A stretch of 64,000 bases of DNA from an uncultured Clostridia bacterium (lineage in GTDB: Bacteria; Bacillota; Clostridia; UBA1381). Both the position numbers and the translations under genes were made by a program. The stretch is taken from the NCBI GenBank assembly GCA_944392335.1, contig CALXWJ010000012.1, positions 1 to 64,000 on the forward strand. Reading direction: 5' to 3'. Below the pieces are notes generated by a model. It did no database searches, was not told the DNA's origin, and saw only the letters and a list, made by a program, of their open reading frames with translations. This document shows positions 1-64,000 of the stretch, piece by piece. Position 1 is the stretch's first letter, and each line of letters starts with the position of its first letter.

Positions 1-34
1 TTCTTTTCTTTCTTGCCATTTCTACATTCTCCAT
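1..34 (-). CDS. Start of an unidentified gene leaving the window
   Basis: On the minus strand an ATG at 34 opens a frame reading MENVEMARKKR before the window ends. An AGGAAG-type ribosome binding site lies a few bases upstream (about 43-50). Only 11 codons are visible, so no function can be assigned. It lies directly downstream of spoIIID on the same strand; in many clostridia the gene in that place is an MreB-like protein, but these first residues do not look like MreB. A second in-frame ATG at 19 (MARKKR) is an alternative start. Confidence 0.4.
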   Translation of the reverse strand, partial: MENVEMARKKR

Positions 35-60
35 TTTTTTCTTCCTTTCTATTTTATCAC

Positions 61-106
61 ACTTTTCAAAAAAAGAAAAGTGCATAAGTTATTTTTTTAT
101 AACTTA
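61..106 (-). terminator. Two AT-rich hairpins downstream of spoIIID
   Basis: Two perfect inverted repeats follow each other: ACTTTTC/GAAAAGT (61-67 with 75-81) and TAAGTTAT/ATAACTTA (85-92 with 99-106). The loops are A- and T-runs. They lie between the spoIIID stop and the next minus-strand gene and may terminate or attenuate spoIIID transcription. The stems are AT-rich, so the call is weak. Confidence 0.35.
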
Positions 107-168
107 CACACTTAATTTTACACCCTCGGAGTTTTTGTGTTTTTTGTATCTTTATTTATACGGTATAT

Positions 169-435
169 CTACGAATATAATTTTTTGCCGAGTTTAAGAT
201 ATTTTTCTTTTGTCGCCAATCCTCCTCTGATATGTCTTTCCGCTTTGTTTTCTTCCAAAATTTTTGAAACTTCTTTTGCTAAAGATGGATTTATCTTTAT
301 CAGCCTTTCGGTAACATCTTTATGTACCGTCGATTTGGAGATGTTAAATTTTTTGGCTGCATTGCGTACTGTAGATTTGCTGTCTATTATGTAGTGTGCA
401 AGTTCAAAAACACGCTCTTCAATATAATCCTTCAC
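169..435 (-). CDS. spoIIID: Sporulation transcriptional regulator SpoIIID
   Basis: This 88-residue protein matches the size and sequence of SpoIIID, the small helix-turn-helix regulator that acts in the mother cell between the sigma-E and sigma-K stages of sporulation. A HTH is readable at about residues 22-44 (VRNAAKKFNISKSTVHKDVT), followed by the family's basic C-terminal region containing RHIRGG and KEKYLKLGKK. The start is GTG at 435, chosen because a GAGGTG ribosome binding site sits seven bases upstream. The upstream region (470-500 on the minus strand) has a CATATATT stretch that could be a sigma-E type -10, which I regard as only suggestive. Its presence is good evidence that the organism forms endospores. 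Confidence 0.95.
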   Translation of the reverse strand: MKDYIEERVFELAHYIIDSKSTVRNAAKKFNISKSTVHKDVTERLIKINPSLAKEVSKILEENKAERHIRGGLATKEKYLKLGKKLYS

Positions 436-559
436 ATAAGTTCACCTCAAATACGTTTTTATACAATATATGAAGTGAAGCAATTTTTTATGTCATAATA
501 AATTTGTTTCAAAAAATTTTAAACAGCTTTTCAGAGGAGTATGAGTAAAAATCGTAAAG

Positions 560-1840
560 CTATTTATCAAGCTGACAGTTTGAAGTGTCATCGCAGTATA
601 TTTCTTCTCTTGAATCAGCTGCTTTAAAATTCATCTTGATATTATGTATCTTTATGCCGTCTGCATGACGAATGTAAATACCCTTTGCGGGTACGGGATC
701 AAAACGATGAAATTCGGGATAAAGTTTTCCCATTTCACGTACCTTTACCGGGATATCGCCATTGTAGCCGCCGGGAAGAGATAGGTTCATATCTGTCAGC
801 ACGATATTTTTCAATTTATTTTTGACCGTGCCTGATAGTATAATACCGCCGAGAGCTTTACCCCATATTTCCCCGTCGTAAAACCCGTGCTCGGGAGCAG
901 TAATGATATCGGCAGTGATATTGCTGATTTCTATATTTTTTATTGTGGATAAAGCTGATCTGCCCTCTTTGGCATACTCTCTGTTTCGTTCGCCGTTTGC
1001 GATAAATATCGGTCCGGTACAGTTGTTCATGACAATGTTATTGATCCTGACATTATTTACATTAGCCCCGTCGACCGGAACAATTTTAATACCGCCGCCG
1101 AAAACGTCATAGAACAGACAATCGCTGACAAATATATTTTCAAAATCACCTACCGATTCCGTTCCGATTTTAAAAGCGCCCCAGTCGGTTGAAACCCTGC
1201 AGTTTTTCACCGTTATATTTTTACATGGGAGATTTGATGTGGTTTTTATGCAAATACCGTCGTCGCCGCTTGATATATCGCAGTTTGTAACGGTGACATT
1301 TTCAGATGAATCAACATCTATCCCATCATTGTTGGCACAGTGCCTGTTGTAGATCGTTACATTGTCTATATCGATATTTTTGCTTTTGTCTATATGCAGA
1401 CACCAGGAAGGGGAGTGTTCCAGGCGTATATCTTGTATAGTAATATTTTCGCTTTTGTCTACTCTTACCAAAAAAGGACGTTCATCGCTTTTTAAATCGG
1501 GACCGTTGCCGGTTATCATTCCTTTTCCGGATATTTTTATGTTTTTAACTTCATAAAAAACAATAAGAGCTTTTCCTCTGGTTCTTCCGACTGCATCAAC
1601 AAAAGTTGAGGCAGAATGATAAACGCTGAGATCTGCTATTGCGCTGATTATGGCATTTTCCTCAAACCGTATGTCGGAATTGTCACGTATAAACAACGTA
1701 CCGGTATTGTATGTCCCAGATGATATCAATAAAGTACGGCCTTCCGTCGCACATATGTCTATGGCATTTTGGAGTGCGGCGGTATCATTCGCTTTTCCGT
1801 CACCGCGCGCACCGAAATTTTTTACGTCTGTAATATTCAT
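560..1840 (-). CDS. GH28-family polygalacturonase-like hydrolase, cytosolic
   Basis: A 426-residue right-handed beta-helix protein of the GH28 pectinase type. The N-terminus has the FGARGDGKANDT signature of the pectate-lyase/GH28 superfamily. The acidic active-site motifs are readable as NNDGID (170-175) and GDDGICIKT (192-200), which carry the catalytic aspartates of GH28. Where canonical enzymes have a Gly-His-Gly motif this protein has WGAFKIGTES (220-229), so the usual histidine is absent. GGGIKIVP later replaces the RIK motif. There is no signal peptide, so it should act on imported galacturonan or rhamnogalacturonan oligosaccharides in the cytosol. The start has a clear GGAGG six bases upstream. 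GH28 family membership is fairly sure; the exact substrate is open. Confidence 0.85.
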   Translation of the reverse strand: MNITDVKNFGARGDGKANDTAALQNAIDICATEGRTLLISSGTYNTGTLFIRDNSDIRFEENAIISAIADLSVYHSASTFVDAVGRTRGKALIVFYEVKNIKISGKGMITGNGPDLKSDERPFLVRVDKSENITIQDIRLEHSPSWCLHIDKSKNIDIDNVTIYNRHCANNDGIDVDSSENVTVTNCDISSGDDGICIKTTSNLPCKNITVKNCRVSTDWGAFKIGTESVGDFENIFVSDCLFYDVFGGGIKIVPVDGANVNNVRINNIVMNNCTGPIFIANGERNREYAKEGRSALSTIKNIEISNITADIITAPEHGFYDGEIWGKALGGIILSGTVKNKLKNIVLTDMNLSLPGGYNGDIPVKVREMGKLYPEFHRFDPVPAKGIYIRHADGIKIHNIKMNFKAADSREEIYCDDTSNCQLDK

Positions 1841-1893
1841 TTTTATCCTCCGTTACTGTTGGTTTGGCATGTGATGCCGGTATGGTAAAATAT

Positions 1894-1922
1894 ATGATAT
1901 CACATTGTTCTTATTATTTCAA
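1894..1922 (-). promoter_or_regulatory. Candidate sigma-A promoter for the GH28 gene
   Basis: On the minus strand TTGAAA (1922-1917) and TATCAT (1899-1894) are separated by 17 bases, upstream of the GH28 start at 1840. A short inverted repeat GGCAT/ATGCC (1866-1878) lies between this promoter and the ribosome binding site and could be a regulator site. Based on consensus match only. Confidence 0.45.
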
Positions 1923-1979
1923 TAGTTTTATATAAGAAATACAAATTATATCAAAAATCCGCAAAACGGCGGAGCAATT

Positions 1980-3281
1980 TCATATATTTGCATCACCTGT
2001 TGCGGGATTATCGATCAATTTCCCGTTTTCTTCAAACCGTGAGCCGTGGCACGGACAATCCCAGCTGTGTTCCAAACGGTTCCGTTTTAGAGTGCATCCG
2101 AGATGGGGACAGCGTTTTGTGCTTGGAGTAAGAAGGCTTGCGGTTGTTTCAAAAATATTTATAAAAAGCTGTTCTTTTAATATGCTTCTTTGGGGTGAAA
2201 ACACGTCTGAAAAATCATTTTTCTTTCCGCGAACCATATCGCAAAGCAAGATCGCAGAAACCATAGAGGAGGTAATGCCCCATTTGTTAAACCCCGATGC
2301 GGTAAATAGATCCGGCGTGTTTTTCGAATATTGACCTATATAAGGTATCCCGTCAAGACTCATACAGTCCTGCGCGGACCATTGATATTTTAAATTGGCT
2401 TTTGGATAGTATTTTTGCGTTAAATTATTTATCTCATTCCAATTGCCGCCGTATTTACCGGTACGGTGGCCGCCCCCGCCTATCAATAACAGGTTTTTGT
2501 AATTCCTAAATGACATTCCTTTTTCGTCCTCGTCAACATATATACCATTTAAGCTTTGAGCATTTTCAAATGCCGATACATATGAACGGTGCTGATATAA
2601 TTTTAAAAAATAATTCCCGTGCTTGTTTATGAAAGGAAAGTGGGTAGCAACGATTATTTTTTCGGCATTGATTTTTGCGTTGCCACAATAGGCAGTATGA
2701 GGTGCAATATCTCGGATAAAGGTATTTTCGTATATTTTAAGATTTCGTGATATTTCGGCTATAAATTTCTGCGCGTTAAATTGTGCCTGATCCGGGAAAC
2801 AAACCGCGCCCTCCACTTTAAACGGCAATTCTGTTGTATCGTAGAATTTTGCACGAAATCCCAAAGAATTAACAGCGTTTACTTCGTTTTCAATTATTTT
2901 TCTGTCCCTGACCGAATAGACATATGAATCTTTTTTCTCATAATCGCAGTTAATACTTTTACATAATTTCTCGTAAATATCTGCTGCTTTTTTGTTTATC
3001 ATAAGATATTTTTGAGCCGCTTCTTTCCCGTAACAGCGAATTATTTTATCGTATATCAGCCCATGCTGAAACGTTATTTTTGCGGTGGTGTTTTTCGTTG
3101 TACCCGATGCGATCTTATCCCCCTCAACAAGTATATAATCAATTCCCGATCGATCGAAAAAGTATGCGCACAGTAAGCCGCAAAGACCTCCGCCTATAAT
3201 TAAAACATCGGTTTTTGTATTCTTTTCAAGCTGCTCAAAGGACGCTAAATTTGTGCTGTCCGACCATACAGATTTTTTCAT
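1980..3281 (-). CDS. FAD-dependent oxidoreductase with C-terminal Rieske domain
   Basis: The N-terminus holds a DAO-type FAD-binding motif (DVLIIGGGLCGLL, Gly residues 30-35), followed by an amine/glycine-oxidase-like body. The last 43 residues are a Rieske 2Fe-2S centre with C391-P-H393 and C409-P-C411-H412. This FAD plus Rieske architecture is common in Firmicutes and is annotated as an FAD-dependent oxidoreductase of unknown substrate; the Rieske centre would pass electrons to or from the flavin. A longer reading from 3299 exists, but the ATG at 3281 has a GGAGG six bases upstream and is preferred (433 residues). The protein is cytosolic. It appears to be a single-gene unit facing away from the GH88 gene. 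Confidence 0.85.
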   Translation of the reverse strand: MKKSVWSDSTNLASFEQLEKNTKTDVLIIGGGLCGLLCAYFFDRSGIDYILVEGDKIASGTTKNTTAKITFQHGLIYDKIIRCYGKEAAQKYLMINKKAADIYEKLCKSINCDYEKKDSYVYSVRDRKIIENEVNAVNSLGFRAKFYDTTELPFKVEGAVCFPDQAQFNAQKFIAEISRNLKIYENTFIRDIAPHTAYCGNAKINAEKIIVATHFPFINKHGNYFLKLYQHRSYVSAFENAQSLNGIYVDEDEKGMSFRNYKNLLLIGGGGHRTGKYGGNWNEINNLTQKYYPKANLKYQWSAQDCMSLDGIPYIGQYSKNTPDLFTASGFNKWGITSSMVSAILLCDMVRGKKNDFSDVFSPQRSILKEQLFINIFETTASLLTPSTKRCPHLGCTLKRNRLEHSWDCPCHGSRFEENGKLIDNPATGDANI

Positions 3282-3356
3282 AATAATCCTCCGTTTCATA
3301 AAATATCTTTTGTATAGTATAACCGATTAATTATAAAAAAAAAGCATGTAAATGTA

Positions 3357-3423
3357 CCCTAAGCAAAGATGTTTATCGATGTTCCATCGTTTTCAAGCTT
3401 CATTTTAAACAAGCCTGTTGAAG
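3357..3423 (+). repeat. Internally deleted copy of the dispersed intergenic repeat (copy I)
   Basis: The left end (CCCTAAGCAAAGATGT, from 3357) matches the left end of copy G, and the right end (ACAAGCCTGTTGAAG, 3409-3423) resembles the conserved ACAAGCCCTTATTGAAG end. The middle hairpins are gone or unrecognisable. It lies about 175 bases upstream of full copy A in the same 527-base gap (3282-3808), which otherwise holds only AT-rich sequence and the presumed GH88 promoter region. Confidence 0.5.
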
Positions 3424-3598
3424 CGTTGCTCCGATTTGAAAATCTGAATAAAAATAATTTAAATTTCCCTTTTATTTTGTCGGTAATGTAAAAAAAAGGA
3501 TAAGTACAAAATTAAAGATTGACCGATAAATATTTCTATGATATATTAGTGATATGTGATAAAAAGTATCTATTAAATTTTTGATTTATTATATTTAT

Positions 3599-3741
3599 AA
3601 CTGCACACATGTTGTCACCCGCCGTAATCGGCGGCGGGTTGTATGTTTATAAGCAGTGAGAGCGCAATCTCCCGATGATTACAACGCAAGCTTTGCCTGC
3701 GCTATTGTCTTCGTTTAATGACGGGATAAACCCTTATTGAA
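3599..3741 (+). repeat. Dispersed structured intergenic repeat (copy A)
   Basis: A full 143-base copy that starts AACTGCACACATGTTGT and ends CCCTTATTGAA. Hairpin 1 is CCCGCCG/CGGCGGG (about 3618-3638). The hairpin 2 region begins with GTGAGAG, and the right-hand hairpin pairs TTGTC with GATAA, where other copies have TTGTCC/GGACAA. It sits between a minus-strand oxidoreductase and the plus-strand GH88 gene, ending about 70 bases before the GH88 start. Confidence 0.85.
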
Positions 3742-3808
3742 TAGACATGTTAGAAAATTTAAAACTGCGAAAGGAGACTTATGATATTCTTATCATAAAA
3801 TTATAAAA

Positions 3809-4987
3809 ATGAATGATTTAACTAAAATACTTGAAATATGCCGTAAAAAGGCAGATATTCATACAGAAAATTATAACGGGAGACCGTTTGAATACGCGGC
3901 ATGCGAGCATGGTTCTTATGAAAAGGAAAGCAGCAGATTGGATCTTTATGAAATGACCAATTGGATGTCGTCATTTGTTACCGGTCTTGCGCCCATACAT
4001 TTTTGGATCTCTAAAGATACAAAATATATAAAGTGGGCGAATCAATTTAAAACCTATTATCATGATAAGGTATTTGAGCATTATATGAATACGATGCATG
4101 ATATAGGTTTTTTGTACTCTCCTTACAGTGTTGCGATGTATAATCTGACGGGAGATGAAGATCATAAAAGGACCGCGATAAAGGCGGCTGATGAATTGCT
4201 TAAAAGATTTGATATAAAGGGAAGATATATCGATGCATGGAACAGTATGGCAGAGGATGATAGAACCGGACGTGCGATTATAGACTGTATGATGAATGTT
4301 TCTTTGCTGCTGTGGGCATGGAAACAGACCTCGCATACTATGTACAAAGATGTTGCCGTGGCACATATCGAAACAACAAAAAAATATTTTATCCGTGATG
4401 ATTACTCAGTTGCACATTCATATTTGTTTGACAGAAAGACAGGCAAGGTCATAAAAGAGGACAATGACTGCGGCTATTCAAACGGTTCGCACTGGGCAAG
4501 AGGAACAGCCTGGGCAGTTTATGGTTTTGCAATTGCGGCAAGATACCTTGAAAGTGAAGAATATTATAATACTGCAGTTAATATAGCAAAAAAATACATA
4601 TCCGAACTCCCTAAAGACGAGTATATCCCAATTTGGGATTTCAGACTCCCTGAAGAATATCCTGCAAAGTATTGCGGAAAAAATGCAGTACCGGACTGGG
4701 ATGAAACAGATGCAAAAAATAAAGAATTTGCAGTTGATACATCTGCTGCCGCAATTATGTCCTGCGGAATGTATGAGCTTAACGGAATAAAAGAAAATGC
4801 TGAATTTAAAGATTTTGCGGACAAGACAATAGATGTATTGTGTGATGAAAAATATTTTGATTATGATGTTAATCATACGGGAATATTAAAAAGGCAAAAT
4901 GGAAATATGACATACACCACATTCGGAGATTATTTCTTTACCGAAGCTGTTGCAAGAAAGCTTTATAATTTGCCGGTATGTTGGTAA
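3809..4987 (+). CDS. GH88 unsaturated glucuronyl hydrolase
   Basis: A 392-residue (alpha/alpha)6-barrel protein of GH88, which hydrolyses the 4,5-unsaturated uronic acid left at the non-reducing end of oligosaccharides by polysaccharide lyases. The two expected aspartates are visible in HDIGF (D98) and IIDCMMN (D159), and GH88-type segments occur at SNGSHWARGTAW (224-235) and DTSAAAI. There is no signal peptide, so it should act on imported disaccharides. The annotated ATG at 3809 has no close ribosome binding site. A strong AAAGGAG (about 3771-3777) instead precedes a five-codon ORF (MIFLS, 3781-3798) ending 10 bases before this start. The related family GH105 is a less likely assignment. 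The pyridoxamine kinase gene follows after 23 bases. Confidence 0.85.
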   Translation: MNDLTKILEICRKKADIHTENYNGRPFEYAACEHGSYEKESSRLDLYEMTNWMSSFVTGLAPIHFWISKDTKYIKWANQFKTYYHDKVFEHYMNTMHDIGFLYSPYSVAMYNLTGDEDHKRTAIKAADELLKRFDIKGRYIDAWNSMAEDDRTGRAIIDCMMNVSLLLWAWKQTSHTMYKDVAVAHIETTKKYFIRDDYSVAHSYLFDRKTGKVIKEDNDCGYSNGSHWARGTAWAVYGFAIAARYLESEEYYNTAVNIAKKYISELPKDEYIPIWDFRLPEEYPAKYCGKNAVPDWDETDAKNKEFAVDTSAAAIMSCGMYELNGIKENAEFKDFADKTIDVLCDEKYFDYDVNHTGILKRQNGNMTYTTFGDYFFTEAVARKLYNLPVCW

Positions 4988-5010
4988 AAAAGAAGAAGAG
5001 GGATGAAGTT

Positions 5011-5844
5011 ATGAAAAGAATTATTACAATACAAGATATATCATGTGTAGGAAAATGTTCACTTACCGTTGCACTTCCTATTATTTCCGCGGCAGGAGTT
5101 GAAACGGCCGTTTTACCTACAGCTGTGTTATCAACACATACAGCATTTCCTAAATTTACATTCCATGACCTGACTGATGAAATACAACCGATTGCAGATA
5201 CCTTTGAAGAGCTCGGAATAGATTTTGATGCTATATATACGGGATATCTGGGATCTTTTGAACAATTGGAGCTTGTTGATACATTTATTAAGAAATTCAA
5301 AACAGAAAAAACTTCTGTGTTCATTGATCCGGTAATGGCAGATAACGGGCAGCTGTATAAAGGCTTTTCGCAGCAGTTTGCCGATAAGATGACAGAGCTT
5401 TGCAAAAATGCCGATCTGATTTTACCGAATCTTACCGAAGCGTCATATATGCTGCATATTCCGTACAGGGAGGAATATGATGAAGAGTATATAAAGGACG
5501 TACTCGTTAAACTGACCGATCTGGGGATAAAAAAAGCCGCTCTTACCGGTATTGGATTTGAGAGTGATAAAATAGGCGTTTATTTATATGATTCCGATAC
5601 AAAGGAATTTTTCAGTTATTTCAATGAAAAATTACCGGTACTCTTTCACGGGACGGGTGATGTTTTTGCATCCGCGGCTCTCGGAGCATATATGCGTGGC
5701 TTGAGTATTGCCGAATCGCTGATCGTTGCTGTTGATTATACATTGGAGACCATAAAATGCACAGTTGCCGACAAAGATCACAGAACATACGGGGTCAATT
5801 TTGAAGAAGCATTGCCGATGCTGATCGAAAGATTAAAAAAATAA
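5011..5844 (+). CDS. pdxY: Pyridoxamine/pyridoxal kinase, PfkB-like
   Basis: A 277-residue ribokinase-superfamily protein that would phosphorylate pyridoxamine or pyridoxal in vitamin B6 salvage. It opens with IITIQDISCVGKCSLTVALP, the family N-terminus of clostridial pyridoxamine kinases. DPVMADNGQLY (about residues 110-120) and the C-terminal FHGTGDVFASA, with the GTGD anion hole and catalytic aspartate, are clear. The upstream frame is open to 4978, but ATG 5011 has a GAGGG site upstream and gives the family start. It is probably cotranscribed with GH88. The link between B6 salvage and uronate hydrolysis is not obvious and may be coincidental. Confidence 0.88.
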   Translation: MKRIITIQDISCVGKCSLTVALPIISAAGVETAVLPTAVLSTHTAFPKFTFHDLTDEIQPIADTFEELGIDFDAIYTGYLGSFEQLELVDTFIKKFKTEKTSVFIDPVMADNGQLYKGFSQQFADKMTELCKNADLILPNLTEASYMLHIPYREEYDEEYIKDVLVKLTDLGIKKAALTGIGFESDKIGVYLYDSDTKEFFSYFNEKLPVLFHGTGDVFASAALGAYMRGLSIAESLIVAVDYTLETIKCTVADKDHRTYGVNFEEALPMLIERLKK

Positions 5845-5872
5845 AAACGGACTATAAGTTATAAATAAAAAT

Positions 5873-5957
5873 AAGGTGCAGGAATTACAGATATGTCCCC
5901 CGCCGCCGGCAGGCAGCGCGGGACAAATTGTGTGCCGCTATAAGATCCCTGCACCTT
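5873..5957 (+). other. GC-rich nested inverted repeat between convergent genes
   Basis: An outer perfect 10-base stem AAGGTGCAGG/CCTGCACCTT (5873-5882 with 5948-5957) encloses an inner TGTCCC/GGGACA stem (5894-5899 with 5920-5925) around a GC-rich GCCGCCGGCAGGC core. It lies between convergent pdxY and ppa and is far more GC-rich than its surroundings. It could be a bidirectional terminator or a small structured RNA. No poly-U tail is obvious on the plus strand, and I recognise no known RNA family. Confidence 0.5.
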
Positions 5958-6035
5958 TGTCAGATATATATTTGCCGGAATAAAAGGGTAAAGATACTGT
6001 TAAGATTGCCGGTATCTCGTGACGGTAAAATATTT

Positions 6036-6566
6036 TCATCCAAATAAGACCTTGTATTTTTGTATGCAGTCCGCAATGATATGCTCGGCGTCGATACGGC
6101 CGAGAGCTTCGCTTACCACCGTTTCTTTTCCCTCCAGAGATTTGTAAACCTCAAAGAAATGTGAAATTTCGGTGAAGGTATGGGAAGCTAACTGGGAAAT
6201 ATCGGTATAACATGTAAGGGAAGGATCATTAAACGGGATGGCAATGATTTTTTCATCCCGCATGTCATTGTCGATCATGTTTATTACGCCGATGGGATAG
6301 CAGCGGACAAGTGTCATGGGAACGATTGATTCCTGACAAAGGACCAATACATCAAGGGGATCGTTATCCGCGGCATAGGTTCTCGGAATAAAACCATAAT
6401 TTGCAGGATAGTGTGTAGAGGTATAAAGAACTCTGTCAAGGTACAAAAGACCTGTTTCTTTATCCATTTCGTATTTGTTTTTCCCGCCTTTCGGGATTTC
6501 GATACAAGCCACGAAATCTGACGGAGAAATTCTTTTGGGATCGATATCATGCCATATGTTGCTCAT
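6036..6566 (-). CDS. ppa: Family I inorganic pyrophosphatase
   Basis: This 176-residue soluble enzyme hydrolyses pyrophosphate to orthophosphate and so pulls biosynthetic reactions forward. Family I markers are EIPKGGKNKYEMDKETG (about 23-39), HYPANYGFIPRT (52-63) and the metal-binding NDPLDVLV, followed by IPFNDPS. The length fits the family. The start at 6566 has an AAAGGCGG ribosome binding site. It is transcribed alone on the minus strand, convergent with pdxY. Confidence 0.95.
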   Translation of the reverse strand: MSNIWHDIDPKRISPSDFVACIEIPKGGKNKYEMDKETGLLYLDRVLYTSTHYPANYGFIPRTYAADNDPLDVLVLCQESIVPMTLVRCYPIGVINMIDNDMRDEKIIAIPFNDPSLTCYTDISQLASHTFTEISHFFEVYKSLEGKETVVSEALGRIDAEHIIADCIQKYKVLFG

Positions 6567-6797
6567 TTGTATACCGCCTTTCTGTTTAAAGTATATTTAA
6601 TAATGGAGTAAAGCCCCGCCATTTGATGTTTTTGGCAAAAGACCGTATTATTGATGAAAAAAGAAGCAAAGCCTGTTGCCAAAGGATAGGGAGGGGTTTT
6701 ATGTATTATAACACAAACGGCTCGATTTGTAAATCTTAAAGTATATTTTTCCGAAAAAATAAAAAAATATTTACATAATATAAACATTTGATATATT

Positions 6798-7547
6798 TTA
6801 ACTTTTTATTTGCTTTCCTGTTGCGTCTATGATATAGTTATCTTTGTATATAAGATCGGAAACGGTGCAAAGAGAAAATTTACCGGAAAGTTCTGAAACT
6901 ATTTTGGGAAGTATTTTTGCGGTATTGTCGGTGCCCGAGTGCATAAGGATTATACTTCCGTTTTTCGTTTTTGACATAACACGGTCATATATATCATTTT
7001 GTGACGCGTCGCCGTAATCTATACTGTCGACAGACCATTGGATATAATATCGGCCGCTTTCATCGCATGCTTGTATGACATTATCGTTATATTCGCCGTA
7101 GGCCGCTCGGAACAGGATGGGTTTGATACCGGTAGTGGATAAAAGAATATCATCGCATTTTTCAATGTCGGAAAGGATCTTTTCCTTGCTCCAGCCGCTG
7201 TAATGATCATGGGCATAGGAATGATTTGCAATTTCATGACCGTTGTCGGCAATAAGCTTAACGCTGTCCGGATACTTTTGCGCCCATTCTCCTACAATAA
7301 AAAATGTTGATTTTACACCGTATGCATCGAGGGTATTTAAAATACTGTCTATATCATCGTCATTCCAGGCGCAGTTAAAGGTAAGTGCGATTTTATTGTC
7401 ATTCCTCTCAACGGAGTATATCGGTACTTCTCTGTTCCCGACCCTAAATACCGAGATCACGCCGTTTGACGCCGCGAATATCGCAATTGCAAGCAATCCG
7501 GCTATGGCTATGTATAAATGTTTGCTTTTCAATACAAAAAATTTCAT
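6798..7547 (-). CDS. PdaB-like polysaccharide deacetylase, membrane-anchored
   Basis: A 249-residue NodB-domain protein preceded by one N-terminal membrane segment (about residues 10-28). It resembles the sporulation deacetylase PdaB group, which acts on cell-wall or cortex peptidoglycan. The metal-binding motif 2 reads NHSYAHDH and motif 3 RAAYGEYN. The first motif reads TFNCAWNDDD where most NodB enzymes have an Asp after TF, so the catalytic-base position seems to be Asn. ATG 7547 is preferred over the longer frame because of an AAAGGTGG site just upstream. It is divergent from the aldo/keto reductase, with about 95 bases between the starts. Confidence 0.82.
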   Translation of the reverse strand: MKFFVLKSKHLYIAIAGLLAIAIFAASNGVISVFRVGNREVPIYSVERNDNKIALTFNCAWNDDDIDSILNTLDAYGVKSTFFIVGEWAQKYPDSVKLIADNGHEIANHSYAHDHYSGWSKEKILSDIEKCDDILLSTTGIKPILFRAAYGEYNDNVIQACDESGRYYIQWSVDSIDYGDASQNDIYDRVMSKTKNGSIILMHSGTDNTAKILPKIVSELSGKFSLCTVSDLIYKDNYIIDATGKQIKS

Positions 7548-7642
7548 ATTATACCACCTTTCAAAGCTATGGTAAAGGATATGTTTAAAAAAAAAAGAAT
7601 ATGAATAGACATTTAAATAAAAATACGAAGGGAGCAATAAAT

Positions 7643-8662
7643 ATGTCATATGTTACATTGGGAAGTACGGGAATAAGGGTTATAAAAAACGGTTTCGGCG
7701 CTTTGCCGATCCAGAGGACCGAAACAGAAGACGCCGTTAAAATTTTGAGACGTGCCTATGAAGGCGGGATAAGGTTTTTTGATACTGCAAGATTTTATAC
7801 CGACAGCGAAGAAAAGCTCGGACTCGCGTTTTCCGGTATAAGAGAAAATATATTTATAGCTTCAAAAACCGGCGCTTCTACCGTTGAGGGCTTCAACAAG
7901 GATTTAGAGACAACTTTAAATAACTTAAAAACAGATTATCTTGATCTGTATCAGTTTCATAATCTGCCCTTTGTTCCCAAGCCGGGAGATGAGCTGTATT
8001 CTGCCATGGAAAAGGCAAAAAAAGAAGGTAAAATCCGCCATATCGGAATGACCAATCATAGACTTAACCTTGCGTGGGAGATTATAGAGTGCGGCGGATA
8101 TGAAACCTTGCAGTTCCCCTTTTCGTATCTTGCAGGAGAACAGGAAATAGAGCTTGTTAATGCCTGTAAAGAAAAAAACATGGGCTTTATCGCGATGAAA
8201 GCATTATCGGGAGGGCTTATAACAAACTCGAAAGCCGCGTATGCATATCTTGATCAATTTGATAATGTTCTTCCTATTTGGGGGATACAGAGAATGGATG
8301 AACTGGAGGAATTTTTATTCTATAATGAAAATCCGCCCGAAATGACGGATGAAATAATGAAAGTCATAGAAAAGGACAGAGAAGAGCTGTCGGGAGATTT
8401 TTGCAGAGGCTGTGGGTATTGTATGCCGTGTCCTGTGGGGATTGAAATAAATAATATGGCAAGAATGTCGCTGCTTTTGCGCCGTTCCCCGTCTCAGCTC
8501 CAGCTGACTGAAGAAATGCAGAAAAAAATGAAAAAGGTAGAGGATTGCCTTAACTGCGGACAATGTAAAAGTAAGTGTCCTTACGGATTGGATACACCCT
8601 CACTTCTCAAAAAGAATTATGAGGATTACATGAATGTCCTGAACGGAAAAGCTAAGGTATGA
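7643..8662 (+). CDS. Aldo/keto reductase with C-terminal 4Fe-4S domain
   Basis: A 339-residue protein with a TIM-barrel aldo/keto reductase fused to a ferredoxin-like tail. The catalytic tetrad is readable as D47, Y52, K75 and H106. The tail carries two cysteine clusters, CRGCGYCMPCP and CLNCGQCKSKCP, expected to bind [4Fe-4S] centres. Such fused reductases are common in anaerobes and probably couple NAD(P)H with ferredoxin or another electron carrier; the physiological substrate is unknown. ATG 7643 with GGGAG nine bases upstream is a better start than the ATG at 7601. The LrgA/LrgB pair follows within 15 bases. Confidence 0.9.
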   Translation: MSYVTLGSTGIRVIKNGFGALPIQRTETEDAVKILRRAYEGGIRFFDTARFYTDSEEKLGLAFSGIRENIFIASKTGASTVEGFNKDLETTLNNLKTDYLDLYQFHNLPFVPKPGDELYSAMEKAKKEGKIRHIGMTNHRLNLAWEIIECGGYETLQFPFSYLAGEQEIELVNACKEKNMGFIAMKALSGGLITNSKAAYAYLDQFDNVLPIWGIQRMDELEEFLFYNENPPEMTDEIMKVIEKDREELSGDFCRGCGYCMPCPVGIEINNMARMSLLLRRSPSQLQLTEEMQKKMKKVEDCLNCGQCKSKCPYGLDTPSLLKKNYEDYMNVLNGKAKV

Positions 8663-8676
8663 CTTTGTAGGTGAGT

Positions 8677-9048
8677 ATGAAATACATTGAGAAATTTTTA
8701 ATAATTATAACTATTTCTTTTATAGGTGAATTATTGAATTATTTAATTCCGCTTCCAGTACCAGGAAGTATATACGGATTTTTGATACTGTTTATATTGC
8801 TTGCAACAAAAGTGATAAAAGCAGAAAAAATAAGACCGGTTACAGATTTCCTGTTGAATATAATGCCCATAACATTTATAGGCCCGGGCGTGGGGATTAT
8901 TGTGACAGCTTCGGAATTGCAATCAATGATACTTCCTATTCTTATTACGGTAACCATAGGAACAGCCGTTGTCATGGGGGTTGTTTGCTCAGTTGTTGAA
9001 AATGTATTAAAAACCGATAAAAGGAGTAAGAAAAACAAAAATGAGTGA
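8677..9048 (+). CDS. lrgA: CidA/LrgA-family membrane protein
   Basis: A small holin-like integral membrane protein of about 123 residues with four hydrophobic segments. The family motif PVPGSIYGFLILF lies near residues 27-39 and GPGVGII near residues 70-76. LrgA/CidA proteins work with LrgB/CidB, originally described as modulators of murein hydrolase export and more recently linked to metabolite or pyruvate movement. The start could be GTG 8671 or ATG 8677; ATG is chosen although the AGGTG site is close to it. The last eight bases overlap lrgB, as expected for translational coupling. Confidence 0.88.
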   Translation: MKYIEKFLIIITISFIGELLNYLIPLPVPGSIYGFLILFILLATKVIKAEKIRPVTDFLLNIMPITFIGPGVGIIVTASELQSMILPILITVTIGTAVVMGVVCSVVENVLKTDKRSKKNKNE

Positions 9049-9733
9049 TTTTTTGGGTATGTCTACCTATTTTGGATTTGTATTGAGTATAGGGGCATAC
9101 GTTATAGGAAGCAGTATAAAAAAAAGATTTAAGCTTGCAATATTTAATCCTCTTCTGATTGCAATTATAATAACAATATGTATTTTGCTTTTGGGAAATA
9201 TAAGTTATGACACATATAATGAGGGTGCAAAATATATAACTTACCTTTTAACTCCGTCTACAGTGGCATTGGCGGTGCCTCTTTATGATAAGCTGAAAGT
9301 CCTCAGGAAAAATTTTAAGGCGATAATGATCGGGATCATATCCGGGACAATAACAAGTTTTATTACAAATTTAATAATTTGTATACTTTTTGAGTTGACT
9401 CATGAGCAATATATTACTCTTCTTCCAAAATCCATAACTACAGCAATTGGCATTGAATTGTCGGCGGAATTCGGAGGGAGTGAAACGATCACGACAGCCG
9501 TAATTGTTATAACGGGAATTATCGGAAGTATGACAGCAGAAAAGATATTTAAGCTGTTAAGGATAAAAAACCCAATTGCAAAGGGTATCGCTTTAGGCAC
9601 GGCATCTCACGCGATAGGAACATCAAAGGCGATTGAAATGGGAGAGACAGAAGGCGCCATGGCAGGCTTGTCGATTGCGGTTTCGGGTATTCTTACAGTT
9701 CTTGCAATGAATGTTTTTGCATTATTATATTAA
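9041..9733 (+). CDS. lrgB: LrgB/CidB-family membrane protein
   Basis: A 230-residue multispanning membrane protein. LrgB markers are visible: LTPSTVALAVPLYDKL (about 88-103), PKSITTAIGIE, and GIALGTASHAIGTSKAIEMGE in the C-terminal half. It pairs with the upstream lrgA, with which it overlaps by eight bases. The function is presumably membrane-based control of autolysis or metabolite flux; nothing in the sequence narrows it. The MATE transporter follows after 16 bases and may share the transcript. Confidence 0.92.
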   Translation: MSDFLGMSTYFGFVLSIGAYVIGSSIKKRFKLAIFNPLLIAIIITICILLLGNISYDTYNEGAKYITYLLTPSTVALAVPLYDKLKVLRKNFKAIMIGIISGTITSFITNLIICILFELTHEQYITLLPKSITTAIGIELSAEFGGSETITTAVIVITGIIGSMTAEKIFKLLRIKNPIAKGIALGTASHAIGTSKAIEMGETEGAMAGLSIAVSGILTVLAMNVFALLY

Positions 9734-9749
9734 ATATTAGGAGATTTAT

Positions 9750-11192
9750 ATGGATACGAAAGTTTTAAAAAAATATCTTGGTGGGAAAAAATTTTGGAAA
9801 CAGACGATCGTTCTTGCATTGCCTATCGCCTTACAAAATTTACTTACAAGTTCTTTTATTTTGGTTGATACCATTATGGTCGGACAGCTTGGTGATGTGG
9901 CTTTGTCTTCAGTCGGTATGGCAGGCCAGTGGGGCTGGCTTTTAAATATGGTCACATTCGGAGTGTGCTCCGGAGCCGCGGTATTTGTTTCTCAGTATTG
10001 GGGAGCGGGGGATATAAAAGGTATACATAAAATCTGTGGTTTGTCTGTTATAATAGGATTGATTATATCGGCAATTTTTATGAGTCCTGCTTTTTTTGCG
10101 CCTAATAAGGTAATAAGTATATTTAACCGTGATCCGAATGTTATAACAACAGGAAGTGCTTATTTAATAATCGCTTGTTTTTCCTATCCGGGTTCGGTGT
10201 TAAATATGATCCTGAGTGCTATTTTGCGTTCTACCGAACAGGTTAAGCTGCCTGTATTTGTGGCGTTATTTACAACGGTTGCAAATGCTGTTTTGGATTA
10301 TGCGTTGATTTTCGGCGCTTTTGGCTTGCCTGAAATGGGAGTAAAGGGTGCGGCTTTGGCAACTTGTCTTTCGGCTTGGATGGGGCCGATACTTTTGATT
10401 ATTTGTTCTTTAATAAAAAAGAATATATTGTATGCACCGCTAAGTGAAATATTTTCCATAGACAAGAAACTGATAAAAGCTTTTCTTATAACGGCTGCAC
10501 CGGTTGTTTTAAATGAAAGTCTTTGGGGGATCGGTACTTTTTTATATAATGTAATTTTTGCAAATCTCGGATATGAGAATTATGCTGCCGTTACAATATT
10601 AAAAACAATTGAAAATATTGCTTTTGTATTTTTTGTCGGTATGTGTAATGCCTGCAGTGTATTGCTCGGTAAAAATATAGGAAGCGGAAATGTGGAGGAT
10701 GCAGTAAAAGATTCAAAACGTTTCGGTGTTATAATACCGTTGCTTGGATTTGTTGTGGGAATGACGGTAATAGCTTTAAGAAGCCAGCTTATAGGCTTGT
10801 TTAATTTAACCGGGGAACTCACCGAAACAACAATAGGAATAGCAAAAATAATTATGGTGCTTTACGGAATAGAGCTTGGGATCAGAAATATCCCGTATGC
10901 ATTTATTGTGGGTATATTCAGATCGGGCGGAGATACAATTAACGGTGCAAAATTCGATACCCTGAGTCTTTGGTTTATTGCCCTGCCACTGACTGCTATT
11001 ATGGCGTTTGTTGTAAAAGCACCGTTTGTTGCTGTATATGCAGCAATGTATATAGGAGAAGATTATATTAAATCATTTTTGTGTTTAAGACATTACAGAA
11101 CTTATAAATGGATAAAGCCGGTTACAGAAGTCGGGCAAGTAAGCATGGAAAGGTTTATGGAAAAAAGAAAATTACAGTTGAAATCGGAATGA
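9750..11192 (+). CDS. MATE family efflux transporter
   Basis: A 480-residue protein with about 12 hydrophobic segments in the MatE pattern (two halves of six). The first half begins ALPIALQNLLTSSFILVDTIMVGQLGD, the hallmark MATE N-terminal signature. Members export cationic drugs or metabolites in exchange for Na+ or H+. The substrate cannot be told from sequence. It lies at the end of the run starting at the aldo/keto reductase, and full repeat copy B follows its stop. Confidence 0.9.
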   Translation: MDTKVLKKYLGGKKFWKQTIVLALPIALQNLLTSSFILVDTIMVGQLGDVALSSVGMAGQWGWLLNMVTFGVCSGAAVFVSQYWGAGDIKGIHKICGLSVIIGLIISAIFMSPAFFAPNKVISIFNRDPNVITTGSAYLIIACFSYPGSVLNMILSAILRSTEQVKLPVFVALFTTVANAVLDYALIFGAFGLPEMGVKGAALATCLSAWMGPILLIICSLIKKNILYAPLSEIFSIDKKLIKAFLITAAPVVLNESLWGIGTFLYNVIFANLGYENYAAVTILKTIENIAFVFFVGMCNACSVLLGKNIGSGNVEDAVKDSKRFGVIIPLLGFVVGMTVIALRSQLIGLFNLTGELTETTIGIAKIIMVLYGIELGIRNIPYAFIVGIFRSGGDTINGAKFDTLSLWFIALPLTAIMAFVVKAPFVAVYAAMYIGEDYIKSFLCLRHYRTYKWIKPVTEVGQVSMERFMEKRKLQLKSE

Positions 11193-11205
11193 TGTATTTA
11201 ATATT

Positions 11206-11328
11206 ACTGCGCACATGTTGTACCCGCCGTAATAGGCGGCGGGTTTCATATTTGTAATAAGTGAGAGTATAATATCCCACTTATTGCAGAGCAAGCTATG
11301 CCTGCGCAATGCGACAGCCCCCTTATAT
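11206..11328 (+). repeat. Dispersed structured intergenic repeat (copy B)
   Basis: Begins ACTGCGCACATGTTGT and carries hairpin 1 (CCGCC/GGCGG) and hairpin 2 with AATAAGTG paired to CACTTATT. Relative to copy F (AATCAGTG/CACTGATT) one base pair is swapped on both sides, a compensatory change. The right hairpin is degenerate and the end reads CCCCCTTATATG. The TTA within that end is the reverse complement of the stop codon of the minus-strand crp gene, so the element reaches into the gene end. Confidence 0.8.
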
Positions 11329-11988
11329 GTCTTTTAATATGAAATTATTTTTATAATATGAAATTATGCCGTCTTTTTGCATTTTTGACAATTCACTGCA
11401 CATTGCGCTTCTGTCAACCGCGAGAAAATCCGCAAGCTGCTGTCTGTTAAAGGGTATTGTAAAGCTTGCACTTTTTGCTTTTATTGATTGGTCTGACAGA
11501 TACGAAAATAGTTTTTCACGGGTGGTCCGCTGTGAAAGATACCCTATTTTTTGTGTAAGTGAAACATTTTTGGCGGAAATCACTGTATATGTGTTTATTA
11601 TCAATTGATTATGGAAGGAACAAAGGGAACTGCATACCGTCAGTATTTTTTTCAGATCGAGATATAAGATCAAACTGTCACTGACCGCAACCGCATTGTT
11701 TTCTGCTTTATTTGACGATAATAACGAATAGGCTTCTCCGAAGGTGTCTCCTTCGGACATTTTATTTAAAATGCTTAAATTGCCCCAGTAATCCTCTTTT
11801 TGTATATGAACGCTGCCTTCAAGAATAAGAGCAACACTCGAAACTTTATCTCCTACGGTAAAGATATATTCGCCTTTTTTATATTTTCGGATCTTGCCCG
11901 AGAGACAATTCAGCATTTGAAGGATTTCGTTTTCGTTTATTCCCTGAAAAATTTCTGATTTGGATAATAATTTTAAATATTTTTTCAT
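11323..11988 (-). CDS. Crp/Fnr family transcriptional regulator, HcpR-like
   Basis: A 221-residue regulator with an N-terminal cyclic-nucleotide-binding fold (about 1-120; conserved GEYIFTVGD and GDTFGEAYSLL) and a C-terminal winged helix with a recognition region around NRQQLADFLAVDRSAMCSELSKM. No cysteine cluster for an Fnr-type Fe-S centre is seen at the N-terminus. Clostridial regulators of this type sit next to Fe-S proteins and hybrid-cluster genes and respond to nitrosative or redox stress. Here the gene is divergent from such an Fe-S protein, and a perfect palindrome lies in its own leader, which suggests autoregulation. The ribosome binding site is AAAGGAG. Confidence 0.87.
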   Translation of the reverse strand: MKKYLKLLSKSEIFQGINENEILQMLNCLSGKIRKYKKGEYIFTVGDKVSSVALILEGSVHIQKEDYWGNLSILNKMSEGDTFGEAYSLLSSNKAENNAVAVSDSLILYLDLKKILTVCSSLCSFHNQLIINTYTVISAKNVSLTQKIGYLSQRTTREKLFSYLSDQSIKAKSASFTIPFNRQQLADFLAVDRSAMCSELSKMQKDGIISYYKNNFILKDI

Positions 11989-12000
11989 AAATTTCTCCTT

Positions 12001-12016
12001 TGTTGTTTTTACAACA
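12001..12016. promoter_or_regulatory. Palindromic operator in the crp/Fe-S divergent region
   Basis: TGTTGT-TTTT-ACAACA is a perfect palindrome with a four-base spacer, placed 13 bases upstream of the crp start. It lies just downstream of the predicted transcription start of crp, a position suited to repression. Spacing and arm sequence resemble Crp/HcpR-type operators (TTGTTA-N4-TAACAA like). Confidence 0.6.
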
Positions 12017-12030
12017 TATTTTCTTTTTTA

Positions 12031-12059
12031 ATTATACTATAATTTAATCATAAAGTCAA
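12031..12059 (-). promoter_or_regulatory. Sigma-A promoter of the crp-like gene
   Basis: On the minus strand TTGACT (12059-12054) and TATAAT (12036-12031) are separated by exactly 17 bases. This is one of the closest consensus matches in the window. The predicted start falls about 10 bases before the palindrome at 12001-12016. Confidence 0.65.
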
Positions 12060-12121
12060 TCAAATTTTATGAAGGGAGAAGTAATTGCGGATAGATTTTT
12101 ATCCCGTAATGAAAATAAACA

Positions 12122-12820
12122 ATGATCAGAAAGATAATAAAAATAAATGAGGAAAAATGCAACGGATGCGGGGCTTGTGCAAGCGCATGTCATGAGGGAG
12201 CAATAGGAATGGTAAATGGAAAAGCAAAGCTTTTGCGTGATGATTATTGCGACGGATTGGGCGATTGTTTGCCCGTATGTCCTACAAATGCCATAACATT
12301 TGAAGAAAGAGAAGCGGCGGAATATAACGAGGCAGCGGTTTTGGCAAATAAAGCAAAAAAACAGCCTATGCCGTGCGGATGTCCAGGAACCAATATTAAA
12401 AGTATAGAAAGAAAGACAGATATTGAAGAAGCGGCAACTCCGTCAAACCCTATGAGCCAACTTATGCAGTGGCCGGTACAGATTAAACTTGTACCTGTTA
12501 ATGCACCGTATTTTGATAATGCAAAATTGCTTGTTGCGGCAGATTGTACCGCATATGCATACGGTAATTTTCACGAAAAATTTATTAAAAATCATATAAC
12601 TGTTGTTGGATGTCCAAAACTCGATGATGTCGATTATACCGATAAATTGACACAAATTATAAAAAATAATAATATAAAGAGCGTTACGGTGGTAAGAATG
12701 GAAGTCCCGTGCTGTGGCGGAATTGAAAATGCTGTTAAGAACGCATTACAAAACAGCGGGAAATTTGTTCCGTGGCAGGTTGTTACAATCTCAACAGACG
12801 GAAAAATCCTTGATGAATAA
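12122..12820 (+). CDS. 4Fe-4S ferredoxin-like protein next to the Crp regulator
   Basis: A 232-residue protein with an N-terminal dicluster ferredoxin region (C13, C16, C19, C23; then C43, C49, C53) and a longer C-terminal part with further conserved cysteines (PCGCPG, AADCTAYA, VVGCPKLDD, VPCCGG). This architecture is widespread in anaerobes beside Crp/Fnr regulators and hybrid-cluster protein genes. Its role is electron transfer or metal/redox handling, not precisely known. In-frame TAA at 12116 rules out a start upstream of 12122. No good ribosome binding site is visible there; GAAGGGAG is about 45 bases away. The Crp-like protein probably controls it. Confidence 0.85.
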   Translation: MIRKIIKINEEKCNGCGACASACHEGAIGMVNGKAKLLRDDYCDGLGDCLPVCPTNAITFEEREAAEYNEAAVLANKAKKQPMPCGCPGTNIKSIERKTDIEEAATPSNPMSQLMQWPVQIKLVPVNAPYFDNAKLLVAADCTAYAYGNFHEKFIKNHITVVGCPKLDDVDYTDKLTQIIKNNNIKSVTVVRMEVPCCGGIENAVKNALQNSGKFVPWQVVTISTDGKILDE

Positions 12821-12926
12821 TGATAATACACGGCGAAGCCGAATAAAAAATTTTACTCGATTTTTTTAAAATTGCAGTACTAAAGGACAGAGCCCTTGTC
12901 GTTTAAAAGAAGTAAAACGCACCTTC

Positions 12927-12982
12927 AAACAAATGACCGGTACAAAAATAATCCAATCCTGTACCGGTCATTTGTTTTTTAG
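12927..12982. terminator. Strong bidirectional terminator
   Basis: An 18-base perfect stem AAACAAATGACCGGTACA/TGTACCGGTCATTTGTTT (12927-12944 with 12960-12977) is followed by a T-run on the plus strand. It lies between the Fe-S protein gene and the convergent V-ATPase operon and overlaps the end region of subunit D (stop at 12979), so it probably ends both transcripts. Confidence 0.85.
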
Positions 12983-13647
12983 TATTGTTCTGTTTGCTTT
13001 TTTTCTTCAATGTTTTGAGCTACCATAATGTCTTTTATTTTCAATAGCCTTGTGGTGTTGCTTCTTTCGCTTTCGTCAAGCTTCATTGAAATATATCTTA
13101 TTGTATCTTCATAATTGGGAATCATAACATATTCAAGGGCATTTACACGCCGTCTTGTTTTTTCAATTTCAGAAGCTAATAACTGTGCCGATTTTTCATA
13201 TTCGGCAAGCTTTAACATATCGTCAAGAGTTTCCGATAATATAGATATGGCTTTGTCCATGTCTCCGCTGGTATTTACATATCCGTAGGAATATATATCG
13301 TTTTTTGAATTTGTTTTGGTCGTTACATTAAATGTGGGAATGTCAACGCTCATAATATTTTTTGTGCCCACCTGAAGATCTACACCCTGTTTGGGCATAA
13401 GTAGGGCGGAGGACATAACTTCACGCTTCATTAAAGAAGCGGCAACGGCAAAATATTGATTTGCCTCAGCTATTTTTTTCTCTACTTTTTCTCTTAATAC
13501 TTTGTTTTCTCTTACAATATCCAAAAACTGACGCATAAGCTCATCGCGTTTGTCTTTTAATAATTTGTGTCCCCGAAGTGCGGTTGAAAGACTTTTTTTC
13601 AGTCTTGTAAGCTCCATACGGGTAGGATTAACATTTAATTGTGCCAA
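12979..13647 (-). CDS. ntpD: V-type ATP synthase subunit D
   Basis: This 222-residue protein is the central rotor stalk subunit that couples the A3B3 head to the membrane ring. The N-terminus (AQLNVNPTRMELTRLKKSLS) is the family signature, and the protein is largely long alpha-helix, as expected for the stalk coiled coil. The start is TTG at 13647: a GAGGTG site lies seven bases upstream, and this reading gives the conserved NVNPTRMEL opening. It is the last gene of the nine-gene operon, just before the strong terminator. Confidence 0.93.
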   Translation of the reverse strand: MAQLNVNPTRMELTRLKKSLSTALRGHKLLKDKRDELMRQFLDIVRENKVLREKVEKKIAEANQYFAVAASLMKREVMSSALLMPKQGVDLQVGTKNIMSVDIPTFNVTTKTNSKNDIYSYGYVNTSGDMDKAISILSETLDDMLKLAEYEKSAQLLASEIEKTRRRVNALEYVMIPNYEDTIRYISMKLDESERSNTTRLLKIKDIMVAQNIEEKKQTEQY

Positions 13648-13658
13648 GATATGTCACC

Positions 13659-15029
13659 TCACTTACCGTAGTAGAGATCCAAATACTCATCCTTGATACG
13701 CTTTAATTCGGAACGGGGAAGAATAAATAAAAGTTTCCAACCTATAGACAGAGTTTCCTCAATTGTTCTGTTGTTGTTATACCCCTGTGATACATATTGC
13801 TTTTCAAATTCATCGGCAAACTTTGCATATAACTTATCTACATCGGACAGTGCTGCTTCACCGAGAATAACCATAAGTTCTTTTGCTTCCTTACCTCTTG
13901 CATAGGCGGCAAATAACTGGTTCATGGTGTTTGCATGATCCTCTCTTGTTTTTCCTTTTCCGATACCCTTGTCTTTTAGTCTTGACAAAGACGGTAAAAC
14001 GTCAATCGGAGGAGCAATATTTTTTCTGTATAACTCACGGCTTAAAATTATCTGTCCCTCTGTAATATATCCGGTCAGGTCGGGGATAGGATGAGTTTTG
14101 TCATCTTCAGGCATTGTTAATATGGGTATAAGTGTAATTGATCCGTCTTTTCCTTTTAACCTTCCTGCACGTTCATAGAGTGTTGCAAGGTCGGTATACA
14201 TATATCCCGGATATCCGCGTCTTCCGGGCACTTCTTTTCTTGCGGCTGAAACTTCTCTTAAAGCGTCAGCATAGTTTGTTATGTCGGTCATTATAACAAG
14301 AACGTGCATACCCTTGTCAAAAGCAAGGTATTCCGCAGCGGTAAGAGCCATTCTCGGAGTGGCAATACGTTCAATTGCCGGGTCGTTTGCAAGGTTTATG
14401 AAAAGGACTGTTCTTTCCATAGCGCCCGTCTTTTTAAAATCAGTTATGAAGAAGTTTGCTTCTTCAAATGTAATACCTATTGCGGCAAATACGACCGCAA
14501 ATTTTTCGTTTGTTCCCAGTACCTTTGCTTGTCTTGCAATTTGTGCGGCAAGACTGGCATGAGGCAGACCCGATCCCGAGAAAATGGGCAGCTTTTGACC
14601 TCTTACAAGAGTGTTTAATCCGTCGATTGCAGAAACACCCGTTTGAATAAATTCATCAGGATAATTTCTCGCGGCAGGATTCATGGGAACGCCGTTAATA
14701 TCCATTCTTTTTTCGGGAATGATTTCAACTTTTGAGTCCTTTGCATGACCCATACCGTCAAATACACGCCCGAGCATATCCTCAGAAACCCCAAGCTCGA
14801 TCCCATGCCCGAGAAAACGGACCTTTGAATTTGAAAGATTGATACCGGCGCTGTTTTCAAAAAGCTGCACCAGCGCGTCGGTGCCGTTTATTTCAAGTAC
14901 GCGGCAGCGTCGTCTTTCACCGCTTGCCAGTTCTATTTCGCCAAGCTCGTTGTAGGTTACTCCTTCTACATCCTTTATAAGCATAAGAGGGCCTGCAACT
15001 TCTTGTATAGTACGATACTCTTTTGGCAT
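13659..15029 (-). CDS. ntpB: V-type ATP synthase subunit B
   Basis: A 456-residue regulatory, non-catalytic head subunit that alternates with subunit A. It begins [22 protein letters not shown] and has [21 protein letters not shown] in the position of the degenerate P-loop, typical of B subunits, which do not hydrolyse ATP themselves. [23 protein letters not shown] is also conserved. It follows subunit A by 43 bases, with an AAAGGA ribosome binding site. Confidence 0.96.
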
Positions 15030-15072
15030 CTGTAACCCATTCCTTTCCGATTTGAGATGATCAACAAAAATA

Positions 15073-16848
15073 TCAGTCTTCAGATGAATTATTTATCACT
15101 TCATTGATCTGGCTTTCAAGTTCTTTTAAAATTTCTTTGTATTCGGCGTCAACTTTGTCTTCCGGTACATATTTTATACGTCCTATGTGCTCTCTTGCAG
15201 GTATGTCAATAAGCTTTTGAAGGTTAGCGCCATTTTCTACGGCTTTAGTTGTCATGTCATAGTAGCCAAGAACAAGACGCATCATAATACATTGCTTGGC
15301 AAGTGACGTATAGGTGTCAACTTCGTGAAACGCGTCCTGATGGAGGTAATCTTCACGGATAGAACGCGCGGATTCAAGTTTGAGCCTGTCATTGGCATTT
15401 AAAGCATCCATCCCAACGAGCTTTACAATTTCATCAAGCTCCGCTTCTTCCTGTAAAAGAACCATAATGCGGTTTCTTAAAGGCATCCAGTCGGGACTTA
15501 CTTTCTGAGAGTAGTAATCCTCCATCATATCAAGATATAAGGAATAGCTTTTTAACCAGTTTACGGCAGGAAAGTGGCGGCGGTAGGCAAGGGAGGAATC
15601 AAGATTCCAGAATACCTTTACGATCCGAAGAGTTGCCTGGGATACCGGTTCTGAAATATCACCGCCCTGGGGCGATACCGCGCCGACTATACTCAATGCC
15701 CCTATCCTGTTGTCATCGCCGATAGAGATCACACGTCCTGCTCTTTCGTAAAAGCCTGCAAGACGGCTTCCCAGATATGCCGGATACCCTTCTTCACCGG
15801 GCATTTCCTCAAGCCGTCCGCTCATTTCTCTCAAGGCTTCCGCCCAACGGGAGGTAGAGTCTGCAAGCAAAACAACACTGTATCCCATATCTCTGAAATA
15901 TTCAGCTATTGTAATACCGGTGTAAATTGATGCCTCACGTGCTGCAACAGGCATATCCGATGTGTTGGCAATAAGAACGGTTCTTTCCATCAAAGTTTTT
16001 CCGGTTCTCGGATCATGTATTTCCGGAAATTCATTTAAAACGTCTGTCATTTCATTTCCGCGTTCTCCGCATCCGATATATACGACAATATCAGCATCCG
16101 CCCATTTTGCAAGCTGGTGCTGTACGACCGTTTTTCCGCTTCCGAAAGGCCCGGGAACAGTACCGACGCCGCCCTTTGCAATGGGGAAAAGGGTATCAAT
16201 AACTCTTTGACCCGTTACCAAAGGTATATCGGGAGACAGTTTTTCCTTATAAGGTCTTCCTATACGAACAGGCCATTTCTGCATTAACTGTAATTCTGTT
16301 ATTTTCCCGTTTTTGTCCTTTACCTTACCTATACAGTCTGTTACCGTAAAAGAGCCTGCATTTAATTCTGTAAGCTCCCCTTCAATGTTGGGGGGAACCA
16401 TTATTTTATGTTCAACTATATCTGTTTCGGTAACAGTGCCGAGTATCATACCGCCGGAGACTTTTGTGCCGGGGGATAATACAGGTTTAAAATCCCATTT
16501 TCTCTCTCTGTTTAAAGAGGGAACGCTTACACCTCTTTGTAGATTTGTCCCTGCCTTTTCCATAATGGCGTCAAGAGGCCGTTGTATACCGTCATAAATG
16601 CTTTTTATAAGACCGGGTCCTAACTCAACACTCAAAGGCGCGCCTGTTGAAATAACTTCTTCACCGGGCCCGAGACCTGACGTTTCCTCATAAACCTGAA
16701 TAGAGGCAAGGTCATTGTGCATTTCGATAATTTCACCGATAAGGCCGTATTTGCTGACTTTGACAACGTCATACATATTTGCGTCATACATATCCGATGC
16801 GATAACCAACGGCCCTGATACCTTTCTGATTATACCTTTACTTTCCAT
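15073..16848 (-). CDS. ntpA: V-type ATP synthase subunit A, catalytic
   Basis: A 591-residue catalytic head subunit with Walker A GPFGSGKT at residues 233-240, the non-homologous insertion region typical of V-type A subunits (roughly 115-190) and [30 protein letters not shown] later. It carries out ATP hydrolysis or synthesis, coupled to ion movement through the K ring. The start has AAAGGA eight bases upstream. Confidence 0.97.
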
Positions 16849-16881
16849 TTATCGTATTCCTTTCAATAACGGGCAGTAATA

Positions 16882-17205
16882 TTAATTATTATCGTTAAAG
16901 ATAATATCGGAACCTACTGCCTGCTCAACATATTTCTTAACATTATTTATGCCGAAGCCTGCCGCGCCTTGAGTTGAAGGGATCGGTATAATGGCGGGAA
17001 GAGGCTGCTGTTTGTATTTATCAAATAATTTCGGCATTTTTTCAATGTAATATTCTGTAATGTATATAATTGCGTATTGTAATTCGGACAGTTTTTTGAG
17101 AATTTCCTCAGCTTCACCGATATTCTTTACGGGGAAGGTATCAAGCCCCAGCGCGGAAAAGCCGCAAATGCTGTCATAGTCGCCTATTACTCCTATTTTA
17201 TACAT
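16882..17205 (-). CDS. V-type ATP synthase subunit F
   Basis: About 107 residues, opening MYKIGVIGDYDSICGFSALGLDTFPV, the typical start of the small Rossmann-like F subunit that caps the rotor (called NtpG in Enterococcus). ATG 17205 is preferred over GTG 17214. It overlaps the end of the subunit C gene by eight bases, which suggests translational coupling. Confidence 0.9.
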   Translation of the reverse strand: MYKIGVIGDYDSICGFSALGLDTFPVKNIGEAEEILKKLSELQYAIIYITEYYIEKMPKLFDKYKQQPLPAIIPIPSTQGAAGFGINNVKKYVEQAVGSDIIFNDNN

Positions 17206-18166
17206 ATAGATCACGCAGCCTTTCTTTTATTATTTGTATGGGAATGTTGTTTACCTTCCCGGACAATATTATTCTTACTGTCTGAAGTTCAAATTCTTTC
17301 CCGATCAAAAAACCGAGTATCGGTTCAAAGCCGAAGCTTTTAAGCTTTGCCTTTTTTATATACTGTATTTTTTTGTTATCACACCATTTTTCAAAAGCGG
17401 AAAATGATATATTAAGAGAATCGGCAGCATCGGTAAAACCATATGACGATATTGAATCAATAACAGCCTGTGTGCCGGTTTGCGCTGCCTGATAGAGTTT
17501 ATCGGGGTTGAAATTATCGGTTCTGATTAAAGCATCTTTTATAAATTCCTTGCTTTTTCCAACCGAACGCAATGCGATTTTAAAATTGGCTATGGCAGTA
17601 TTCAGATAAACCCATTCAATCAGAAAATCATTCTTTTCGGCGTTTGCCCTTTTTGATATAAGCTCCAAATATGCCTTATCAAGGTATACCTCAACGATCT
17701 GACCGTCATTTACGGTGGTTATAAGTCTGTATGCTTCTTTTGCCTGTTCTTTTATAAATTGGGGAAGATCATCAAAACAGACGTTTTTTATTGCCTTTTC
17801 AATGTCTTTGGGATCTGCGATGCATGGCTTTAATATCATGTCGTGCCAGTCAAGATTCATAACCGATGCTTTCAGAATTGTTTTCAGGTTGTGAAAGTCA
17901 TTCTGATAGAGCAACAAATCCAGGGGAGCACCGTCGGGACAAACATTTTTTGCTTCTGTCCATATTTTTTCGGATTCGCTTGAAAGGATTTCATCGGCTG
18001 TTTCGCTGCCCGAAAGATTTGAACCGTAACCCTTTTCAATCAGAATTTTTTTGCAGGATTCTTCGTTTTCGACCGAAAGAAGTGTTTCAATATCGTTTTG
18101 TGATAACATTTTGTTTTCAAGAGTTTTCATATATGCAACCGCATAAGTGTATTGTGTATCCTTCAT
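17198..18166 (-). CDS. ntpC: V-type ATP synthase subunit C
   Basis: A 322-residue all-helical subunit (V-ATPase subunit d/C family) that forms the socket joining the rotor stalk to the membrane ring. The opening TQYTYAVAYMKTLENKMLSQNDIETLL and the region NDFHNLKTILKA fit the family. A GAGGTGA ribosome binding site precedes ATG 18166. The gene lies in the standard clostridial order between subunits E and F. Confidence 0.92.
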   Translation of the reverse strand: MKDTQYTYAVAYMKTLENKMLSQNDIETLLSVENEESCKKILIEKGYGSNLSGSETADEILSSESEKIWTEAKNVCPDGAPLDLLLYQNDFHNLKTILKASVMNLDWHDMILKPCIADPKDIEKAIKNVCFDDLPQFIKEQAKEAYRLITTVNDGQIVEVYLDKAYLELISKRANAEKNDFLIEWVYLNTAIANFKIALRSVGKSKEFIKDALIRTDNFNPDKLYQAAQTGTQAVIDSISSYGFTDAADSLNISFSAFEKWCDNKKIQYIKKAKLKSFGFEPILGFLIGKEFELQTVRIILSGKVNNIPIQIIKERLRDLYV

Positions 18167-18178
18167 GAAATCACCTCT

Positions 18179-18766
18179 TTACCTTTGGGACAAAATACTG
18201 TTGACTAAATCGGTCAATTCATTGTATTTGTCTTCAAAGATAGCATCTATTGAACAGTTTATATCGATTTTGCCGTATTTTATAATGAATCCGCCGTCAA
18301 TATCACAGAAATCCTCCGATATTTTGAGCTTGCCGTCTGAAATTTTTTCTGTTTGCTTTATAAATTCGCTGTCAATTATTTTTTTGTCTTTTAGTGAAAA
18401 TAAAATTTCACCCTCAATGTCCGAAACGGATTTTTTGAGAATAGTCAGCAATATTTTTTTGTATTCTTCCGGGGAAGCGTTTTTAACCGTTTTTTTAGCA
18501 TCTTCTATTATCTGAGAAATTGCGCGGCTTTTTGCCTGAAGCATTGCCCGACGTGTATGCTGTCTGTTTTCCGATTCGGCTGTCTGAATTATTTTTTCAC
18601 ATTCGGACGCTATTTTCAGATTTTCGGCATTTTTGAAATCCTCGGCGTCTTTTTTTGCAGATAATATTATTTCATCGGCTTTTTGCTGCGCAGTATTTAT
18701 TATTTTTTCTGCCTGTGCATTTGCTTTGTTTATAATATGCTCAGTTATTTTTTCCAAACCGCTCAT
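18179..18766 (-). CDS. ntpE: V-type ATP synthase subunit E
   Basis: A peripheral stalk subunit of about 195 residues. The N-terminal half is a long alanine-, lysine- and glutamate-rich helix typical of the E/G stator coiled coil; the C-terminal half includes GGFIIKYGKIDINCSIDAIF, a conserved E-subunit region. ATG 18766 is chosen over 18775 because the GGAAGGA site directly abuts the first ATG but is nine bases from the second. Confidence 0.9.
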   Translation of the reverse strand: MSGLEKITEHIINKANAQAEKIINTAQQKADEIILSAKKDAEDFKNAENLKIASECEKIIQTAESENRQHTRRAMLQAKSRAISQIIEDAKKTVKNASPEEYKKILLTILKKSVSDIEGEILFSLKDKKIIDSEFIKQTEKISDGKLKISEDFCDIDGGFIIKYGKIDINCSIDAIFEDKYNELTDLVNSILSQR

Positions 18767-18809
18767 TTCATCCATTCCTTCCGAAATTTATAGATTTACA
18801 GCACAATAA

Positions 18810-21267
<2,458 letters not shown>

Positions 21268-21302
21268 GTTATCACCCCTTTTTGTGTATACTGTCTTAAA
21301 AT

Positions 21303-21617
21303 TTAATCGGCTAAAATGTATTCTATTACCTGTCTGATTGCCGAAGCTTCGTCTGACATATATTTTTCATAAAGAGCTTGTGATGACCTTTCCGCGTGTT
21401 TTTGATTCTCATCCATTAAATTCTGCGCTTCTTTTTCAGCGGATGAAATGGCATCAATAAATTTATTTTTCATATTGGCAGTAAGTGTTTCTTTTGTATC
21501 CTTTGAAAATTTGTTTGCGTCGGAAATTATCTCAAGAGCCTTATTGTCCGCATCACTGATAATTTTTCTTGCTTTTTCCTCTGTTTCTTTTATTATATTG
21601 ACTGCTTCCTGAGCCAT
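21303..21617 (-). CDS. V-type ATPase peripheral stalk subunit G/H
   Basis: A 104-residue helical protein opening AQEAVNIIKETEEKARKIISDADNKA, an alanine/glutamate/lysine coiled coil typical of the small stator subunit that pairs with subunit E. It is the first gene of the V-ATPase operon, the usual place for this subunit in clostridia. ATG 21617 has an AAGGGGG site upstream; the frame is open further but without ribosome binding support. Confidence 0.85.
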   Translation of the reverse strand: MAQEAVNIIKETEEKARKIISDADNKALEIISDANKFSKDTKETLTANMKNKFIDAISSAEKEAQNLMDENQKHAERSSQALYEKYMSDEASAIRQVIEYILAD

Positions 21618-21676
21618 GCTATACCCCCTTTCGGTATAAAAATGCAAGAACATAATAGACAAAAGACAAAGGTAGC

Positions 21677-21705
21677 ATACCAATAAAATTTGCCGCCTTT
21701 GTCAA
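21677..21705 (-). promoter_or_regulatory. Candidate promoter of the V-ATPase operon
   Basis: On the minus strand a perfect TTGACA (21705-21700) is followed after 17 bases by TGGTAT (21682-21677), a weak -10. It lies about 60 bases upstream of the first gene of the operon. An alternative -10, TATGCT, would need a 20-base spacer. Confidence 0.4.
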
Positions 21706-21794
21706 ATATATTTTTTTATTGTTTTAAATATGATACCATATTTTACAATAAATGTATATATTTAATTAAAAATTATTAAAATAATTAGGCAAAA

Positions 21795-21824
21795 TTGACA
21801 AATACAGTGTTATGCTTTTATAAC
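21795..21824 (+). promoter_or_regulatory. Consensus-like promoter pointing into the 3' end of the SDR gene
   Basis: TTGACA (21795-21800), an 18-base spacer and TATAAC (21819-21824) on the plus strand. Genes on both sides are on the minus strand, so a transcript from here would run antisense to the dehydrogenase gene that ends at 21832. Such a close match may occur by chance in AT-rich sequence. Confidence 0.35.
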
Positions 21825-21831
21825 AAATATA

Positions 21832-22584
21832 TTAATTTGAAGTTTTGGATTTTTGTATTTTATAAACACATTTTGCACTTAATCTGTCAGGAATAATTTT
21901 TGAAAAAAATCTTGTACATTTGATTATAAAGGACGGTACAATAACGGTTTTATTTCTAAACATTTTTTTTAGAGCATATTTTGCGGTGTATTCTGCGGTA
22001 ATGGAAGAAACTCCGAATTTCACATCTGAAACATCGTTAAATTCTGTATCCACCGGGCCGGGACACAGTACGCTTATGTGTACCTTTGATTTTTCTTTTG
22101 AAATTTCTTCCGCAATTGCTTGGGTCAGGCGGTAAACATATGCTTTTGAAGCATAATATGATGAGAACATTGGGCCGGGGAAAAATGCCGCGGAAGAGGC
22201 TACATTTAAAATATAGCCGTAATTTCTTTCAATCATGCGTAAATAATAAAGCTTTGTGAGAATATGCACTGCCTTTATATTTACGTTAAGCATATTTATT
22301 TCTTTGTCAAGATCGCTTTTGCTGAAATTTCCGAATACACCGAAGCCCGCGTTGTTTATAAGTATATCAATATCGGGATATGCTTTGAATAATCCGAAGC
22401 ACTCTTCTTCAATCGACAGGTCACAGGTATAAATTTCAACGCTTACATTTTTAATGCTGTTTTTTAATTCCTGCAGGCGGCTTGTTCGTCTTGCGGTAAT
22501 TATGAGATCATAACCCATTTTTGCAAGCTCTTTTGCAAATTCCCTTCCTATTCCGGAACTTGCACCTGTTATCAATGCTTTCAT
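21832..22584 (-). CDS. Short-chain dehydrogenase/reductase
   Basis: A 250-residue classical SDR that would use NAD(P)H to reduce or oxidise a small carbonyl or alcohol substrate. The cofactor motif TGASSGIG is at 6-13, NNAGFG at 77-82 and the catalytic Y143-x3-K147 pair follows the serine around 130-131. The C-terminal 40 residues (FIIKCTRFFSKIIPDRLSAK) are hydrophobic and basic and may associate with membrane, as in the DltE/YqjQ-like SDR group. The start has a GGAGG site. The substrate is unknown. Confidence 0.9.
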   Translation of the reverse strand: MKALITGASSGIGREFAKELAKMGYDLIITARRTSRLQELKNSIKNVSVEIYTCDLSIEEECFGLFKAYPDIDILINNAGFGVFGNFSKSDLDKEINMLNVNIKAVHILTKLYYLRMIERNYGYILNVASSAAFFPGPMFSSYYASKAYVYRLTQAIAEEISKEKSKVHISVLCPGPVDTEFNDVSDVKFGVSSITAEYTAKYALKKMFRNKTVIVPSFIIKCTRFFSKIIPDRLSAKCVYKIQKSKTSN

Positions 22585-22627
22585 AGTATGCCTCCGTATT
22601 ATGATTTTTATTAAAAATATATTTTGT

Positions 22628-22760
22628 AACTGCGCATATGTTGTCCCCGGCGTAATCGGCGGGCCCTGTATTTATGATCGGTCAGAGTACGATCTCCCGC
22701 TGATTACGGCGCAGGCTTTGCTCTTGTCCTCTTAAAATGACGGGACAAGCCCTTATTGAA
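22628..22760 (+). repeat. Dispersed structured intergenic repeat (copy C)
   Basis: A full copy beginning AACTGCGCATATGTTGTC and ending CCCTTATTGAA. Its right-hand hairpin is the best preserved, CTTGTCC paired with GGACAAG. Hairpin 1 is degenerate here. Both neighbouring genes are on the minus strand, so this copy is antisense to them. Confidence 0.85.
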
Positions 22761-22788
22761 ATTCTTGAGATGATAATCTATGTCAAAA

Positions 22789-24903
22789 TCAATTTTTTTT
22801 GAGCAGACCTATGCTGTCAAAATCAATTTCTTCAAACATTACCTTTTCTGCCTTTATGCCCCTTACACGGTCATTTACGTTTTTGGCATATTTTGATTTG
22901 AGATATGAGTTTTGTTTCAGTTTAAAGTTAAGATGGCTTGGGTTTTCATCAACAAAATTCTGATATTGGTTGCTGCACACAAAGTTATTGTAATATAGTG
23001 TCGTGTGATTGTAGTTGCTTGTGTATGTATCGTAAAGGTACGGATAATGCTCCTTCCATACGTTGTCGGTAATGTCAACGCCGCGCAAATCATCCGGGGA
23101 GGCGGTTATCCTTGTTATAAAGGTTTCATCGGTGTGCATTCTTTCATAGGAGTTATCATAAGTGTTGGGATCAAGCCCGGGATAACAGTCTATCAATATG
23201 TTGTTTGCAACCGATGTTTGCCCTCCGTTATTCCAATGGATCGTGGAAAAGAAGAATCTGCCCTTTTGAACGATATCATAGAAGTAGTTCCCGTAAACCT
23301 CATTGTATATTGCATTATCGTCAAAATATATGGCGGTAAAACCATACATATCATAGCTGTGGGGATTTTTGATGTCATATATGAAATTGTATCTTATTTT
23401 GTTTCCCACTTCGCTGGGATCCCTGCCCATATAAATAGCGGCGCCGTCGCTTATGCTTTTTGCGACATTGTGTATTTTTGAGTATTCGATAAGATGATCG
23501 TTTCCGTGGATGTATACCGCAAAGCCTTCAAGATCATCGAGTTCGCAGTGGCTTATAACATTTCCCACGCCCCAGATATTGACCGCGCCCTTGTATGTCA
23601 GGTCAAGCCTGTTCACGTTATGTATATGGGTGTTATATACTTTGTTGTTGGCGGGAATGAGCTTTTTTCTGTTACCTCCGCCGAGCATAATACCTCCGGC
23701 GCCAATATCATGGATATCACACCCTGATATAAGATGATTTTTACCGCCGTTTCCATCATATGCGGCATACTCATATATATATTCATGCCAACTGCCTATA
23801 CCTTCAGACATAGGCTGTGGTTTTATTTTATCATGGTCATAGACACCGTGACAGTTTGTGAGCCCGTCGGGAAGGGGAGTGATACCCTGTCCGATCTGAA
23901 CGGCAACGATTCCGAGATTTCTGAACTCACAGTTATTTACCGATATACCTTCGCCGCCCTCGATATATACACCCGAACCTCTTGAATTTTCAAATATTAT
24001 ATTTTCAAAAGAGATATTGCTTGCATTTATGAAGGAGATCATGGGAGAGGTCAGTACCGAAAGCTGTATCAGGGCGTTCGTTATATCACAGTCAGGATAA
24101 AAATATAACTTTTTATTGCCGCGGTCTATATAATATTCTCCCTCCTCGCCTATTTCCTCCAAAAGATTTACGATCCTCCAACGGTGTTCGGCAAGGGCTT
24201 TAAGACCGTTTAAGCCGGGATTTTTTAATTTGATCGTCCTGTCCTTTATATTGATCGATTCGACCTTTATCGTATCGTCTGCATAGCAGTTTGCAAAAAA
24301 ACCGCAAATATATGCATCCTCTGCATTTACCCATTTGTCGCCCCTGTCGTCGTCGTATCCGAAAATACCGCCGCGCATGGAAAAATCGCCTTTCATGGGT
24401 ATACTGCCGCTGTCAATGACCTTTCCGAGAGGGATGTAACCATCCTTCGGGTATGCGGCAATTTTTTGAGGTACAGAATTTATAAAAAGCTCATTCGGCG
24501 CGGGGATATAGGGATGACGAAAACCTCTTGCGCCGTACTTGCCCAATTCTATCCCAAAGCATGACAGATCGGCTTCATATATATGCTCTTTTGCCTTTTC
24601 ATCAATAATTTTGTCCAAAATCGTGTTATCGCAAACCTTTTTTATAAGGCTTTGGTCAATTATTATTCCGCCGTCAAAATATACCTTTTCACCTGCCGCT
24701 GCCTTGTATACTGCCGATTTGTCATTTTTTGTAAATCTCAGGGTGTCTTTAAAATGATATCTTCCTCCTTTTATGATGACCTCGGGCTTTTCGTTAGTAT
24801 TGATATTTTCGATGTATTTTTTTGCTTCATCGATTGATCCGAATGGATTATCGATGCTTCCGTCGGGTGTTGATGAAGTTATTTTACCTACATAAATTTC
24901 CAT
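22789..24903 (-). CDS. GH141-like right-handed beta-helix protein, cytosolic
   Basis: A 704-residue protein without a signal peptide. It opens with EIYVGKITSSTPDGSIDNPFGSIDEAKKYI, the start common to GH141-like parallel beta-helix enzymes. A characteristic segment NLLEEIGEEGEYYIDRGNK followed by LYFYPD lies around residues 234-260. Many beta-helix turns follow (for example SNISFENIIFENSRGSGV, and FTAIYFDDNAIYNEVYGNYF near 525-545). Known GH141 members include xylanase and alpha-L-fucosidase activities on plant glycans. Related sequences form the catalytic part of the secreted proteins at 53590 and 57358. The assignment to the fold is firm, to the family probable and to the substrate open. Confidence 0.78.
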   Translation of the reverse strand: MEIYVGKITSSTPDGSIDNPFGSIDEAKKYIENINTNEKPEVIIKGGRYHFKDTLRFTKNDKSAVYKAAAGEKVYFDGGIIIDQSLIKKVCDNTILDKIIDEKAKEHIYEADLSCFGIELGKYGARGFRHPYIPAPNELFINSVPQKIAAYPKDGYIPLGKVIDSGSIPMKGDFSMRGGIFGYDDDRGDKWVNAEDAYICGFFANCYADDTIKVESINIKDRTIKLKNPGLNGLKALAEHRWRIVNLLEEIGEEGEYYIDRGNKKLYFYPDCDITNALIQLSVLTSPMISFINASNISFENIIFENSRGSGVYIEGGEGISVNNCEFRNLGIVAVQIGQGITPLPDGLTNCHGVYDHDKIKPQPMSEGIGSWHEYIYEYAAYDGNGGKNHLISGCDIHDIGAGGIMLGGGNRKKLIPANNKVYNTHIHNVNRLDLTYKGAVNIWGVGNVISHCELDDLEGFAVYIHGNDHLIEYSKIHNVAKSISDGAAIYMGRDPSEVGNKIRYNFIYDIKNPHSYDMYGFTAIYFDDNAIYNEVYGNYFYDIVQKGRFFFSTIHWNNGGQTSVANNILIDCYPGLDPNTYDNSYERMHTDETFITRITASPDDLRGVDITDNVWKEHYPYLYDTYTSNYNHTTLYYNNFVCSNQYQNFVDENPSHLNFKLKQNSYLKSKYAKNVNDRVRGIKAEKVMFEEIDFDSIGLLKKN

Positions 24904-25201
24904 GTTTGATCCTCCAAATAAAAAATTTTACGGTTTAAGCTATGATATCATATATCAGTGTATAATTCAATAGAAAATTTATAAAATTAAAATATAATGA
25001 TAGGCATTATTGAAAAATAATTTTATTTTTCCAAATTTTATTGAAAAGAATAAAAAATTTTGAATTGACCGTTGCATTAATTTTACCTTATTTCTTTTTT
25101 GTATGAGATATGTTCAATTAATCTCATTTTTGACTTTAACTTTTCAGTATACATAAACTCAACTCAGGACAAGTTAAAAAAAGAAAGTGAGGTGAAAAAG
25201 T

Positions 25202-26437
25202 TTGTCCGCAAAAAAAATTTTTAAAAATGCAGCGATCGGACTTATAAGCGTTTCCGCCGTGAGCTTCTTATTAAATATCACAATACCGTCCGATATTGTT
25301 ATAAATGAAAATTCAAAAATTTCATTAAAAACCTTTCCGATGCTGAAAGCAAATGCATACTCTGTTGCAAATTTGTCACAGCCCGAGGTCGAGGTCGACA
25401 ACGGACTGATAAATATCAGTTCAAAGGAATGCGGAAATTTCAACTACGACCTGAAATTGATGGATACGATCCCGATAAAGAACATCAATGTGTCGGTCAT
25501 ACCGAAAAAATATGTAATTCCGTCGGGTGAATCAATAGGGGTAAAGATGTATACCGACGGATTATTGGTAGTATATGTTTCCGAGGTCAACGGGATTGAC
25601 GGGATACAATATACACCGGCAAGGGATGCGGGGCTTTGCGAGGGTGACAGGATATTGAGCGTTGACGGTTACGAATTGACGACCAACGAGGAGTTTTCGG
25701 AATATATCAACAATGTTAAACAACAGGTTCATCTGAGGGTTGCACGAGAGGGTGAGTTTTTTGAAACCGATATTGTCCCAGCAGTTTCAGATGATAATAA
25801 ATATAAAGTAGGTATGTGGGTACGTGACAGTACGGCCGGAATCGGTACCATGACTTATTATGAACCGGAAACAAATGTTTATGCAGCGTTGGGGCACGCG
25901 ATTTGCGATACCGATACCGGAAGTATTTTAAAAATATCACAGGGCGCATTGATGGAATGTGATATAATCTCGGTCAAAAAGGGTCAAAGCGGTATTCCTG
26001 GAGAGCTGTGCGGAAGTTTTTCCGGAGCGGAAATAGGAACGATTACAGAAAATAATGAATTTGGTATTTATGGGAAATTAACACGCGAATATGATAATAA
26101 AGGCAATTTGACGGAAGTGGCGACACGTTTTCAGACAAAGGAAGGACCTGCCGAAATTTTATGCGATATAGACGGTTCGGGAGTAAAAAGTTATCCTGTG
26201 GAGATAACAAAAATATCAAAGACGGCAGCGCTTGACAATAAAGGGTTGGTTATAAAAATAGTCGACGGCGGGCTTTTGGAAAAGACAGGGGGTATCGTTC
26301 AGGGTATGAGCGGTGCGCCGATACTGCAAAACGGAATGCTGGTAGGCGCGGTCACCCATGTTTTTGTAAACGATCCGACCCGAGGGTATGGAATTTTTGC
26401 AGAAAATATGATTGATATAACCAATGGTATGAATTAA
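25202..26437 (+). CDS. spoIVB: SpoIVB peptidase
   Basis: A 411-residue serine peptidase made in the forespore that signals across the intermembrane space to release pro-sigma-K processing. It has an N-terminal membrane segment (about 9-27), a PDZ domain (about 110-195, with ARDAGLCEGDRILSVDGYEL) and an S55 peptidase domain whose catalytic residues are readable as H232 (ALGHAICD) and S370 (GMSGAP), with D355 as the probable acid. The start is TTG at 25202, preceded by GAGGTGA at suitable spacing. In many Firmicutes spo0A follows directly; here it does not, and the Rnf operon comes next. Confidence 0.93.
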   Translation: MSAKKIFKNAAIGLISVSAVSFLLNITIPSDIVINENSKISLKTFPMLKANAYSVANLSQPEVEVDNGLINISSKECGNFNYDLKLMDTIPIKNINVSVIPKKYVIPSGESIGVKMYTDGLLVVYVSEVNGIDGIQYTPARDAGLCEGDRILSVDGYELTTNEEFSEYINNVKQQVHLRVAREGEFFETDIVPAVSDDNKYKVGMWVRDSTAGIGTMTYYEPETNVYAALGHAICDTDTGSILKISQGALMECDIISVKKGQSGIPGELCGSFSGAEIGTITENNEFGIYGKLTREYDNKGNLTEVATRFQTKEGPAEILCDIDGSGVKSYPVEITKISKTAALDNKGLVIKIVDGGLLEKTGGIVQGMSGAPILQNGMLVGAVTHVFVNDPTRGYGIFAENMIDITNGMN

Positions 26438-26440
26438 TGA

Positions 26441-26493
26441 AAGCTGTAACATTTTGAGGGTCTTATAAAAGACTTGTCTTAATGTTACAGCTT
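26441..26493. repeat. Inverted repeat after spoIVB
   Basis: AAGCTGTAACATT and AATGTTACAGCTT (26441-26453 with 26481-26493) form a perfect 13-base stem only a few bases after the spoIVB stop. There is no T-run after it, so it may be an RNA-stabilising hairpin that precedes the true terminator. Confidence 0.6.
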
Positions 26494-26516
26494 AAATAAA
26501 TTAATAAAAGCGATGT

Positions 26517-26562
26517 CAGCCCATTATCATCGAAAGCGCATCAATGGGCTGTTATTTTTTTA
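26517..26562 (+). terminator. Rho-independent terminator downstream of spoIVB
   Basis: CAGCCCATT/AATGGGCTG (26517-26525 with 26543-26551) followed by TTATTTTTTT. It separates spoIVB from the Rnf operon. The remaining 240 bases up to rnfC are AT-rich and contain the candidate rnf promoter and leader. Confidence 0.85.
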
Positions 26563-26630
26563 TAAAAGTTTTTATATGTGAATAATATATAAAATATTTT
26601 TATAATAAATAGTATTTTTTGTTATTTGTC

Positions 26631-26678
26631 TTGATTTACAACAAGAATTATGTTATTATTAAAATAATTGTTTAACAA
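26631..26678 (+). promoter_or_regulatory. Candidate rnf promoter with palindrome at the start site
   Basis: TTGATT (26631-26636), a 17-base spacer and TATTAT (26654-26659) form a promoter about 150 bases upstream of rnfC. Immediately after the -10, TTGTTTAACAA (26668-26678) is a perfect short palindrome that resembles a half-compressed Rex- or HcpR-type site; regulator identity is speculative. Confidence 0.45.
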
Positions 26679-26807
26679 AGAGTGTAATTATATTAATACA
26701 TGTACATTTCAATAAAAATTAAGTATTGGCTGATTTTTGAGATTTATGCCTGAATTGTTAAACGTCAAGGTTTGATACATTATTGATTGATGAAAGGAAT
26801 GAAATAT

Positions 26808-28127
26808 ATGGCGAAGACATTTAAAGGCGGTTTATATATTGATGACAATAAAAAGCGTACCGAAAAGGTACCGATAAGGATGATTGATGGAAGCCCGATC
26901 CATATTTATCCGCTGCAGCAGCATATAGGCGCACCCTTAAAGGAGACTGTGAAGCCCGGGGACAAAGTAAAAGTCGGTACAGTTATTGCCGACAATACCG
27001 ACGCGTTTGTAAGCGTCCCTTTGCACAGCTCTGTATCGGGAACGGTAAAGGCTGTTGAGCGGCGTTATCACCCGTCGGGCATAAAGGTGACCTCGGTTGT
27101 GGTTGAAAATGACGGCTTGTATGAGACCGATGAGAATATCAGACCGAGGGATCCCCAAAATCTGACGTCTAAGGAAATAATTTCGGTTATCCGCCGGTCA
27201 GGGGTAGTCGGAATGGGGGGCGCGGGATTCCCGACACATGTTAAGCTAAGTCCGCCGGAGGGTAAAAAGATAACGCACATTATAGTAAACGGGGCGGAAT
27301 GTGAACCCTATCTTACATCCGATCACAGAAGGATGCTTGAAACGCCGGAGGAGATAATTGACGGCCTTAAAATCGCAATGAAGGCATTGGGTCTTGAACA
27401 GGGATACGTGGGAATCGAAACAAACAAGCCTGACGCGATCGAAAGCATGAAGAAAAGTGCGGATGAAAATATAACCATCGTACCCTTGAAAACAAAGTAT
27501 CCCCAGGGAGCTGAAAAACAGCTTATTTACGCAATAACAAAAAGACAAGTCCCGTCGGGAGGGCTTCCCGCCGATGTAGGGGCGGTCGTATTGAACATAG
27601 ATACGGTGGTGCAGATATCAAAAGCATTCAGAACGGGAATGCCTTTAATTGAAAGAATAGTTACAATGTCGGGAGACTGCATAAAAAATCCGGGAAACCT
27701 TCAGGTAAGGATTGGAATGCCGTTTTCCGCTTTGATAGATGCATGCGGAGGCTTTACAGGCGATGTAAAAAAATTGATAATGGGCGGGCCGATGATGGGG
27801 ATCGCGCAGTTTTCAGCCGATGTCCCTGTGATAAAAACAACGTCGGGTCTGATAGCTTTGTCTGATGACGGCAATACATATGATGAGAATACACCGTGTA
27901 TCAGGTGCGGAAAATGCATAGAGCATTGTCCGATGAACTTAATGCCGTTGTATCTTAATAAATTTGTCAGAGCCGGAAAGCTTGACATGGCGGAAAAATA
28001 TAATGTCATGGATTGTATTGAATGCGGGATCTGTTCATATCTGTGCCCGGGATTGCAAAGCCCGCTTAATTCGATAAGAATGGCAAAGCAACAGATAGCG
28101 GAGAACAGAAGGAAAAATAAGGATTAA
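26808..28127 (+). CDS. rnfC: Rnf complex subunit RnfC
   Basis: A 439-residue peripheral subunit thought to take or deliver electrons at NAD(H). It has a biotin/lipoyl-like N-terminal domain (about 30-105), the flavin/NADH-binding GMGGAGFPTHVKL (136-148), an SLBB region, and two 4Fe-4S clusters near the C-terminus (CIRCGKCIEHCP and CIECGICSYLCP). ATG 26808 is chosen among several in-frame starts because AAAGGA lies nine bases upstream. First gene of a canonical rnfCDGEAB operon, which couples ferredoxin:NAD+ electron transfer to Na+ or H+ export. Confidence 0.95.
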   Translation: MAKTFKGGLYIDDNKKRTEKVPIRMIDGSPIHIYPLQQHIGAPLKETVKPGDKVKVGTVIADNTDAFVSVPLHSSVSGTVKAVERRYHPSGIKVTSVVVENDGLYETDENIRPRDPQNLTSKEIISVIRRSGVVGMGGAGFPTHVKLSPPEGKKITHIIVNGAECEPYLTSDHRRMLETPEEIIDGLKIAMKALGLEQGYVGIETNKPDAIESMKKSADENITIVPLKTKYPQGAEKQLIYAITKRQVPSGGLPADVGAVVLNIDTVVQISKAFRTGMPLIERIVTMSGDCIKNPGNLQVRIGMPFSALIDACGGFTGDVKKLIMGGPMMGIAQFSADVPVIKTTSGLIALSDDGNTYDENTPCIRCGKCIEHCPMNLMPLYLNKFVRAGKLDMAEKYNVMDCIECGICSYLCPGLQSPLNSIRMAKQQIAENRRKNKD

Positions 28128-28142
28128 GGGAGGAAATGCGTA

Positions 28143-29108
28143 ATGGAACATAGATTTATTGTATCATCTTCGCCTCATATACATCAAAAGGAAACAGTTG
28201 CGGATATTATGCTTGATGTTATAGTGGCATTGCTTCCCGCGACTTTTATGGGAATATATTATTTTGGATTAAACGCCGCATTGATCGTTTTGACCGCAAT
28301 TGCAGCGTGTGTTGTTTTTGAATATTTGTATGAATTGTTTATGCATAAAAGCATAACGGTAAAGGATATGTCGGCAGTGGTTACAGGTTTATTGATAGGG
28401 CTTAATATGCCGCCGACGATACCGCTTTGGATGGTTGTTGCGGGTTCGGCTTTTGCCATAATAATAGTAAAGCAGCTTTATGGCGGATTGGGCAAAAACT
28501 TTTTAAATCCCGCATTGGCGGCAAGATGCTTTATGCTGGCTGCGTGGGCAGGAGCTATGACGGCCTTTGTCCAGCCGTTGACGGGAGCGGACGCCGTCAC
28601 CTCAGCAACTCCCCTTGCGATCTTAAAAGGGTCGGCAGAAGGGACGCTTCCGGCGTTATCTAAGGCGTTTCTGGGCATTACAGGAGGTTCAATAGGTGAA
28701 ACATCGGATGCCATGCTTATTTTGGGAGGACTTTATTTGATCATAAAAAGGGTCATAAATTGGAGGATCCCTGTAACTTACATACTTGTGTTTGCGATAT
28801 TGACATTTTTGTTCGGAAATAATTTATATGATCTGCCGCAGCTGCAGTTTACTTTGCTGCATGTATTTTCGGGAGGCTTGATGCTGGGCGCGTTTTTCAT
28901 GGCGACAGATTATACTACCACCCCCACTACATTGAAAGGGCAGATAATATTCGGAGTCGGCTGCGGTATTCTGACATTTGTTATCAGAAGATTCGGGGGA
29001 TATCCCGAGGGCGTGTCATTTTCGATCCTGCTGATGAATATATTAACGCCTTTGATAGACAGATACACGGTACCGAAGAAATTCGGCTTTCAAAAACCGT
29101 TAAAGTAA
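28143..29108 (+). CDS. rnfD: Rnf complex subunit RnfD
   Basis: A 321-residue integral membrane subunit with about nine hydrophobic segments. The covalent FMN attachment motif is visible as AVTSATPLA, with T156 the likely flavinylated threonine. LGKNFLNPALAARCF (117-130) is another family mark. It lies 16 bases after rnfC with a GGGAGG site and forms part of the Rnf membrane core with rnfG, rnfE and rnfA. Confidence 0.95.
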   Translation: MEHRFIVSSSPHIHQKETVADIMLDVIVALLPATFMGIYYFGLNAALIVLTAIAACVVFEYLYELFMHKSITVKDMSAVVTGLLIGLNMPPTIPLWMVVAGSAFAIIIVKQLYGGLGKNFLNPALAARCFMLAAWAGAMTAFVQPLTGADAVTSATPLAILKGSAEGTLPALSKAFLGITGGSIGETSDAMLILGGLYLIIKRVINWRIPVTYILVFAILTFLFGNNLYDLPQLQFTLLHVFSGGLMLGAFFMATDYTTTPTTLKGQIIFGVGCGILTFVIRRFGGYPEGVSFSILLMNILTPLIDRYTVPKKFGFQKPLK

Positions 29109-29144
29109 TATCGGTTCTTCTTAAATGGAAAGAGAGGATGGAAA

Positions 29145-29726
29145 ATGTTAAACAAAGATCAAATAAAAAATATATTTAAAGTTGGATTTACTCTTTGTGC
29201 AATAACCGCCGTATCGGCATTGATCCTGGCATTTGTAAATTCCCTGACCGCACCGGTAATTGCAAAAAACACCGCCGAAAAGCAGCAGCAGGCAATGCTT
29301 GAGGTTTTACCTTCGGCAAGCGGCTTTTCCGATGAAAATTTAATAAATGACAGCGTGGATAAAATTGTAACGGCAGTTTATGAGGGAAATGATGAAAACA
29401 AAAATGTATGCGGATATGCGGTGATGGTATCGCCCAACGGATACGGCGGCGCGATATCAATGACGGTGGGCGTCGATTTGGAGCTGAAGGTTACCGGAGT
29501 GGACATAATCTCACAGTCGGAAACGCCGGGCCTGGGCGCAAAATGTGTAGAGGATGATTTCAAAAACCAGTATATAGGAAAAAGCAAAGGGATAACCGTT
29601 TCAAAAAGCGGAGCAAAAGATAATGAAATCGATGCGATATCAAGCGCCACAATTACATCCAATGCCGTAACTCTCGGCGTAAATACTGCGATTGACGCCG
29701 TAATTCTGATAAAGGGGGATAAGTAA
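29145..29726 (+). CDS. rnfG: Rnf complex subunit RnfG
   Basis: A 193-residue subunit with one N-terminal membrane segment (about 13-33) and an extracytoplasmic FMN-binding domain. The covalent FMN site is readable in AISSATITSNAV, with T169 as the modified threonine; ETPGLGAKC is also conserved. Its flavin passes electrons between the membrane subunits of Rnf. Confidence 0.94.
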   Translation: MLNKDQIKNIFKVGFTLCAITAVSALILAFVNSLTAPVIAKNTAEKQQQAMLEVLPSASGFSDENLINDSVDKIVTAVYEGNDENKNVCGYAVMVSPNGYGGAISMTVGVDLELKVTGVDIISQSETPGLGAKCVEDDFKNQYIGKSKGITVSKSGAKDNEIDAISSATITSNAVTLGVNTAIDAVILIKGDK

Positions 29727-30335
29727 ATGAACAAGAATTTAAAAGTCATTGCAAACGGCATAATAAATGAAAATCCGACCTTTGTACAGCTTCTGGGTAT
29801 GTGTCCCACCCTTGCCGTGACCACAAGCCTTAAAAACGGCATCGGTATGGGATTGTCTGCAACGGCAGTTTTGGTCGCATCAAATGTGTTGATCTCACTT
29901 TTGAGAAAATTGATCCCGGAAAAAGTAAGGATTGCGGCGTACATAGTGATCATAGCGACCTTTGTTACAATTATTGATCTGCTGTTAAAGGCATTTTTGC
30001 CGTCTTTGGCGGATCAGCTGGGGATTTTTATCCCGCTGATAGTTGTAAACTGTATAATCCTTGCCAGAGCGGAAGCTTTTGCTTCAAAAAATACCGTTGG
30101 CAAATCGGCATTGGACGGACTGGGGATGGGGCTTGGATTTACATGCGCCCTGATACTGATCTCTGCCGTAAGAGAATTTTTGGGAGCGGGGACTTTGTTT
30201 GATATAAAGGTCTACGGAGATATTATAACACCTCCTGCGATCGTAACAATGGCGCCGGGAGGATTTATAGTTCTCGGATCGCTCATAGCGCTTATCAATC
30301 ATATTGCTGCAAAAAGAAAGGCGGGAGATAAATAA
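29727..30335 (+). CDS. rnfE: Rnf complex subunit RnfE
   Basis: A 202-residue membrane protein with six hydrophobic segments; it starts immediately after the rnfG stop. NPTFVQLLGMCPTLAVTTSLKNGIGMG near the N-terminus is the RnfE/NqrD signature and carries one of the membrane cysteines expected to hold a shared Fe-S centre with RnfA. The stop codon overlaps the rnfA start by one base. Confidence 0.95.
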   Translation: MNKNLKVIANGIINENPTFVQLLGMCPTLAVTTSLKNGIGMGLSATAVLVASNVLISLLRKLIPEKVRIAAYIVIIATFVTIIDLLLKAFLPSLADQLGIFIPLIVVNCIILARAEAFASKNTVGKSALDGLGMGLGFTCALILISAVREFLGAGTLFDIKVYGDIITPPAIVTMAPGGFIVLGSLIALINHIAAKRKAGDK

Positions 30336-30904
30336 TGGAATATCTATCCTTAATTATTGGCGCATTGTTTACTCAGAATTTTGTAATGGTGAAATTTTTG
30401 GGTATTTGCCCGTTTTTGGGAGTTTCAAAAAAAATCAATACTGCTGCGGGTATGGGAATGGCAGTAACCTTTGTTATGGCGGTAGCTTCTGCGATCACAT
30501 ATCTTGTGAATTTGATCCTGGGAAGCCGCTTTGAATATTTGCAGACTATCGTTTTTATACTTATCATAGCAGGTTTGGTACAGTTTGTTGAAATGTTTGT
30601 AAAAAAATCGATGCCGTCTTTGTATAATGCATTGGGAATTTATCTTCCGCTTATCACGACAAATTGCGCTGTTTTGGGAGTAGCGCTGTTAAACGTACAA
30701 AACGGGTATGATTTTATCCAGTCGGTTTTGTACGGAACCTTTGCCGCTTTGGGATTTACCATGGCTATCGTGATTTTTGCGGGAATAAGAGAGAATATCG
30801 ACGAGGCGGATATCCCGAAAAGCTTTCGGGGATTTCCGATAGCTCTTGTTACTGCGGGATTGATGGCAATAGCATTTATGGGATTTTCCGGATTTTCGAT
30901 ATAG
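30335..30904 (+). CDS. rnfA: Rnf complex subunit RnfA
   Basis: A 189-residue membrane protein with six hydrophobic segments, paralogous to RnfE but inverted in topology. QNFVMVKFLGICPFLGVSKK near the N-terminus and LITTNCAVLGVALL in the middle hold the two cysteines typical of RnfA/NqrE. A gap of about 100 bases separates it from rnfB, holding a TTGCCG/CGGCAA hairpin and an AGGAGGT ribosome binding site for rnfB. Confidence 0.95.
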   Translation: MEYLSLIIGALFTQNFVMVKFLGICPFLGVSKKINTAAGMGMAVTFVMAVASAITYLVNLILGSRFEYLQTIVFILIIAGLVQFVEMFVKKSMPSLYNALGIYLPLITTNCAVLGVALLNVQNGYDFIQSVLYGTFAALGFTMAIVIFAGIRENIDEADIPKSFRGFPIALVTAGLMAIAFMGFSGFSI

Positions 30905-31005
30905 TGTGATGATTTTCAATAAAATATAATATTTTTTCCGTATTACGGCTTGCCGGCTGAAGGTATTGCCGAAGCGGCAAAAACGTCGGTTTTAGGAGGT
31001 AATCA

Positions 31006-31806
31006 ATGAATATATCAGATATTGTCACGGCGGTGGTGATTGTCGGCGCAACCGGATTAATATTCGGCTGCCTGCTTGCATTTGCATCAATAATTTTTGA
31101 AATAAAATCAGATGAGAGAGAAACTAAAATATTGGATGTCCTTCCGGGAGCAAACTGCGGAGCCTGCGGATATACAGGGTGCTCGGCATATGCGTCGGCA
31201 ATTGTTAAAGAAAACGCTCCCATCAATGCATGCAGTGTAGGTAGAGACGCCGTTGCCAAAAAGATAGGGAAAATCATGGGTATAAAAGCGGAAAAGGTTG
31301 AACCCATGACGGCAAAAGTTATGTGTGGGGGAGACTGCTCTATTGCCGCGGATAAATATGAATACGAAGGAATACACGACTGTCTTGCGGCGTCAAAGCT
31401 TGCGGGAGGCCCGAAGGAGTGCCCGAACGGCTGTCTCGGATTCGGAAACTGTGCCATTGCATGTCCGTTTGACGCGATTTCGATAGAAAACGGGGTTGCG
31501 GTCGTTAATGAAGAAAAATGCCGGGCATGCGGCATATGTATAAAAAAATGCCCTAAGCATATTATAAAGCTTGTACCTAAGAAGAATAAGTATCTTGTAC
31601 TTTGTTCAAACAGTGAAAAAGGCGCACTTACCGGAAAGTATTGTCAAGCAGGATGTATAGGATGTAAAATTTGTGAGAAGGTATGTTTGGCAGGCGCCAT
31701 AAAGGTTACCGACAATCTTGCCCATATCGATTATGATCTGTGTATCAATTGCGGTGAATGTGCAGATAAATGCCCAAAAAAGGTAATTGTTAAAAGAGAT
31801 GCATAA
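31006..31806 (+). CDS. rnfB: Rnf complex subunit RnfB
   Basis: A 266-residue ferredoxin-interacting subunit that receives electrons from reduced ferredoxin. It has an N-terminal membrane helix (about 7-30), the RnfB four-cysteine motif [12 protein letters not shown] with C76, and several C-terminal 4Fe-4S clusters ([41 protein letters not shown]). The iron-sulfur content is high, as in acetogen and clostridial RnfB. It completes the operon. Confidence 0.95.
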
Positions 31807-31849
31807 AAGCGGCAGGTTTTCGGTATACATATGATTTATTTATATCCAT

Positions 31850-32020
31850 AGGGCTGTTGCATTAAGGATTGTATAGGGCTGCTCGATTTTAGATGCAGAA
31901 CGGATGAAACGAAGGTTTGCCTGTAAATCCCTTGCCACAAGGCGTACTCTGTGTACGTTGATGGGGTCGTTTCGTTTGCAGCCGCAGTATACGGCGGTCT
32001 GCGCTAAAAGCGACAGCCCT
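31850..32020. repeat. MITE-like element with terminal inverted repeats
   Basis: AGGGCTGTTGC (31850-31860) and GCGACAGCCCT (32010-32020) form an 11-base terminal inverted repeat with one G-U type mismatch. The interior (171 bases overall) is more GC-rich than the surroundings and has no plausible gene; the small frames across it have no ribosome binding site. A 12-base direct repeat CGGTATACATAT occurs outside both ends (31821-31832 and 32118-32129). This may be a non-autonomous transposable element or a structured RNA. The rest of the 391-base gap before ftsH is AT-rich. Confidence 0.5.
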
Positions 32021-32137
32021 GTTGCAAATTTTGTAATATTTTCGGATATAATTTGTTCATGGAGTATTATTTCAGAAATAATTATTAATAAATTATAGAC
32101 AAATTGTAATTTTTCTGCGGTATACATATATATCTGA

Positions 32138-32166
32138 TTGACTTTTTGTCAAAAATATGGTATCCT
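32138..32166 (+). promoter_or_regulatory. Candidate ftsH promoter
   Basis: TTGACT (32138-32143), 17 bases, then TATCCT (32161-32166), about 30 bases upstream of the ftsH start. TTGAC-N5-GTCAA (32138-32152) forms a small palindrome over the -35 and could be bound by a regulator. Confidence 0.5.
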
Positions 32167-32197
32167 ATCAGAAAATACAGTTCGGGAGAATATTTTA

Positions 32198-34300
32198 ATG
32201 GATAATGATAAAAACAAGAATAATAAAAATAAAAACAATATATTCAAAAATCCGTTTCTGATATTTATTATTATTTCACTGGCGGCAACTGTTGTGCTGA
32301 ATTATCTTCTTTCCGCAGCCATGGCGCCGAGGGAACAGGAAATATATTACAGTGAATTTATTGAAATGCTGGAAAATGGGGAAATCGATTCGGTAGAAAT
32401 TTCGGGAGACAGGATCACAATATTCACAAAAGAAAGCCTGGAAGCGTCAGAAGAGCTTGAAAATTCCGTAAATGAAGCGGACAGCTTTGATGATATCCTC
32501 GATGCAAGCATGAAAACTCAAAATTTAATGCAAAAGGATATCATTTATTATACCGGATATCTCAATGACGGAGAACTGTTGCAGCTTTTGGATGATCATA
32601 ATGTCAAGTACACAAGACCGGTGGCGAAAAATAACGAGCTGCTTGACTTTTTTCTGACATGGATATTGCCGTTTGCCTTGATGTATCTTTTCTTTGCTAT
32701 TGTGATGAGGTATATGTCAAAGAAAATGGGCGGCGGAGGATTCATGTCGGTAGGACAGAGCAACGCAAAGGTTTATGTGGAAAATAAGACCGGGGTTACA
32801 TTTGCAGATGTTGCAGGTCAGGAGGAAGCAAAAGAATCCCTTGACGAAATAGTTGATTTTTTGCATAATCCCGCAAAATATACCGCAATAGGAGCAAAAC
32901 AGCCCAAGGGCGCCTTGCTGGTAGGGCCTCCGGGAACGGGTAAAACATTGCTTGCAAAGGCAGTGGCAGGAGAAGCAAAAGTCCCGTTTTTCTCGCTGTC
33001 GGGCTCTGATTTTGTGGAGATGTTTGTAGGCGTCGGAGCATCCAGAGTAAGAGACCTGTTTAAGCAGGCAGCGTCAAAGGCTCCGTGTATTATATTTATA
33101 GACGAAATAGATGCCATAGGAAAAAGCCGTGACGGTCATTACGGCGGAACCAATGACGAACGCGAACAGACGCTCAATCAGCTTTTGGCGGAAATGGATG
33201 GCTTTGACTCATCAAAGGGCGTCGTGATACTTGCAGCGACCAATAGACCCGAAATCCTTGATAAGGCATTGTTAAGGCCGGGAAGATTTGACAGAAGGAT
33301 CATTGTAGAAAAACCCGATCTGAAGGGAAGAGAAGATATTTTAAAGGTCCACATCAAAAACGTTAAAGTTTCGCCGTCGATAGACCTTCATGAGATTGCA
33401 TTGGCAACAAGCGGGGCTGTTGGGGCAGATCTTGCAAATATGGTAAACGAGGCTGCACTTCGCGCCGTAAAAATGAAACGCAGCGAGGTTTTACAGGAAG
33501 ACCTGATGGAAGCGGTCGAAATAATTATCGCGGGAAAAGAGAAAAAGGACAGGATACTCTCAGATAAAGAAAAGAAAATTGTCGCATATCATGAGGTAGG
33601 CCATGCACTTGCCGCAGCGCTTCAAAAAAATACCGATCCTGTTCAGAAAATAACGATCGTTCCGAGAACGATGGGCGCTTTGGGATATACCATGCAAACG
33701 CCGGAGGAAGAAAGATATCTGATGAGCAAGGACGAGATCATGGATGATTTGACCGTGCTGGTTGCCGGAAGGGCCGCGGAAGATATTGTATTCAATGTAA
33801 AAACAACAGGCGCTTCAAATGATATTGAACGGGCAAGTAAGCTGGCAAGGGCAATGATCGCACAGTATGGTATGAGCGATACTTTCGGAATGGCTGCGCT
33901 TGAGACAACGGAAAGCAGATATCTCGAAGGCAGAAATGTTGCAAATTGTTCGGAAGAAACATTGACCAAGCTTGATAACGAAGTAATAGGCACACTTAAA
34001 GAAGCATATGAAAAAGCTAAAAAGCTATTGACGGATAATATGCAGGCATTGCATGAAATTTCCGAATTTTTGATTGAAAAAGAAACTATTACCGGTAAGG
34101 AATTTATGAAGATATTAAACAAAATCAGAAATGGAGAAAAAAATCCCGGCGAAACGGATGAGTACAATGAACAAAAGGAAGAAACAGCAGATAAAGTCGG
34201 TGAAACAGGTACTAAAACAGATGCAGAGCATAATGAAGCAACGGCAGCACCGAAATCTGAAAACACCGCGGATGACAAAAACGCGGATAATAATATATAA
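32198..34300 (+). CDS. ftsH: ATP-dependent zinc metalloprotease FtsH
   Basis: A 700-residue membrane-anchored AAA+ protease that degrades misfolded and regulatory proteins. Two membrane segments (about 19-40 and 152-172) flank a small extracytoplasmic domain. Walker A GPPGTGKT is at 243-250, Walker [12 protein letters not shown] around 298-308, the second region of homology includes [20 protein letters not shown], and the zinc site HEVGH is at 465-469. ATG 32198 has GGGAG upstream; a longer TTG reading falls in the promoter. The last 55 residues are a low-complexity acidic tail rich in Glu, Asp, Asn and Thr, longer than in most homologues. Confidence 0.95.
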
Positions 34301-34309
34301 ATAAAACAT

Positions 34310-34392
34310 ACCGCAGAATCAAATGCTTTAATCCCTATTGATCATATATTTATCATTTGGAACATATAAGGAACCGTTTGATTATGCGGTAT
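34310..34392. repeat. Long inverted repeat downstream of ftsH
   Basis: ATACCGCAGAATCAAA (34310-34325) pairs with TTTGATTATGCGGTAT (34377-34392), 16 bases with one mismatch, around a 51-base loop. It follows the ftsH stop and may be the terminator, though the T-run after it is poor. The rest of this 319-base gap is AT-rich with no feature I can support. Confidence 0.55.
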
Positions 34393-34619
34393 TATTTATG
34401 CAAAAATATCCCGTAAGATTGCACAAAATTTATATATGTATAAGGGTAAAATATATATTTTGAAAACTTTTTTTTAAAAAACTATTGAAAATATTTTCTA
34501 AAAAGTGTAAAATTAACAAATGTATCGGTGTACAGAGTATAAGGACACAGATACTGTCTCACAGATATCGGAGCTGTGTGAATGATAATGTTGACCGAAT
34601 TGAAAGGATGTCTTTTAAA

Positions 34620-35180
34620 ATGAATAAGTTTTATCATATGAACGTTGCAGGACTTGAAAGAGATTTAAGACTGTTTTCTGTCAATGATAATTTAAAGATA
34701 GCTGCGTTTATTATATTTGGCGATGTTGAATTGACTGTGGCTTGTGCAAAGGAGCTCATAAAAAAAGCGCCGGAATTTGACATAATGGTGACAGCAGAAG
34801 CAAAAAGCATCCCGTTGATTTATGAAATGGCAAAGCAAACGGGAAACAACGATTACATAATTGCCAGAAAAGCACCGAAGGTATATATGGAAAATATACT
34901 GGAGGTCAATGTACATTCCATTACAACGAATAAAGAACAGAAATTATATATAGGTGACTCTGAGGTACAAAGAATGAAGGGAAAACGCTGCCTAATCGTG
35001 GATGATGTTATAAGTACGGGAGAGTCTTTGGCTGCGCTTGAAAAACTTGTCGGAGAAGCCGGAGGGGAAGTCGTTGGTAAAATGGCTGTTCTTGCCGAGG
35101 GCGATGCAATCAGAAGAAAGGATATAACCGTACTCGCTTCATTGCCTTTATTTGATAAAAACGGAGATCCCATAGCTTAA
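34620..35180 (+). CDS. Phosphoribosyltransferase family protein, APRT-like
   Basis: A 186-residue type I phosphoribosyltransferase. The PRPP-binding loop is clear as CLIVDDVISTGES (about 121-133). The length and order of segments resemble adenine or xanthine phosphoribosyltransferases, which salvage purine bases, but the base-binding hood is not decisive. ATG 34620 is preferred; an ATG at 34608 directly abuts the AAAGG site. An inverted repeat terminator follows. Confidence 0.8.
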   Translation: MNKFYHMNVAGLERDLRLFSVNDNLKIAAFIIFGDVELTVACAKELIKKAPEFDIMVTAEAKSIPLIYEMAKQTGNNDYIIARKAPKVYMENILEVNVHSITTNKEQKLYIGDSEVQRMKGKRCLIVDDVISTGESLAALEKLVGEAGGEVVGKMAVLAEGDAIRRKDITVLASLPLFDKNGDPIA

Positions 35181-35187
35181 ATTATAT

Positions 35188-35230
35188 ATACGGATTGTAT
35201 GATGATATAGCTGCAATCCGTATTGTTGTG
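35188..35230 (+). terminator. Terminator after the phosphoribosyltransferase gene
   Basis: ATACGGATTG/CAATCCGTAT (35188-35197 with 35214-35223) is a perfect 10-base stem, followed by a T-rich TGTTGTGTTT stretch. It lies just after the stop at 35180 and separates this gene from the esterase/GH31 group. Confidence 0.7.
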
Positions 35231-35277
35231 TTTAAAAGGATGAAAATAAACAAAATATCAGATTGTGAGGGAATATA

Positions 35278-36060
35278 ATGAAATATATGCCGGAAGATTA
35301 TACAATGCCGGACGAAAGTATCATATATAAAAAAGCGTCAGGTGTACGTCTTGCAATGAATGTTTATTATTCAAAAAACTGCACAAAAAAAACTGCTGTT
35401 GCTTTGTGTGTTCACGGAGGAGGCTGGGCGGCGGTGGAAAAGGAAAATCAGCCCGACGATAAATGGCAGGGCAGCTGGATGAAGCATCAAGCCTCGTATT
35501 ATGCCAAAAGAGGATATATCGGAATAGAGATCACATACCGTTCAATCAATCTTGAGGGTGTTGACATTGCCGATATTGTTGAGGATTGTGAAGACGCCGT
35601 AAGATATATACGAGAAAATATAAAAAAAGCCGATGTTGACAGAATGTTTGCAATAGGTGACTCGGCAGGCGGGCATCTTGTTTTGTGCCTTGCTTTTTCA
35701 AAAGATAAAACCGTACGGCCAAAGGTTGTTGTTGCATGTAATCCCGTTACCGATTGCGTAGATGAAAAATGGGCATATATTTGTGATGATGAAAATATCA
35801 GGAGAAAATACTCTCCGCTGTTCAATATTGAAAAGTCGGATGTTTCGTTCCTCGTGGTACATGGCACCAAGGATGAGATTGTTCCATATGAAACGTCGGT
35901 GGAATATGCAGAAAAAATGAAAAATATAGGAAATGATATAGAGCTTTTGTCGATAGAAGGCGAAGCCCATGCATTTATTTTGTATGAGTATCAGTCAAAA
36001 CCGGAGGATGTTTTATGCTATATGCAAAAAATAGATGAATATCTGGACAGGAAAATGTGA
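35278..36060 (+). CDS. Alpha/beta hydrolase, probable carbohydrate or small-ester esterase
   Basis: A 260-residue esterase of the hormone-sensitive-lipase type. The oxyanion motif HGGGW is at 46-50, the nucleophile elbow GDSAGG has S129, the acid is probably D199 in HGTKDE and the histidine H231 in GEAHAF. There is no signal peptide. It sits in a run with an SGNH hydrolase and a GH31 enzyme; the context suggests removal of acyl groups from imported plant oligosaccharides, which is inference. A TGAGGG site precedes the start. Confidence 0.87.
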   Translation: MKYMPEDYTMPDESIIYKKASGVRLAMNVYYSKNCTKKTAVALCVHGGGWAAVEKENQPDDKWQGSWMKHQASYYAKRGYIGIEITYRSINLEGVDIADIVEDCEDAVRYIRENIKKADVDRMFAIGDSAGGHLVLCLAFSKDKTVRPKVVVACNPVTDCVDEKWAYICDDENIRRKYSPLFNIEKSDVSFLVVHGTKDEIVPYETSVEYAEKMKNIGNDIELLSIEGEAHAFILYEYQSKPEDVLCYMQKIDEYLDRKM

Positions 36061-36068
36061 GGTATAAT

Positions 36069-36707
36069 ATGGAATTACAAGGGAAGAAAATTAATTTTTT
36101 GGGAGACAGCATAACCGAAGGAGTCGGAGCATCGGCGCCGGAGAAAATATATTTAAATGTATTAAAGGAAATGTCCGGGCTGTCGCTGGTAAGAAATTAC
36201 GGAATTTCTGGAACAAGACTTGCAAGGCAGACAGACCCCAATGATACTGCCGCAAAAGCGTTTTCGGACAGATTTGAGGAAATGGATGATGATGCCGATA
36301 TAGTGGTCGTTTTCGGAGGAACAAACGACTATGGACACGGTGACGCAATGCTGGGAACTGTTGAAGATAAGTCAAACGATACATTTTACGGTGCATGCAA
36401 TGTTTTGTTTTCGGGACTTTTAAAAAAATATCCGATGTCGGAAATAGTTATCATGACGCCGCTTCACAGAGAATATGAATATATGAAAAATGAAAAAACA
36501 GGCAGAGTATTGAGAGAATATGTGGATGCAATAAGGGAAACGGCACAAAATTACGGTATTCCCGTACTTGATCTGTATTCGGTATCGGGCTTGCAGCCTA
36601 ATATTGCCCGAATAAAAGAAATATACGTTCCGGATGGCCTGCATCCGTCCGATATGGGAAATAAAAGAATTGCTGACAGACTATATTCGTTTTTAAAATG
36701 CTTATGA
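36069..36707 (+). CDS. SGNH/GDSL hydrolase
   Basis: A 212-residue esterase of the GDSL family. Block I is GDSITEG with catalytic S14, block III is GGTNDYGHG (83-91), and block V is DGLHPS with D189 and H192. No signal peptide. ATG 36069 has GTGAGG six bases upstream; a GTG at 36057 overlaps the previous stop. Probably an acetyl-esterase acting on sugar esters, judged from the neighbouring GH31 gene 21 bases downstream. Confidence 0.88.
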   Translation: MELQGKKINFLGDSITEGVGASAPEKIYLNVLKEMSGLSLVRNYGISGTRLARQTDPNDTAAKAFSDRFEEMDDDADIVVVFGGTNDYGHGDAMLGTVEDKSNDTFYGACNVLFSGLLKKYPMSEIVIMTPLHREYEYMKNEKTGRVLREYVDAIRETAQNYGIPVLDLYSVSGLQPNIARIKEIYVPDGLHPSDMGNKRIADRLYSFLKCL

Positions 36708-36728
36708 TATTTTGGGAGGTTTTGATTA

Positions 36729-38432
36729 ATGAAAAAAATTACATTCGGTACACCTGAAAAAATCGTTCCTTCAAATTACTGCAAGGGATTGGATTATAAG
36801 GAAACAGATATTAAATATGACGTTAATAATTTTAAATTTAAAGAAACAACGAGAGGCTGCTTGCTTGAATTCCCGCTTGAATTCGGCGAGGAGGTATTCG
36901 GTTTCGGATTACAGTTAAAGGGATTCAATCATAAAAATCATAAATTACAGTTAAGGGTAAATTCAGATCCTGTTGCAAATACCGGGGATTCTCATGCCCC
37001 TGTCCCGTTTTTTGTTACAAACAAAGGCTACGGGATGTATTTTGATACGGCAAGATATATTGAGGTTTGCTGCGGATACGGGAAAAACAAGTCAAGAGAG
37101 CCTGTTGAAAATAATACGATAATTGCAACGGCGGAGGATCTGTATAAAAAGTGCGGTCTGAAGGAAACAACGACCATGTCGGTTGAAATACCTGTTGCAA
37201 AGGGCATTGATGTATACATATTTGAAGGTAAAAATATTTTAGATATTGTTTCGCAGTATAATATATTTTCCGGAGGCGGATGCGATGTGCCCGAATGGGG
37301 ATTGGGTGTTTTATACAGGGCATATGCCAGAAATACCGGCAGCCAGGTTATGGAATTGGCAAAATATTTCAGAGAAAATGATATACCTGTTGATATTATA
37401 GGGCTGGAGCCGGGCTGGCAGTCAAGTACATATTCCTGCTCTTATGTTTGGGATAAGGAACGATATCCAAATCATGACGAGGTTATAAAATATTTGAAGG
37501 ATAATGGTTTCCACATTAATCTTTGGGAACATGCATTTATCAGCGCAGCTTCGCCGATCTATAAGCAAATGCATGATTACAGCGGTGATTATGAGGTATG
37601 GCAGGGATTGATCCCTGATTTCGGAACAGAAGAGGCCCGGGACATTTTTGCCAAACATCACAAAGAAACACTTGTGGATAAAGGTATTGACGGATTCAAG
37701 CTGGATGAATGTGATAACAGTGATTTTGTACATGATTGGAGTTTCCCCAACTGTACCGAGTTTCCTTCCGGTATGGACGGAGAACAGTATCATCAGCTGT
37801 TTGGCACGCTTTATATGCAGACAATGTTAAAAGCTCTTGAAAACACGCCGACATTATCAGAGGTGAGAAGTGCAGGCGCATTATGTGCTTCATATCCCTT
37901 TGTATTATACAGTGACCTTTACGACCATAAAGATTTTATAAGGGGCGTTGTAAATTCGGGATTTTCCGGCATATTGTGGACTCCGGAGCTCAGAGACGCG
38001 AAAAACAAAAAGGATTTAATGAGAAGATTGCAGACAACGGTATTTTCTGTTCAATGTCTCATCAATGCATGGTATTGCCCGCAAGTCCCCTGGAAAGAGT
38101 TTGATTGTGAAGATGAAGTCAAGGAGCTTTTAAAAATAAGGAAATCACTGGTTCCAATGCTGAAAAAGGCGTTTGATGAATATAAAACAACCGGAAAACC
38201 GCCTGTAAGAGCTCTTGTTGCAGATTACACGGATGATAAGGAAACTTATTTCATTGATGATGAATATATATTCTGTGATGACCTTATTGTCGCTCCTTTG
38301 ACTGCGGAGATGGATGAGAGGCGCGTTTACCTGCCGGAGGGCGAATGGGTGGATTATTGGACAAAAGAAAAAGTAAACTCAGGCTGGTTTACTGTAAATA
38401 CACAAAAAATTCCGGTTTTTGAAAAAAGATAA
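36729..38432 (+). CDS. GH31 family glycosidase, cytosolic
   Basis: A 567-residue GH31 enzyme without a signal peptide. The TIM barrel starts near WGLGVLYRAYAR (about 190-201). The conserved active-site segment GFKLDECDNSDF (322-333) places the catalytic nucleophile at D326, and IIGLEPGWQ (223-231) and NLWEHAF are also family positions. GH31 includes alpha-glucosidases, alpha-xylosidases and alpha-galactosidases; this shorter form with few accessory domains is not assignable to one substrate. Together with adjacent esterases it probably trims decorated hemicellulose or pectin side chains. Confidence 0.85.
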   Translation: MKKITFGTPEKIVPSNYCKGLDYKETDIKYDVNNFKFKETTRGCLLEFPLEFGEEVFGFGLQLKGFNHKNHKLQLRVNSDPVANTGDSHAPVPFFVTNKGYGMYFDTARYIEVCCGYGKNKSREPVENNTIIATAEDLYKKCGLKETTTMSVEIPVAKGIDVYIFEGKNILDIVSQYNIFSGGGCDVPEWGLGVLYRAYARNTGSQVMELAKYFRENDIPVDIIGLEPGWQSSTYSCSYVWDKERYPNHDEVIKYLKDNGFHINLWEHAFISAASPIYKQMHDYSGDYEVWQGLIPDFGTEEARDIFAKHHKETLVDKGIDGFKLDECDNSDFVHDWSFPNCTEFPSGMDGEQYHQLFGTLYMQTMLKALENTPTLSEVRSAGALCASYPFVLYSDLYDHKDFIRGVVNSGFSGILWTPELRDAKNKKDLMRRLQTTVFSVQCLINAWYCPQVPWKEFDCEDEVKELLKIRKSLVPMLKKAFDEYKTTGKPPVRALVADYTDDKETYFIDDEYIFCDDLIVAPLTAEMDERRVYLPEGEWVDYWTKEKVNSGWFTVNTQKIPVFEKR

Positions 38433-38513
38433 GATCTGTTTGTTTAATAAATATTTTTTATGGGCTTGTATATTGATATGTTCAAGCTGACGTTGGAAAA
38501 GGGGTAAGCATAC

Positions 38514-38654
38514 AACCGCACACACATTGTCCCACTCCGCTTGCCGGAGGTGGGCGCAAAATCACAAATCAGTGAGAGTATGATATCCTGATGATCACAG
38601 CGTTGTATAGCTGCGCTCCTGCCATCGTTTAATAACCGGACGGCCCTTATTGAA
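38514..38654 (+). repeat. Dispersed structured intergenic repeat (copy D)
   Basis: A full 141-base copy starting AACCGCACACACATTGTCCC and ending CCCTTATTGAA. Hairpin 1 has changed sequence but kept pairing (CCACTCCG with CGGAGGTGG, one bulge), compared with CCGCCG/CGGCGG in copy F. It lies in the 357-base gap between the GH31 gene and the second SGNH hydrolase; the rest of the gap is AT-rich and unremarkable. Confidence 0.85.
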
Positions 38655-38789
38655 TGAAATGTTTATCGGATATGGTAGCGGAAAATGTATTGACAGCCGT
38701 TTCAGCGGCATTTTTATAGATTTTGCAGAAAATCCGGTAATTTGTTAATATATTACAAATGGATCAAGTATCAGAAAGGACTTGAAATT

Positions 38790-39803
38790 ATGAATTATAA
38801 AAATATAGATTTGCATAATGTAGAAGAAATCCATTCTACGCCTGACAGAAGCGGTATTATGTTTTACAGATTCCCCTTTGAGGTCATAGACACATTAAAG
38901 GGAGCGGGGACGTATGTATCCCGTTCAAATACAGGCTGTGAGATAAGATTTGTCACAAATGCGAATGTTTTATGGATTACAATGGAGGCTGTCAGAGAAA
39001 ATGTATCCATAACCGTTTTTTTGGGGGATATCGTTTATAAGAAATATATATTAAAAGCCGGGGTAAAAACAACATTGCAGCTTGAAAAAAATATTGCATT
39101 TGATAAAGTAAGCAGTGAAGTTTTAGAAAAATTAAACCGAAGATTCCCGGTTTCTCTTTGGAGGATATATATAAGCAACGATTCAAATTGCATACTGTAT
39201 GATATAAACGGCCTTGACGGATTTGTGCGCCCTCCGATGTCCAATGAACTGCCTGAAAAAAAATGGCTTGCATACGGTTCTTCCATTACTCATGGCTGTT
39301 GGACAGATGACACATCAAATTCATATATACAGGTTGCCGCAAGGATGTTAGGCGTTGACGTGATGTGTAAGGGAATGTCGGGATCCTGTAAATGTGAGCG
39401 TGAAATGGCAAATTATATAAAACAAGCGGATTGGGATTTTGCCACTTTTGAGCTCGGAGTAAATATGTATAATAACAAAACAAAGGAATTTAAAAAAAGA
39501 GTACATTATTTAATAAACGAAGTATATAAAGCAAATCCGGATAAAAAAATTTTTGTTATTACACCGTTTCCGAGTGTTTTCGGTTTTGGTTTGGACAAGG
39601 ACAGTGTAGATAAGCATATTGATTATGTAAAAATACTCAATGAAACGGTGGAAGAGATCAAATCGGAAAATGTTATATTAATTAAAGGCGAGGAAATATT
39701 AAAGGACAATTCGTATCTTTGTTATGATCTGCTGCATCCGTCGGAATACGGTCATCAAAGAATGGGTGAAAATCTTTATGAAAAGCTTAAGGATATGATT
39801 TAA
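38790..39803 (+). CDS. SGNH hydrolase with N-terminal jelly-roll-like domain
   Basis: A 337-residue two-domain esterase. The first 145 residues are a beta-rich domain, and the SGNH domain begins at KKWLAYGSSITHG with S165 as nucleophile in a GSS variant of the GDS block. Block V reads DLLHPSEYG with D313 and H316. The arrangement resembles CE2-like or related carbohydrate esterases, but I would not name the family. There is no signal peptide. ATG 38790 follows AAAGGA; the longer frame from 38742 runs into AT-rich leader. Confidence 0.82.
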   Translation: MNYKNIDLHNVEEIHSTPDRSGIMFYRFPFEVIDTLKGAGTYVSRSNTGCEIRFVTNANVLWITMEAVRENVSITVFLGDIVYKKYILKAGVKTTLQLEKNIAFDKVSSEVLEKLNRRFPVSLWRIYISNDSNCILYDINGLDGFVRPPMSNELPEKKWLAYGSSITHGCWTDDTSNSYIQVAARMLGVDVMCKGMSGSCKCEREMANYIKQADWDFATFELGVNMYNNKTKEFKKRVHYLINEVYKANPDKKIFVITPFPSVFGFGLDKDSVDKHIDYVKILNETVEEIKSENVILIKGEEILKDNSYLCYDLLHPSEYGHQRMGENLYEKLKDMI

Positions 39804-39884
39804 CAGATGTTGTCAGGTTATGCCGAAATCACTGCGTTAGTAACTACCCAAATATCTATTTGAATTTGAATACTGTAAAATTAT

Positions 39885-39921
39885 AAAAGATGTACAAATC
39901 AGTGCATCTTTTTGATTTTCT
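39885..39921 (+). terminator. Terminator after the SGNH hydrolase gene
   Basis: AAAAGATGTAC/GTGCATCTTTT (39885-39895 with 39902-39912), with one G-U pair and a six-base loop, followed by a T-rich tail. It ends the glycan-trimming group. Confidence 0.75.
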
Positions 39922-40012
39922 TTAGTAAAAGATATAAATGATATTTAATATTTTTTCGTAGGATATTGATTTTGACTATTTAATGGTATATAATAAAAAT
40001 AATATAGTATAT

Positions 40013-40155
40013 AACTTAAGCAAAGATGTCACCCGCATTTGTCGGCAGTGGGTTTCATTTCTGCAATCAGTGTGAGAGTGCAATCTCCCGCCGATCACAG
40101 CGCTGTATAGCTGCGCTCTTGTCCCTGTTTGATGACGGGGCAAGCCCTTATTGAG
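40013..40155 (+). repeat. Dispersed structured intergenic repeat (copy E)
   Basis: A full 143-base copy of the second left-end type (AACTTAAGCAAAGATGTC). The right-hand hairpin pairs CTTGTCCC with GGGGCAAG, and the end reads CCCTTATTGAG. It occupies the middle of the 436-base gap upstream of ispG; the remaining sequence is AT-rich. Confidence 0.85.
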
Positions 40156-40239
40156 ATTGTGTTTGATTTAACAAAAACAACTATTCATTTTAAATGACCG
40201 AGACGGTTATTGAATAAAAGCGCCGAAAGGATTGATCGA

Positions 40240-41283
40240 ATGTCACAAAAAAGAAGTGTAAATGCCGGAGGAGTTATTATCGGAGCAAATGCACCGATAT
40301 CGATACAATCAATGACAAATACCGATACCCGTGATGCAGATGCTACAATTTTGCAGATTTTAAAGCTGGAAGAGGCAGGGTGCGAAATAATTCGATGCGC
40401 GGTTCCCGATATGCAGGCTGCTCATGCTTTTAAAAAGATAAAACAGGCCATCCATATCCCGCTTGTTGCAGATATTCATTTTGATTATAGACTTGCTCTT
40501 GAGTGTATGAAAAACGGAGCGGATAAGATCAGGATAAACCCCGGAAATATCGGAAACAAGGAAAGAGTCCGCCAAGTTGTGGAAATGGCAAAGGATAAAG
40601 GCATACCGATAAGGATAGGCGTAAACGGCGGATCGCTGGAAAAAGATTTGCTGAATAAATATAAAAGCCCAACTGCCAAAGCTCTTGTGGAAAGTGCAAT
40701 GCGGCACGTTGAAATTCTTGACGAACTGAATTTTTCCGACATTGTTATCTCAATAAAAACATCCGACGTACCCACAACGATAAAGGCATACCAGCTGCTT
40801 GATAGTATTACCGATATACCCACACATGTGGGAGTCACAGAAGCGGGGACACTAAAAACCGGATTAATAAAATCATCAATAGGAATAGGAGCGCTTTTAT
40901 CTCAGGGAATAGGAAATACGATAAGAGTATCTCTGACCGCGGATCCGGTGGAGGAGGTTTATGCTGCCAAGGATATTTTGAAGTTTTTAAATCTCAGAAA
41001 GGGAGGAGTAAAATTCATATCCTGCCCGACATGCGGAAGAACACAGATAGACCTTATCAGAATTGCATCGGAGGTTGAAGAAAGGCTGAAAAATATGGAT
41101 AAAGATATTACAGTTGCCGTTATGGGATGTGCGGTAAACGGGCCGGGAGAAGCACGTGAAGCCGATATAGGAATAGCGGGCGGAAAAGGCGAGGCCCTTA
41201 TTTTCAGCCACGGAAATATTATAAAAAAGGTCAGTGAGCAAAATATAATCGAAGAGCTGATGGCCGAAATTGAGAAGCTTTAG
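40240..41283 (+). CDS. ispG: 4-hydroxy-3-methylbut-2-enyl-diphosphate synthase IspG
   Basis: A 347-residue iron-sulfur enzyme of the MEP pathway that converts methylerythritol cyclodiphosphate to HMBPP for isoprenoid synthesis. The [4Fe-4S] ligands are C262 and C265 (CPTCGRT), C297 (GCAVNGPGE) and E304. The TIM barrel N-terminus with NAPISIQSMTNTDT is typical. ATG 40240 has AAAGGA upstream and gives the family start; the frame from 40210 adds a non-family extension. It is followed by aroQ after 33 bases. Confidence 0.96.
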   Translation: MSQKRSVNAGGVIIGANAPISIQSMTNTDTRDADATILQILKLEEAGCEIIRCAVPDMQAAHAFKKIKQAIHIPLVADIHFDYRLALECMKNGADKIRINPGNIGNKERVRQVVEMAKDKGIPIRIGVNGGSLEKDLLNKYKSPTAKALVESAMRHVEILDELNFSDIVISIKTSDVPTTIKAYQLLDSITDIPTHVGVTEAGTLKTGLIKSSIGIGALLSQGIGNTIRVSLTADPVEEVYAAKDILKFLNLRKGGVKFISCPTCGRTQIDLIRIASEVEERLKNMDKDITVAVMGCAVNGPGEAREADIGIAGGKGEALIFSHGNIIKKVSEQNIIEELMAEIEKL

Positions 41284-41316
41284 ACTGGATGAAAAATACG
41301 AAAGGAATCAAAAATC

Positions 41317-41751
41317 ATGAAAAGAAAAAAAATACTTATTATAAACGGTCCGAATCTCAATATGCTCGGATTGAGAGAACCGGAAATTTATGGATATGAG
41401 ACCCTTGAAGACATATGTAATAAAATAAAAAAAAGGGCAGACGAACTGAATGTTGAAACGGAATTTTATCAAAGCAACATTGAAGGCGAAATTATAAACG
41501 CGATTCACAGAAGTATCAATGACTGCAGCGGTATCATAATCAATCCGGGAGCTTATACCCATTATTCATATGCGATTCATGACGCGATAAGCAGCATAAA
41601 GCTTCCGGTTATTGAGGTCCATATTTCCAATATTCATAAAAGAGAAGAATACAGGCGCCGCTCCGTTACCGCGCCCGCGTGCGTAGGTCAGATCTGTGGT
41701 CTTGGTTCAAACGGATATATATATGCTTTAGAGGAATTGTGCCATGAATAG
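41317..41751 (+). CDS. aroQ: Type II 3-dehydroquinate dehydratase
   Basis: A 144-residue shikimate-pathway enzyme that dehydrates 3-dehydroquinate. The N-terminal NGPNLNMLGLREPEIYG (Y25 as the active-site tyrosine, R20 nearby), INPGAYTHYS (75-84) and EVHISN with H102 are all intact. The length is standard. The end overlaps the next gene by eight bases. Confidence 0.96.
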   Translation: MKRKKILIINGPNLNMLGLREPEIYGYETLEDICNKIKKRADELNVETEFYQSNIEGEIINAIHRSINDCSGIIINPGAYTHYSYAIHDAISSIKLPVIEVHISNIHKREEYRRRSVTAPACVGQICGLGSNGYIYALEELCHE

Positions 41752-42781
41752 ATGTGATAAATTAAGAAAATTTTTCTCGTATGATGAAATCGTTTATATT
41801 ACATCATATCCGAATATATTTTACTACAGCGGTTTTACGTCCCCGGACGCGGTTTTGATAATAACAAAATGCGCCCAGCTGCTTTTTACTGATTCGAGAT
41901 ATACAATACAGGCACATATTCAAGCGCCTGATTTTGAAATAATAGATATCGGAGATATTGACAAAACCATAAGATCATTAAAGGAAAAAACACTCTGTTT
42001 TGAGGAAGACAGTGTAACTGTTGCAAAATACGAAAGATTGAAAAATTCGGGAAAAACTTTAAAACCATTTGCTTCCATAATAAAAAAGCCGAGAATGGTC
42101 AAAGATAAGTATGAAATGGGAAAAATAGCACAGGCAGAACAGCTTGGCGATCAGGCATTTGGCTACATCATAAACCGTATTACACCCGGAAGAAGCGAAA
42201 AAGAAATTGCATTGGAATTGGAATTTTTTATGCGCAAAAACGGCGCCTCGGCTTTGTCCTTTGAAACGATATGCGCGTCTGGAGTGCGTTCGGCAATGCC
42301 GCACGGTACTGCTTCGGATAAGATTATCGAAAAAGGCGATCTGTTAACCATGGATTTCGGCTGCATACTTGACGGTTATTGTTCCGATATGACAAGGACG
42401 GTCGTAATAGGCAAAGCGGATGAAAAACAAAAAGAAATTTACGATATTGTATTAAGGGCGCAGCTTGCCGTAATCGATATATTAAAAGCCGGGATAAAAT
42501 GCTCTGACGCGGATATGGCGGCAAGAAAAATAATAACGGAATGCGGGTACGGCAAAAATTTCGGCCACAGTACCGGTCACAGCGTTGGAATAGAAATACA
42601 CGAGCTTCCTGTTCTGTCCCCAAAAAGCGGCGACGTTTTAGAAGCAGGCAATGTTGTATCGGTTGAACCGGGAATTTATATTGAGGATTTTGGCGGTGTG
42701 AGAATCGAAGATTTAGTACAAATTACATCAGAAAAGCAGGTAAATTTAACAAAATCAGAAAAGAATTTACTAATTATTTAA
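41744..42781 (+). CDS. M24-family aminopeptidase P (Xaa-Pro peptidase)
   Basis: A 345-residue creatinase-fold metallopeptidase that removes N-terminal residues preceding proline. All five metal ligands are present: D204, D215, H279, E308 and E322. The creatinase-like N-terminal domain covers about 1-120. It overlaps aroQ and precedes efp, an arrangement widespread in Firmicutes (aroQ, peptidase, efp), so the operon is conserved. Confidence 0.92.
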   Translation: MNRCDKLRKFFSYDEIVYITSYPNIFYYSGFTSPDAVLIITKCAQLLFTDSRYTIQAHIQAPDFEIIDIGDIDKTIRSLKEKTLCFEEDSVTVAKYERLKNSGKTLKPFASIIKKPRMVKDKYEMGKIAQAEQLGDQAFGYIINRITPGRSEKEIALELEFFMRKNGASALSFETICASGVRSAMPHGTASDKIIEKGDLLTMDFGCILDGYCSDMTRTVVIGKADEKQKEIYDIVLRAQLAVIDILKAGIKCSDADMAARKIITECGYGKNFGHSTGHSVGIEIHELPVLSPKSGDVLEAGNVVSVEPGIYIEDFGGVRIEDLVQITSEKQVNLTKSEKNLLII

Positions 42782-42952
42782 AAAAACCCTTGTAATTTTA
42801 AGAAAAATATATTACAATATATAATAAGGATTTGTGCGTTGTATTTATAAAGTGCAAATATTTTATATTGCGTTCTTGTTTGTAACGGTTCGCAGATCGG
42901 TGAGTTTTTTTGATGACTTACACATAATAAAAATAATTGGAGGAAAATAGTT

Positions 42953-43510
42953 ATGATTACAGCAAGCGATTTTAGAAACGGGGTTACCTTTGAATTTGAG
43001 GGTAATGTATATCAGGTAGTTGAATTTTTACATGTTAAGCCGGGTAAAGGCGCCGCTTTTGTCAGAACAAAGCTGAAAAATGTTATGACAGGCGCTGTTG
43101 TGGAAAAAACTTTCAGACCTACGGAAAAGGTTGAACAAGCAAGAATAGAAAAGAAAAATATGGAATATTCTTATAATGACGGCGATCTGTACTATTTCAT
43201 GGATCCCGAAACATTTGATATGGTACCTATCGGAAAAGACGAGGTCGGCGATTCTTTGAAATTTGTAAAAGAAAATATGACTTGTATGATCCTTTCATAT
43301 AAGGGCAATGTGTTCGGAATTGAACCGCCTACCTTTGTTGAGCTTGCAATTACCGAAACAGAACCGGGTTTTGCGGGCAATACGGCTACGGGCGCGACAA
43401 AGCCGGCTACATTGGAAACCGGCGCTGTTATTCAAGTCCCGTTATTTGTTGATGAAAATGATATAATAAGAGTCGACACAAGAACAGGTGAATATATGGA
43501 AAGAGTTTGA
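42953..43510 (+). CDS. efp: Elongation factor P
   Basis: A 185-residue translation factor that relieves ribosome stalling at polyproline. The three beta-barrel domains are of standard length. The tip lysine K32 lies in KPGKGAAF, where many Firmicutes carry a modification. The 171-base gap before it has a TTGTAAT/ATTACAA inverted repeat but no clear promoter I would insist on. The start has a GGAGG site. Confidence 0.97.
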
Positions 43511-43544
43511 TTTTATTCTTATCTGCTTTAAGGAGGGTTAAACA

Positions 43545-43979
43545 ATGGATACACTTTCAAGTAAGGTTTCTTATATCAAAGGTTTGGCTGAGGGCTTGAA
43601 TATAAGCTCTGAAACGGCTGAGGGTAAGGTTTTGTTAAAGCTTATTGATGTTATTGATGAAATGGCCGGGTCATTGGATGATCTGATGGATGCGCATGAT
43701 GAATTGGAAGAAAAAGTTGATGAAATTGATTCCGATCTTGCGGATATTGAAGACTTTATCTATGATGAGGAACTTGATGACGAAAATGATGACGACGAAG
43801 CCGATGATTTTTTCGATGAGGATGACGATGAGTTTTTTGAACTTGAATGTCCTAACTGCGGTGAAGACGTTTTGATTGACTTTGATATGCTTGAGGATGA
43901 TAAAGGTATTATATGCCCCAATTGTCATGAAGCGATTACACTTGAGTTTGACGACGATGACGAAAATAATGAAGAATAA
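43545..43979 (+). CDS. CD1247-N-terminal-domain, acidic zinc-ribbon protein
   Basis: A 144-residue protein found after efp in many clostridia. The N-terminal 50 residues form a helical domain (LSSKVSYIKGLAEGLNISS), followed by a coiled-coil stretch, a very acidic linker of Asp and Glu, and a zinc ribbon with CPNCG and CPNCH. The function is unknown. The conserved place beside efp hints at a translation-linked role, which is only an inference. A GGAGG site precedes the start. Confidence 0.85.
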   Translation: MDTLSSKVSYIKGLAEGLNISSETAEGKVLLKLIDVIDEMAGSLDDLMDAHDELEEKVDEIDSDLADIEDFIYDEELDDENDDDEADDFFDEDDDEFFELECPNCGEDVLIDFDMLEDDKGIICPNCHEAITLEFDDDDENNEE

Positions 43980-43999
43980 CAAATATATTGTGATAATAT

Positions 44000-44165
44000 A
44001 ACTGCGCACACATGTTGTACCCCGCCGTTATCGGCGGCGGGTCCCATATTTGTAATCAGTGAGAGTACAATCTCTCACTGATTACAGCGCAGAAGTGCAG
44101 GGCGATTCACGAATCGCCTGTTTCGCTCATGTCCTTATTGAATTACGGGACAAGCCCTTATTGAA
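44000..44165 (+). repeat. Dispersed structured intergenic repeat (copy F)
   Basis: The longest copy (166 bases), with the best hairpin 2: AATCAGTGAGAG/CTCTCACTGATT, twelve perfect base pairs around TACAAT. Hairpin 1 is CCGCCG/CGGCGG. It carries an extra hairpin, GGCGATT/AATCGCC (44101-44118), inserted where other copies have a short loop. It ends ACAAGCCCTTATTGAAG. Confidence 0.88.
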
Positions 44166-44171
44166 GTTGAC

Positions 44172-44224
44172 CGATGTATTAAATCAATGCTTTAAATTGC
44201 ATTAATTTAATACATCGTTTTTTA
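44172..44224. terminator. Terminator downstream of the efp group
   Basis: CGATGTATTAAAT/ATTTAATACATCG (44172-44184 with 44205-44217) with an inner AATGC/GCATT stem and a T-run afterwards. It could serve transcripts from either side. It lies right behind repeat copy F. Confidence 0.8.
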
Positions 44225-44244
44225 TTTGCATATCGTATAAAAAA

Positions 44245-44345
44245 GGCTCTTTGTCAATAGCTGGGGTAAAATAATTAAAATGAAATTTTGCGGCAAGCCG
44301 CTGCCATCAGGCGGCTGCTTGTTCATTTGCTGCTTTTTAATGAGA
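44245..44345 (+). other. Possible relic of an insertion sequence end
   Basis: GGCTCTTTGTCAATAGCTGG (44245-44264) resembles terminal repeats of ISL3-type elements as I remember them, and an AGCCGC/GCGGCT stem follows about 50 bases on. There is no transposase frame and no second end. The 600-base gap 43980-44579 also contains repeat copies F and G and a terminator. Confidence 0.25.
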
Positions 44346-44390
44346 AAATATATGTAAAATACGATTTCTAAATCTATTAGAGCTCTTTAT

Positions 44391-44532
44391 AACCTAAGCA
44401 AAGATGTCCTCTGCCGTTATCGGCAGCTGGCTGCATATCTGTAATCAGTGAGAGTACAATCTCCCGCTGATCACAGCGTTAGCTATGCTTTACTCTTGTC
44501 CTCGTTGAATAACGGTACAAGCCATTATTAAA
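44391..44532 (+). repeat. Dispersed structured intergenic repeat (copy G)
   Basis: A full 142-base copy with the second left-end type (AACCTAAGCAAAGATGTCC). Hairpin 1 reads CTGCCG/CGGCAG where copy F has CCGCCG/CGGCGG, a compensated pair. Hairpin 2 and the right-hand hairpin (CTTGT/ACAAG) are kept. It ends CCATTATTAAA and is followed by a perfect palindrome TTCCTTAAGGAA (44533-44544). Convergent with the AraC gene. Confidence 0.87.
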
Positions 44533-44579
44533 TTCCTTAAGGAACAATAATGCTTTATAACGGTTTAAAATATATTCGA

Positions 44580-45473
44580 TCATTCTTTCGTAGTAATTTT
44601 TCTGTATATTGTGGGGGTATAGCCTATGCATTTTTTAAAAATTTGTGAAAAATGCTGTGGATCCGCATAACCCACCATACTTGCAATCGTTGTTACCGAA
44701 TAATCTGTTGTGGAAAGCAGAGTTTTTGCCATCGAAGAACGGTATAGTATAAGATATTCCTGAAAAGAACAGCCAAAACTGTTCTTAAAAAGTTGGGTTA
44801 TGTAATCGGGCGATAGGTGTAAAACCGCGGCAACATCGGTTAGTAATATTTTCTCAGAGTAATGTTCATCAATGTATTTAACAGCCTTTTGAACGTATTT
44901 GTTCTTTATATCGGAATGTGAAAACGCGGGCAATACATCATTGTTCAAAGTATGAGGCGTTGGACGAAAATATGACATTATTGTATAAAAAATCCCTTTA
45001 AGTAAAAAATCAATATCGCAGCTAGTATTGTCTTTGTACAGCAAATTTATTATCATTTTTCCTATAAAAGCACCATTATCATAATTAATATAATTTGAGG
45101 TCGAAGTTGGAAAATTGCATTTCTTCAGAATTTGCTTTGCTAAATATCCTGTTACTTTAATAAAGGCAAATTCGCAGTGTGAGCCATCACATTCACCAAA
45201 ACTTATATCATTGTCCGATGCCTGAGTATGAACAAATATACTTCCAGGTTGAAGCAAGCTTCCGTCACGCCATTTAAATATTCCCGCCGTCACAAAGTGA
45301 ATGCAGTATATTGCTTGATTGTTTAAAATGTCTGTTTGTCTGTACGGCACACATGAGTGAAGCATTTTTTCGCCCGGAGCAAATGAGATGTGCCCTATTT
45401 CGGTTACACAAAGAGCCTTGTCAGAAAGATTAAGATTGTAAAGATTTTTCAGTGGATATTTACCTGAACGCAT
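44580..45473 (-). CDS. AraC family transcriptional regulator
   Basis: A 297-residue regulator with an N-terminal cupin-like sensing domain and a C-terminal pair of helix-turn-helix motifs (about 195-295; LSPDYITQLFKNSFGCSFQEYL and ASMVGYADPQHFSQIFKKCIGYTP). AraC regulators of this design respond to sugars or oligosaccharides. It is divergent from the first of the large secreted genes at 45977, with 500 bases between the two starts, and so is the likely regulator of that cluster. AAGGAGG lies eight bases from the start. Confidence 0.9.
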   Translation of the reverse strand: MRSGKYPLKNLYNLNLSDKALCVTEIGHISFAPGEKMLHSCVPYRQTDILNNQAIYCIHFVTAGIFKWRDGSLLQPGSIFVHTQASDNDISFGECDGSHCEFAFIKVTGYLAKQILKKCNFPTSTSNYINYDNGAFIGKMIINLLYKDNTSCDIDFLLKGIFYTIMSYFRPTPHTLNNDVLPAFSHSDIKNKYVQKAVKYIDEHYSEKILLTDVAAVLHLSPDYITQLFKNSFGCSFQEYLILYRSSMAKTLLSTTDYSVTTIASMVGYADPQHFSQIFKKCIGYTPTIYRKITTKE

Positions 45474-45732
45474 GCATGATTTCCTCCTTATTAATATTAT
45501 ACATTTTATGAATTTTTGTATTATATATCTATTTTATATTAATACTAAGGATTTGTCCATTATTCATGTAAAAAAGTACGGATAAACTAACGTATGTGCT
45601 ATGATTACTTATTGAAATTTGTTTAATATGCTGATATAATTTTAATATATTAAAGAATGTTTATGCAAAACACAAATAAATGAGTAGTGTAAAGTGAAAA
45701 TGAAATAATGGCACAACGGTCTAAAAGAATAT

Positions 45733-45793
45733 AACTGCGCCGGCTATACTTTGTTCTTATCCTTGTTGAATAACGGAACATACTCTTATCAAA
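45733..45793 (+). repeat. Internally deleted copy of the dispersed repeat (copy H)
   Basis: The left end ATAACTGCGC is joined directly to the right part (GGCTATACTTTGTTCTTATCC, then GAATAACGG). Hairpins 1 and 2 are missing. The junction lies at a GCGC that occurs at both places in full copies, which suggests deletion between short direct repeats. It sits in the AraC/secreted-cluster intergenic region. Confidence 0.65.
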
Positions 45794-45831
45794 AATATCA
45801 AAATAGTTAAAATATATGTCAAAATAATTGG

Positions 45832-45860
45832 TTGAATATTACAAAACAATGTGATAATAT
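45832..45860 (+). promoter_or_regulatory. Candidate promoter of the secreted cluster
   Basis: TTGAAT (45832-45837), 17 bases, TAATAT (45855-45860). It lies about 115 bases upstream of the first large secreted gene. Other AT-rich stretches nearby could serve equally well. Confidence 0.35.
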
Positions 45861-45926
45861 AAAATTATAATTGTTCAGTATTATGTAAAAATACAATGTT
45901 GTGTAAAATTTTATAAGTCTGTGTTA

Positions 45927-45942
45927 AAACCGGAAACGGTTT
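45927..45942. promoter_or_regulatory. Palindrome upstream of the first secreted gene
   Basis: AAACCG-GAAA-CGGTTT (45927-45942) is an inverted repeat with a four-base spacer in the leader of the gene at 45977. Arms of this type occur in operators of LacI-type sugar repressors; no such repressor gene is in the window. Confidence 0.4.
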
Positions 45943-45976
45943 AAATAGAAAAAACATAAAGAAAGAGGGAAAGAAA

Positions 45977-48889
45977 ATGAAAAAATTATTATCATTGCTT
46001 TTGGCGGTTTCAATGTTTACAGCTGCAGCCGTGTATGCCGAAACGCCGCGGCAAACGGATACGCAGCCCGGGCTTCTTGATTATACCGTACCGAACACAA
46101 CATTTGCAAACAGAAACAAAATCGGTGTAAATCTGGGACAAATCAAAGTTGTATTTAACTGTGCGGTTACAGAGGAAATGCTGAACAATATTGATTTTAA
46201 AGAAGAGGATGGCACTGAACCGTTGGGAGGAATTATTAAATCAATAGACAAAAACGATGAAAACGGACAAACGGTTATTTTGAAATTTGGGGAACTAAAG
46301 GAAAATACAAAATATTATTTGACGTCAGGCGAGGAGACTGTGGAATATGAGACGATAAAAAAAGATTTGATTGAGGAAGATTTTGATGACTGGAGCACGG
46401 GAGAAATTGATCTGAGCACAGGAGCGATAGCCTCATTTAATGAAAATCCGTCTCTTTATTATCTCTCTCCTTCAGGAGGAAAAATTACTGTTAAAGAAGA
46501 AGATATTGACAAATATATCGAAGTTGAAAATACATCTTTAAACAGTGACCTTATAGTAGGTGCACGCCTTGAAGACAATATAACCGACGGATACATAGTG
46601 TCATTTGCGGATATAAAATACAGTGATGTAGGTGGTAATGATTGTATCGGAGGAATCCAAGGCTGGAATTTTGTAGGTCAAGGCAATGCCGGAATGTCAT
46701 ATTCTGAGCTTGACGGATTTACAGCAAATAACGACGGTTTTTATAATACTATGATAGTAACAAAAAAAATAAATACTGTTTTGAGGGAGGATTCACAGAC
46801 TCAGACAACTGCCGATTTTATTGTGGATGCTTATGATTTGACAGATACGTCTGTTGTTTCGCGTAACAGTAAATTTAATAAGAGTGCCGGCGACAGTAAA
46901 ATTCATACCTCTTCTATTATTAAGATGTATCACCAAGAGGGACAAACAGACGCTAAAATAATGCTTACTTATTATAGAGCAGGACTTTATACCATTCCTG
47001 AGCCGCTTGGGGAAGTTGTTTATGACAGCGCTTCAAAAACAGCTGAATTTATAGTAAATACCGATATTGATGCATCGACTTTAAACTTTGTAAAGGCTGT
47101 TAACGAGACTACAGATACAGAATTAAGCTGCGAAGCCGCATATAATCCTGATTCGCGTAAGATGACCGTAACACTTGAGGGAGATATATATTATCAGAAT
47201 AATATAAAGCTTGATTTATCAGGAGTGAAATCGGCAGACGGTGTAAAATTTGTAGAGCCGGTGAACATTATAAACGATAATGAAGGCGATGTATTTAAAG
47301 AAATGCAGATAATGTATTTTACGCCGGATCCGGAACTGTATAATGAATATACGAATACATTAATGAATCATATAGGAGTTAACCAGGAAAAAATTAAAAT
47401 TGTTTTTGATAAAGAGCTGGATAAAAATACACTTTCCGGTATTACTTTTAAAGATACAAACGGAAATTTGCCGGCCGGGGGAATAGTTTCTGAGATAGAT
47501 AGTGCCGACGTAAGTGGAAGGACCGTTATAGTAAGCTTTGGAGAACTTAAAGAAAATGAAGAATATACATTAACAATTCCTACCACTGTAAAAAGTGTTG
47601 ATAAGGAAGCAATTGCCAAGCGCGTCACAAAAAAGTATACCACAGCTTCCAAAGTCCTTTTAAACGAGGATTTTGATGACTGGGAAACGGGGAGTCTGGG
47701 AATATTTGAAAAAGGAAGTGCAAAGCAGTTAAAACCGGATACCAACCTGTATATTTACAATAAGGATTTAGATACCGAAGTATTTATCGGGGAAGAAAAT
47801 GGAGATAAATATCTTAAAGTGACTGCCGACGCAGATGAATCTGTCCTTAATGTAGGCTCGGTTTATCCATATATGTCTGCATCAAAAATTGTTACCATGG
47901 CGCAAATTAAGGCGAATGGGATAGGCGAATCACCAAAGCTTGGACAAATGAGATTGGGTTCTCTCGCGCGGGACAGCGTAGGAATTGATTTGTATAATGA
48001 CTTGGGTATTCCCTATCCTAATCTTTCATCGGAAATTACTGAAAACGGGTATAAGAAATTTACTGAGGTTACAGTATCGGAAAATATTATTCCGGTGGAG
48101 GGTGAAAATGACAAATTCACTCTTGACTGTACAAATGGGATTATAAATGAAACGGGAGAGATAGAAAACTATTCCGAAAAGACGCTAAGCTGCAATACCT
48201 ATACGGCAAGAATTAATTCCATTTCTTATCTTAGAAATTATAAAGCCGGCGCCGAAGAATTTATAACATCGGTAAATTCGGGATTTTACATGATTCCCGG
48301 TATTGTAGGCGATGCAGAATATGATAAACAAACAGGAATGTTCTCTTTTACGGCTAATACAGACATTGATACCGCGACTTTGGAGAATATTTCGGTCAGC
48401 TCCGGTGAAAAGAGCGCGGCTGTTTCCGATTTGCAGTATGACTCCAAGACAAGAAAAGTTTCATTTAAAATTTCAGATATTGAAGATGATACCGAATATA
48501 TAGTATCGGCGAAAAAAGTAAAATCAGCTGATGGTTTGGAATTTTCAGATATTTACACGTTGAGTAATACTCCTGATTATACTTTTGAGGAAATTTCGGT
48601 GAAAGATGTTTTCGGCGAAGAAACGTTATTTTATAATAACAATTCTTTTACAGTTACAGGCAAGATTATAAAAAATACATCTGCAGATGAAAATGCGATT
48701 CTTTTTGTAGCTCTTTATAATCCCGAGGGCCGTTTGACCGGCGTACAATATATACGGGCAAATGGAAATGAAACCCCTGTGAATATGCATTTTGACATAA
48801 GCGATACTATGAATCCTGATTGGAAACTTTCATATTTTATATGGAATGATGCTATGAAGCCACATGGTATGAAAGAATCTGTTCAATGA
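45977..48889 (+). CDS. Large secreted protein with two Ig/FDDW modules
   Basis: A 970-residue exported protein with a signal peptide (about 1-21, cleaved after VYA). It contains two copies of a module. The module opens with a SbsA-like Ig domain (about 45-120 and 465-555; conserved IGVN..Q.KIVF and FGELKEN), continues with a region that begins EEDFDDWSTG (133-142) or NEDFDDWETG (563-572), and closes with a second Ig-like domain (about 345-430, and again before the C-terminus). I cannot name the middle region. No catalytic domain or SLH domain is seen. It may bind polysaccharide or cross-link to neighbours at the surface. It is divergent from one AraC gene and convergent with another. Confidence 0.8.
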   Translation: MKKLLSLLLAVSMFTAAAVYAETPRQTDTQPGLLDYTVPNTTFANRNKIGVNLGQIKVVFNCAVTEEMLNNIDFKEEDGTEPLGGIIKSIDKNDENGQTVILKFGELKENTKYYLTSGEETVEYETIKKDLIEEDFDDWSTGEIDLSTGAIASFNENPSLYYLSPSGGKITVKEEDIDKYIEVENTSLNSDLIVGARLEDNITDGYIVSFADIKYSDVGGNDCIGGIQGWNFVGQGNAGMSYSELDGFTANNDGFYNTMIVTKKINTVLREDSQTQTTADFIVDAYDLTDTSVVSRNSKFNKSAGDSKIHTSSIIKMYHQEGQTDAKIMLTYYRAGLYTIPEPLGEVVYDSASKTAEFIVNTDIDASTLNFVKAVNETTDTELSCEAAYNPDSRKMTVTLEGDIYYQNNIKLDLSGVKSADGVKFVEPVNIINDNEGDVFKEMQIMYFTPDPELYNEYTNTLMNHIGVNQEKIKIVFDKELDKNTLSGITFKDTNGNLPAGGIVSEIDSADVSGRTVIVSFGELKENEEYTLTIPTTVKSVDKEAIAKRVTKKYTTASKVLLNEDFDDWETGSLGIFEKGSAKQLKPDTNLYIYNKDLDTEVFIGEENGDKYLKVTADADESVLNVGSVYPYMSASKIVTMAQIKANGIGESPKLGQMRLGSLARDSVGIDLYNDLGIPYPNLSSEITENGYKKFTEVTVSENIIPVEGENDKFTLDCTNGIINETGEIENYSEKTLSCNTYTARINSISYLRNYKAGAEEFITSVNSGFYMIPGIVGDAEYDKQTGMFSFTANTDIDTATLENISVSSGEKSAAVSDLQYDSKTRKVSFKISDIEDDTEYIVSAKKVKSADGLEFSDIYTLSNTPDYTFEEISVKDVFGEETLFYNNNSFTVTGKIIKNTSADENAILFVALYNPEGRLTGVQYIRANGNETPVNMHFDISDTMNPDWKLSYFIWNDAMKPHGMKESVQ

Positions 48890-48921
48890 AGAAAAAAGAG
48901 AGATTTGCAGTATAGTAAAAT

Positions 48922-49731
48922 TTAAGAACGCAGATATTTTGAAGGTGAAAACCCGGTGTATTGCCGAAAAGCGCGGGAAAAATATGAAAGATTATTAAAT
49001 CCGGATTTTTCGGCAATTTCACTCATCGCATATTTTTTCTGAGCTATAAGCCCCTGGGCGTGTTTTATTCTCAGAGAATTTATATAAGAAATTACAGTTG
49101 TGTGTGTATACTTTTTAAATTCTCGTGCAAGATGAGCAGGGTTTACTCCTATTTGGGCCGCAACGTCATCAAGGGTAATGGCATTTGTGTAATTTGCTGT
49201 TATATAGCCAAGGGCAGTGCGGATATTGCTGAATGATTTGTTTTTTGATTCGGATATGTTGTTGTATGAGGCTTGGTGGTTTTTCATCAGGTGCAGAATA
49301 ATTTCAAGAGCATATATATCGGCGGACAAATTCCAATATGGCAGCCTGTTATCGCATTCGCCAAGCATTTTGTATAACATCGATACAATATGATTGTCTG
49401 TAAATATGGTGCAAAAAGAAAGCTCGCTTATATCAATTCTGTTTACGCGGCAGAGTTCGGCGTTAACATTTAGTATAAGGAACCTTATTTCGCTGTCGGT
49501 TGAGATAGTGTGCGGATCAAATGAATCAAACACGCATATTTCACCTGTATGAATAGGATACTCATTTAAATGGGAGTAAATAGTTCCGCTTCCGCTGCAA
49601 ATATAAAGGAGTTCGAGGTCTTCATGCCAGTTGATCGGTCTGAAATTCGGCGCTTTTAAATGCTGGCGGCGGATATAAGTATGTGATTTTTCTGATTCGG
49701 GAAAATTAACTTGAAACTCGGCTTTTAACAT
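48922..49731 (-). CDS. AraC family transcriptional regulator
   Basis: A 269-residue regulator with an N-terminal cupin domain (HEDLELLYICSGSG near residues 36-49) and a C-terminal double HTH (IGVNPAHLAREFKKYTHTTVI, and AEKSGFNNLSYFSRAFRQYTGFSPSKYLRS as the end). ATG 49731 is nine bases from AAAGGAG and is preferred to the ATG at 49740 that abuts it. It lies between two genes of the secreted cluster and is divergent from the second, so it probably regulates that gene set. Confidence 0.9.
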   Translation of the reverse strand: MLKAEFQVNFPESEKSHTYIRRQHLKAPNFRPINWHEDLELLYICSGSGTIYSHLNEYPIHTGEICVFDSFDPHTISTDSEIRFLILNVNAELCRVNRIDISELSFCTIFTDNHIVSMLYKMLGECDNRLPYWNLSADIYALEIILHLMKNHQASYNNISESKNKSFSNIRTALGYITANYTNAITLDDVAAQIGVNPAHLAREFKKYTHTTVISYINSLRIKHAQGLIAQKKYAMSEIAEKSGFNNLSYFSRAFRQYTGFSPSKYLRS

Positions 49732-49890
49732 AACAGTCATCTCCTTTAATGGCTTATATATTTATTATATAATAACAAACAGTTATTTTCAAGTGAAAAA
49801 TTGGAATTAAAACCCGTCATAAAAATATGAACATGAAAAACTAAGGCTATAAAAAATAAATTATATTATTGCAAGTGTATATTAGCACTC

Positions 49891-49951
49891 TATCCTCTTA
49901 TCTGCCCGCAGATAAGAGGATAAAAATAAAATGTATTTGCGGGCAGAAAGG
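49891..49951 (+). promoter_or_regulatory. Leader with two mutually exclusive hairpins
   Basis: Stem 1, TATCCTCTTATCTG/CAGATAAGAGGATA (49891-49904 with 49909-49922), is a perfect 14-base hairpin with a four-base loop. Stem 2, TCTGCCCGCA/TGCGGGCAGA (49901-49910 with 49938-49947), is a perfect 10-base match that uses part of stem 1 and ends at the AAAGG ribosome binding site (49947-49951). The two cannot form together. A small ORF (MYLRAER, 49931-49954) overlaps the second arm. This resembles a translational attenuator or riboswitch expression platform for the gene at 49965. Confidence 0.6.
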
Positions 49952-49964
49952 TAATGGAAACGTT

Positions 49965-52900
49965 ATGAAGAAAATATTATCGCTGTTTCTGGCGTCATCA
50001 ATGCTATGTCTAAATATTCAGGCGGCAAAAGCGGAGGAAACTGTAAAATATTCCTATGTAATTCCTAATGTGGAAATGGTAAGCGGAAGAAATATAATAG
50101 GAACAAACCAGGGTGAGATAAGGGTTGTTTTTGAAGGAATACCCCAAAATTTGGAGCAGATAAGCTTTTGCGGTTCAGATGGATATGAGCCTGTTGGCGG
50201 AGTAATAAAGACGCTTGATGAAAATATTCTCAGCTTGAAATTTGCAGAGCTTAAAGAAAATGAAGAATATACACTTACCATTCCGGAAGAGACCGGAATA
50301 GACGCAGAAAAAATTATTAAATTTCAAACCGGAAATAAACTTTTAGTATCGGAAGATTTTGAAGATTGGGAATTGGGAGACGTTACTCCCGACGGCACAG
50401 GATATATGTCGTTTGCGGATAATCCCGATTTAAAAGTAAAAAAGGACGCTTCGGCGGTGTTTGAAATAGAGGAAACTGAGGATGGAGACAAATATCTGAC
50501 CGCGGCAAATTCACAAAAAGGGAAGGATTTGATGATAGGCGCGGAGGTTGATGATATATCAAGAGGCATGATAGATGTTAAGGTTGTCTCGTTGGCCGGT
50601 TTTAAAGAAATGAATGGAAAGGACGCCCCCATGAACGCTGTAGGCGGCTGGTGGGGCTGGTGTTTCGGCGGTGTAAGTCACGAAGGAATAAGGCATCAGA
50701 AATTTAATAACTTTACAAAGAATGAAAACGGATTTTATGAAACCCTTGTAACAACAGAAAAATATGATACTGTGATAAATCCCGATAATACTAACCAGGC
50801 AATTTCGAGAGTGAGAATAACCGCAGAGGATAAAAACAGCGATGAAAAGGTGAGTGAAACAGGGACAAAAACAGCTGCAAAGAATGATTCAAAAGTAGTG
50901 AATGCAGCCGCAGTTAAAATGTATCCGTCGGAGGACAGCTATATTTCGGATAAAATCGGGCTTACATATTATAAGGCGGGATTTTTTACAATGCCCGAAA
51001 TTTGGGGAGAACCGGAATATAACGGAGATACATATACTATGACCATTGGCGTTAATACCGATATGAATCCGGATTCTTTTGAAGGCATAACCGTTACCGA
51101 TGGAGTCAGAAATTATGAAAGACAGGTTTCGTATGACGCGGAGTCAAGAAAAATTTTGGTGACGGTCACTGATAAGATTTTCGATGGTTACAGTTACAGT
51201 GTTAATATAAATGAAGCAGAATCATCAGATGGGTTTAAAATGTCAGGGAAAATTGATTTTACTCACAAAAATGATGCTGATATAGTTATATCCCCTCAGA
51301 TTGAAGACGCATATAACTATAACGGAGAAACGAGAACGCTTACTTTTAATACGAATGTAGAGCTCGACGAAGCATCTCTTGATACAGTCCGTGTAATTGA
51401 TAAGAGGAAGAACAGAGAAATATCTTTCGATTGCATATATGACAATAAAAAGGTGACGATTGTTATTAATGAAAAAATGTATTACGGCTGTGAATATGAG
51501 ATTGTTTTAAAGGGAGTAAAATCGCTGGAAGGTATTGAAATGAAGGATAACCTTGTTATTATTCACAATAATCCTGCAGATGAGCTTAAATTTATACAAT
51601 CCGAATATGCCATTCCTAATCCAAAACTTCGTCAATCTATAAAAAACGGCGTTGAAAGCTATATAGGCTTTGCACATTATATTGGTGTGAATCAAGGATA
51701 TATAAAGCTTGTTTTTGATAAAGATGTGGATGAGCAGACGGCGGATTTTATAACTATTACCGATAGCGGCGGAAGAGCTCCAAAAGGAAGGCTTTTGAAG
51801 ATCGTTGAAGGAAATACGGTAACATTGCAATTCGGAGAACTTCTGCCGGAAACGGACTATACCGTAAGGATTGAAACGGGGCTTACAGGTGTAGACGGTT
51901 CGATTCTTGACGAGTCTGTTGAATATAAATATACAACCCGACCCAAACTGTTTGCTGAAGAGGACTTTTCGGATTTTACAGCAGGAACAGAAGAAAATTA
52001 TACTGACGAGGCAAGTACAGCAATTGCTCTCGGAACAAAGGGAGTTGAAATTGGAAGAGACAAAGAGAGCGACATAAGCGTAAAAGTAGGTCAGACAGAG
52101 AATGGTAAAAAATATGTAGATTTAATAGAAAATATCAACGGTAAAAACCTTATGGTAGGATGGGGCCCAATGGGTCATAATGCAACCGCTTATAACCCGG
52201 TATTCACGGAGGGTGAATTTGCGGCAATAATAGAATATGATATTATACAAGAAGCGGAAGGATATAACGGAAACCTTTCAAGAATGCATCATTATTATTT
52301 TGCCGACAGATATAAGGGTATAAATGCTGCCAATACATCAGAATTTGTAAAAAATGAAGATGGGCTTATGCAAATACAATTATCAGCTAAAAAATATGAT
52401 ACTGTAGAAGCCGGAGTTAACGAATCCGGGTCTATGCTTTATAATACCAAATATTATTCGGGCGCATATGATATGCTCGGCGGAAAGAAGCTGTATTTTG
52501 AAGGTGAAATGAATAACAGCGTAGACGCAGCACAAATCGACACGTATTCAGTAGCGCAGACATATACAAACAACGGAGACCCGGGATATAAAGGAAACGG
52601 AATCAGAATCGGATATATAAAATGCGGGCTGTTCACAATACCGGATCTTATCGGAAGCCCCCAATACAATCAGAATGAAGGTACAGTAAAATATTACATA
52701 AATACAGACCTTGACACTGAGACTGTAAAAAATATTAAGTTATATGATGAAAAGAGCGGCGAGCAGATAGAGACATATGCCTCTTATGATGAGGACGAGA
52801 GACTAATAACTGTAACTCTTTTGGAACCTTTAGGGTATCAGGCAAATTATATAACAGATTTTTCGGGAATACAGTCAATAGACGGATTTGTTTTCGAGGA

Positions 52901-53528
52901 AAATAACACTTTCCGCAACCTCCTTACAATAGAGGATATTACGCAGAGTGTGGAAATTACAAATGACTTTGAAAATGCATATTTAAACATACTTTTTGAA
53001 AACGCAGTCAGTGCAGATAAAAATGATATAACGCTGTATGCACCCGACGGCAGCACTGTTGATTTTGATATGAATATAACCGGTAATGAAATGATGCTGA
53101 AATTTAAAAATAATTTTGATTATAAAAACAGTTACAGTCTTATCATAAGTAAAAATATAAAAAATCTTGCAAAGCCCGATATAAGTTTTGAGAAAGACGC
53201 GCAATATGATTTTATGCTCTGTGATATATTCTCTATAAACAAATTAAATTATACCATAAACGAAACAGGGCTCAGCTGTTCTGCAGAGCTTGTAAATAAT
53301 ATGGAAGACCGGGCTGTGGAGACGCTTGTTACAGTGGCTGTTTTTAATAAAGATAAAAGACTTATAGCGTCAAATTTTGATGTCTATAGTGTTGCGCCGT
53401 CGGACAGTACATCGGTTGAGTATAGCTTTGAAAATGCACAAGACGCCGCATTTATAAAAGTTTACGCGCTCAGCAGGAATCCGGAGCTTAAAACCTTGTA
53501 TAAGGAAACAGTTAAGAATATTGAATAG
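49965..53528 (+). CDS. Very large secreted protein with two Ig/FDDW modules
   Basis: A 1187-residue exported protein with signal peptide (about 1-24, KKILSLFLASSMLCLNIQAAKA). It opens with the same SbsA-like Ig domain as its neighbours (IIGTNQGEIRVVF), then SEDFEDWELGDVTPDGTGYMS near residue 128, a first Ig-like domain, extra Ig-like segments, and a second module starting YIGFAHYIGVNQGYIKLVF with EEDFSDFTAG. No catalytic or SLH domain is recognised. The start is set at ATG 49965, giving a clean signal peptide; the frame is open back to 49869. Its role is probably glycan binding or surface structure. Confidence 0.8.
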   Translation: MKKILSLFLASSMLCLNIQAAKAEETVKYSYVIPNVEMVSGRNIIGTNQGEIRVVFEGIPQNLEQISFCGSDGYEPVGGVIKTLDENILSLKFAELKENEEYTLTIPEETGIDAEKIIKFQTGNKLLVSEDFEDWELGDVTPDGTGYMSFADNPDLKVKKDASAVFEIEETEDGDKYLTAANSQKGKDLMIGAEVDDISRGMIDVKVVSLAGFKEMNGKDAPMNAVGGWWGWCFGGVSHEGIRHQKFNNFTKNENGFYETLVTTEKYDTVINPDNTNQAISRVRITAEDKNSDEKVSETGTKTAAKNDSKVVNAAAVKMYPSEDSYISDKIGLTYYKAGFFTMPEIWGEPEYNGDTYTMTIGVNTDMNPDSFEGITVTDGVRNYERQVSYDAESRKILVTVTDKIFDGYSYSVNINEAESSDGFKMSGKIDFTHKNDADIVISPQIEDAYNYNGETRTLTFNTNVELDEASLDTVRVIDKRKNREISFDCIYDNKKVTIVINEKMYYGCEYEIVLKGVKSLEGIEMKDNLVIIHNNPADELKFIQSEYAIPNPKLRQSIKNGVESYIGFAHYIGVNQGYIKLVFDKDVDEQTADFITITDSGGRAPKGRLLKIVEGNTVTLQFGELLPETDYTVRIETGLTGVDGSILDESVEYKYTTRPKLFAEEDFSDFTAGTEENYTDEASTAIALGTKGVEIGRDKESDISVKVGQTENGKKYVDLIENINGKNLMVGWGPMGHNATAYNPVFTEGEFAAIIEYDIIQEAEGYNGNLSRMHHYYFADRYKGINAANTSEFVKNEDGLMQIQLSAKKYDTVEAGVNESGSMLYNTKYYSGAYDMLGGKKLYFEGEMNNSVDAAQIDTYSVAQTYTNNGDPGYKGNGIRIGYIKCGLFTIPDLIGSPQYNQNEGTVKYYINTDLDTETVKNIKLYDEKSGEQIETYASYDEDERLITVTLLEPLGYQANYITDFSGIQSIDGFVFEENNTFRNLLTIEDITQSVEITNDFENAYLNILFENAVSADKNDITLYAPDGSTVDFDMNITGNEMMLKFKNNFDYKNSYSLIISKNIKNLAKPDISFEKDAQYDFMLCDIFSINKLNYTINETGLSCSAELVNNMEDRAVETLVTVAVFNKDKRLIASNFDVYSVAPSDSTSVEYSFENAQDAAFIKVYALSRNPELKTLYKETVKNIE

Positions 53529-53589
53529 ACCATATATTATCAGGAGGAAATAAGCAATCTTACAATAATGAAAGGGGTTTATATATATT

Positions 53590-56500
53590 ATGAAAAAATT
53601 TTTATCTGTAATTTTGCTTTTTGTGTTGACATTTCAAATAATCGGCGCCGGAAGGGTTGTTTACGGTGAAACAGAACTTTCGTTTTTATATACTATACCA
53701 AGTACAGAATTTGTTGATGGAAGAAGACATATTGGAGTAAATCAAGGGGAAATAAAAATTGTTTTTAACGGCATACCAAACAATGAACTTATGCAGGATA
53801 TAACCTTTTGCGATTCTCTGGGAGAAGAACCGGAGGGAGGAGTTCTCAAAAACATTGAAGATGACAATACAGTTGTTTTAAAATTTGGCGAATTAAAAGA
53901 AAAGGAGAATTATACTCTTAGCATTTCCGATTTAAAAACAGTTATTTATACTACTGTAGATAAAGAGCTTGTAACAGAAAATTTTGATGATTGGGCATTG
54001 GGTGATGTAAGCCCTGATGGAACAGGATATTTTTCTTTCAGTGAAAATACGAGTCTTAAAGGCTACAGCGAGAGCGAAGATATAGAATTTTCGATCTGCG
54101 GAGACGATTCAGATAGGTATTTGAGGATACTGAGTCCGGTTATTAAAAAAAATATGCTTATAGGCGCACAGGCGACAAATAATTTGGTTGACGCCCAGGT
54201 GGTTTCTTTTATAAGCTTCAGAAAGACAAATGAGCAGAATATACCGTCCGCGGCAGAATTTTCAGGGTTAAGGGGATGGACATTTACCGGAAGGCAATAC
54301 AGCGGTTTCGGATATGGAAGCTTTGATAATTTTGAGAAGAATGAAAATGGTTTTTATGAAATAATGTCTGTAAGCAAAAAATATAATTCGGTTTTAAACG
54401 GAAATACAGCAAACGGGAATTTTTCCTGTTGGGCATATGATATGCAAAGCGGCGCAGAGGTGAAAAAAACTTCTTCATACAGTGAAAATCCGTCGGATAG
54501 TAAGGTCTATACTTCTGTTGCTGTAAAATCATATCACACTAAGGAAGAAGATTTAGCTGACTATATAGACCTTACAAGCTACAGAGCGGGTTTTTATACA
54601 TTACCAAAGATATTGGGAGAACCTGAAATAGAGGGCACGAATATATCGTTTTATATTAATACAGATATAAATACAGACGCCCTTTCGCAGATAAGCGTGT
54701 ATCTTGCAGACAGCGGAGAAGAGGCGGCAATAAGCAATTTAAGCTGCAATGGCAGAAAAATATCCTTTACCACCGGTACAACCCTTTCCGGTAAGGACTA
54801 TACAATAGATTTCGCAAATATGCAGTCCGACGACGGACTATACATCGAGCCTTACAGATGTGATAACGCTTTTTATGCAAATATTTCCCAAAATCAAAAT
54901 ATCGATATATATATTTCTCCCAACGGGAATGATTACAACAGCGGAGGCCAAGGCTTGCCGATTCAAACAATTAAAAGATTATCGGAGATGTTATATAAAA
55001 TAAACGATATGGGTTTCGGCGGCAGTGTGAAAGTAAATTTTTCGGATGGCATATATAGATTTTTTGAGCCTTTTGTTATTGACGCAATTAATTACAGCCT
55101 TGAAATAAACGGCAGCGACGCCACGGTTTTTACCACAGCAGAAACAGTAGGACAGCAGAGTATAAAACCTATTGATACAAATATAAAAAATCGGCTTTCG
55201 GAAAGTGTAAAGAACAGCGTTGTTGCAATAGATTTGGATAAATATGTCCCGGTACGGTATCAGGACCCTCTCAGAGGTTCAATGTATAAAGGATTTTGCC
55301 TTTATAATGCCGATGATGAGGAAAAGATATGTTCATACCCCAATGACGGTTTTATAACACTGAATAACAGTGATTTTGAAAAGGTCAGCGAAACTATACA
55401 GGCAGATAACTCTGTTTTGAAAACGTATCACATAAGCCTGCCGCGTGCGGAGCACTGGAGTGATGCAGACGTATATGTCGAGGGATATCTTGAATGGATG
55501 TGGTCATACTATAGGCTGAAAGATGTTGCCAGCGATAGTCTTAATAAAAAGCTTATTATGAATACTAAAGCAACCCTTAAGGAGGAAGACAGGCTTAAGC
55601 TTTTGAATGTATTGGAGGAAATTGACGTTCCGGGCGAATGGTGCGCGGAGAATGGAACAGCTTATTATTATCCGAAAAATAATAATGGTCTTGAAATTTC
55701 AAGGGCGCAAATAAATTTACTTTCTCTTTCCAATACCGACAACCTTGTTATAAGCGGCATAACCTTTAAAAATATTGCCGGGGAAGCTATACAAATAAGC
55801 GAATGTGACGGGCTTACAATTCAGGACTGTGAATTTGTAAATATCGGAAAGGCTGCTGTAATAAGTGACGCCAATACAGAGATAAGAAATGCAGATATAA
55901 AAAATAATTATTTTGAAAATATCAGTTATATAGGTATAGATATAACCGGAGGCGACAGGGGAACGCTTACGGAATCGGAAAATGAGATTTCACAAAATGT
56001 GTTTAACAATATTGCGACCTTTGCCAGGGCTTATTCGCCTGCGATCAAGGTTAATGGAGTGGGTAATACCGTATCATATAATACAATACGCAACAGTCCG
56101 CATATGTGTATTGGATTTTCCGGTTCAAAAAACAAAATTCTCTATAATTATATTACAGAAGCCTGCCGTGAAACCGGCGACTGCGGTGCAATATATGCAG
56201 GGCGTGATTTTACATGGGTAGATAATGAAATAGCGTATAATTACATAGAAAATGCCCTCATTACCGACGCCGATATGCTTTCCTCGTGGAGAAGCTCTTT
56301 TCAGACGGGAATTTATATGGATGACAGACTCAGCGGGAGCCATATTCATCATAATTATATAAAAAATGCCGTGAGAGGAATATTTATCGGGGCAGGCTCC
56401 AATTCGAATATACATGATAATGTTATTGAAAATTGCAGTGTATCGGGAATAAGGATAGGAGGCGCACAGGATCTCCAATTCAATGATGATACATTGGTGC

Positions 56501-57345
56501 AGGCCGCCATTGAATATTTTGAAGAATATCCCATATATCTTACAGAATATCCGTATCTTTTAAATATTATCAATGAAGAAACTTATACAACACAGCCTCA
56601 TAACAACAATGTAGCTAACAATATTTATGTGGGAGCCGTACCTTCGGAAGGAGCTGCAAGCGGAAATGAAAATGAAATCAATTCTCAATACAGCAATAAT
56701 GTGATATATACAGATATAAACCAGGCTCTTGCAGACAAAGGGATAAACCTTCAAAACTTTAATTACAGCGGCATAGGGACACAATTGCGGTTAAGATATC
56801 CTAAAGATGAAGAAAGTTATCTTTCCGCGGAAAAAATAGAATTTGGATGGGAGCTTATGCCGGGAGCGAAGGAATATGTATTGACTTTAAAAGATAATAA
56901 CGGCACTAAGCTGGATGAGGTAACAACAAGAAATACTTACTGCACCTTAACCGATATAGGTGAAGCGGAGTATTATATATGGCAGGTGAAAGCGGTCACC
57001 GGAAAAGATACTTTTGTTTTATCGCAAGAGTACAAATTCACTGCTAATATGCCCGTAAATGCAGAAAAAATATTGTTTAAAACATCAGAAGGAAGAAACG
57101 TTCAAAATATTGAGAAAGCTAAAAAATTCAGAATAGAAGGTATAAGCGGTGAAAGCTGTAAGGTGGTTATAGGAGTATATAATGATGGAATGTTAAAACA
57201 AGTTATGATAAATGACCCCCAAGAAAACTATGCGCTTCCATATATGCAGAGGCAGGATACAATATCGGTATGCATAATGGACAGTTTGCAGGGACTAAAG
57301 CCATTGTCATATAAGCTTACCGTAGGATATACAGGTAAAGAATAA
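53590..57345 (+). CDS. Secreted Ig/FDDW module fused to a GH141-like beta-helix
   Basis: A 1251-residue exported protein (signal peptide about 1-26). The N-terminal third is one module of the type found in the two preceding genes (HIGVNQGEIKIVF, then NFDDWALGDVSPDGTG near 135). From about residue 445 a GH141-like parallel beta-helix begins (IDIYISPNGNDYNSGGQGLPI), with the family segment NVLEEIDVPGEW then AYYYP around 675-695, and GIYMDDRLSGSHIHHNYI near 900. A fibronectin-like domain follows (about 1065-1155). A secreted glycanase with its own targeting module is the simplest reading. Confidence 0.8.
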   Translation: MKKFLSVILLFVLTFQIIGAGRVVYGETELSFLYTIPSTEFVDGRRHIGVNQGEIKIVFNGIPNNELMQDITFCDSLGEEPEGGVLKNIEDDNTVVLKFGELKEKENYTLSISDLKTVIYTTVDKELVTENFDDWALGDVSPDGTGYFSFSENTSLKGYSESEDIEFSICGDDSDRYLRILSPVIKKNMLIGAQATNNLVDAQVVSFISFRKTNEQNIPSAAEFSGLRGWTFTGRQYSGFGYGSFDNFEKNENGFYEIMSVSKKYNSVLNGNTANGNFSCWAYDMQSGAEVKKTSSYSENPSDSKVYTSVAVKSYHTKEEDLADYIDLTSYRAGFYTLPKILGEPEIEGTNISFYINTDINTDALSQISVYLADSGEEAAISNLSCNGRKISFTTGTTLSGKDYTIDFANMQSDDGLYIEPYRCDNAFYANISQNQNIDIYISPNGNDYNSGGQGLPIQTIKRLSEMLYKINDMGFGGSVKVNFSDGIYRFFEPFVIDAINYSLEINGSDATVFTTAETVGQQSIKPIDTNIKNRLSESVKNSVVAIDLDKYVPVRYQDPLRGSMYKGFCLYNADDEEKICSYPNDGFITLNNSDFEKVSETIQADNSVLKTYHISLPRAEHWSDADVYVEGYLEWMWSYYRLKDVASDSLNKKLIMNTKATLKEEDRLKLLNVLEEIDVPGEWCAENGTAYYYPKNNNGLEISRAQINLLSLSNTDNLVISGITFKNIAGEAIQISECDGLTIQDCEFVNIGKAAVISDANTEIRNADIKNNYFENISYIGIDITGGDRGTLTESENEISQNVFNNIATFARAYSPAIKVNGVGNTVSYNTIRNSPHMCIGFSGSKNKILYNYITEACRETGDCGAIYAGRDFTWVDNEIAYNYIENALITDADMLSSWRSSFQTGIYMDDRLSGSHIHHNYIKNAVRGIFIGAGSNSNIHDNVIENCSVSGIRIGGAQDLQFNDDTLVQAAIEYFEEYPIYLTEYPYLLNIINEETYTTQPHNNNVANNIYVGAVPSEGAASGNENEINSQYSNNVIYTDINQALADKGINLQNFNYSGIGTQLRLRYPKDEESYLSAEKIEFGWELMPGAKEYVLTLKDNNGTKLDEVTTRNTYCTLTDIGEAEYYIWQVKAVTGKDTFVLSQEYKFTANMPVNAEKILFKTSEGRNVQNIEKAKKFRIEGISGESCKVVIGVYNDGMLKQVMINDPQENYALPYMQRQDTISVCIMDSLQGLKPLSYKLTVGYTGKE

Positions 57346-57357
57346 GGGAGGATTGCC

Positions 57358-60300
57358 ATGAAAAGATTTATTTCGCTGGTTTTGGTGATTTTTGCTATAA
57401 TACCTTTTGTCAGCGGGGTATGCGTTGCCGAGCAGGCGAAAACGGTACTCTATGTTTCACCCGAGGGAGACGATAGAAATCCCGGAACAGCTCAAATGCC
57501 GCTAAAAACGGTGAGCGGCGCTGTGGTGACTATAGAAAAAATAAAAAATGAAAACAATAAAACTCCAATTGACGTTATATTTTCAGGCGGAGAATACAGG
57601 ATAACAAAAAGTATATCAGTAAATTCAATAAACAGCGGAACAAAAGAGGGACCTGTTACCTTTAAGGCCGCAGATGGTGAAAAACCGGTTTTTACATCGG
57701 GGATAGTCTTGGATATCGATAAATTTACAGAGATTACCGATATGGACATTTATGAAAGACTTCAGGAGAATGTAAGAGATAAGGTCGGCGAGCTTGATTT
57801 GAAGCAGTATGGGATAACAACAGTTCCGAGATTACCAACAGGCAAGATGGGAGCGACGGGTGCAAATTATTATCTTTTGTATCTTGACGGAGAACGGCAG
57901 ACGCTTGCCCGATGGCCGGATGTAGGGTATGAGAAGATTGCGGAATTAGTGGATAAAAACAATTCTATTTTCCGGCCCGCGGGAACTGATATAATAAGAT
58001 GGGGAACGGCAAAAGCATCTGAAATACATTTGTCGGGATTTTTATCAAGCCAGTATAGTCTTGACAGAATATATCTGCAGAGTATCAACGTTAAGGAAAG
58101 AACAATACAGATTAGTTCAAATTATACAATCAGTGGAAGTGACAGAAGATATTTTTTGCAGAATTTTTTGGAGGAACTTAATTATCCGGGTGAATGGTAC
58201 ATAAATTCCGAAACAATGAAGCTTTATTATTATCCGGAGCATAAGCTTTCCAACGAACGTCTGGAGATCGCAACACTTACTGCTCCTATGTTTAATCTTA
58301 ACGGAGCCTCATATGTGAATTTTGACGGCATATCCTTTGAAAGGACCAATATAGCAATTCAAATCACAGGATGCAACAATATAAATATAACAAACTGCGT
58401 ATTTGATGAAATGGGAAAAAATGCTGTATACGATGCACAGTCCTCCAATATGAAATATGATTTTGATAAAGCGGTTCCGTCTTCGGATATTCGGGTGGAT
58501 TCATGTATTATGAGCGATATAGGAGCAGGAGCGGTGACTCTTGCCGGCGGAGATTATTATAAGCTCACACCGGGAAATATTAAGGTAACCAATAATTATA
58601 TTACAAGATTTGCGCTTGACTGGAAAAACTATGCTCCTGCAATAGATGTAGCCGGAGTTGGCTGTGAAGTTTATAACAATACTATTCATGACGCACCGGG
58701 AAATGGTATTCAAACCTATGGAAACGACCACAAAATTATGTATAATGAGATTTATGAAATTTTAAAGGACGTGCATGACGCCGGGGGAGTTTATGAAGGA
58801 AGAAGCGCTATAAGAAGGGGAACGGAGTTTGCCTACAACTATTATCATGATTTAAGAATGACAGACACCTCAATTGGAGATATGGTGTGCGGATTATATA
58901 TGGATGACGGTTTATGTGAATGGAATATACATCATAATATATTTGACAACTGTATAAAGGGTTTATTTCTTGGCGGAGGAGATTATTCAACGGTTGAAAA
59001 CAATATGTTTATAAATTGCCCTGTAGGGCCGCAGCTGGGATTCTATATAAATGAAAACAGAAAGCCATATATTATTGAAGCAGAGGAATATTTAAAGAAA
59101 TATCCGGCATATCAAAAATATCAAATGGAAAATATGATGGATGTTATAACTCTCGGAAATACAGGAAATAAAATCAATAATAACCTTCTTGTCAACAGTA
59201 CGGTTAGCATAACCGACGCGGCAATAGCAAGAGGGAACGAGGCGGTTGGAAATTTAAGTTATGTAAGCGGGGAGGATGCGGGCTTTAAGGATTATCAAAA
59301 GAAAAATTATGAAATAAACGAAAATTCCGAAACTGCAAAGGTTTTGCCGGGACTTTTGGATATAGATATGGATAAAATCGGAATAAGCAAAGAGATGTGG
59401 GATAGAATTGAAAAAAAAGATATAGTAAAATATGCGCCCGCGAACGGAAGCGAGGGTGTTTCATCATCAAGGATTACATTCCGTTGGGAGAACGATAATA
59501 TCTGTGACAAATACATCTTTACACTGGCAACCGACGCCGAAATGAAAAATGTTGTTTATACCGAAACGGCCAGATATAATTTTGTTACGCTTAACAACGT
59601 TTTAAAGCCCGGTAAAAGGGTATATTACTGGAATGTTGTGGGAATGGATTCTTCAAAGGAATGTTTTGAAAATGTTCAAAGCCGGGGCGAAGCATACAGG
59701 CTTGTAACATCTTCATATGACGAAACTAACAAGCTGTATCTGAATGAAGAGATTGAAATTGCCAAAGAGACTATGGCGGAATTAAGCGTAGGAAATGATA
59801 TGGGTCAGTGCTCTCAGGAAACATTGGATAAATATGAAGCAGCATTGAATGAAGCTTTAAGTGTTCAGAGAACCAAATATTTAACGCAGGCCACCGTTGA
59901 TAACTGTGTTGAAATGCTTGCTCAAGCACGTGTTGAACTAAACGCCAACAGAAACGCAGGGTATGAAAATCTTGATTACGGTCTTAGAAATGAAACATGG
60001 CGTTATCAGGGTAGGGAATCTGAAATAAAAGACGGAGTTCTTACGTTAAAAAACAGGTTAGCTTACATGGACAGCGTTATTCCCGCCTATGAAGTCCTTA
60101 CATTTAAGATGAAACCGGATAAAGATTACACGATGATTGCCGTAACGCTTCGTTTAAAGCAGATGGGCATAATCTGGCAGGGGGGAGCAGGCGGCGACGG
60201 GTATACGATTATTATAAAACCCGGGCTTGTGGAATATCAGCGTTATAAGGGAGGAAAAGGAGGTATATTAAAAACCGTAGAAAACCTTTATCTGAAAGCG

Positions 60301-60963
60301 GGGGAATGGAATGATATTGAAGTTGGCTGTGTACCGTATAAGGAAGGTATAAAAACGATATTCAGGGTTAATGGCCATGATGTGCTGAATGAATATGATG
60401 ACAGCGGCCTCATTACTGATGAAGGAGGACTGCAGTTTGAAAACTTTAATGATACATCGGGACTTCCTCTTGAAATCATGGGAGCAGACAGTGTTGGAGA
60501 GTTTAGCCAGAGTATTGTTACAGGAAAACTGGAAGCGGTTACTCCGGTATTGGTAGATTCTATTGAAAATCTTGATATAAAAAATGATAACGGAGTTACA
60601 AGTATAAACGGGCTTAACGGCAATGAAGTGCTTAAATTCGACGCGGTTTTGAATGGCCAGGATATAGCGCTGCGGTGTGACGAGGAAAATGAATACAGAA
60701 TTAAGGTCACAAATGAGAAGATAGTTCTAAACCGAGTTACAAAAGAGGGGAATTCATGTATAATATCCAAAGAAAATACAGAACTTCCGCTGGGAGAAAA
60801 ATTTAATATAACCGTTGGCGCGTATCCGTGCGAGGAAGGTATGAGAATTATGTTATACAAAAATAATGAAAAAATTATTGATTACATTGATTCATATTCA
60901 AAGCACGATTCAACACAGATAAAAATATATGAAAACGGTAAGGGCAGTATTTTTGCCGGCTGA
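57358..60963 (+). CDS. Secreted GH141-like beta-helix enzyme with FIVAR region
   Basis: A 1201-residue exported protein (signal peptide about 1-24). The GH141-like beta-helix starts at VLYVSPEGDDRNPGTAQMPL, contains NFLEELNYPGEWYINSETM and LYYYPE (about 265-290), and GLYMDDGLCEWNIHHNIFDN near 515-535. A fibronectin-like domain (about 690-775), a FIVAR-type helical region (about 800-870, QETLDKYEAALNEAL) and two C-terminal beta-rich segments follow. It comes 12 bases after the previous gene, with a GGGAGG site, so it is in the same transcription unit. Probably a hemicellulase or pectin side-chain enzyme. Confidence 0.82.
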   Translation: MKRFISLVLVIFAIIPFVSGVCVAEQAKTVLYVSPEGDDRNPGTAQMPLKTVSGAVVTIEKIKNENNKTPIDVIFSGGEYRITKSISVNSINSGTKEGPVTFKAADGEKPVFTSGIVLDIDKFTEITDMDIYERLQENVRDKVGELDLKQYGITTVPRLPTGKMGATGANYYLLYLDGERQTLARWPDVGYEKIAELVDKNNSIFRPAGTDIIRWGTAKASEIHLSGFLSSQYSLDRIYLQSINVKERTIQISSNYTISGSDRRYFLQNFLEELNYPGEWYINSETMKLYYYPEHKLSNERLEIATLTAPMFNLNGASYVNFDGISFERTNIAIQITGCNNINITNCVFDEMGKNAVYDAQSSNMKYDFDKAVPSSDIRVDSCIMSDIGAGAVTLAGGDYYKLTPGNIKVTNNYITRFALDWKNYAPAIDVAGVGCEVYNNTIHDAPGNGIQTYGNDHKIMYNEIYEILKDVHDAGGVYEGRSAIRRGTEFAYNYYHDLRMTDTSIGDMVCGLYMDDGLCEWNIHHNIFDNCIKGLFLGGGDYSTVENNMFINCPVGPQLGFYINENRKPYIIEAEEYLKKYPAYQKYQMENMMDVITLGNTGNKINNNLLVNSTVSITDAAIARGNEAVGNLSYVSGEDAGFKDYQKKNYEINENSETAKVLPGLLDIDMDKIGISKEMWDRIEKKDIVKYAPANGSEGVSSSRITFRWENDNICDKYIFTLATDAEMKNVVYTETARYNFVTLNNVLKPGKRVYYWNVVGMDSSKECFENVQSRGEAYRLVTSSYDETNKLYLNEEIEIAKETMAELSVGNDMGQCSQETLDKYEAALNEALSVQRTKYLTQATVDNCVEMLAQARVELNANRNAGYENLDYGLRNETWRYQGRESEIKDGVLTLKNRLAYMDSVIPAYEVLTFKMKPDKDYTMIAVTLRLKQMGIIWQGGAGGDGYTIIIKPGLVEYQRYKGGKGGILKTVENLYLKAGEWNDIEVGCVPYKEGIKTIFRVNGHDVLNEYDDSGLITDEGGLQFENFNDTSGLPLEIMGADSVGEFSQSIVTGKLEAVTPVLVDSIENLDIKNDNGVTSINGLNGNEVLKFDAVLNGQDIALRCDEENEYRIKVTNEKIVLNRVTKEGNSCIISKENTELPLGEKFNITVGAYPCEEGMRIMLYKNNEKIIDYIDSYSKHDSTQIKIYENGKGSIFAG

Positions 60964-61008
60964 TCAGAGAGTGTTTATTTAAAATTTGAAAGGAGCGGAT
61001 ATGTAGAT

Positions 61009-62718
61009 ATGAAAAGAGTAATAACAGCAGCTCTGAGCGTTATATTATCATCGGTATGCTGTACGGGAGCATTTGCGGCGGCAGCGCCAGAGTTTTATGT
61101 TTCGATTTCGCAAAGCGGTGAGTATATATTTAATATTGCCGGCACGGTTGAATCGGGCAGACAGGGGCAAAGAGTGAATATAATTATTTTTAATCCGGGA
61201 AAGGGGTTCTCCGATGCCGGAGATCCCGGCGCATTACAATATCAAGCGGAGCTTATAACAGGAGACAACGGTGCATTTTCTATTCAGGCGCCTGTTTATT
61301 TTGATGGTGTAAACGATACCGGAACATATACTCTTTATGTATCGGGCGATGATTATTCTGAGGCGTTAAGCCTTTCGGCATTTGCGGCTGACCCCGATAC
61401 TGTAAAGATTGCGCTCAAAGAATTAAAGCAAGCAGACGCGACTGATCTCCCGGAAGTTATTGTTAATAATGAAAATATACTTTCCTTAACGGGCTTTGGT
61501 TATGAAGAGCTGGATAAAGGCAAATTTGCCAAAATTATAGAGGCAAACAGAAATTCAGAGGGATTTATAGATGAAAATGATGTTAACGGCAGTTTAAAAA
61601 GGTTAAAACAGCTTGTTATTGTTGAATGTTTTAATCAGGGAAAAATTGGATTGCTTACAAAGAACGGTGAATTTTTATATCCGGAATATATTGATTTTTC
61701 ACAGATTGACAAAGACGGTGTAAGCATTTATAAAGCGTATTCTGAAATAATAAAGGATAAGCAGGCTTTTATGAACAGCCTTACCGGAAAAAATTTAACC
61801 GGTGTATCAGATCTTGAGGATGCTTTTGCGGAAAGTGCATTTGTATATGCAATATACGATCCGGTAACAGGAGGAAGCGGCCATATTAGCAGGGTTCTTA
61901 CAAGCGAGAACGCAAAAAGACTTGGAATTGATATATCTGCATATCTTTCTATGAGCGACAAGAATAAAACCCTTTTACAAACCGATCTTCTTAAAGAAAA
62001 TTTAAAAACCTCCAAGGATATTGAAGAATATATTAAAAATTACAAAACAAGCGGTACACAAGGCAGTTCAAACTCCGGAAACAGCAGCAGTAGTTCAGAC
62101 AATAAAAATAACACTACAAAGCTGCCGTCGGTTTCGGCAGTTCAAAATAATACACAAGATGATATAAAAGAAAATATAAATCCATTCAGTGACCTGGATT
62201 CTGTTCCATGGGCACAGGAAGCTATTTTAAACCTTTATAATTCCGGGACGATTAACGGAATATCAGCAACTCAATTTGACCCTATGGGAAAGGTAACAAG
62301 GGAACAGTTTACAGTTATGGTTATGAGAGCATTTAGAATACAGGAATCATCTGAGGAACCGGAATTTATTGATGTTGTCGCCGATTCATATTATGCGGGA
62401 TATGTGCAGTCGGCAAAGGACGCGGGTATTGTAAAGGGTATAGGAGAAGACAGCTTTGGAGTCGGTGTTCCTATAAAACGCCAGGATATTGCGGTTATAA
62501 TTATGAATACACTTAATTATATAAAAAGAACAGTAGATGAAAAAATTGAAGTGAACTTTAGCGATGAAACCGAAGATTATGCAAAAGAGGCGGTTAACTA
62601 TCTTGCGGGAGCGGGAATCATAAACGGTTTTCCTGACAATACTTTCAGAGGACATGAAGACTGCACAAGGGCCCAGGCGGCAAAGCTTATCTATGAAGTT
62701 TTACAGGCGTTGAATTAG
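61009..62718 (+). CDS. Secreted protein with three C-terminal SLH domains
   Basis: A 569-residue exported protein (signal peptide about 1-23). The N-terminal part is beta-rich, the middle is helical, and a Ser/Asn-rich linker (about 350-370) leads to three SLH repeats (about 390-565; WAQEAILNLYNSGTINGIS, AGYVQSAKDAGIVKGIGED, AKEAVNYLAGAGIINGFPD). SLH domains bind pyruvylated secondary cell wall polymers, so this protein is surface-attached and could be the anchor for the non-SLH proteins upstream, as a scaffold; that partnership is inference. Confidence 0.88.
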   Translation: MKRVITAALSVILSSVCCTGAFAAAAPEFYVSISQSGEYIFNIAGTVESGRQGQRVNIIIFNPGKGFSDAGDPGALQYQAELITGDNGAFSIQAPVYFDGVNDTGTYTLYVSGDDYSEALSLSAFAADPDTVKIALKELKQADATDLPEVIVNNENILSLTGFGYEELDKGKFAKIIEANRNSEGFIDENDVNGSLKRLKQLVIVECFNQGKIGLLTKNGEFLYPEYIDFSQIDKDGVSIYKAYSEIIKDKQAFMNSLTGKNLTGVSDLEDAFAESAFVYAIYDPVTGGSGHISRVLTSENAKRLGIDISAYLSMSDKNKTLLQTDLLKENLKTSKDIEEYIKNYKTSGTQGSSNSGNSSSSSDNKNNTTKLPSVSAVQNNTQDDIKENINPFSDLDSVPWAQEAILNLYNSGTINGISATQFDPMGKVTREQFTVMVMRAFRIQESSEEPEFIDVVADSYYAGYVQSAKDAGIVKGIGEDSFGVGVPIKRQDIAVIIMNTLNYIKRTVDEKIEVNFSDETEDYAKEAVNYLAGAGIINGFPDNTFRGHEDCTRAQAAKLIYEVLQALN

Positions 62719-62741
62719 TAAGAAAGGAGTTAATGATAGCC

Positions 62742-64000
62742 ATGAAAAGAATTATTGCATTTATTATTGCCTTGTCGTGTATAGTTTCATCGTCTGTTAT
62801 AGGCAATGCGGAACAAAGCTACGGTTCGGATATTGCCTTGGAAGTGATTGCCGGTCTTGGTATATTGGAATATACCACGCCTGAAGATACAATCACCAGA
62901 GGCGATTTTGCCCTATCTATGTATAACATGCTGTTTAAGGATGCAGGCGAGGATGAACCGACCTGGGAAGAGAACTTTTTTGGTGAATTTGTTTCGGACG
63001 ACCAACTTATTACTGATGAAGGAGACGTTAAGGAAATTTCCTTGTTTTGGGACGTTACCTCAGAAAGTGAATATTATGACGCCGTAATGTATGGGGTAAG
63101 AATAGGCATTTTTGAGGGTGTAGGCAGAGGAAGCTTTAAGCCGGAAGAAAACGTAACGGTTATTCAGGTTGTAAAAACACTTCTTACACTAATGGGCTAT
63201 AAAAATTATGCTGAGGCGGAGGGAGGATATCCAAACGGATATTTAAGCCTTGCCGTCAGCATGGGTATTTTGAAGGGTGTGGAAAACGCTGTATATGACG
63301 ACGCTTCGGTTGCCGATACGGCAAGAATAATTTACAATTGTTTTGATAATTTCTGCTTTGAAATTGAAAGCTTTTCAGCAGATGCAATAGGTCTTGCCCC
63401 CGATTCCTCGCAGACATTTTTAAATAAGTTTCTAAAGCTTGATTATATAGAGGGTATTGTGATGGATAACGGAATTTATGCCCTTGACGGAGAGAGCGAT
63501 ATTCCAAAAAACAGTGTAAAAATCGGAGATAAAATTCTCTATACTACCAAGGAACAGATGCGCAAGATGAGAGAAAATACCGCAAAGCAAGTAATTGCAT
63601 ATTATTCTATAGATAACGATACAGAAGACGAACTGGTATGTGCGGTGGTGGAGAAGGATGAAAGCATCAGCATAGCCCCTCAGGATTTTGAAGATTATGA
63701 TTCCGGCAAAATTTCATATTACAGCGACGGGAGAACCCGTATCTTGAATCTCGACGCAGGGGCAAGGATGATCTATAACGGAGAATACAGACCAAGCTTT
63801 TCAAAAGAAGATTTTATTTTTGACAGGGGAAGCATAAGGGTGGCAAAAACCCAAAAAAACGGTAAATATGATTGTATAATTATTGAAAACTACACATCTT
63901 GGTATATAGAGAGCATAGATTATGATAAATATTTAATTTATAACGGAGCAAAGGATTCGTCTTCCGAAACTGACGATGTATTGCTGGAGCTTGAGGAAAT
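62742..64000 (+). CDS. SLH-domain secreted protein, cut by the window end
   Basis: An exported protein with a signal peptide (KRIIAFIIALSCIVSSSVIGNA) and N-terminal SLH repeats (YGSDIALEVIAGLGILEYTT, YDAVMYGVRIGIFEGVGRG, then YLSLAVSMGILKGVENAVY). The frame is open to 64000 with no stop, so at least 419 residues are coded. After the SLH region the sequence is beta-rich with no recognised domain. ATG 62742 is chosen; ATG 62733, closer to AAGGAG, is in the same frame and equally possible. Confidence 0.82.
   Translation, partial: MKRIIAFIIALSCIVSSSVIGNAEQSYGSDIALEVIAGLGILEYTTPEDTITRGDFALSMYNMLFKDAGEDEPTWEENFFGEFVSDDQLITDEGDVKEISLFWDVTSESEYYDAVMYGVRIGIFEGVGRGSFKPEENVTVIQVVKTLLTLMGYKNYAEAEGGYPNGYLSLAVSMGILKGVENAVYDDASVADTARIIYNCFDNFCFEIESFSADAIGLAPDSSQTFLNKFLKLDYIEGIVMDNGIYALDGESDIPKNSVKIGDKILYTTKEQMRKMRENTAKQVIAYYSIDNDTEDELVCAVVEKDESISIAPQDFEDYDSGKISYYSDGRTRILNLDAGARMIYNGEYRPSFSKEDFIFDRGSIRVAKTQKNGKYDCIIIENYTSWYIESIDYDKYLIYNGAKDSSSETDDVLLELEE

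Follow-up and report, generated by a model that had tools for sequence, protein, structure and literature searches.

The concanavalin A-like jelly roll is among the commonest carbohydrate-associated folds and often serves glycan recognition. Sap of Bacillus anthracis is built of chains of Ig-like beta-sandwich domains with, to our knowledge, no jelly roll between them, and S-layer proteins of this type normally bear SLH repeats. Among the enzymes, BT_1002 is the founder of GH141. Ig-type and jelly-roll domains are combined in BT3986 of Bacteroides, described as a surface sugar-binding protein of the SusE/F type, which contains DUF1735 (Ig-type) and LamG3 domains (PMC11216935). TtX122, an orphan jelly roll, showed no clear binding to plant cell walls and no activity, and X122 has a conserved patch and no known ligand (PMC10916295).

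The locus described here lies in a window of 64,000 nucleotides (the whole stretch of DNA analysed) and encodes three secreted proteins, P1, P2 and P3, which share a module composed of an Ig-like domain, a middle region and a second Ig-like domain. BT3986 is the closest working parallel to these modules: in both cases an Ig-like spacer and a jelly roll (a predicted one here) are combined in proteins without an enzyme and within a polysaccharide locus. However, the modules of this locus are found in an SLH-bearing, Gram-positive-type setting, contain Big_5 instead of DUF1735, have Ig domains on both sides, occur as two modules in tandem, and show no lipoprotein signal above the cut-off.

Organisation of the locus and its GH141-like proteins

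The earlier note described P1, P2 and P3 as adjacent. All three were found where it placed them, but P1 and P2 are parted by an oppositely oriented AraC-type regulator (Table 1). Their signal peptides are classical-looking. The start of P2 was taken as the ATG at 49965; the ORF list begins at a TTG located 96 nt upstream. The genes P2 to P6 share a strand, are separated by intergenic gaps of 61, 12, 45 and 14 nt, and appear to form a single operon under AraC control. Pfam detected SLH repeats in P5 and P6 only; the same scan revealed none in P1, P2 or P3, for which no anchor was found, and Pfam scans gave no dockerin, cohesin or sortase-type signal. The NCBIfam search returned nothing informative. 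With its GH141-like proteins P3 and P4, SLH proteins and AraC regulators, the neighbourhood is a carbohydrate-degrading one.

Table 1. Features of the locus (positions in the window)
Feature	Position	Strand	Remarks
AraC-type regulator	44580..45473	-	upstream of P1
P1	45977..48889	+	970 aa; a signal peptide, both modules (A + B) and a beta domain at the C-terminus; catalytic domain not detected
P1 module A, first Ig (Big_5-like)	46064..46363	+	homology to P1B/P2B Big_5
P1 module A, middle region (predicted jelly roll)	46373..46999	+	EEDFDDW...YTIP
P1 module A, second Ig-like domain	47000..47311	+	VNTDID
P1 module B, first Ig	47309..47650	+	Pfam Big_5
P1 module B, middle region (predicted jelly roll)	47663..48298	+	
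P1 module B, second Ig-like domain	48299..48592	+	ANTDID
AraC-type regulator	48922..49740	-	between P1 and P2
P2	49965..53528	+	a signal peptide, both modules (A + B), two additional Ig-like domains and a C-terminal domain; catalytic domain not detected
P2 module A, first Ig (Big_5-like)	50034..50340	+	
P2 module A, middle region (predicted jelly roll)	50349..50996	+	
P2 module A, second Ig-like domain	50997..51299	+	VNTDMN
P2 extra Ig-like domain	51300..51590	+	Big_5, 24.6 bits
P2 module B, first Ig	51594..51950	+	Big_5
P2 module B, middle region (predicted jelly roll)	51957..52643	+	
P2 module B, second Ig-like domain	52644..52949	+	INTDLD
P3	53590..57345	+	1251 aa; signal peptide, one module, putative GH141-like right-handed beta-helix, FN3-like + C-terminal domains
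P3 module, first Ig	53668..53964	+	model residues 1-99 match solved Ig domains
P3 module, middle region (predicted jelly roll)	53974..54606	+	copy used for structure prediction
P3 module, second Ig-like domain	54607..54885	+	INTDIN; weak Big_5
P3 putative GH141-like beta-helix	54892..56634	+	conserved D (GDCGAIY, aa 864), DD (GIYMDD, aa 911-912)
P4	57358..60963	+	second GH141-like beta-helix protein; starts 12 nt past P3
P5	61009..62718	+	three SLH repeats at C-terminus (Pfam)

The suggestion that P3 contains a GH141-like enzyme was borne out by sequence, and P3 is a candidate enzyme. A profile of six GH141-like paralogues (P3, P4 and four others) matches BT_1002 (structure 5mqp) with an E of 9e-27; as single sequences, P4 matches 5mqp with an E of 2e-9 and P3 only with an E of 0.18, and P4 also gives a sub-threshold GH141_M match in Pfam. 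The likeness to GH141 (BT_1002, Xyn141E) concerns the P3 and P4 beta-helices and the four paralogues taken as a profile; the paralogues share about 30% identity among themselves. Judged by these matches, the beta-helix of P3 is a distant GH141-like domain. P3 residues D864 and D911/D912 are invariant in the six paralogues; the HMMER alignment stops short of D523/D564, the pair of residues mutated in BT_1002 (PMC12786026, PMC10154630), so that the P3 aspartates are not placed against that pair. Over 60 GH141-like matches were found in the same 3.6 Mb genome.

The repeated module

Where the earlier note had counted at least five copies of the module, exactly five were found in P1, P2 and P3, all with the motifs that it quoted. 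The module comprises about 410 residues, and is marked by IGVNxGxIKVVF and FGELKEN in the first Ig domain, by E-[DN]-F-[DES]-D-[WF] at the opening of the middle region of about 210 residues, and by NTD[ILM][DN] in the second Ig domain. These motifs are located at residues 46/133/360 (module A) and 464/563/792 (module B) of P1, 46/133/367 (A) and 575/669/916 (B) of P2 (numbered from 49953), and 45/129/356 of P3.

The five whole modules share 25-39% pairwise identity and find one another by BLASTP with E values from 9e-62 to 8e-29. The first copies of P1, P2 and P3 (A-type) are mutually closest (33-39%), and the second copies (B-type) are further off (25-30%). When the three A-type middle regions were made into a profile, it recovered those of P2B (E 1e-13) and P1B (E 8e-10), the best E among 2000 shuffles in this test being 0.045; middle regions excluded from a profile were also recovered with E values of 6e-10 and 3e-16. 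The repetition of the module is far beyond chance.

The first Ig domain belongs to the Pfam family Big_5 (PF13205), in agreement with the SbsA-like domain anticipated for it. The gathering cut-off of this family was passed by the first Ig domains of P1B (34 bits) and P2B (33.7 bits) and by one extra Ig domain of P2; the remaining Ig domains fall below it, and were assigned by their homology to those that pass. The second Ig domain of the module is a weaker relative of the Big_5 family. P2 carries two further Ig-like domains beyond modules A and B.

The residues invariant across the five middle regions are only of the E, F, D, G, Y and P types. An aromatic GWxF loop, which reads RGWTF in P3 (the tryptophan being residue 230), is common to the A-type copies and absent from both B-type copies. 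The last strand of the region reads YYRAGFYTIP.

Predicted fold and relatives of the middle region

The middle region had been described as beta-rich, about 200 residues long and not assignable to any known family. Its length and all-beta character hold, and so does the lack of a match to a described family in Pfam or among PDB sequence models: hmmscan against Pfam (E up to 10) gave no LamG or CBM model for any of the five copies, and the middle-region profile matched no PDB sequence. Similarities to LipL32, EST1 and others (E about 0.01) were dismissed, each appearing in one copy only. What did not stand is that the region cannot be assigned, since structure prediction gives it a concanavalin A-like jelly-roll fold and LamG-like domains encoded elsewhere in the genome have the same opening motif.

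An AlphaFold2 model of the P3 middle region, built on the five-row alignment, is all-beta with a pLDDT of 70.7 (below 50 in some loops) and a pTM of 0.72. It matches jelly rolls along residues 1-215, with Z values from 12.5 to 9.5 among the 50 matches listed, in which known jelly rolls predominate; the level quoted by the structure-comparison tool for unmatched models is Z 7-8. The top matches are a domain of the sialidase BT_1020 (5mqr; Z 12.5, 171 aligned residues, 3.7 A) and the PL36 alginate lyase Aly36B (Z 12.5, 191 aligned residues, 3.9 A), together with TtX122 (Z about 11), the lectin domain of galactocerebrosidase (10.8), CBM4 (10.4), C-terminal domains of GH43 (about 10.4) and legume lectins (9.7). 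Foldseek placed legume lectins at the top (E 3e-6) with low TM-scores of about 0.3-0.4, so that the fold class is well supported and its details are not. A separate run on the whole module gave an Ig domain (1-99), a jelly roll (97-311; Aly36B, Z 11.2) and a second Ig domain (311-402), and a viral fold library returned generic lectin-like matches only. According to these models, the middle region would be a full-length concanavalin A-like/LamG-type jelly roll. A wholly new fold was rejected, as both model runs led to a jelly roll and Z reached 12.5. What is new about the middle region is the sequence family; the kind of domain is known. It resembles TtX122A/B and Cip1 (Z about 10-11) in being an orphan jelly roll of large secreted carbohydrate-related proteins, but has no detectable sequence relation to them.

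Profile searches of related genomes gave weak matches that cover no more than the first 55 positions and fall in large secreted proteins such as a 1507-residue protein of the same genome (contig C81), its close relative in a congener and an esterase-like protein. The matched stretches read as ordinary LamG-like domains ('EDFEDYxxG ... NGNKYLKI ... YRIDNIAV'), and Pfam names none of them. An hhalign comparison of the middle region with LamG-like domains from this genome and family aligned the first 57 columns at a probability of 89% (E 2.5e-6), the aligned part being the opening EDFxDW...DKYL. Since this opening recurs in LamG-like domains, E-D-F-D-D-W most likely corresponds to the opening strand of a sandwich of this type, where it may help to form the structural calcium site that is usual in such domains. 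The two-sheet jelly roll predicted over the whole region, the E-D-F-x-D-W/Y and KYL strand also present in the genome's LamG-like domains, and the link to carbohydrate enzymes, as in LamG-type CBMs, bring the region close to LamG (Laminin_G_3), while its last strand differs from the usual x-D-D/N-I-x-V and it is recognised by none of the LamG or CBM models in Pfam. The 1507-residue protein contains LamG-like domains, Big_5 domains and a GDSL esterase, so that Ig domains, a jelly roll and a carbohydrate enzyme are also found together outside this locus.

No other full-length middle region was found by degenerate-pattern scans, a non-exhaustive first-look filter, in 84,980 genomes or in viral contigs, nor in plasmids, nor by profile searches at the level of the order (95 genomes), class (391) and phylum (398). 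A weak match in another genome (G060) was discarded as a low-complexity protein, and class-wide matches at E 0.005-0.1 (such as L020-L029, of which L020 alone was inspected) were short and not credible. Two congeners have the same genes as far as about 43979, beyond which they differ; no full-length middle region occurs in any congener, the assemblies of which are fragmented, so that the array appears to be species-specific. The middle region is apparently a species-restricted sequence family.

Possible roles of the module

We propose, with a probability of about 0.6, that the lectin-like jelly roll on Ig spacers is a glycan-capture module, fused in P3 to a putative GH141-like enzyme; here we infer the glycan binding, the substrate and the capture role. 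The jelly roll would most likely bind polysaccharide. That of P3 would keep the protein on its substrate, and P1 and P2, apparently non-catalytic and with two modules each, would retain chains or liberated fragments close to the cell, the Ig domains serving as spacers between the parts. The layout of Ig domains and a lectin-like jelly roll is ordinary among polysaccharide-handling proteins. Speaking against capture are the moderate confidence of the model, its five-sequence alignment, the low Foldseek TM-scores and the lack of a CBM or LamG sequence match, as well as the loss of the GWxF loop in the B-type copies, the fold-alike TtX122 with no clear binding, and the anchor not found for P1, P2 and P3. 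More tentatively, the five jelly rolls might constitute a new CBM family with a ligand of its own and with specificities that differ between A- and B-type copies, P1 and P2 providing two-site capture of the products of the GH141-like enzymes as a SusE/F counterpart outside Bacteroidota.

The earlier note had proposed carbohydrate binding or surface assembly. A binding role is plausible, while surface assembly draws only on the likeness of the Ig domains to S-layer proteins. We consider it rather unlikely that the jelly roll is structural only, the Ig-jelly roll-Ig unit forming a stiff stalk or surface layer with no sugar bound. The aromatic loop missing from both B-type copies, the absence of a recognisable enzyme in P1 and P2, and the fold-alike X122, which showed no clear binding, agree with such a stalk, and so does the similarity of the Ig domains to S-layer assembly domains, those of Bacillus anthracis Sap (6qx4, 9g93) being the best Foldseek matches of the whole-module model, with TM-scores of only 0.11-0.22. 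However, P3 joins the module to a putative enzyme, the genes lie in an enzyme operon, the fold frequently serves glycan recognition, and P1, P2 and P3, unlike Sap, carry no SLH repeats.

It is improbable that the modules act in protein-protein adhesion, binding one another or the SLH-bearing P5 and P6 to build a cell-bound enzyme complex: the close packing of P2 to P6 on one strand (gaps of 12-61 nt) and the need of P1, P2 and P3 for a means of staying near the cell would suit it, but the Pfam scans lack the signals, from dockerin to sortase-type, mentioned above. A catalytic role of the jelly roll, as in the PL36, PL7 and PL14 lyases of the same fold, is very improbable despite the shared top match of Aly36B (Z 12.5), because the five copies have no invariant His, Arg, Lys or Gln (residues not mapped on coordinates), and also in view of the candidate catalytic domain already present in P3 and the many non-catalytic domains among the tied structural matches.

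As a domain type, the middle region adds little, filling a gap in family coverage and not in concepts. If the jelly rolls bind glycans, as the capture reading supposes, they would represent a CBM family recognised by no present sequence model, and would show substrate capture in a bacterium very rich in GH141-like proteins.

Abundance of GH141-like proteins and shared C-terminal domains

The genome that holds the window (G000, 3.6 Mb) yielded more than 60 GH141-like beta-helix matches when queried with P3, and the same query gave 37 in a congener, whereas at most two GH141 genes per genome were found in a review that counted annotated fucosidase families (PMC10154630). P1 and P3 end, at 48889 and 57345, respectively, in a domain that closes with the motif W-[DN]-x...M-x-P-[LY], exact or varied, and has no Pfam name. 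Many secreted proteins of the same genome share this domain, including about 10 other large ORFs in the further stretches L082-L097, and it is perhaps a sorting or attachment domain. The LamG-like stretches of P4 and P6, both recognised by eye, had no match in Pfam.

Features in the window and in congener G003
Feature	Location	Remarks
GH141-like beta-helix proteins P3 and P4	53590-60963
~165-nt repeat	44000-44166; 44390-44534
~165-nt repeat, partial copy	45731-45793
LamG-like stretch, P4 C-terminus	59935-60960
LamG-like stretch, P6	about 63180-63998	with QDFEDYDSGKISYY
DNA cytosine methyltransferase gene	L110 (G003, contig C19), 1-1431

A hairpin repeat at the end of synteny

The ~165-nt repeat contains several hairpins (RNA fold, z -6.9) and has no match in Rfam. 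Genome-wide, at least 35 additional copies were found, most of them at 80-94% identity (40 scored out of 304 candidates). A MITE-like mobile element is one possible identity for it, a structured RNA repeat another. Its location coincides with the end of the synteny with congeners. Since a DNA cytosine methyltransferase gene occupies in the congener G003 the place where the repeats and the P1-P6 array start in G000, this start appears to be a variable site.

Follow-up and report, generated by a model that had tools for sequence, protein, structure and literature searches.

Translational riboswitches built as H-type pseudoknots include preQ1-I, SAM-II, SAM-V and SAM/SAH, each serving genes of one pathway and answering to a known ligand. 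Among the small interspersed repeats of bacteria, which carry structure to many places in a genome, are ERIC and REP. BOX, RUP and SPRITE of the pneumococcus are described at many intergenic positions, including positions between convergent genes (PMC3049150). Two further motifs are MRSC-65-2, a multi-copy structured candidate for a mobile or repeat sequence (PMC11109978), and STAXI, a small pseudoknot that occurs as tandem repeats near DNA-handling genes (PMC2864571).

Here we analyze a structured leader in a 64,000-nucleotide stretch of DNA from an uncultured Clostridia bacterium (the whole stretch is referred to as the window), in which two stems and a Shine-Dalgarno-like AGAAAGG lie directly ahead of a gene for a secreted protein. 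We put at roughly 60% the probability that this feature is a self-contained, pseudoknotted replacement ribosome binding site (RBS), and that the window copy is a short form of a leader module dispersed in Clostridia. Our searches of open-licence PMC papers, and passages of PMC3049150, PMC2864571, PMC11109978 and PMC8632094, yielded no description of such a module.

Layout and predicted folding of the window copy

The features of the locus are collected in Table 1. A sequence-only reading of this DNA had proposed a perfect hairpin and an overlapping alternative pairing, and both exist. As measured, the hairpin arms (TATCCTCTTATCTGC / GCAGATAAGAGGATA) are perfect over 15 nt, and the alternative pairing spans 14 nt with one G-U, contains 10 bp without mismatch (TCTGCCCGCA/TGCGGGCAGA), overlaps the hairpin and ends at AGAAAGG. 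Such a structured leader ending at the RBS, as had also been proposed, is very unlikely to be a product of chance: folding of positions 49860-49990 gave z = -4.0 against 200 shuffles, and perfect inverted repeats with 15-nt arms and a loop of 2-8 number two in the 64 kb and none in 30 order-1 simulations.

Table 1. Coordinates of the leader, its surroundings and other repeats in the window.
Feature	Position	Strand	Basis or remark
P1 5' arm, TATCCTCTTATC	49891-49902	+	Inverted repeat; compensatory change keeps P1 in relatives
L1, joint between P1 and P2, 1 nt	49903	+	Mostly 1-2 nt in relatives
P2 5' arm, GCCCGCA, inside the P1 loop	49904-49910	+	Varying pair never unpaired in 26 copies
P1 3' arm, GATAAGAGGATA	49911-49922	+	Inverted repeat; P1 kept in relatives
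L3, A/T-rich pseudoknot loop	49923-49937	+	Length and sequence vary in relatives (alignments A1, A3)
P2 3' arm, TGCGGGC	49938-49944	+	Pairing in the window and in relatives
Shine-Dalgarno-like AGAAAGG, abutting the P2 3' end	49945-49951	+	Sole RBS candidate seen for the gene
Perfect hairpin, 15-nt arms, 2-nt gap	49891-49905, 49908-49922		Inverted-repeat search of the window
Alternative pairing, 14 nt	49901-49914, 49934-49947		Overlaps the hairpin
Seven-codon ORF, MYLRAER	49931-49954	+	Read from the sequence; not conserved in relatives
Mini-ORF METL, four codons	49954-49968	+	Start overlaps the MYLRAER stop; own stop overlaps the gene start
Secreted 1187-aa protein with Big_5 Ig-like domain (gene served)	49965-53528	+	Translation, Pfam; ATG at 49965
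AraC-type regulator, divergent	48922-49740	-	Pfam; nothing ties it to the module
Copies of the ~150-bp repeat	3596-3745, 11201-11293, 22627-22763, 38517-38602, 40032-40154, 43996-44165, 44405-44532		
Other perfect inverted repeat, 15 nt	44051-44065, 44072-44086		Inside the ~150-bp repeat
Other perfect inverted repeat, 18-nt arms, 15 nt apart	12927-12944, 12960-12977		

ViennaRNA energies were -19.6 kcal/mol for the hairpin and -22.2 kcal/mol for the long alternative helix, and -15.4 kcal/mol for P1 alone (12 bp) and -13.3 kcal/mol for the P2 duplex (7 bp). By these values, either long helix of the window copy, hairpin or alternative, matches the parts of the pseudoknot in computed stability, and other folds may compete with it.

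The distance from AGAAAGG to the start codon is 13 nt. Upstream of the module, neither a native Shine-Dalgarno sequence nor a left hairpin was seen. For the gene served, a search of 60 relatives yielded no full-length orthologue, and a single weak, partial homologue outside the own genome (in G009). The gene belongs to a run of giant secreted proteins (45977-60963); those starting at 45977, 49965 and 53590 are related by sequence, and the products of 53590 and 57358 carry beta-helix domains. A leader search of the own genome placed the module at two sites only, 49891 and pgk.

The window also contains a second, unrelated interspersed repeat of ~150 bp (Table 1), with ~69-84% identity, which includes GTAATCAGTGAGAGTACAATCTC and a TTGAATTACGGGACAAGCCCTTATT-like end. 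A piece related to it lies in the pgk leader of the own genome and is missing from the pgk leader of G002.

A second copy at pgk

A BLAST search with the leader against its own genome returned one strong non-self match (80% over 65 nt, E 6e-9), which lies immediately ahead of the gene for phosphoglycerate kinase (Pfam PGK). Its loop reads AGCCCACA and the top of the window-type hairpin cannot form, whereas P1 (CTTATC/GATAAG) pairs and P2 (GCCCACA/TGTGGGC) pairs, with an A-U replacing the G-C of the window; because both stems form in a copy that cannot make the hairpin top, P1 and P2 are compatible. The mutually exclusive hairpins of the sequence-only reading are not supported: this copy has lost the overlapping part of the hairpin, and comparison of the copies shows both P1 and P2 kept through compensatory change. 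With a joint of 1 nt, P2 running straight into the P1 3' arm, a longer A/T-rich loop and AGAAAGG behind P2, the geometry is, on the predicted pairs, that of an H-type pseudoknot.

The module is sporadic at this gene. We fetched 30 pgk loci, of which 29 were readable, and found it in two (the own genome and G002, of the window's genus); the other 27 have an ordinary RBS. In G003, also of the window's genus, the pgk promoter is the same but an ordinary RBS, AATGAGGTGTAAATTATG, stands where the module would be. The promoter conserved with this module-free leader is located upstream of the whole pseudoknot. Judged from these leaders, the module at pgk has taken the place of an ordinary RBS downstream of a conserved promoter.

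P1 and P2 in relatives

An alignment of 26 copies shows P2 pairing intact in 97% of cells; its one freely varying pair is A-U in 18 copies, G-C in 8 and unpaired in none; the search patterns fix the P2 3' arm and AGAAAGG, so that the constancy of these two is partly built in. Six P1 pairs are changed on both sides. The shuffles were exceeded for paired cells, for cells with two-sided change and for the covariation score; two measures did not exceed them, the count of pairs altered on both sides (152/500) and pair types (121/500). Across 83 copies, P1 averages 6.61 contiguous pairs; swapping arms among the copies gives 6.02 (maximum 6.25). Pair counts were taken from alignment A1 and per-copy scripts; the 62-row alignment A3 misaligned two P1 3' registers.

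The best evidence for the pseudoknot comes from a distant family, that of G169, in which 10 of 10 sites have a perfect P2 partner. The P1 arms of this family (TTCCTC/GAGGAA, CGTTTCTC/GAGAAACG, GCTTTATT/AATAAAGC, AGCCTTGTC/GGCAGGGCT and others likewise complementary) differ completely in sequence between copies yet remain complementary, with a mean of 6.60 pairs against 3.29 for exchanged arms and none of 2000 exchanges as high. Sites in G218 (4/4), G190 (5/5, one weak), G122 (7/10, one unconvincing) and G154 (6/8) are in agreement. Three sites in G183 have no P2 partner and were discarded as chance matches. By this comparison, which establishes the pseudoknot at the level of predicted pairing, the two stems are parts of one H-type pseudoknot abutting AGAAAGG rather than two exclusive states.

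Two other readings concern the window copy. As a DNA operator, the 15-bp palindrome would serve to bind a dimeric protein, which could be the product of the divergent AraC gene, and a perfect dyad does lie beside a regulator gene. A dyad leaves unexplained why P2 joins non-adjacent arms and covaries, and why P1 changes its sequence completely between copies while keeping its complementarity; we find an operator scarcely credible. The AraC gene adjoins the leader as the sequence-only reading had noted, but the link it suggested between the two is unsupported, the module preceding many unrelated genes. In the attenuation also proposed there, ribosomes on the seven-codon ORF would choose between the hairpin and the alternative helix. 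The ORF is present, it continues in a chain of overlapping stops and starts, and the two computed folds are of similar energy, all of which would suit such a mechanism; however, the ORF sits in a variable loop and is not kept in aligned relatives, the top of the competing hairpin is missing in the pgk and other copies, and the only Shine-Dalgarno-like stretch that could serve the ORF, AGAGG, lies within a hairpin arm. Attenuation through this ORF is, on these grounds, very improbable.

Spread across genomes

The pattern GCCCNCAGATAAN{8,38}GGGCAGAAAGG matched 20 sites in 13 of 101 genomes, and its reversed control none. With R for N, it matched 27 stretches in the GTDB set, of which 24 were Clostridia bins and three were gammaproteobacteria; the latter lack the P2 pairing and were set aside as chance. 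A covariance model (R1), built from the 26 copies with P1 only, had matches in 82/101 genomes at E<=0.01; its opposite-strand matches, some with E as low as 1e-5, reflect the near-palindromic helices and do not enter the counts.

The 13-base core GYGGGCAGAAAGG is present in 110 of 296 genomes. Counted by hand, 63 of the 95 genomes of the order contain it, with 249 sites in all (reversed pattern, 19), as do 47 of 201 further genomes of the class, with 99 sites (reversed, 18). A single genome, G075, has 61 core sites, and its genus sisters have 0 to 5. At six genes, G122 and G154 have a core site in common, which indicates, as far as such shared positions can be read, that the elements are inherited within the genus.

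Rfam returned nothing at the motif in the window at the gathering score, and the module went unmatched in 26 loci up to E 5. The pattern, tried in two forms, was absent from viral contigs, and one long element (from L123) was without match among plasmids.

Position before start codons and genes served

In 81 of the 83 copies, 10-18 nt separate AGAAAGG from a start codon (exactly 14 nt in 49), a fixed place ahead of start codons that is evident from comparison of the copies. AGAAAGG presumably pairs with the 16S tail; the expected tail was unmatched in the own genome (up to one mismatch) and, as an exact match, in eight genomes, where the rRNA may be unassembled or masked.

A Pfam scan of 20 proteins found the genes served to be unrelated and without a common pathway. 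They include a nucleotidyl transferase of the GlgC kind, a sigma factor, a class I (W/Y) tRNA synthetase, semialdehyde dehydrogenases and UvrD/PcrA; DUF378, a MurG-like glycosyltransferase, RemA, IlvD, LGT and SpoVAD; and a Na/Ala symporter, S4, YbaB, GreA and a D-Ala-D-Ala ligase. Further genes, among them purC, recN, prmA and dinB, were recognized by eye. Two leaders have a dedicated riboswitch upstream of the pseudoknot, for lysine (asd) and for glycine (the Na/Ala symporter), as expected of a generic RBS module.

Service to many unrelated genes would also fit an mRNA stabilizer, a pseudoknot that chiefly shields the leader against nuclease attack. Stability requires neither contact with the RBS nor a near-constant spacing to the start codon, and we hold this role to be improbable.

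The long form in G075

In G075, 40 aligned copies define a conserved unit of ~165 nt with sharp ends and the pseudoknot in its 3' part. The order is Pa (TTAACGTGA-N3-5-TCACGTTAA), a long hairpin Pb, AATNNCCAT, the pseudoknot, AGAAAGGCT and ATGGNNATT. The last of these pairs with AATNNCCAT to form a third helix, P0 (NN = TA/TA, CT/AG, CA/TG, TT/AA), which is absent from the window copy.

P0 is the best argument for the main rival to a replacement RBS, namely a global translational switch, in which a protein or small molecule would bind the pseudoknot and hide or free AGAAAGG, so that many unrelated genes obey one signal. In long forms P0 ties down the stretch that separates AGAAAGG from the start codon and covaries (mean run over 83 copies 7.94, against 6.16 for exchanged arms, maximum 6.61); known translational switches of the pseudoknot kind are likewise built as an H-type pseudoknot in contact with the RBS; and remA carries the module in two families. 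Against this, the genes served share no pathway, the module is sporadic among orthologues (pgk, 2/29) and also sits behind dedicated lysine and glycine riboswitches, and outside G075 the P0 covariation is weak as a mean, hardly above the shuffles (6.93, shuffled maximum 6.89). We consider a global switch unlikely, though deserving of more weight than the other alternatives.

The place of the long form argues for a replacement RBS. A native Shine-Dalgarno-like sequence lies within 12 nt 5' of Pa in 31 of 37 copies, compared with 2 of 37 in the adjoining interval; the GGAGG at this place was for that reason rejected as part of the unit and assigned to the gene. At purC, G075 reads GGAAGGAACTGA, then the element, then ATG, and the full element is missing in 11 of 11 genus sisters, several of which read GGAAAGGAACTGATAAATATG. 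At ilvD, G075 has AGATTTAAGGGAGGATT-element-ATG, and the four sisters compared all have AATCTAAGGAGGAAAAAGAAA-ATG or nearly so. Sisters likewise have empty sites at asd (3/3) and at spoVAD, murG, lgt and prmA (4/4 each); apt, the seventh gene queried, gave no match at the threshold used. Homology of the upstream sequence reaches as far as the Shine-Dalgarno at purC, ilvD, asd and in one spoVAD sister, whereas at murG, lgt and prmA the flanks differ and the comparison shows absence only. From the filled and empty sites at purC, ilvD, asd and spoVAD, it is established, at the level of aligned leaders, that the long form in G075 was inserted downstream of the native Shine-Dalgarno and ahead of the start codon, to which it would supply a new Shine-Dalgarno. 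With many similar, sharp-ended copies and both filled and empty orthologous sites, it has these properties of a small interspersed repeat or MITE-like insertion. No clear target-site duplication was seen when the G075 junctions were read by eye.

In G066 the purC leader (L208) holds only a AGAAAGGCTATGGTGATT-like stretch, corresponding to the 3' end of the element, without the pseudoknot; an excision trace, a deletion or an ancestral RBS are each possible.

Sampling by the Pb arm is blind to the RBS and covered 30 of 53 listed copies. Among these 30, 26 have the canonical pseudoknot and a gene, three have a variant pseudoknot (with ORFs of 472, 148 and 63 aa), and one has no ORF and a broken P2, as expected where nothing depends on P2.

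Two other accounts of the long form were considered. Pa as a leader peptide, with a GTG in it after the native Shine-Dalgarno, was rejected in that the frame is not kept and L032 is without a start codon there (by eye). For a self-splicing or ribozyme element, comparison of 16 loci with Rfam up to E 5 gave neither an intron nor a ribozyme. Eight G075 loci (L123, L125, L107, L241, L243, L245, L256 and L257) have a shared 5' extension in place of the native Shine-Dalgarno, consisting of a GCAATAAATTGC-like hairpin and ...CCTTGTTGTT..., perhaps a longer version of the element.

Discussion

We infer the following role for the module as a replacement RBS. By locking up its own flanks, the pseudoknot would insulate AGAAAGG and keep it presentable whatever the upstream sequence. 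An inserted module would bring its own Shine-Dalgarno, and the gene would come to depend on it; because of that dependence, selection would preserve the pseudoknot and let the remainder of the insertion decay. Short forms such as the window and pgk copies would then be what is left after such decay. A ligand or protein may in addition switch the pseudoknot. The distant families of G169, G190 and G218 have mostly short forms, in housekeeping leaders, and the short form may instead predate the insertion element and have been taken into it later, rather than being its relic.

More tentatively, and with slightly less than even confidence, we suggest that the module represents a new class of small, non-coding insertion elements of Clostridia, which would insert precisely into the gap between Shine-Dalgarno and start codon, bring a pseudoknotted RBS, make essential genes dependent and take over as many as tens of host genes per genome, leaving as relic a 'regulatory' leader pseudoknot. 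If this is true, many riboswitch-like leaders in uncultured gut Clostridia would be a shared, transplanted translation-start module and not gene-specific sensors, and housekeeping genes (murG, purC, asd, lgt, pgk) would have had their translation start rewritten by a selfish or semi-selfish sequence. It would also offer a testable example of genes growing dependent on the RBS of a parasite, and a warning to motif discovery that covariation and RBS contact alone do not amount to a ligand-controlled switch.

Comparison with known systems

The module resembles preQ1-I, SAM-II, SAM-V and SAM/SAH in that a hairpin loop pairs downstream, L3 is A/U-rich and the second stem touches the Shine-Dalgarno. 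Unlike those riboswitches, it stands before dozens of unrelated genes, is sporadic in orthologues and lacks an Rfam match in 26 loci.

With STAXI, the module shares a small pseudoknot near various genes (PMC2864571), but it is a single pseudoknot beside the RBS of unrelated genes. Similarly, it is a multi-copy structured motif of suspected mobility like MRSC-65-2 (PMC11109978), and differs in containing an RBS and in its fixed orientation towards the gene. The long form is short, structured, non-coding and present in many similar copies per genome, as are BOX, RUP and SPRITE (PMC3049150). Unlike these repeats, the long form was inserted between a native Shine-Dalgarno and a start codon, and a canonical pseudoknot that carries its own RBS lies at the end of 26 of the 30 copies sampled, just ahead of an ORF (three more have a variant).
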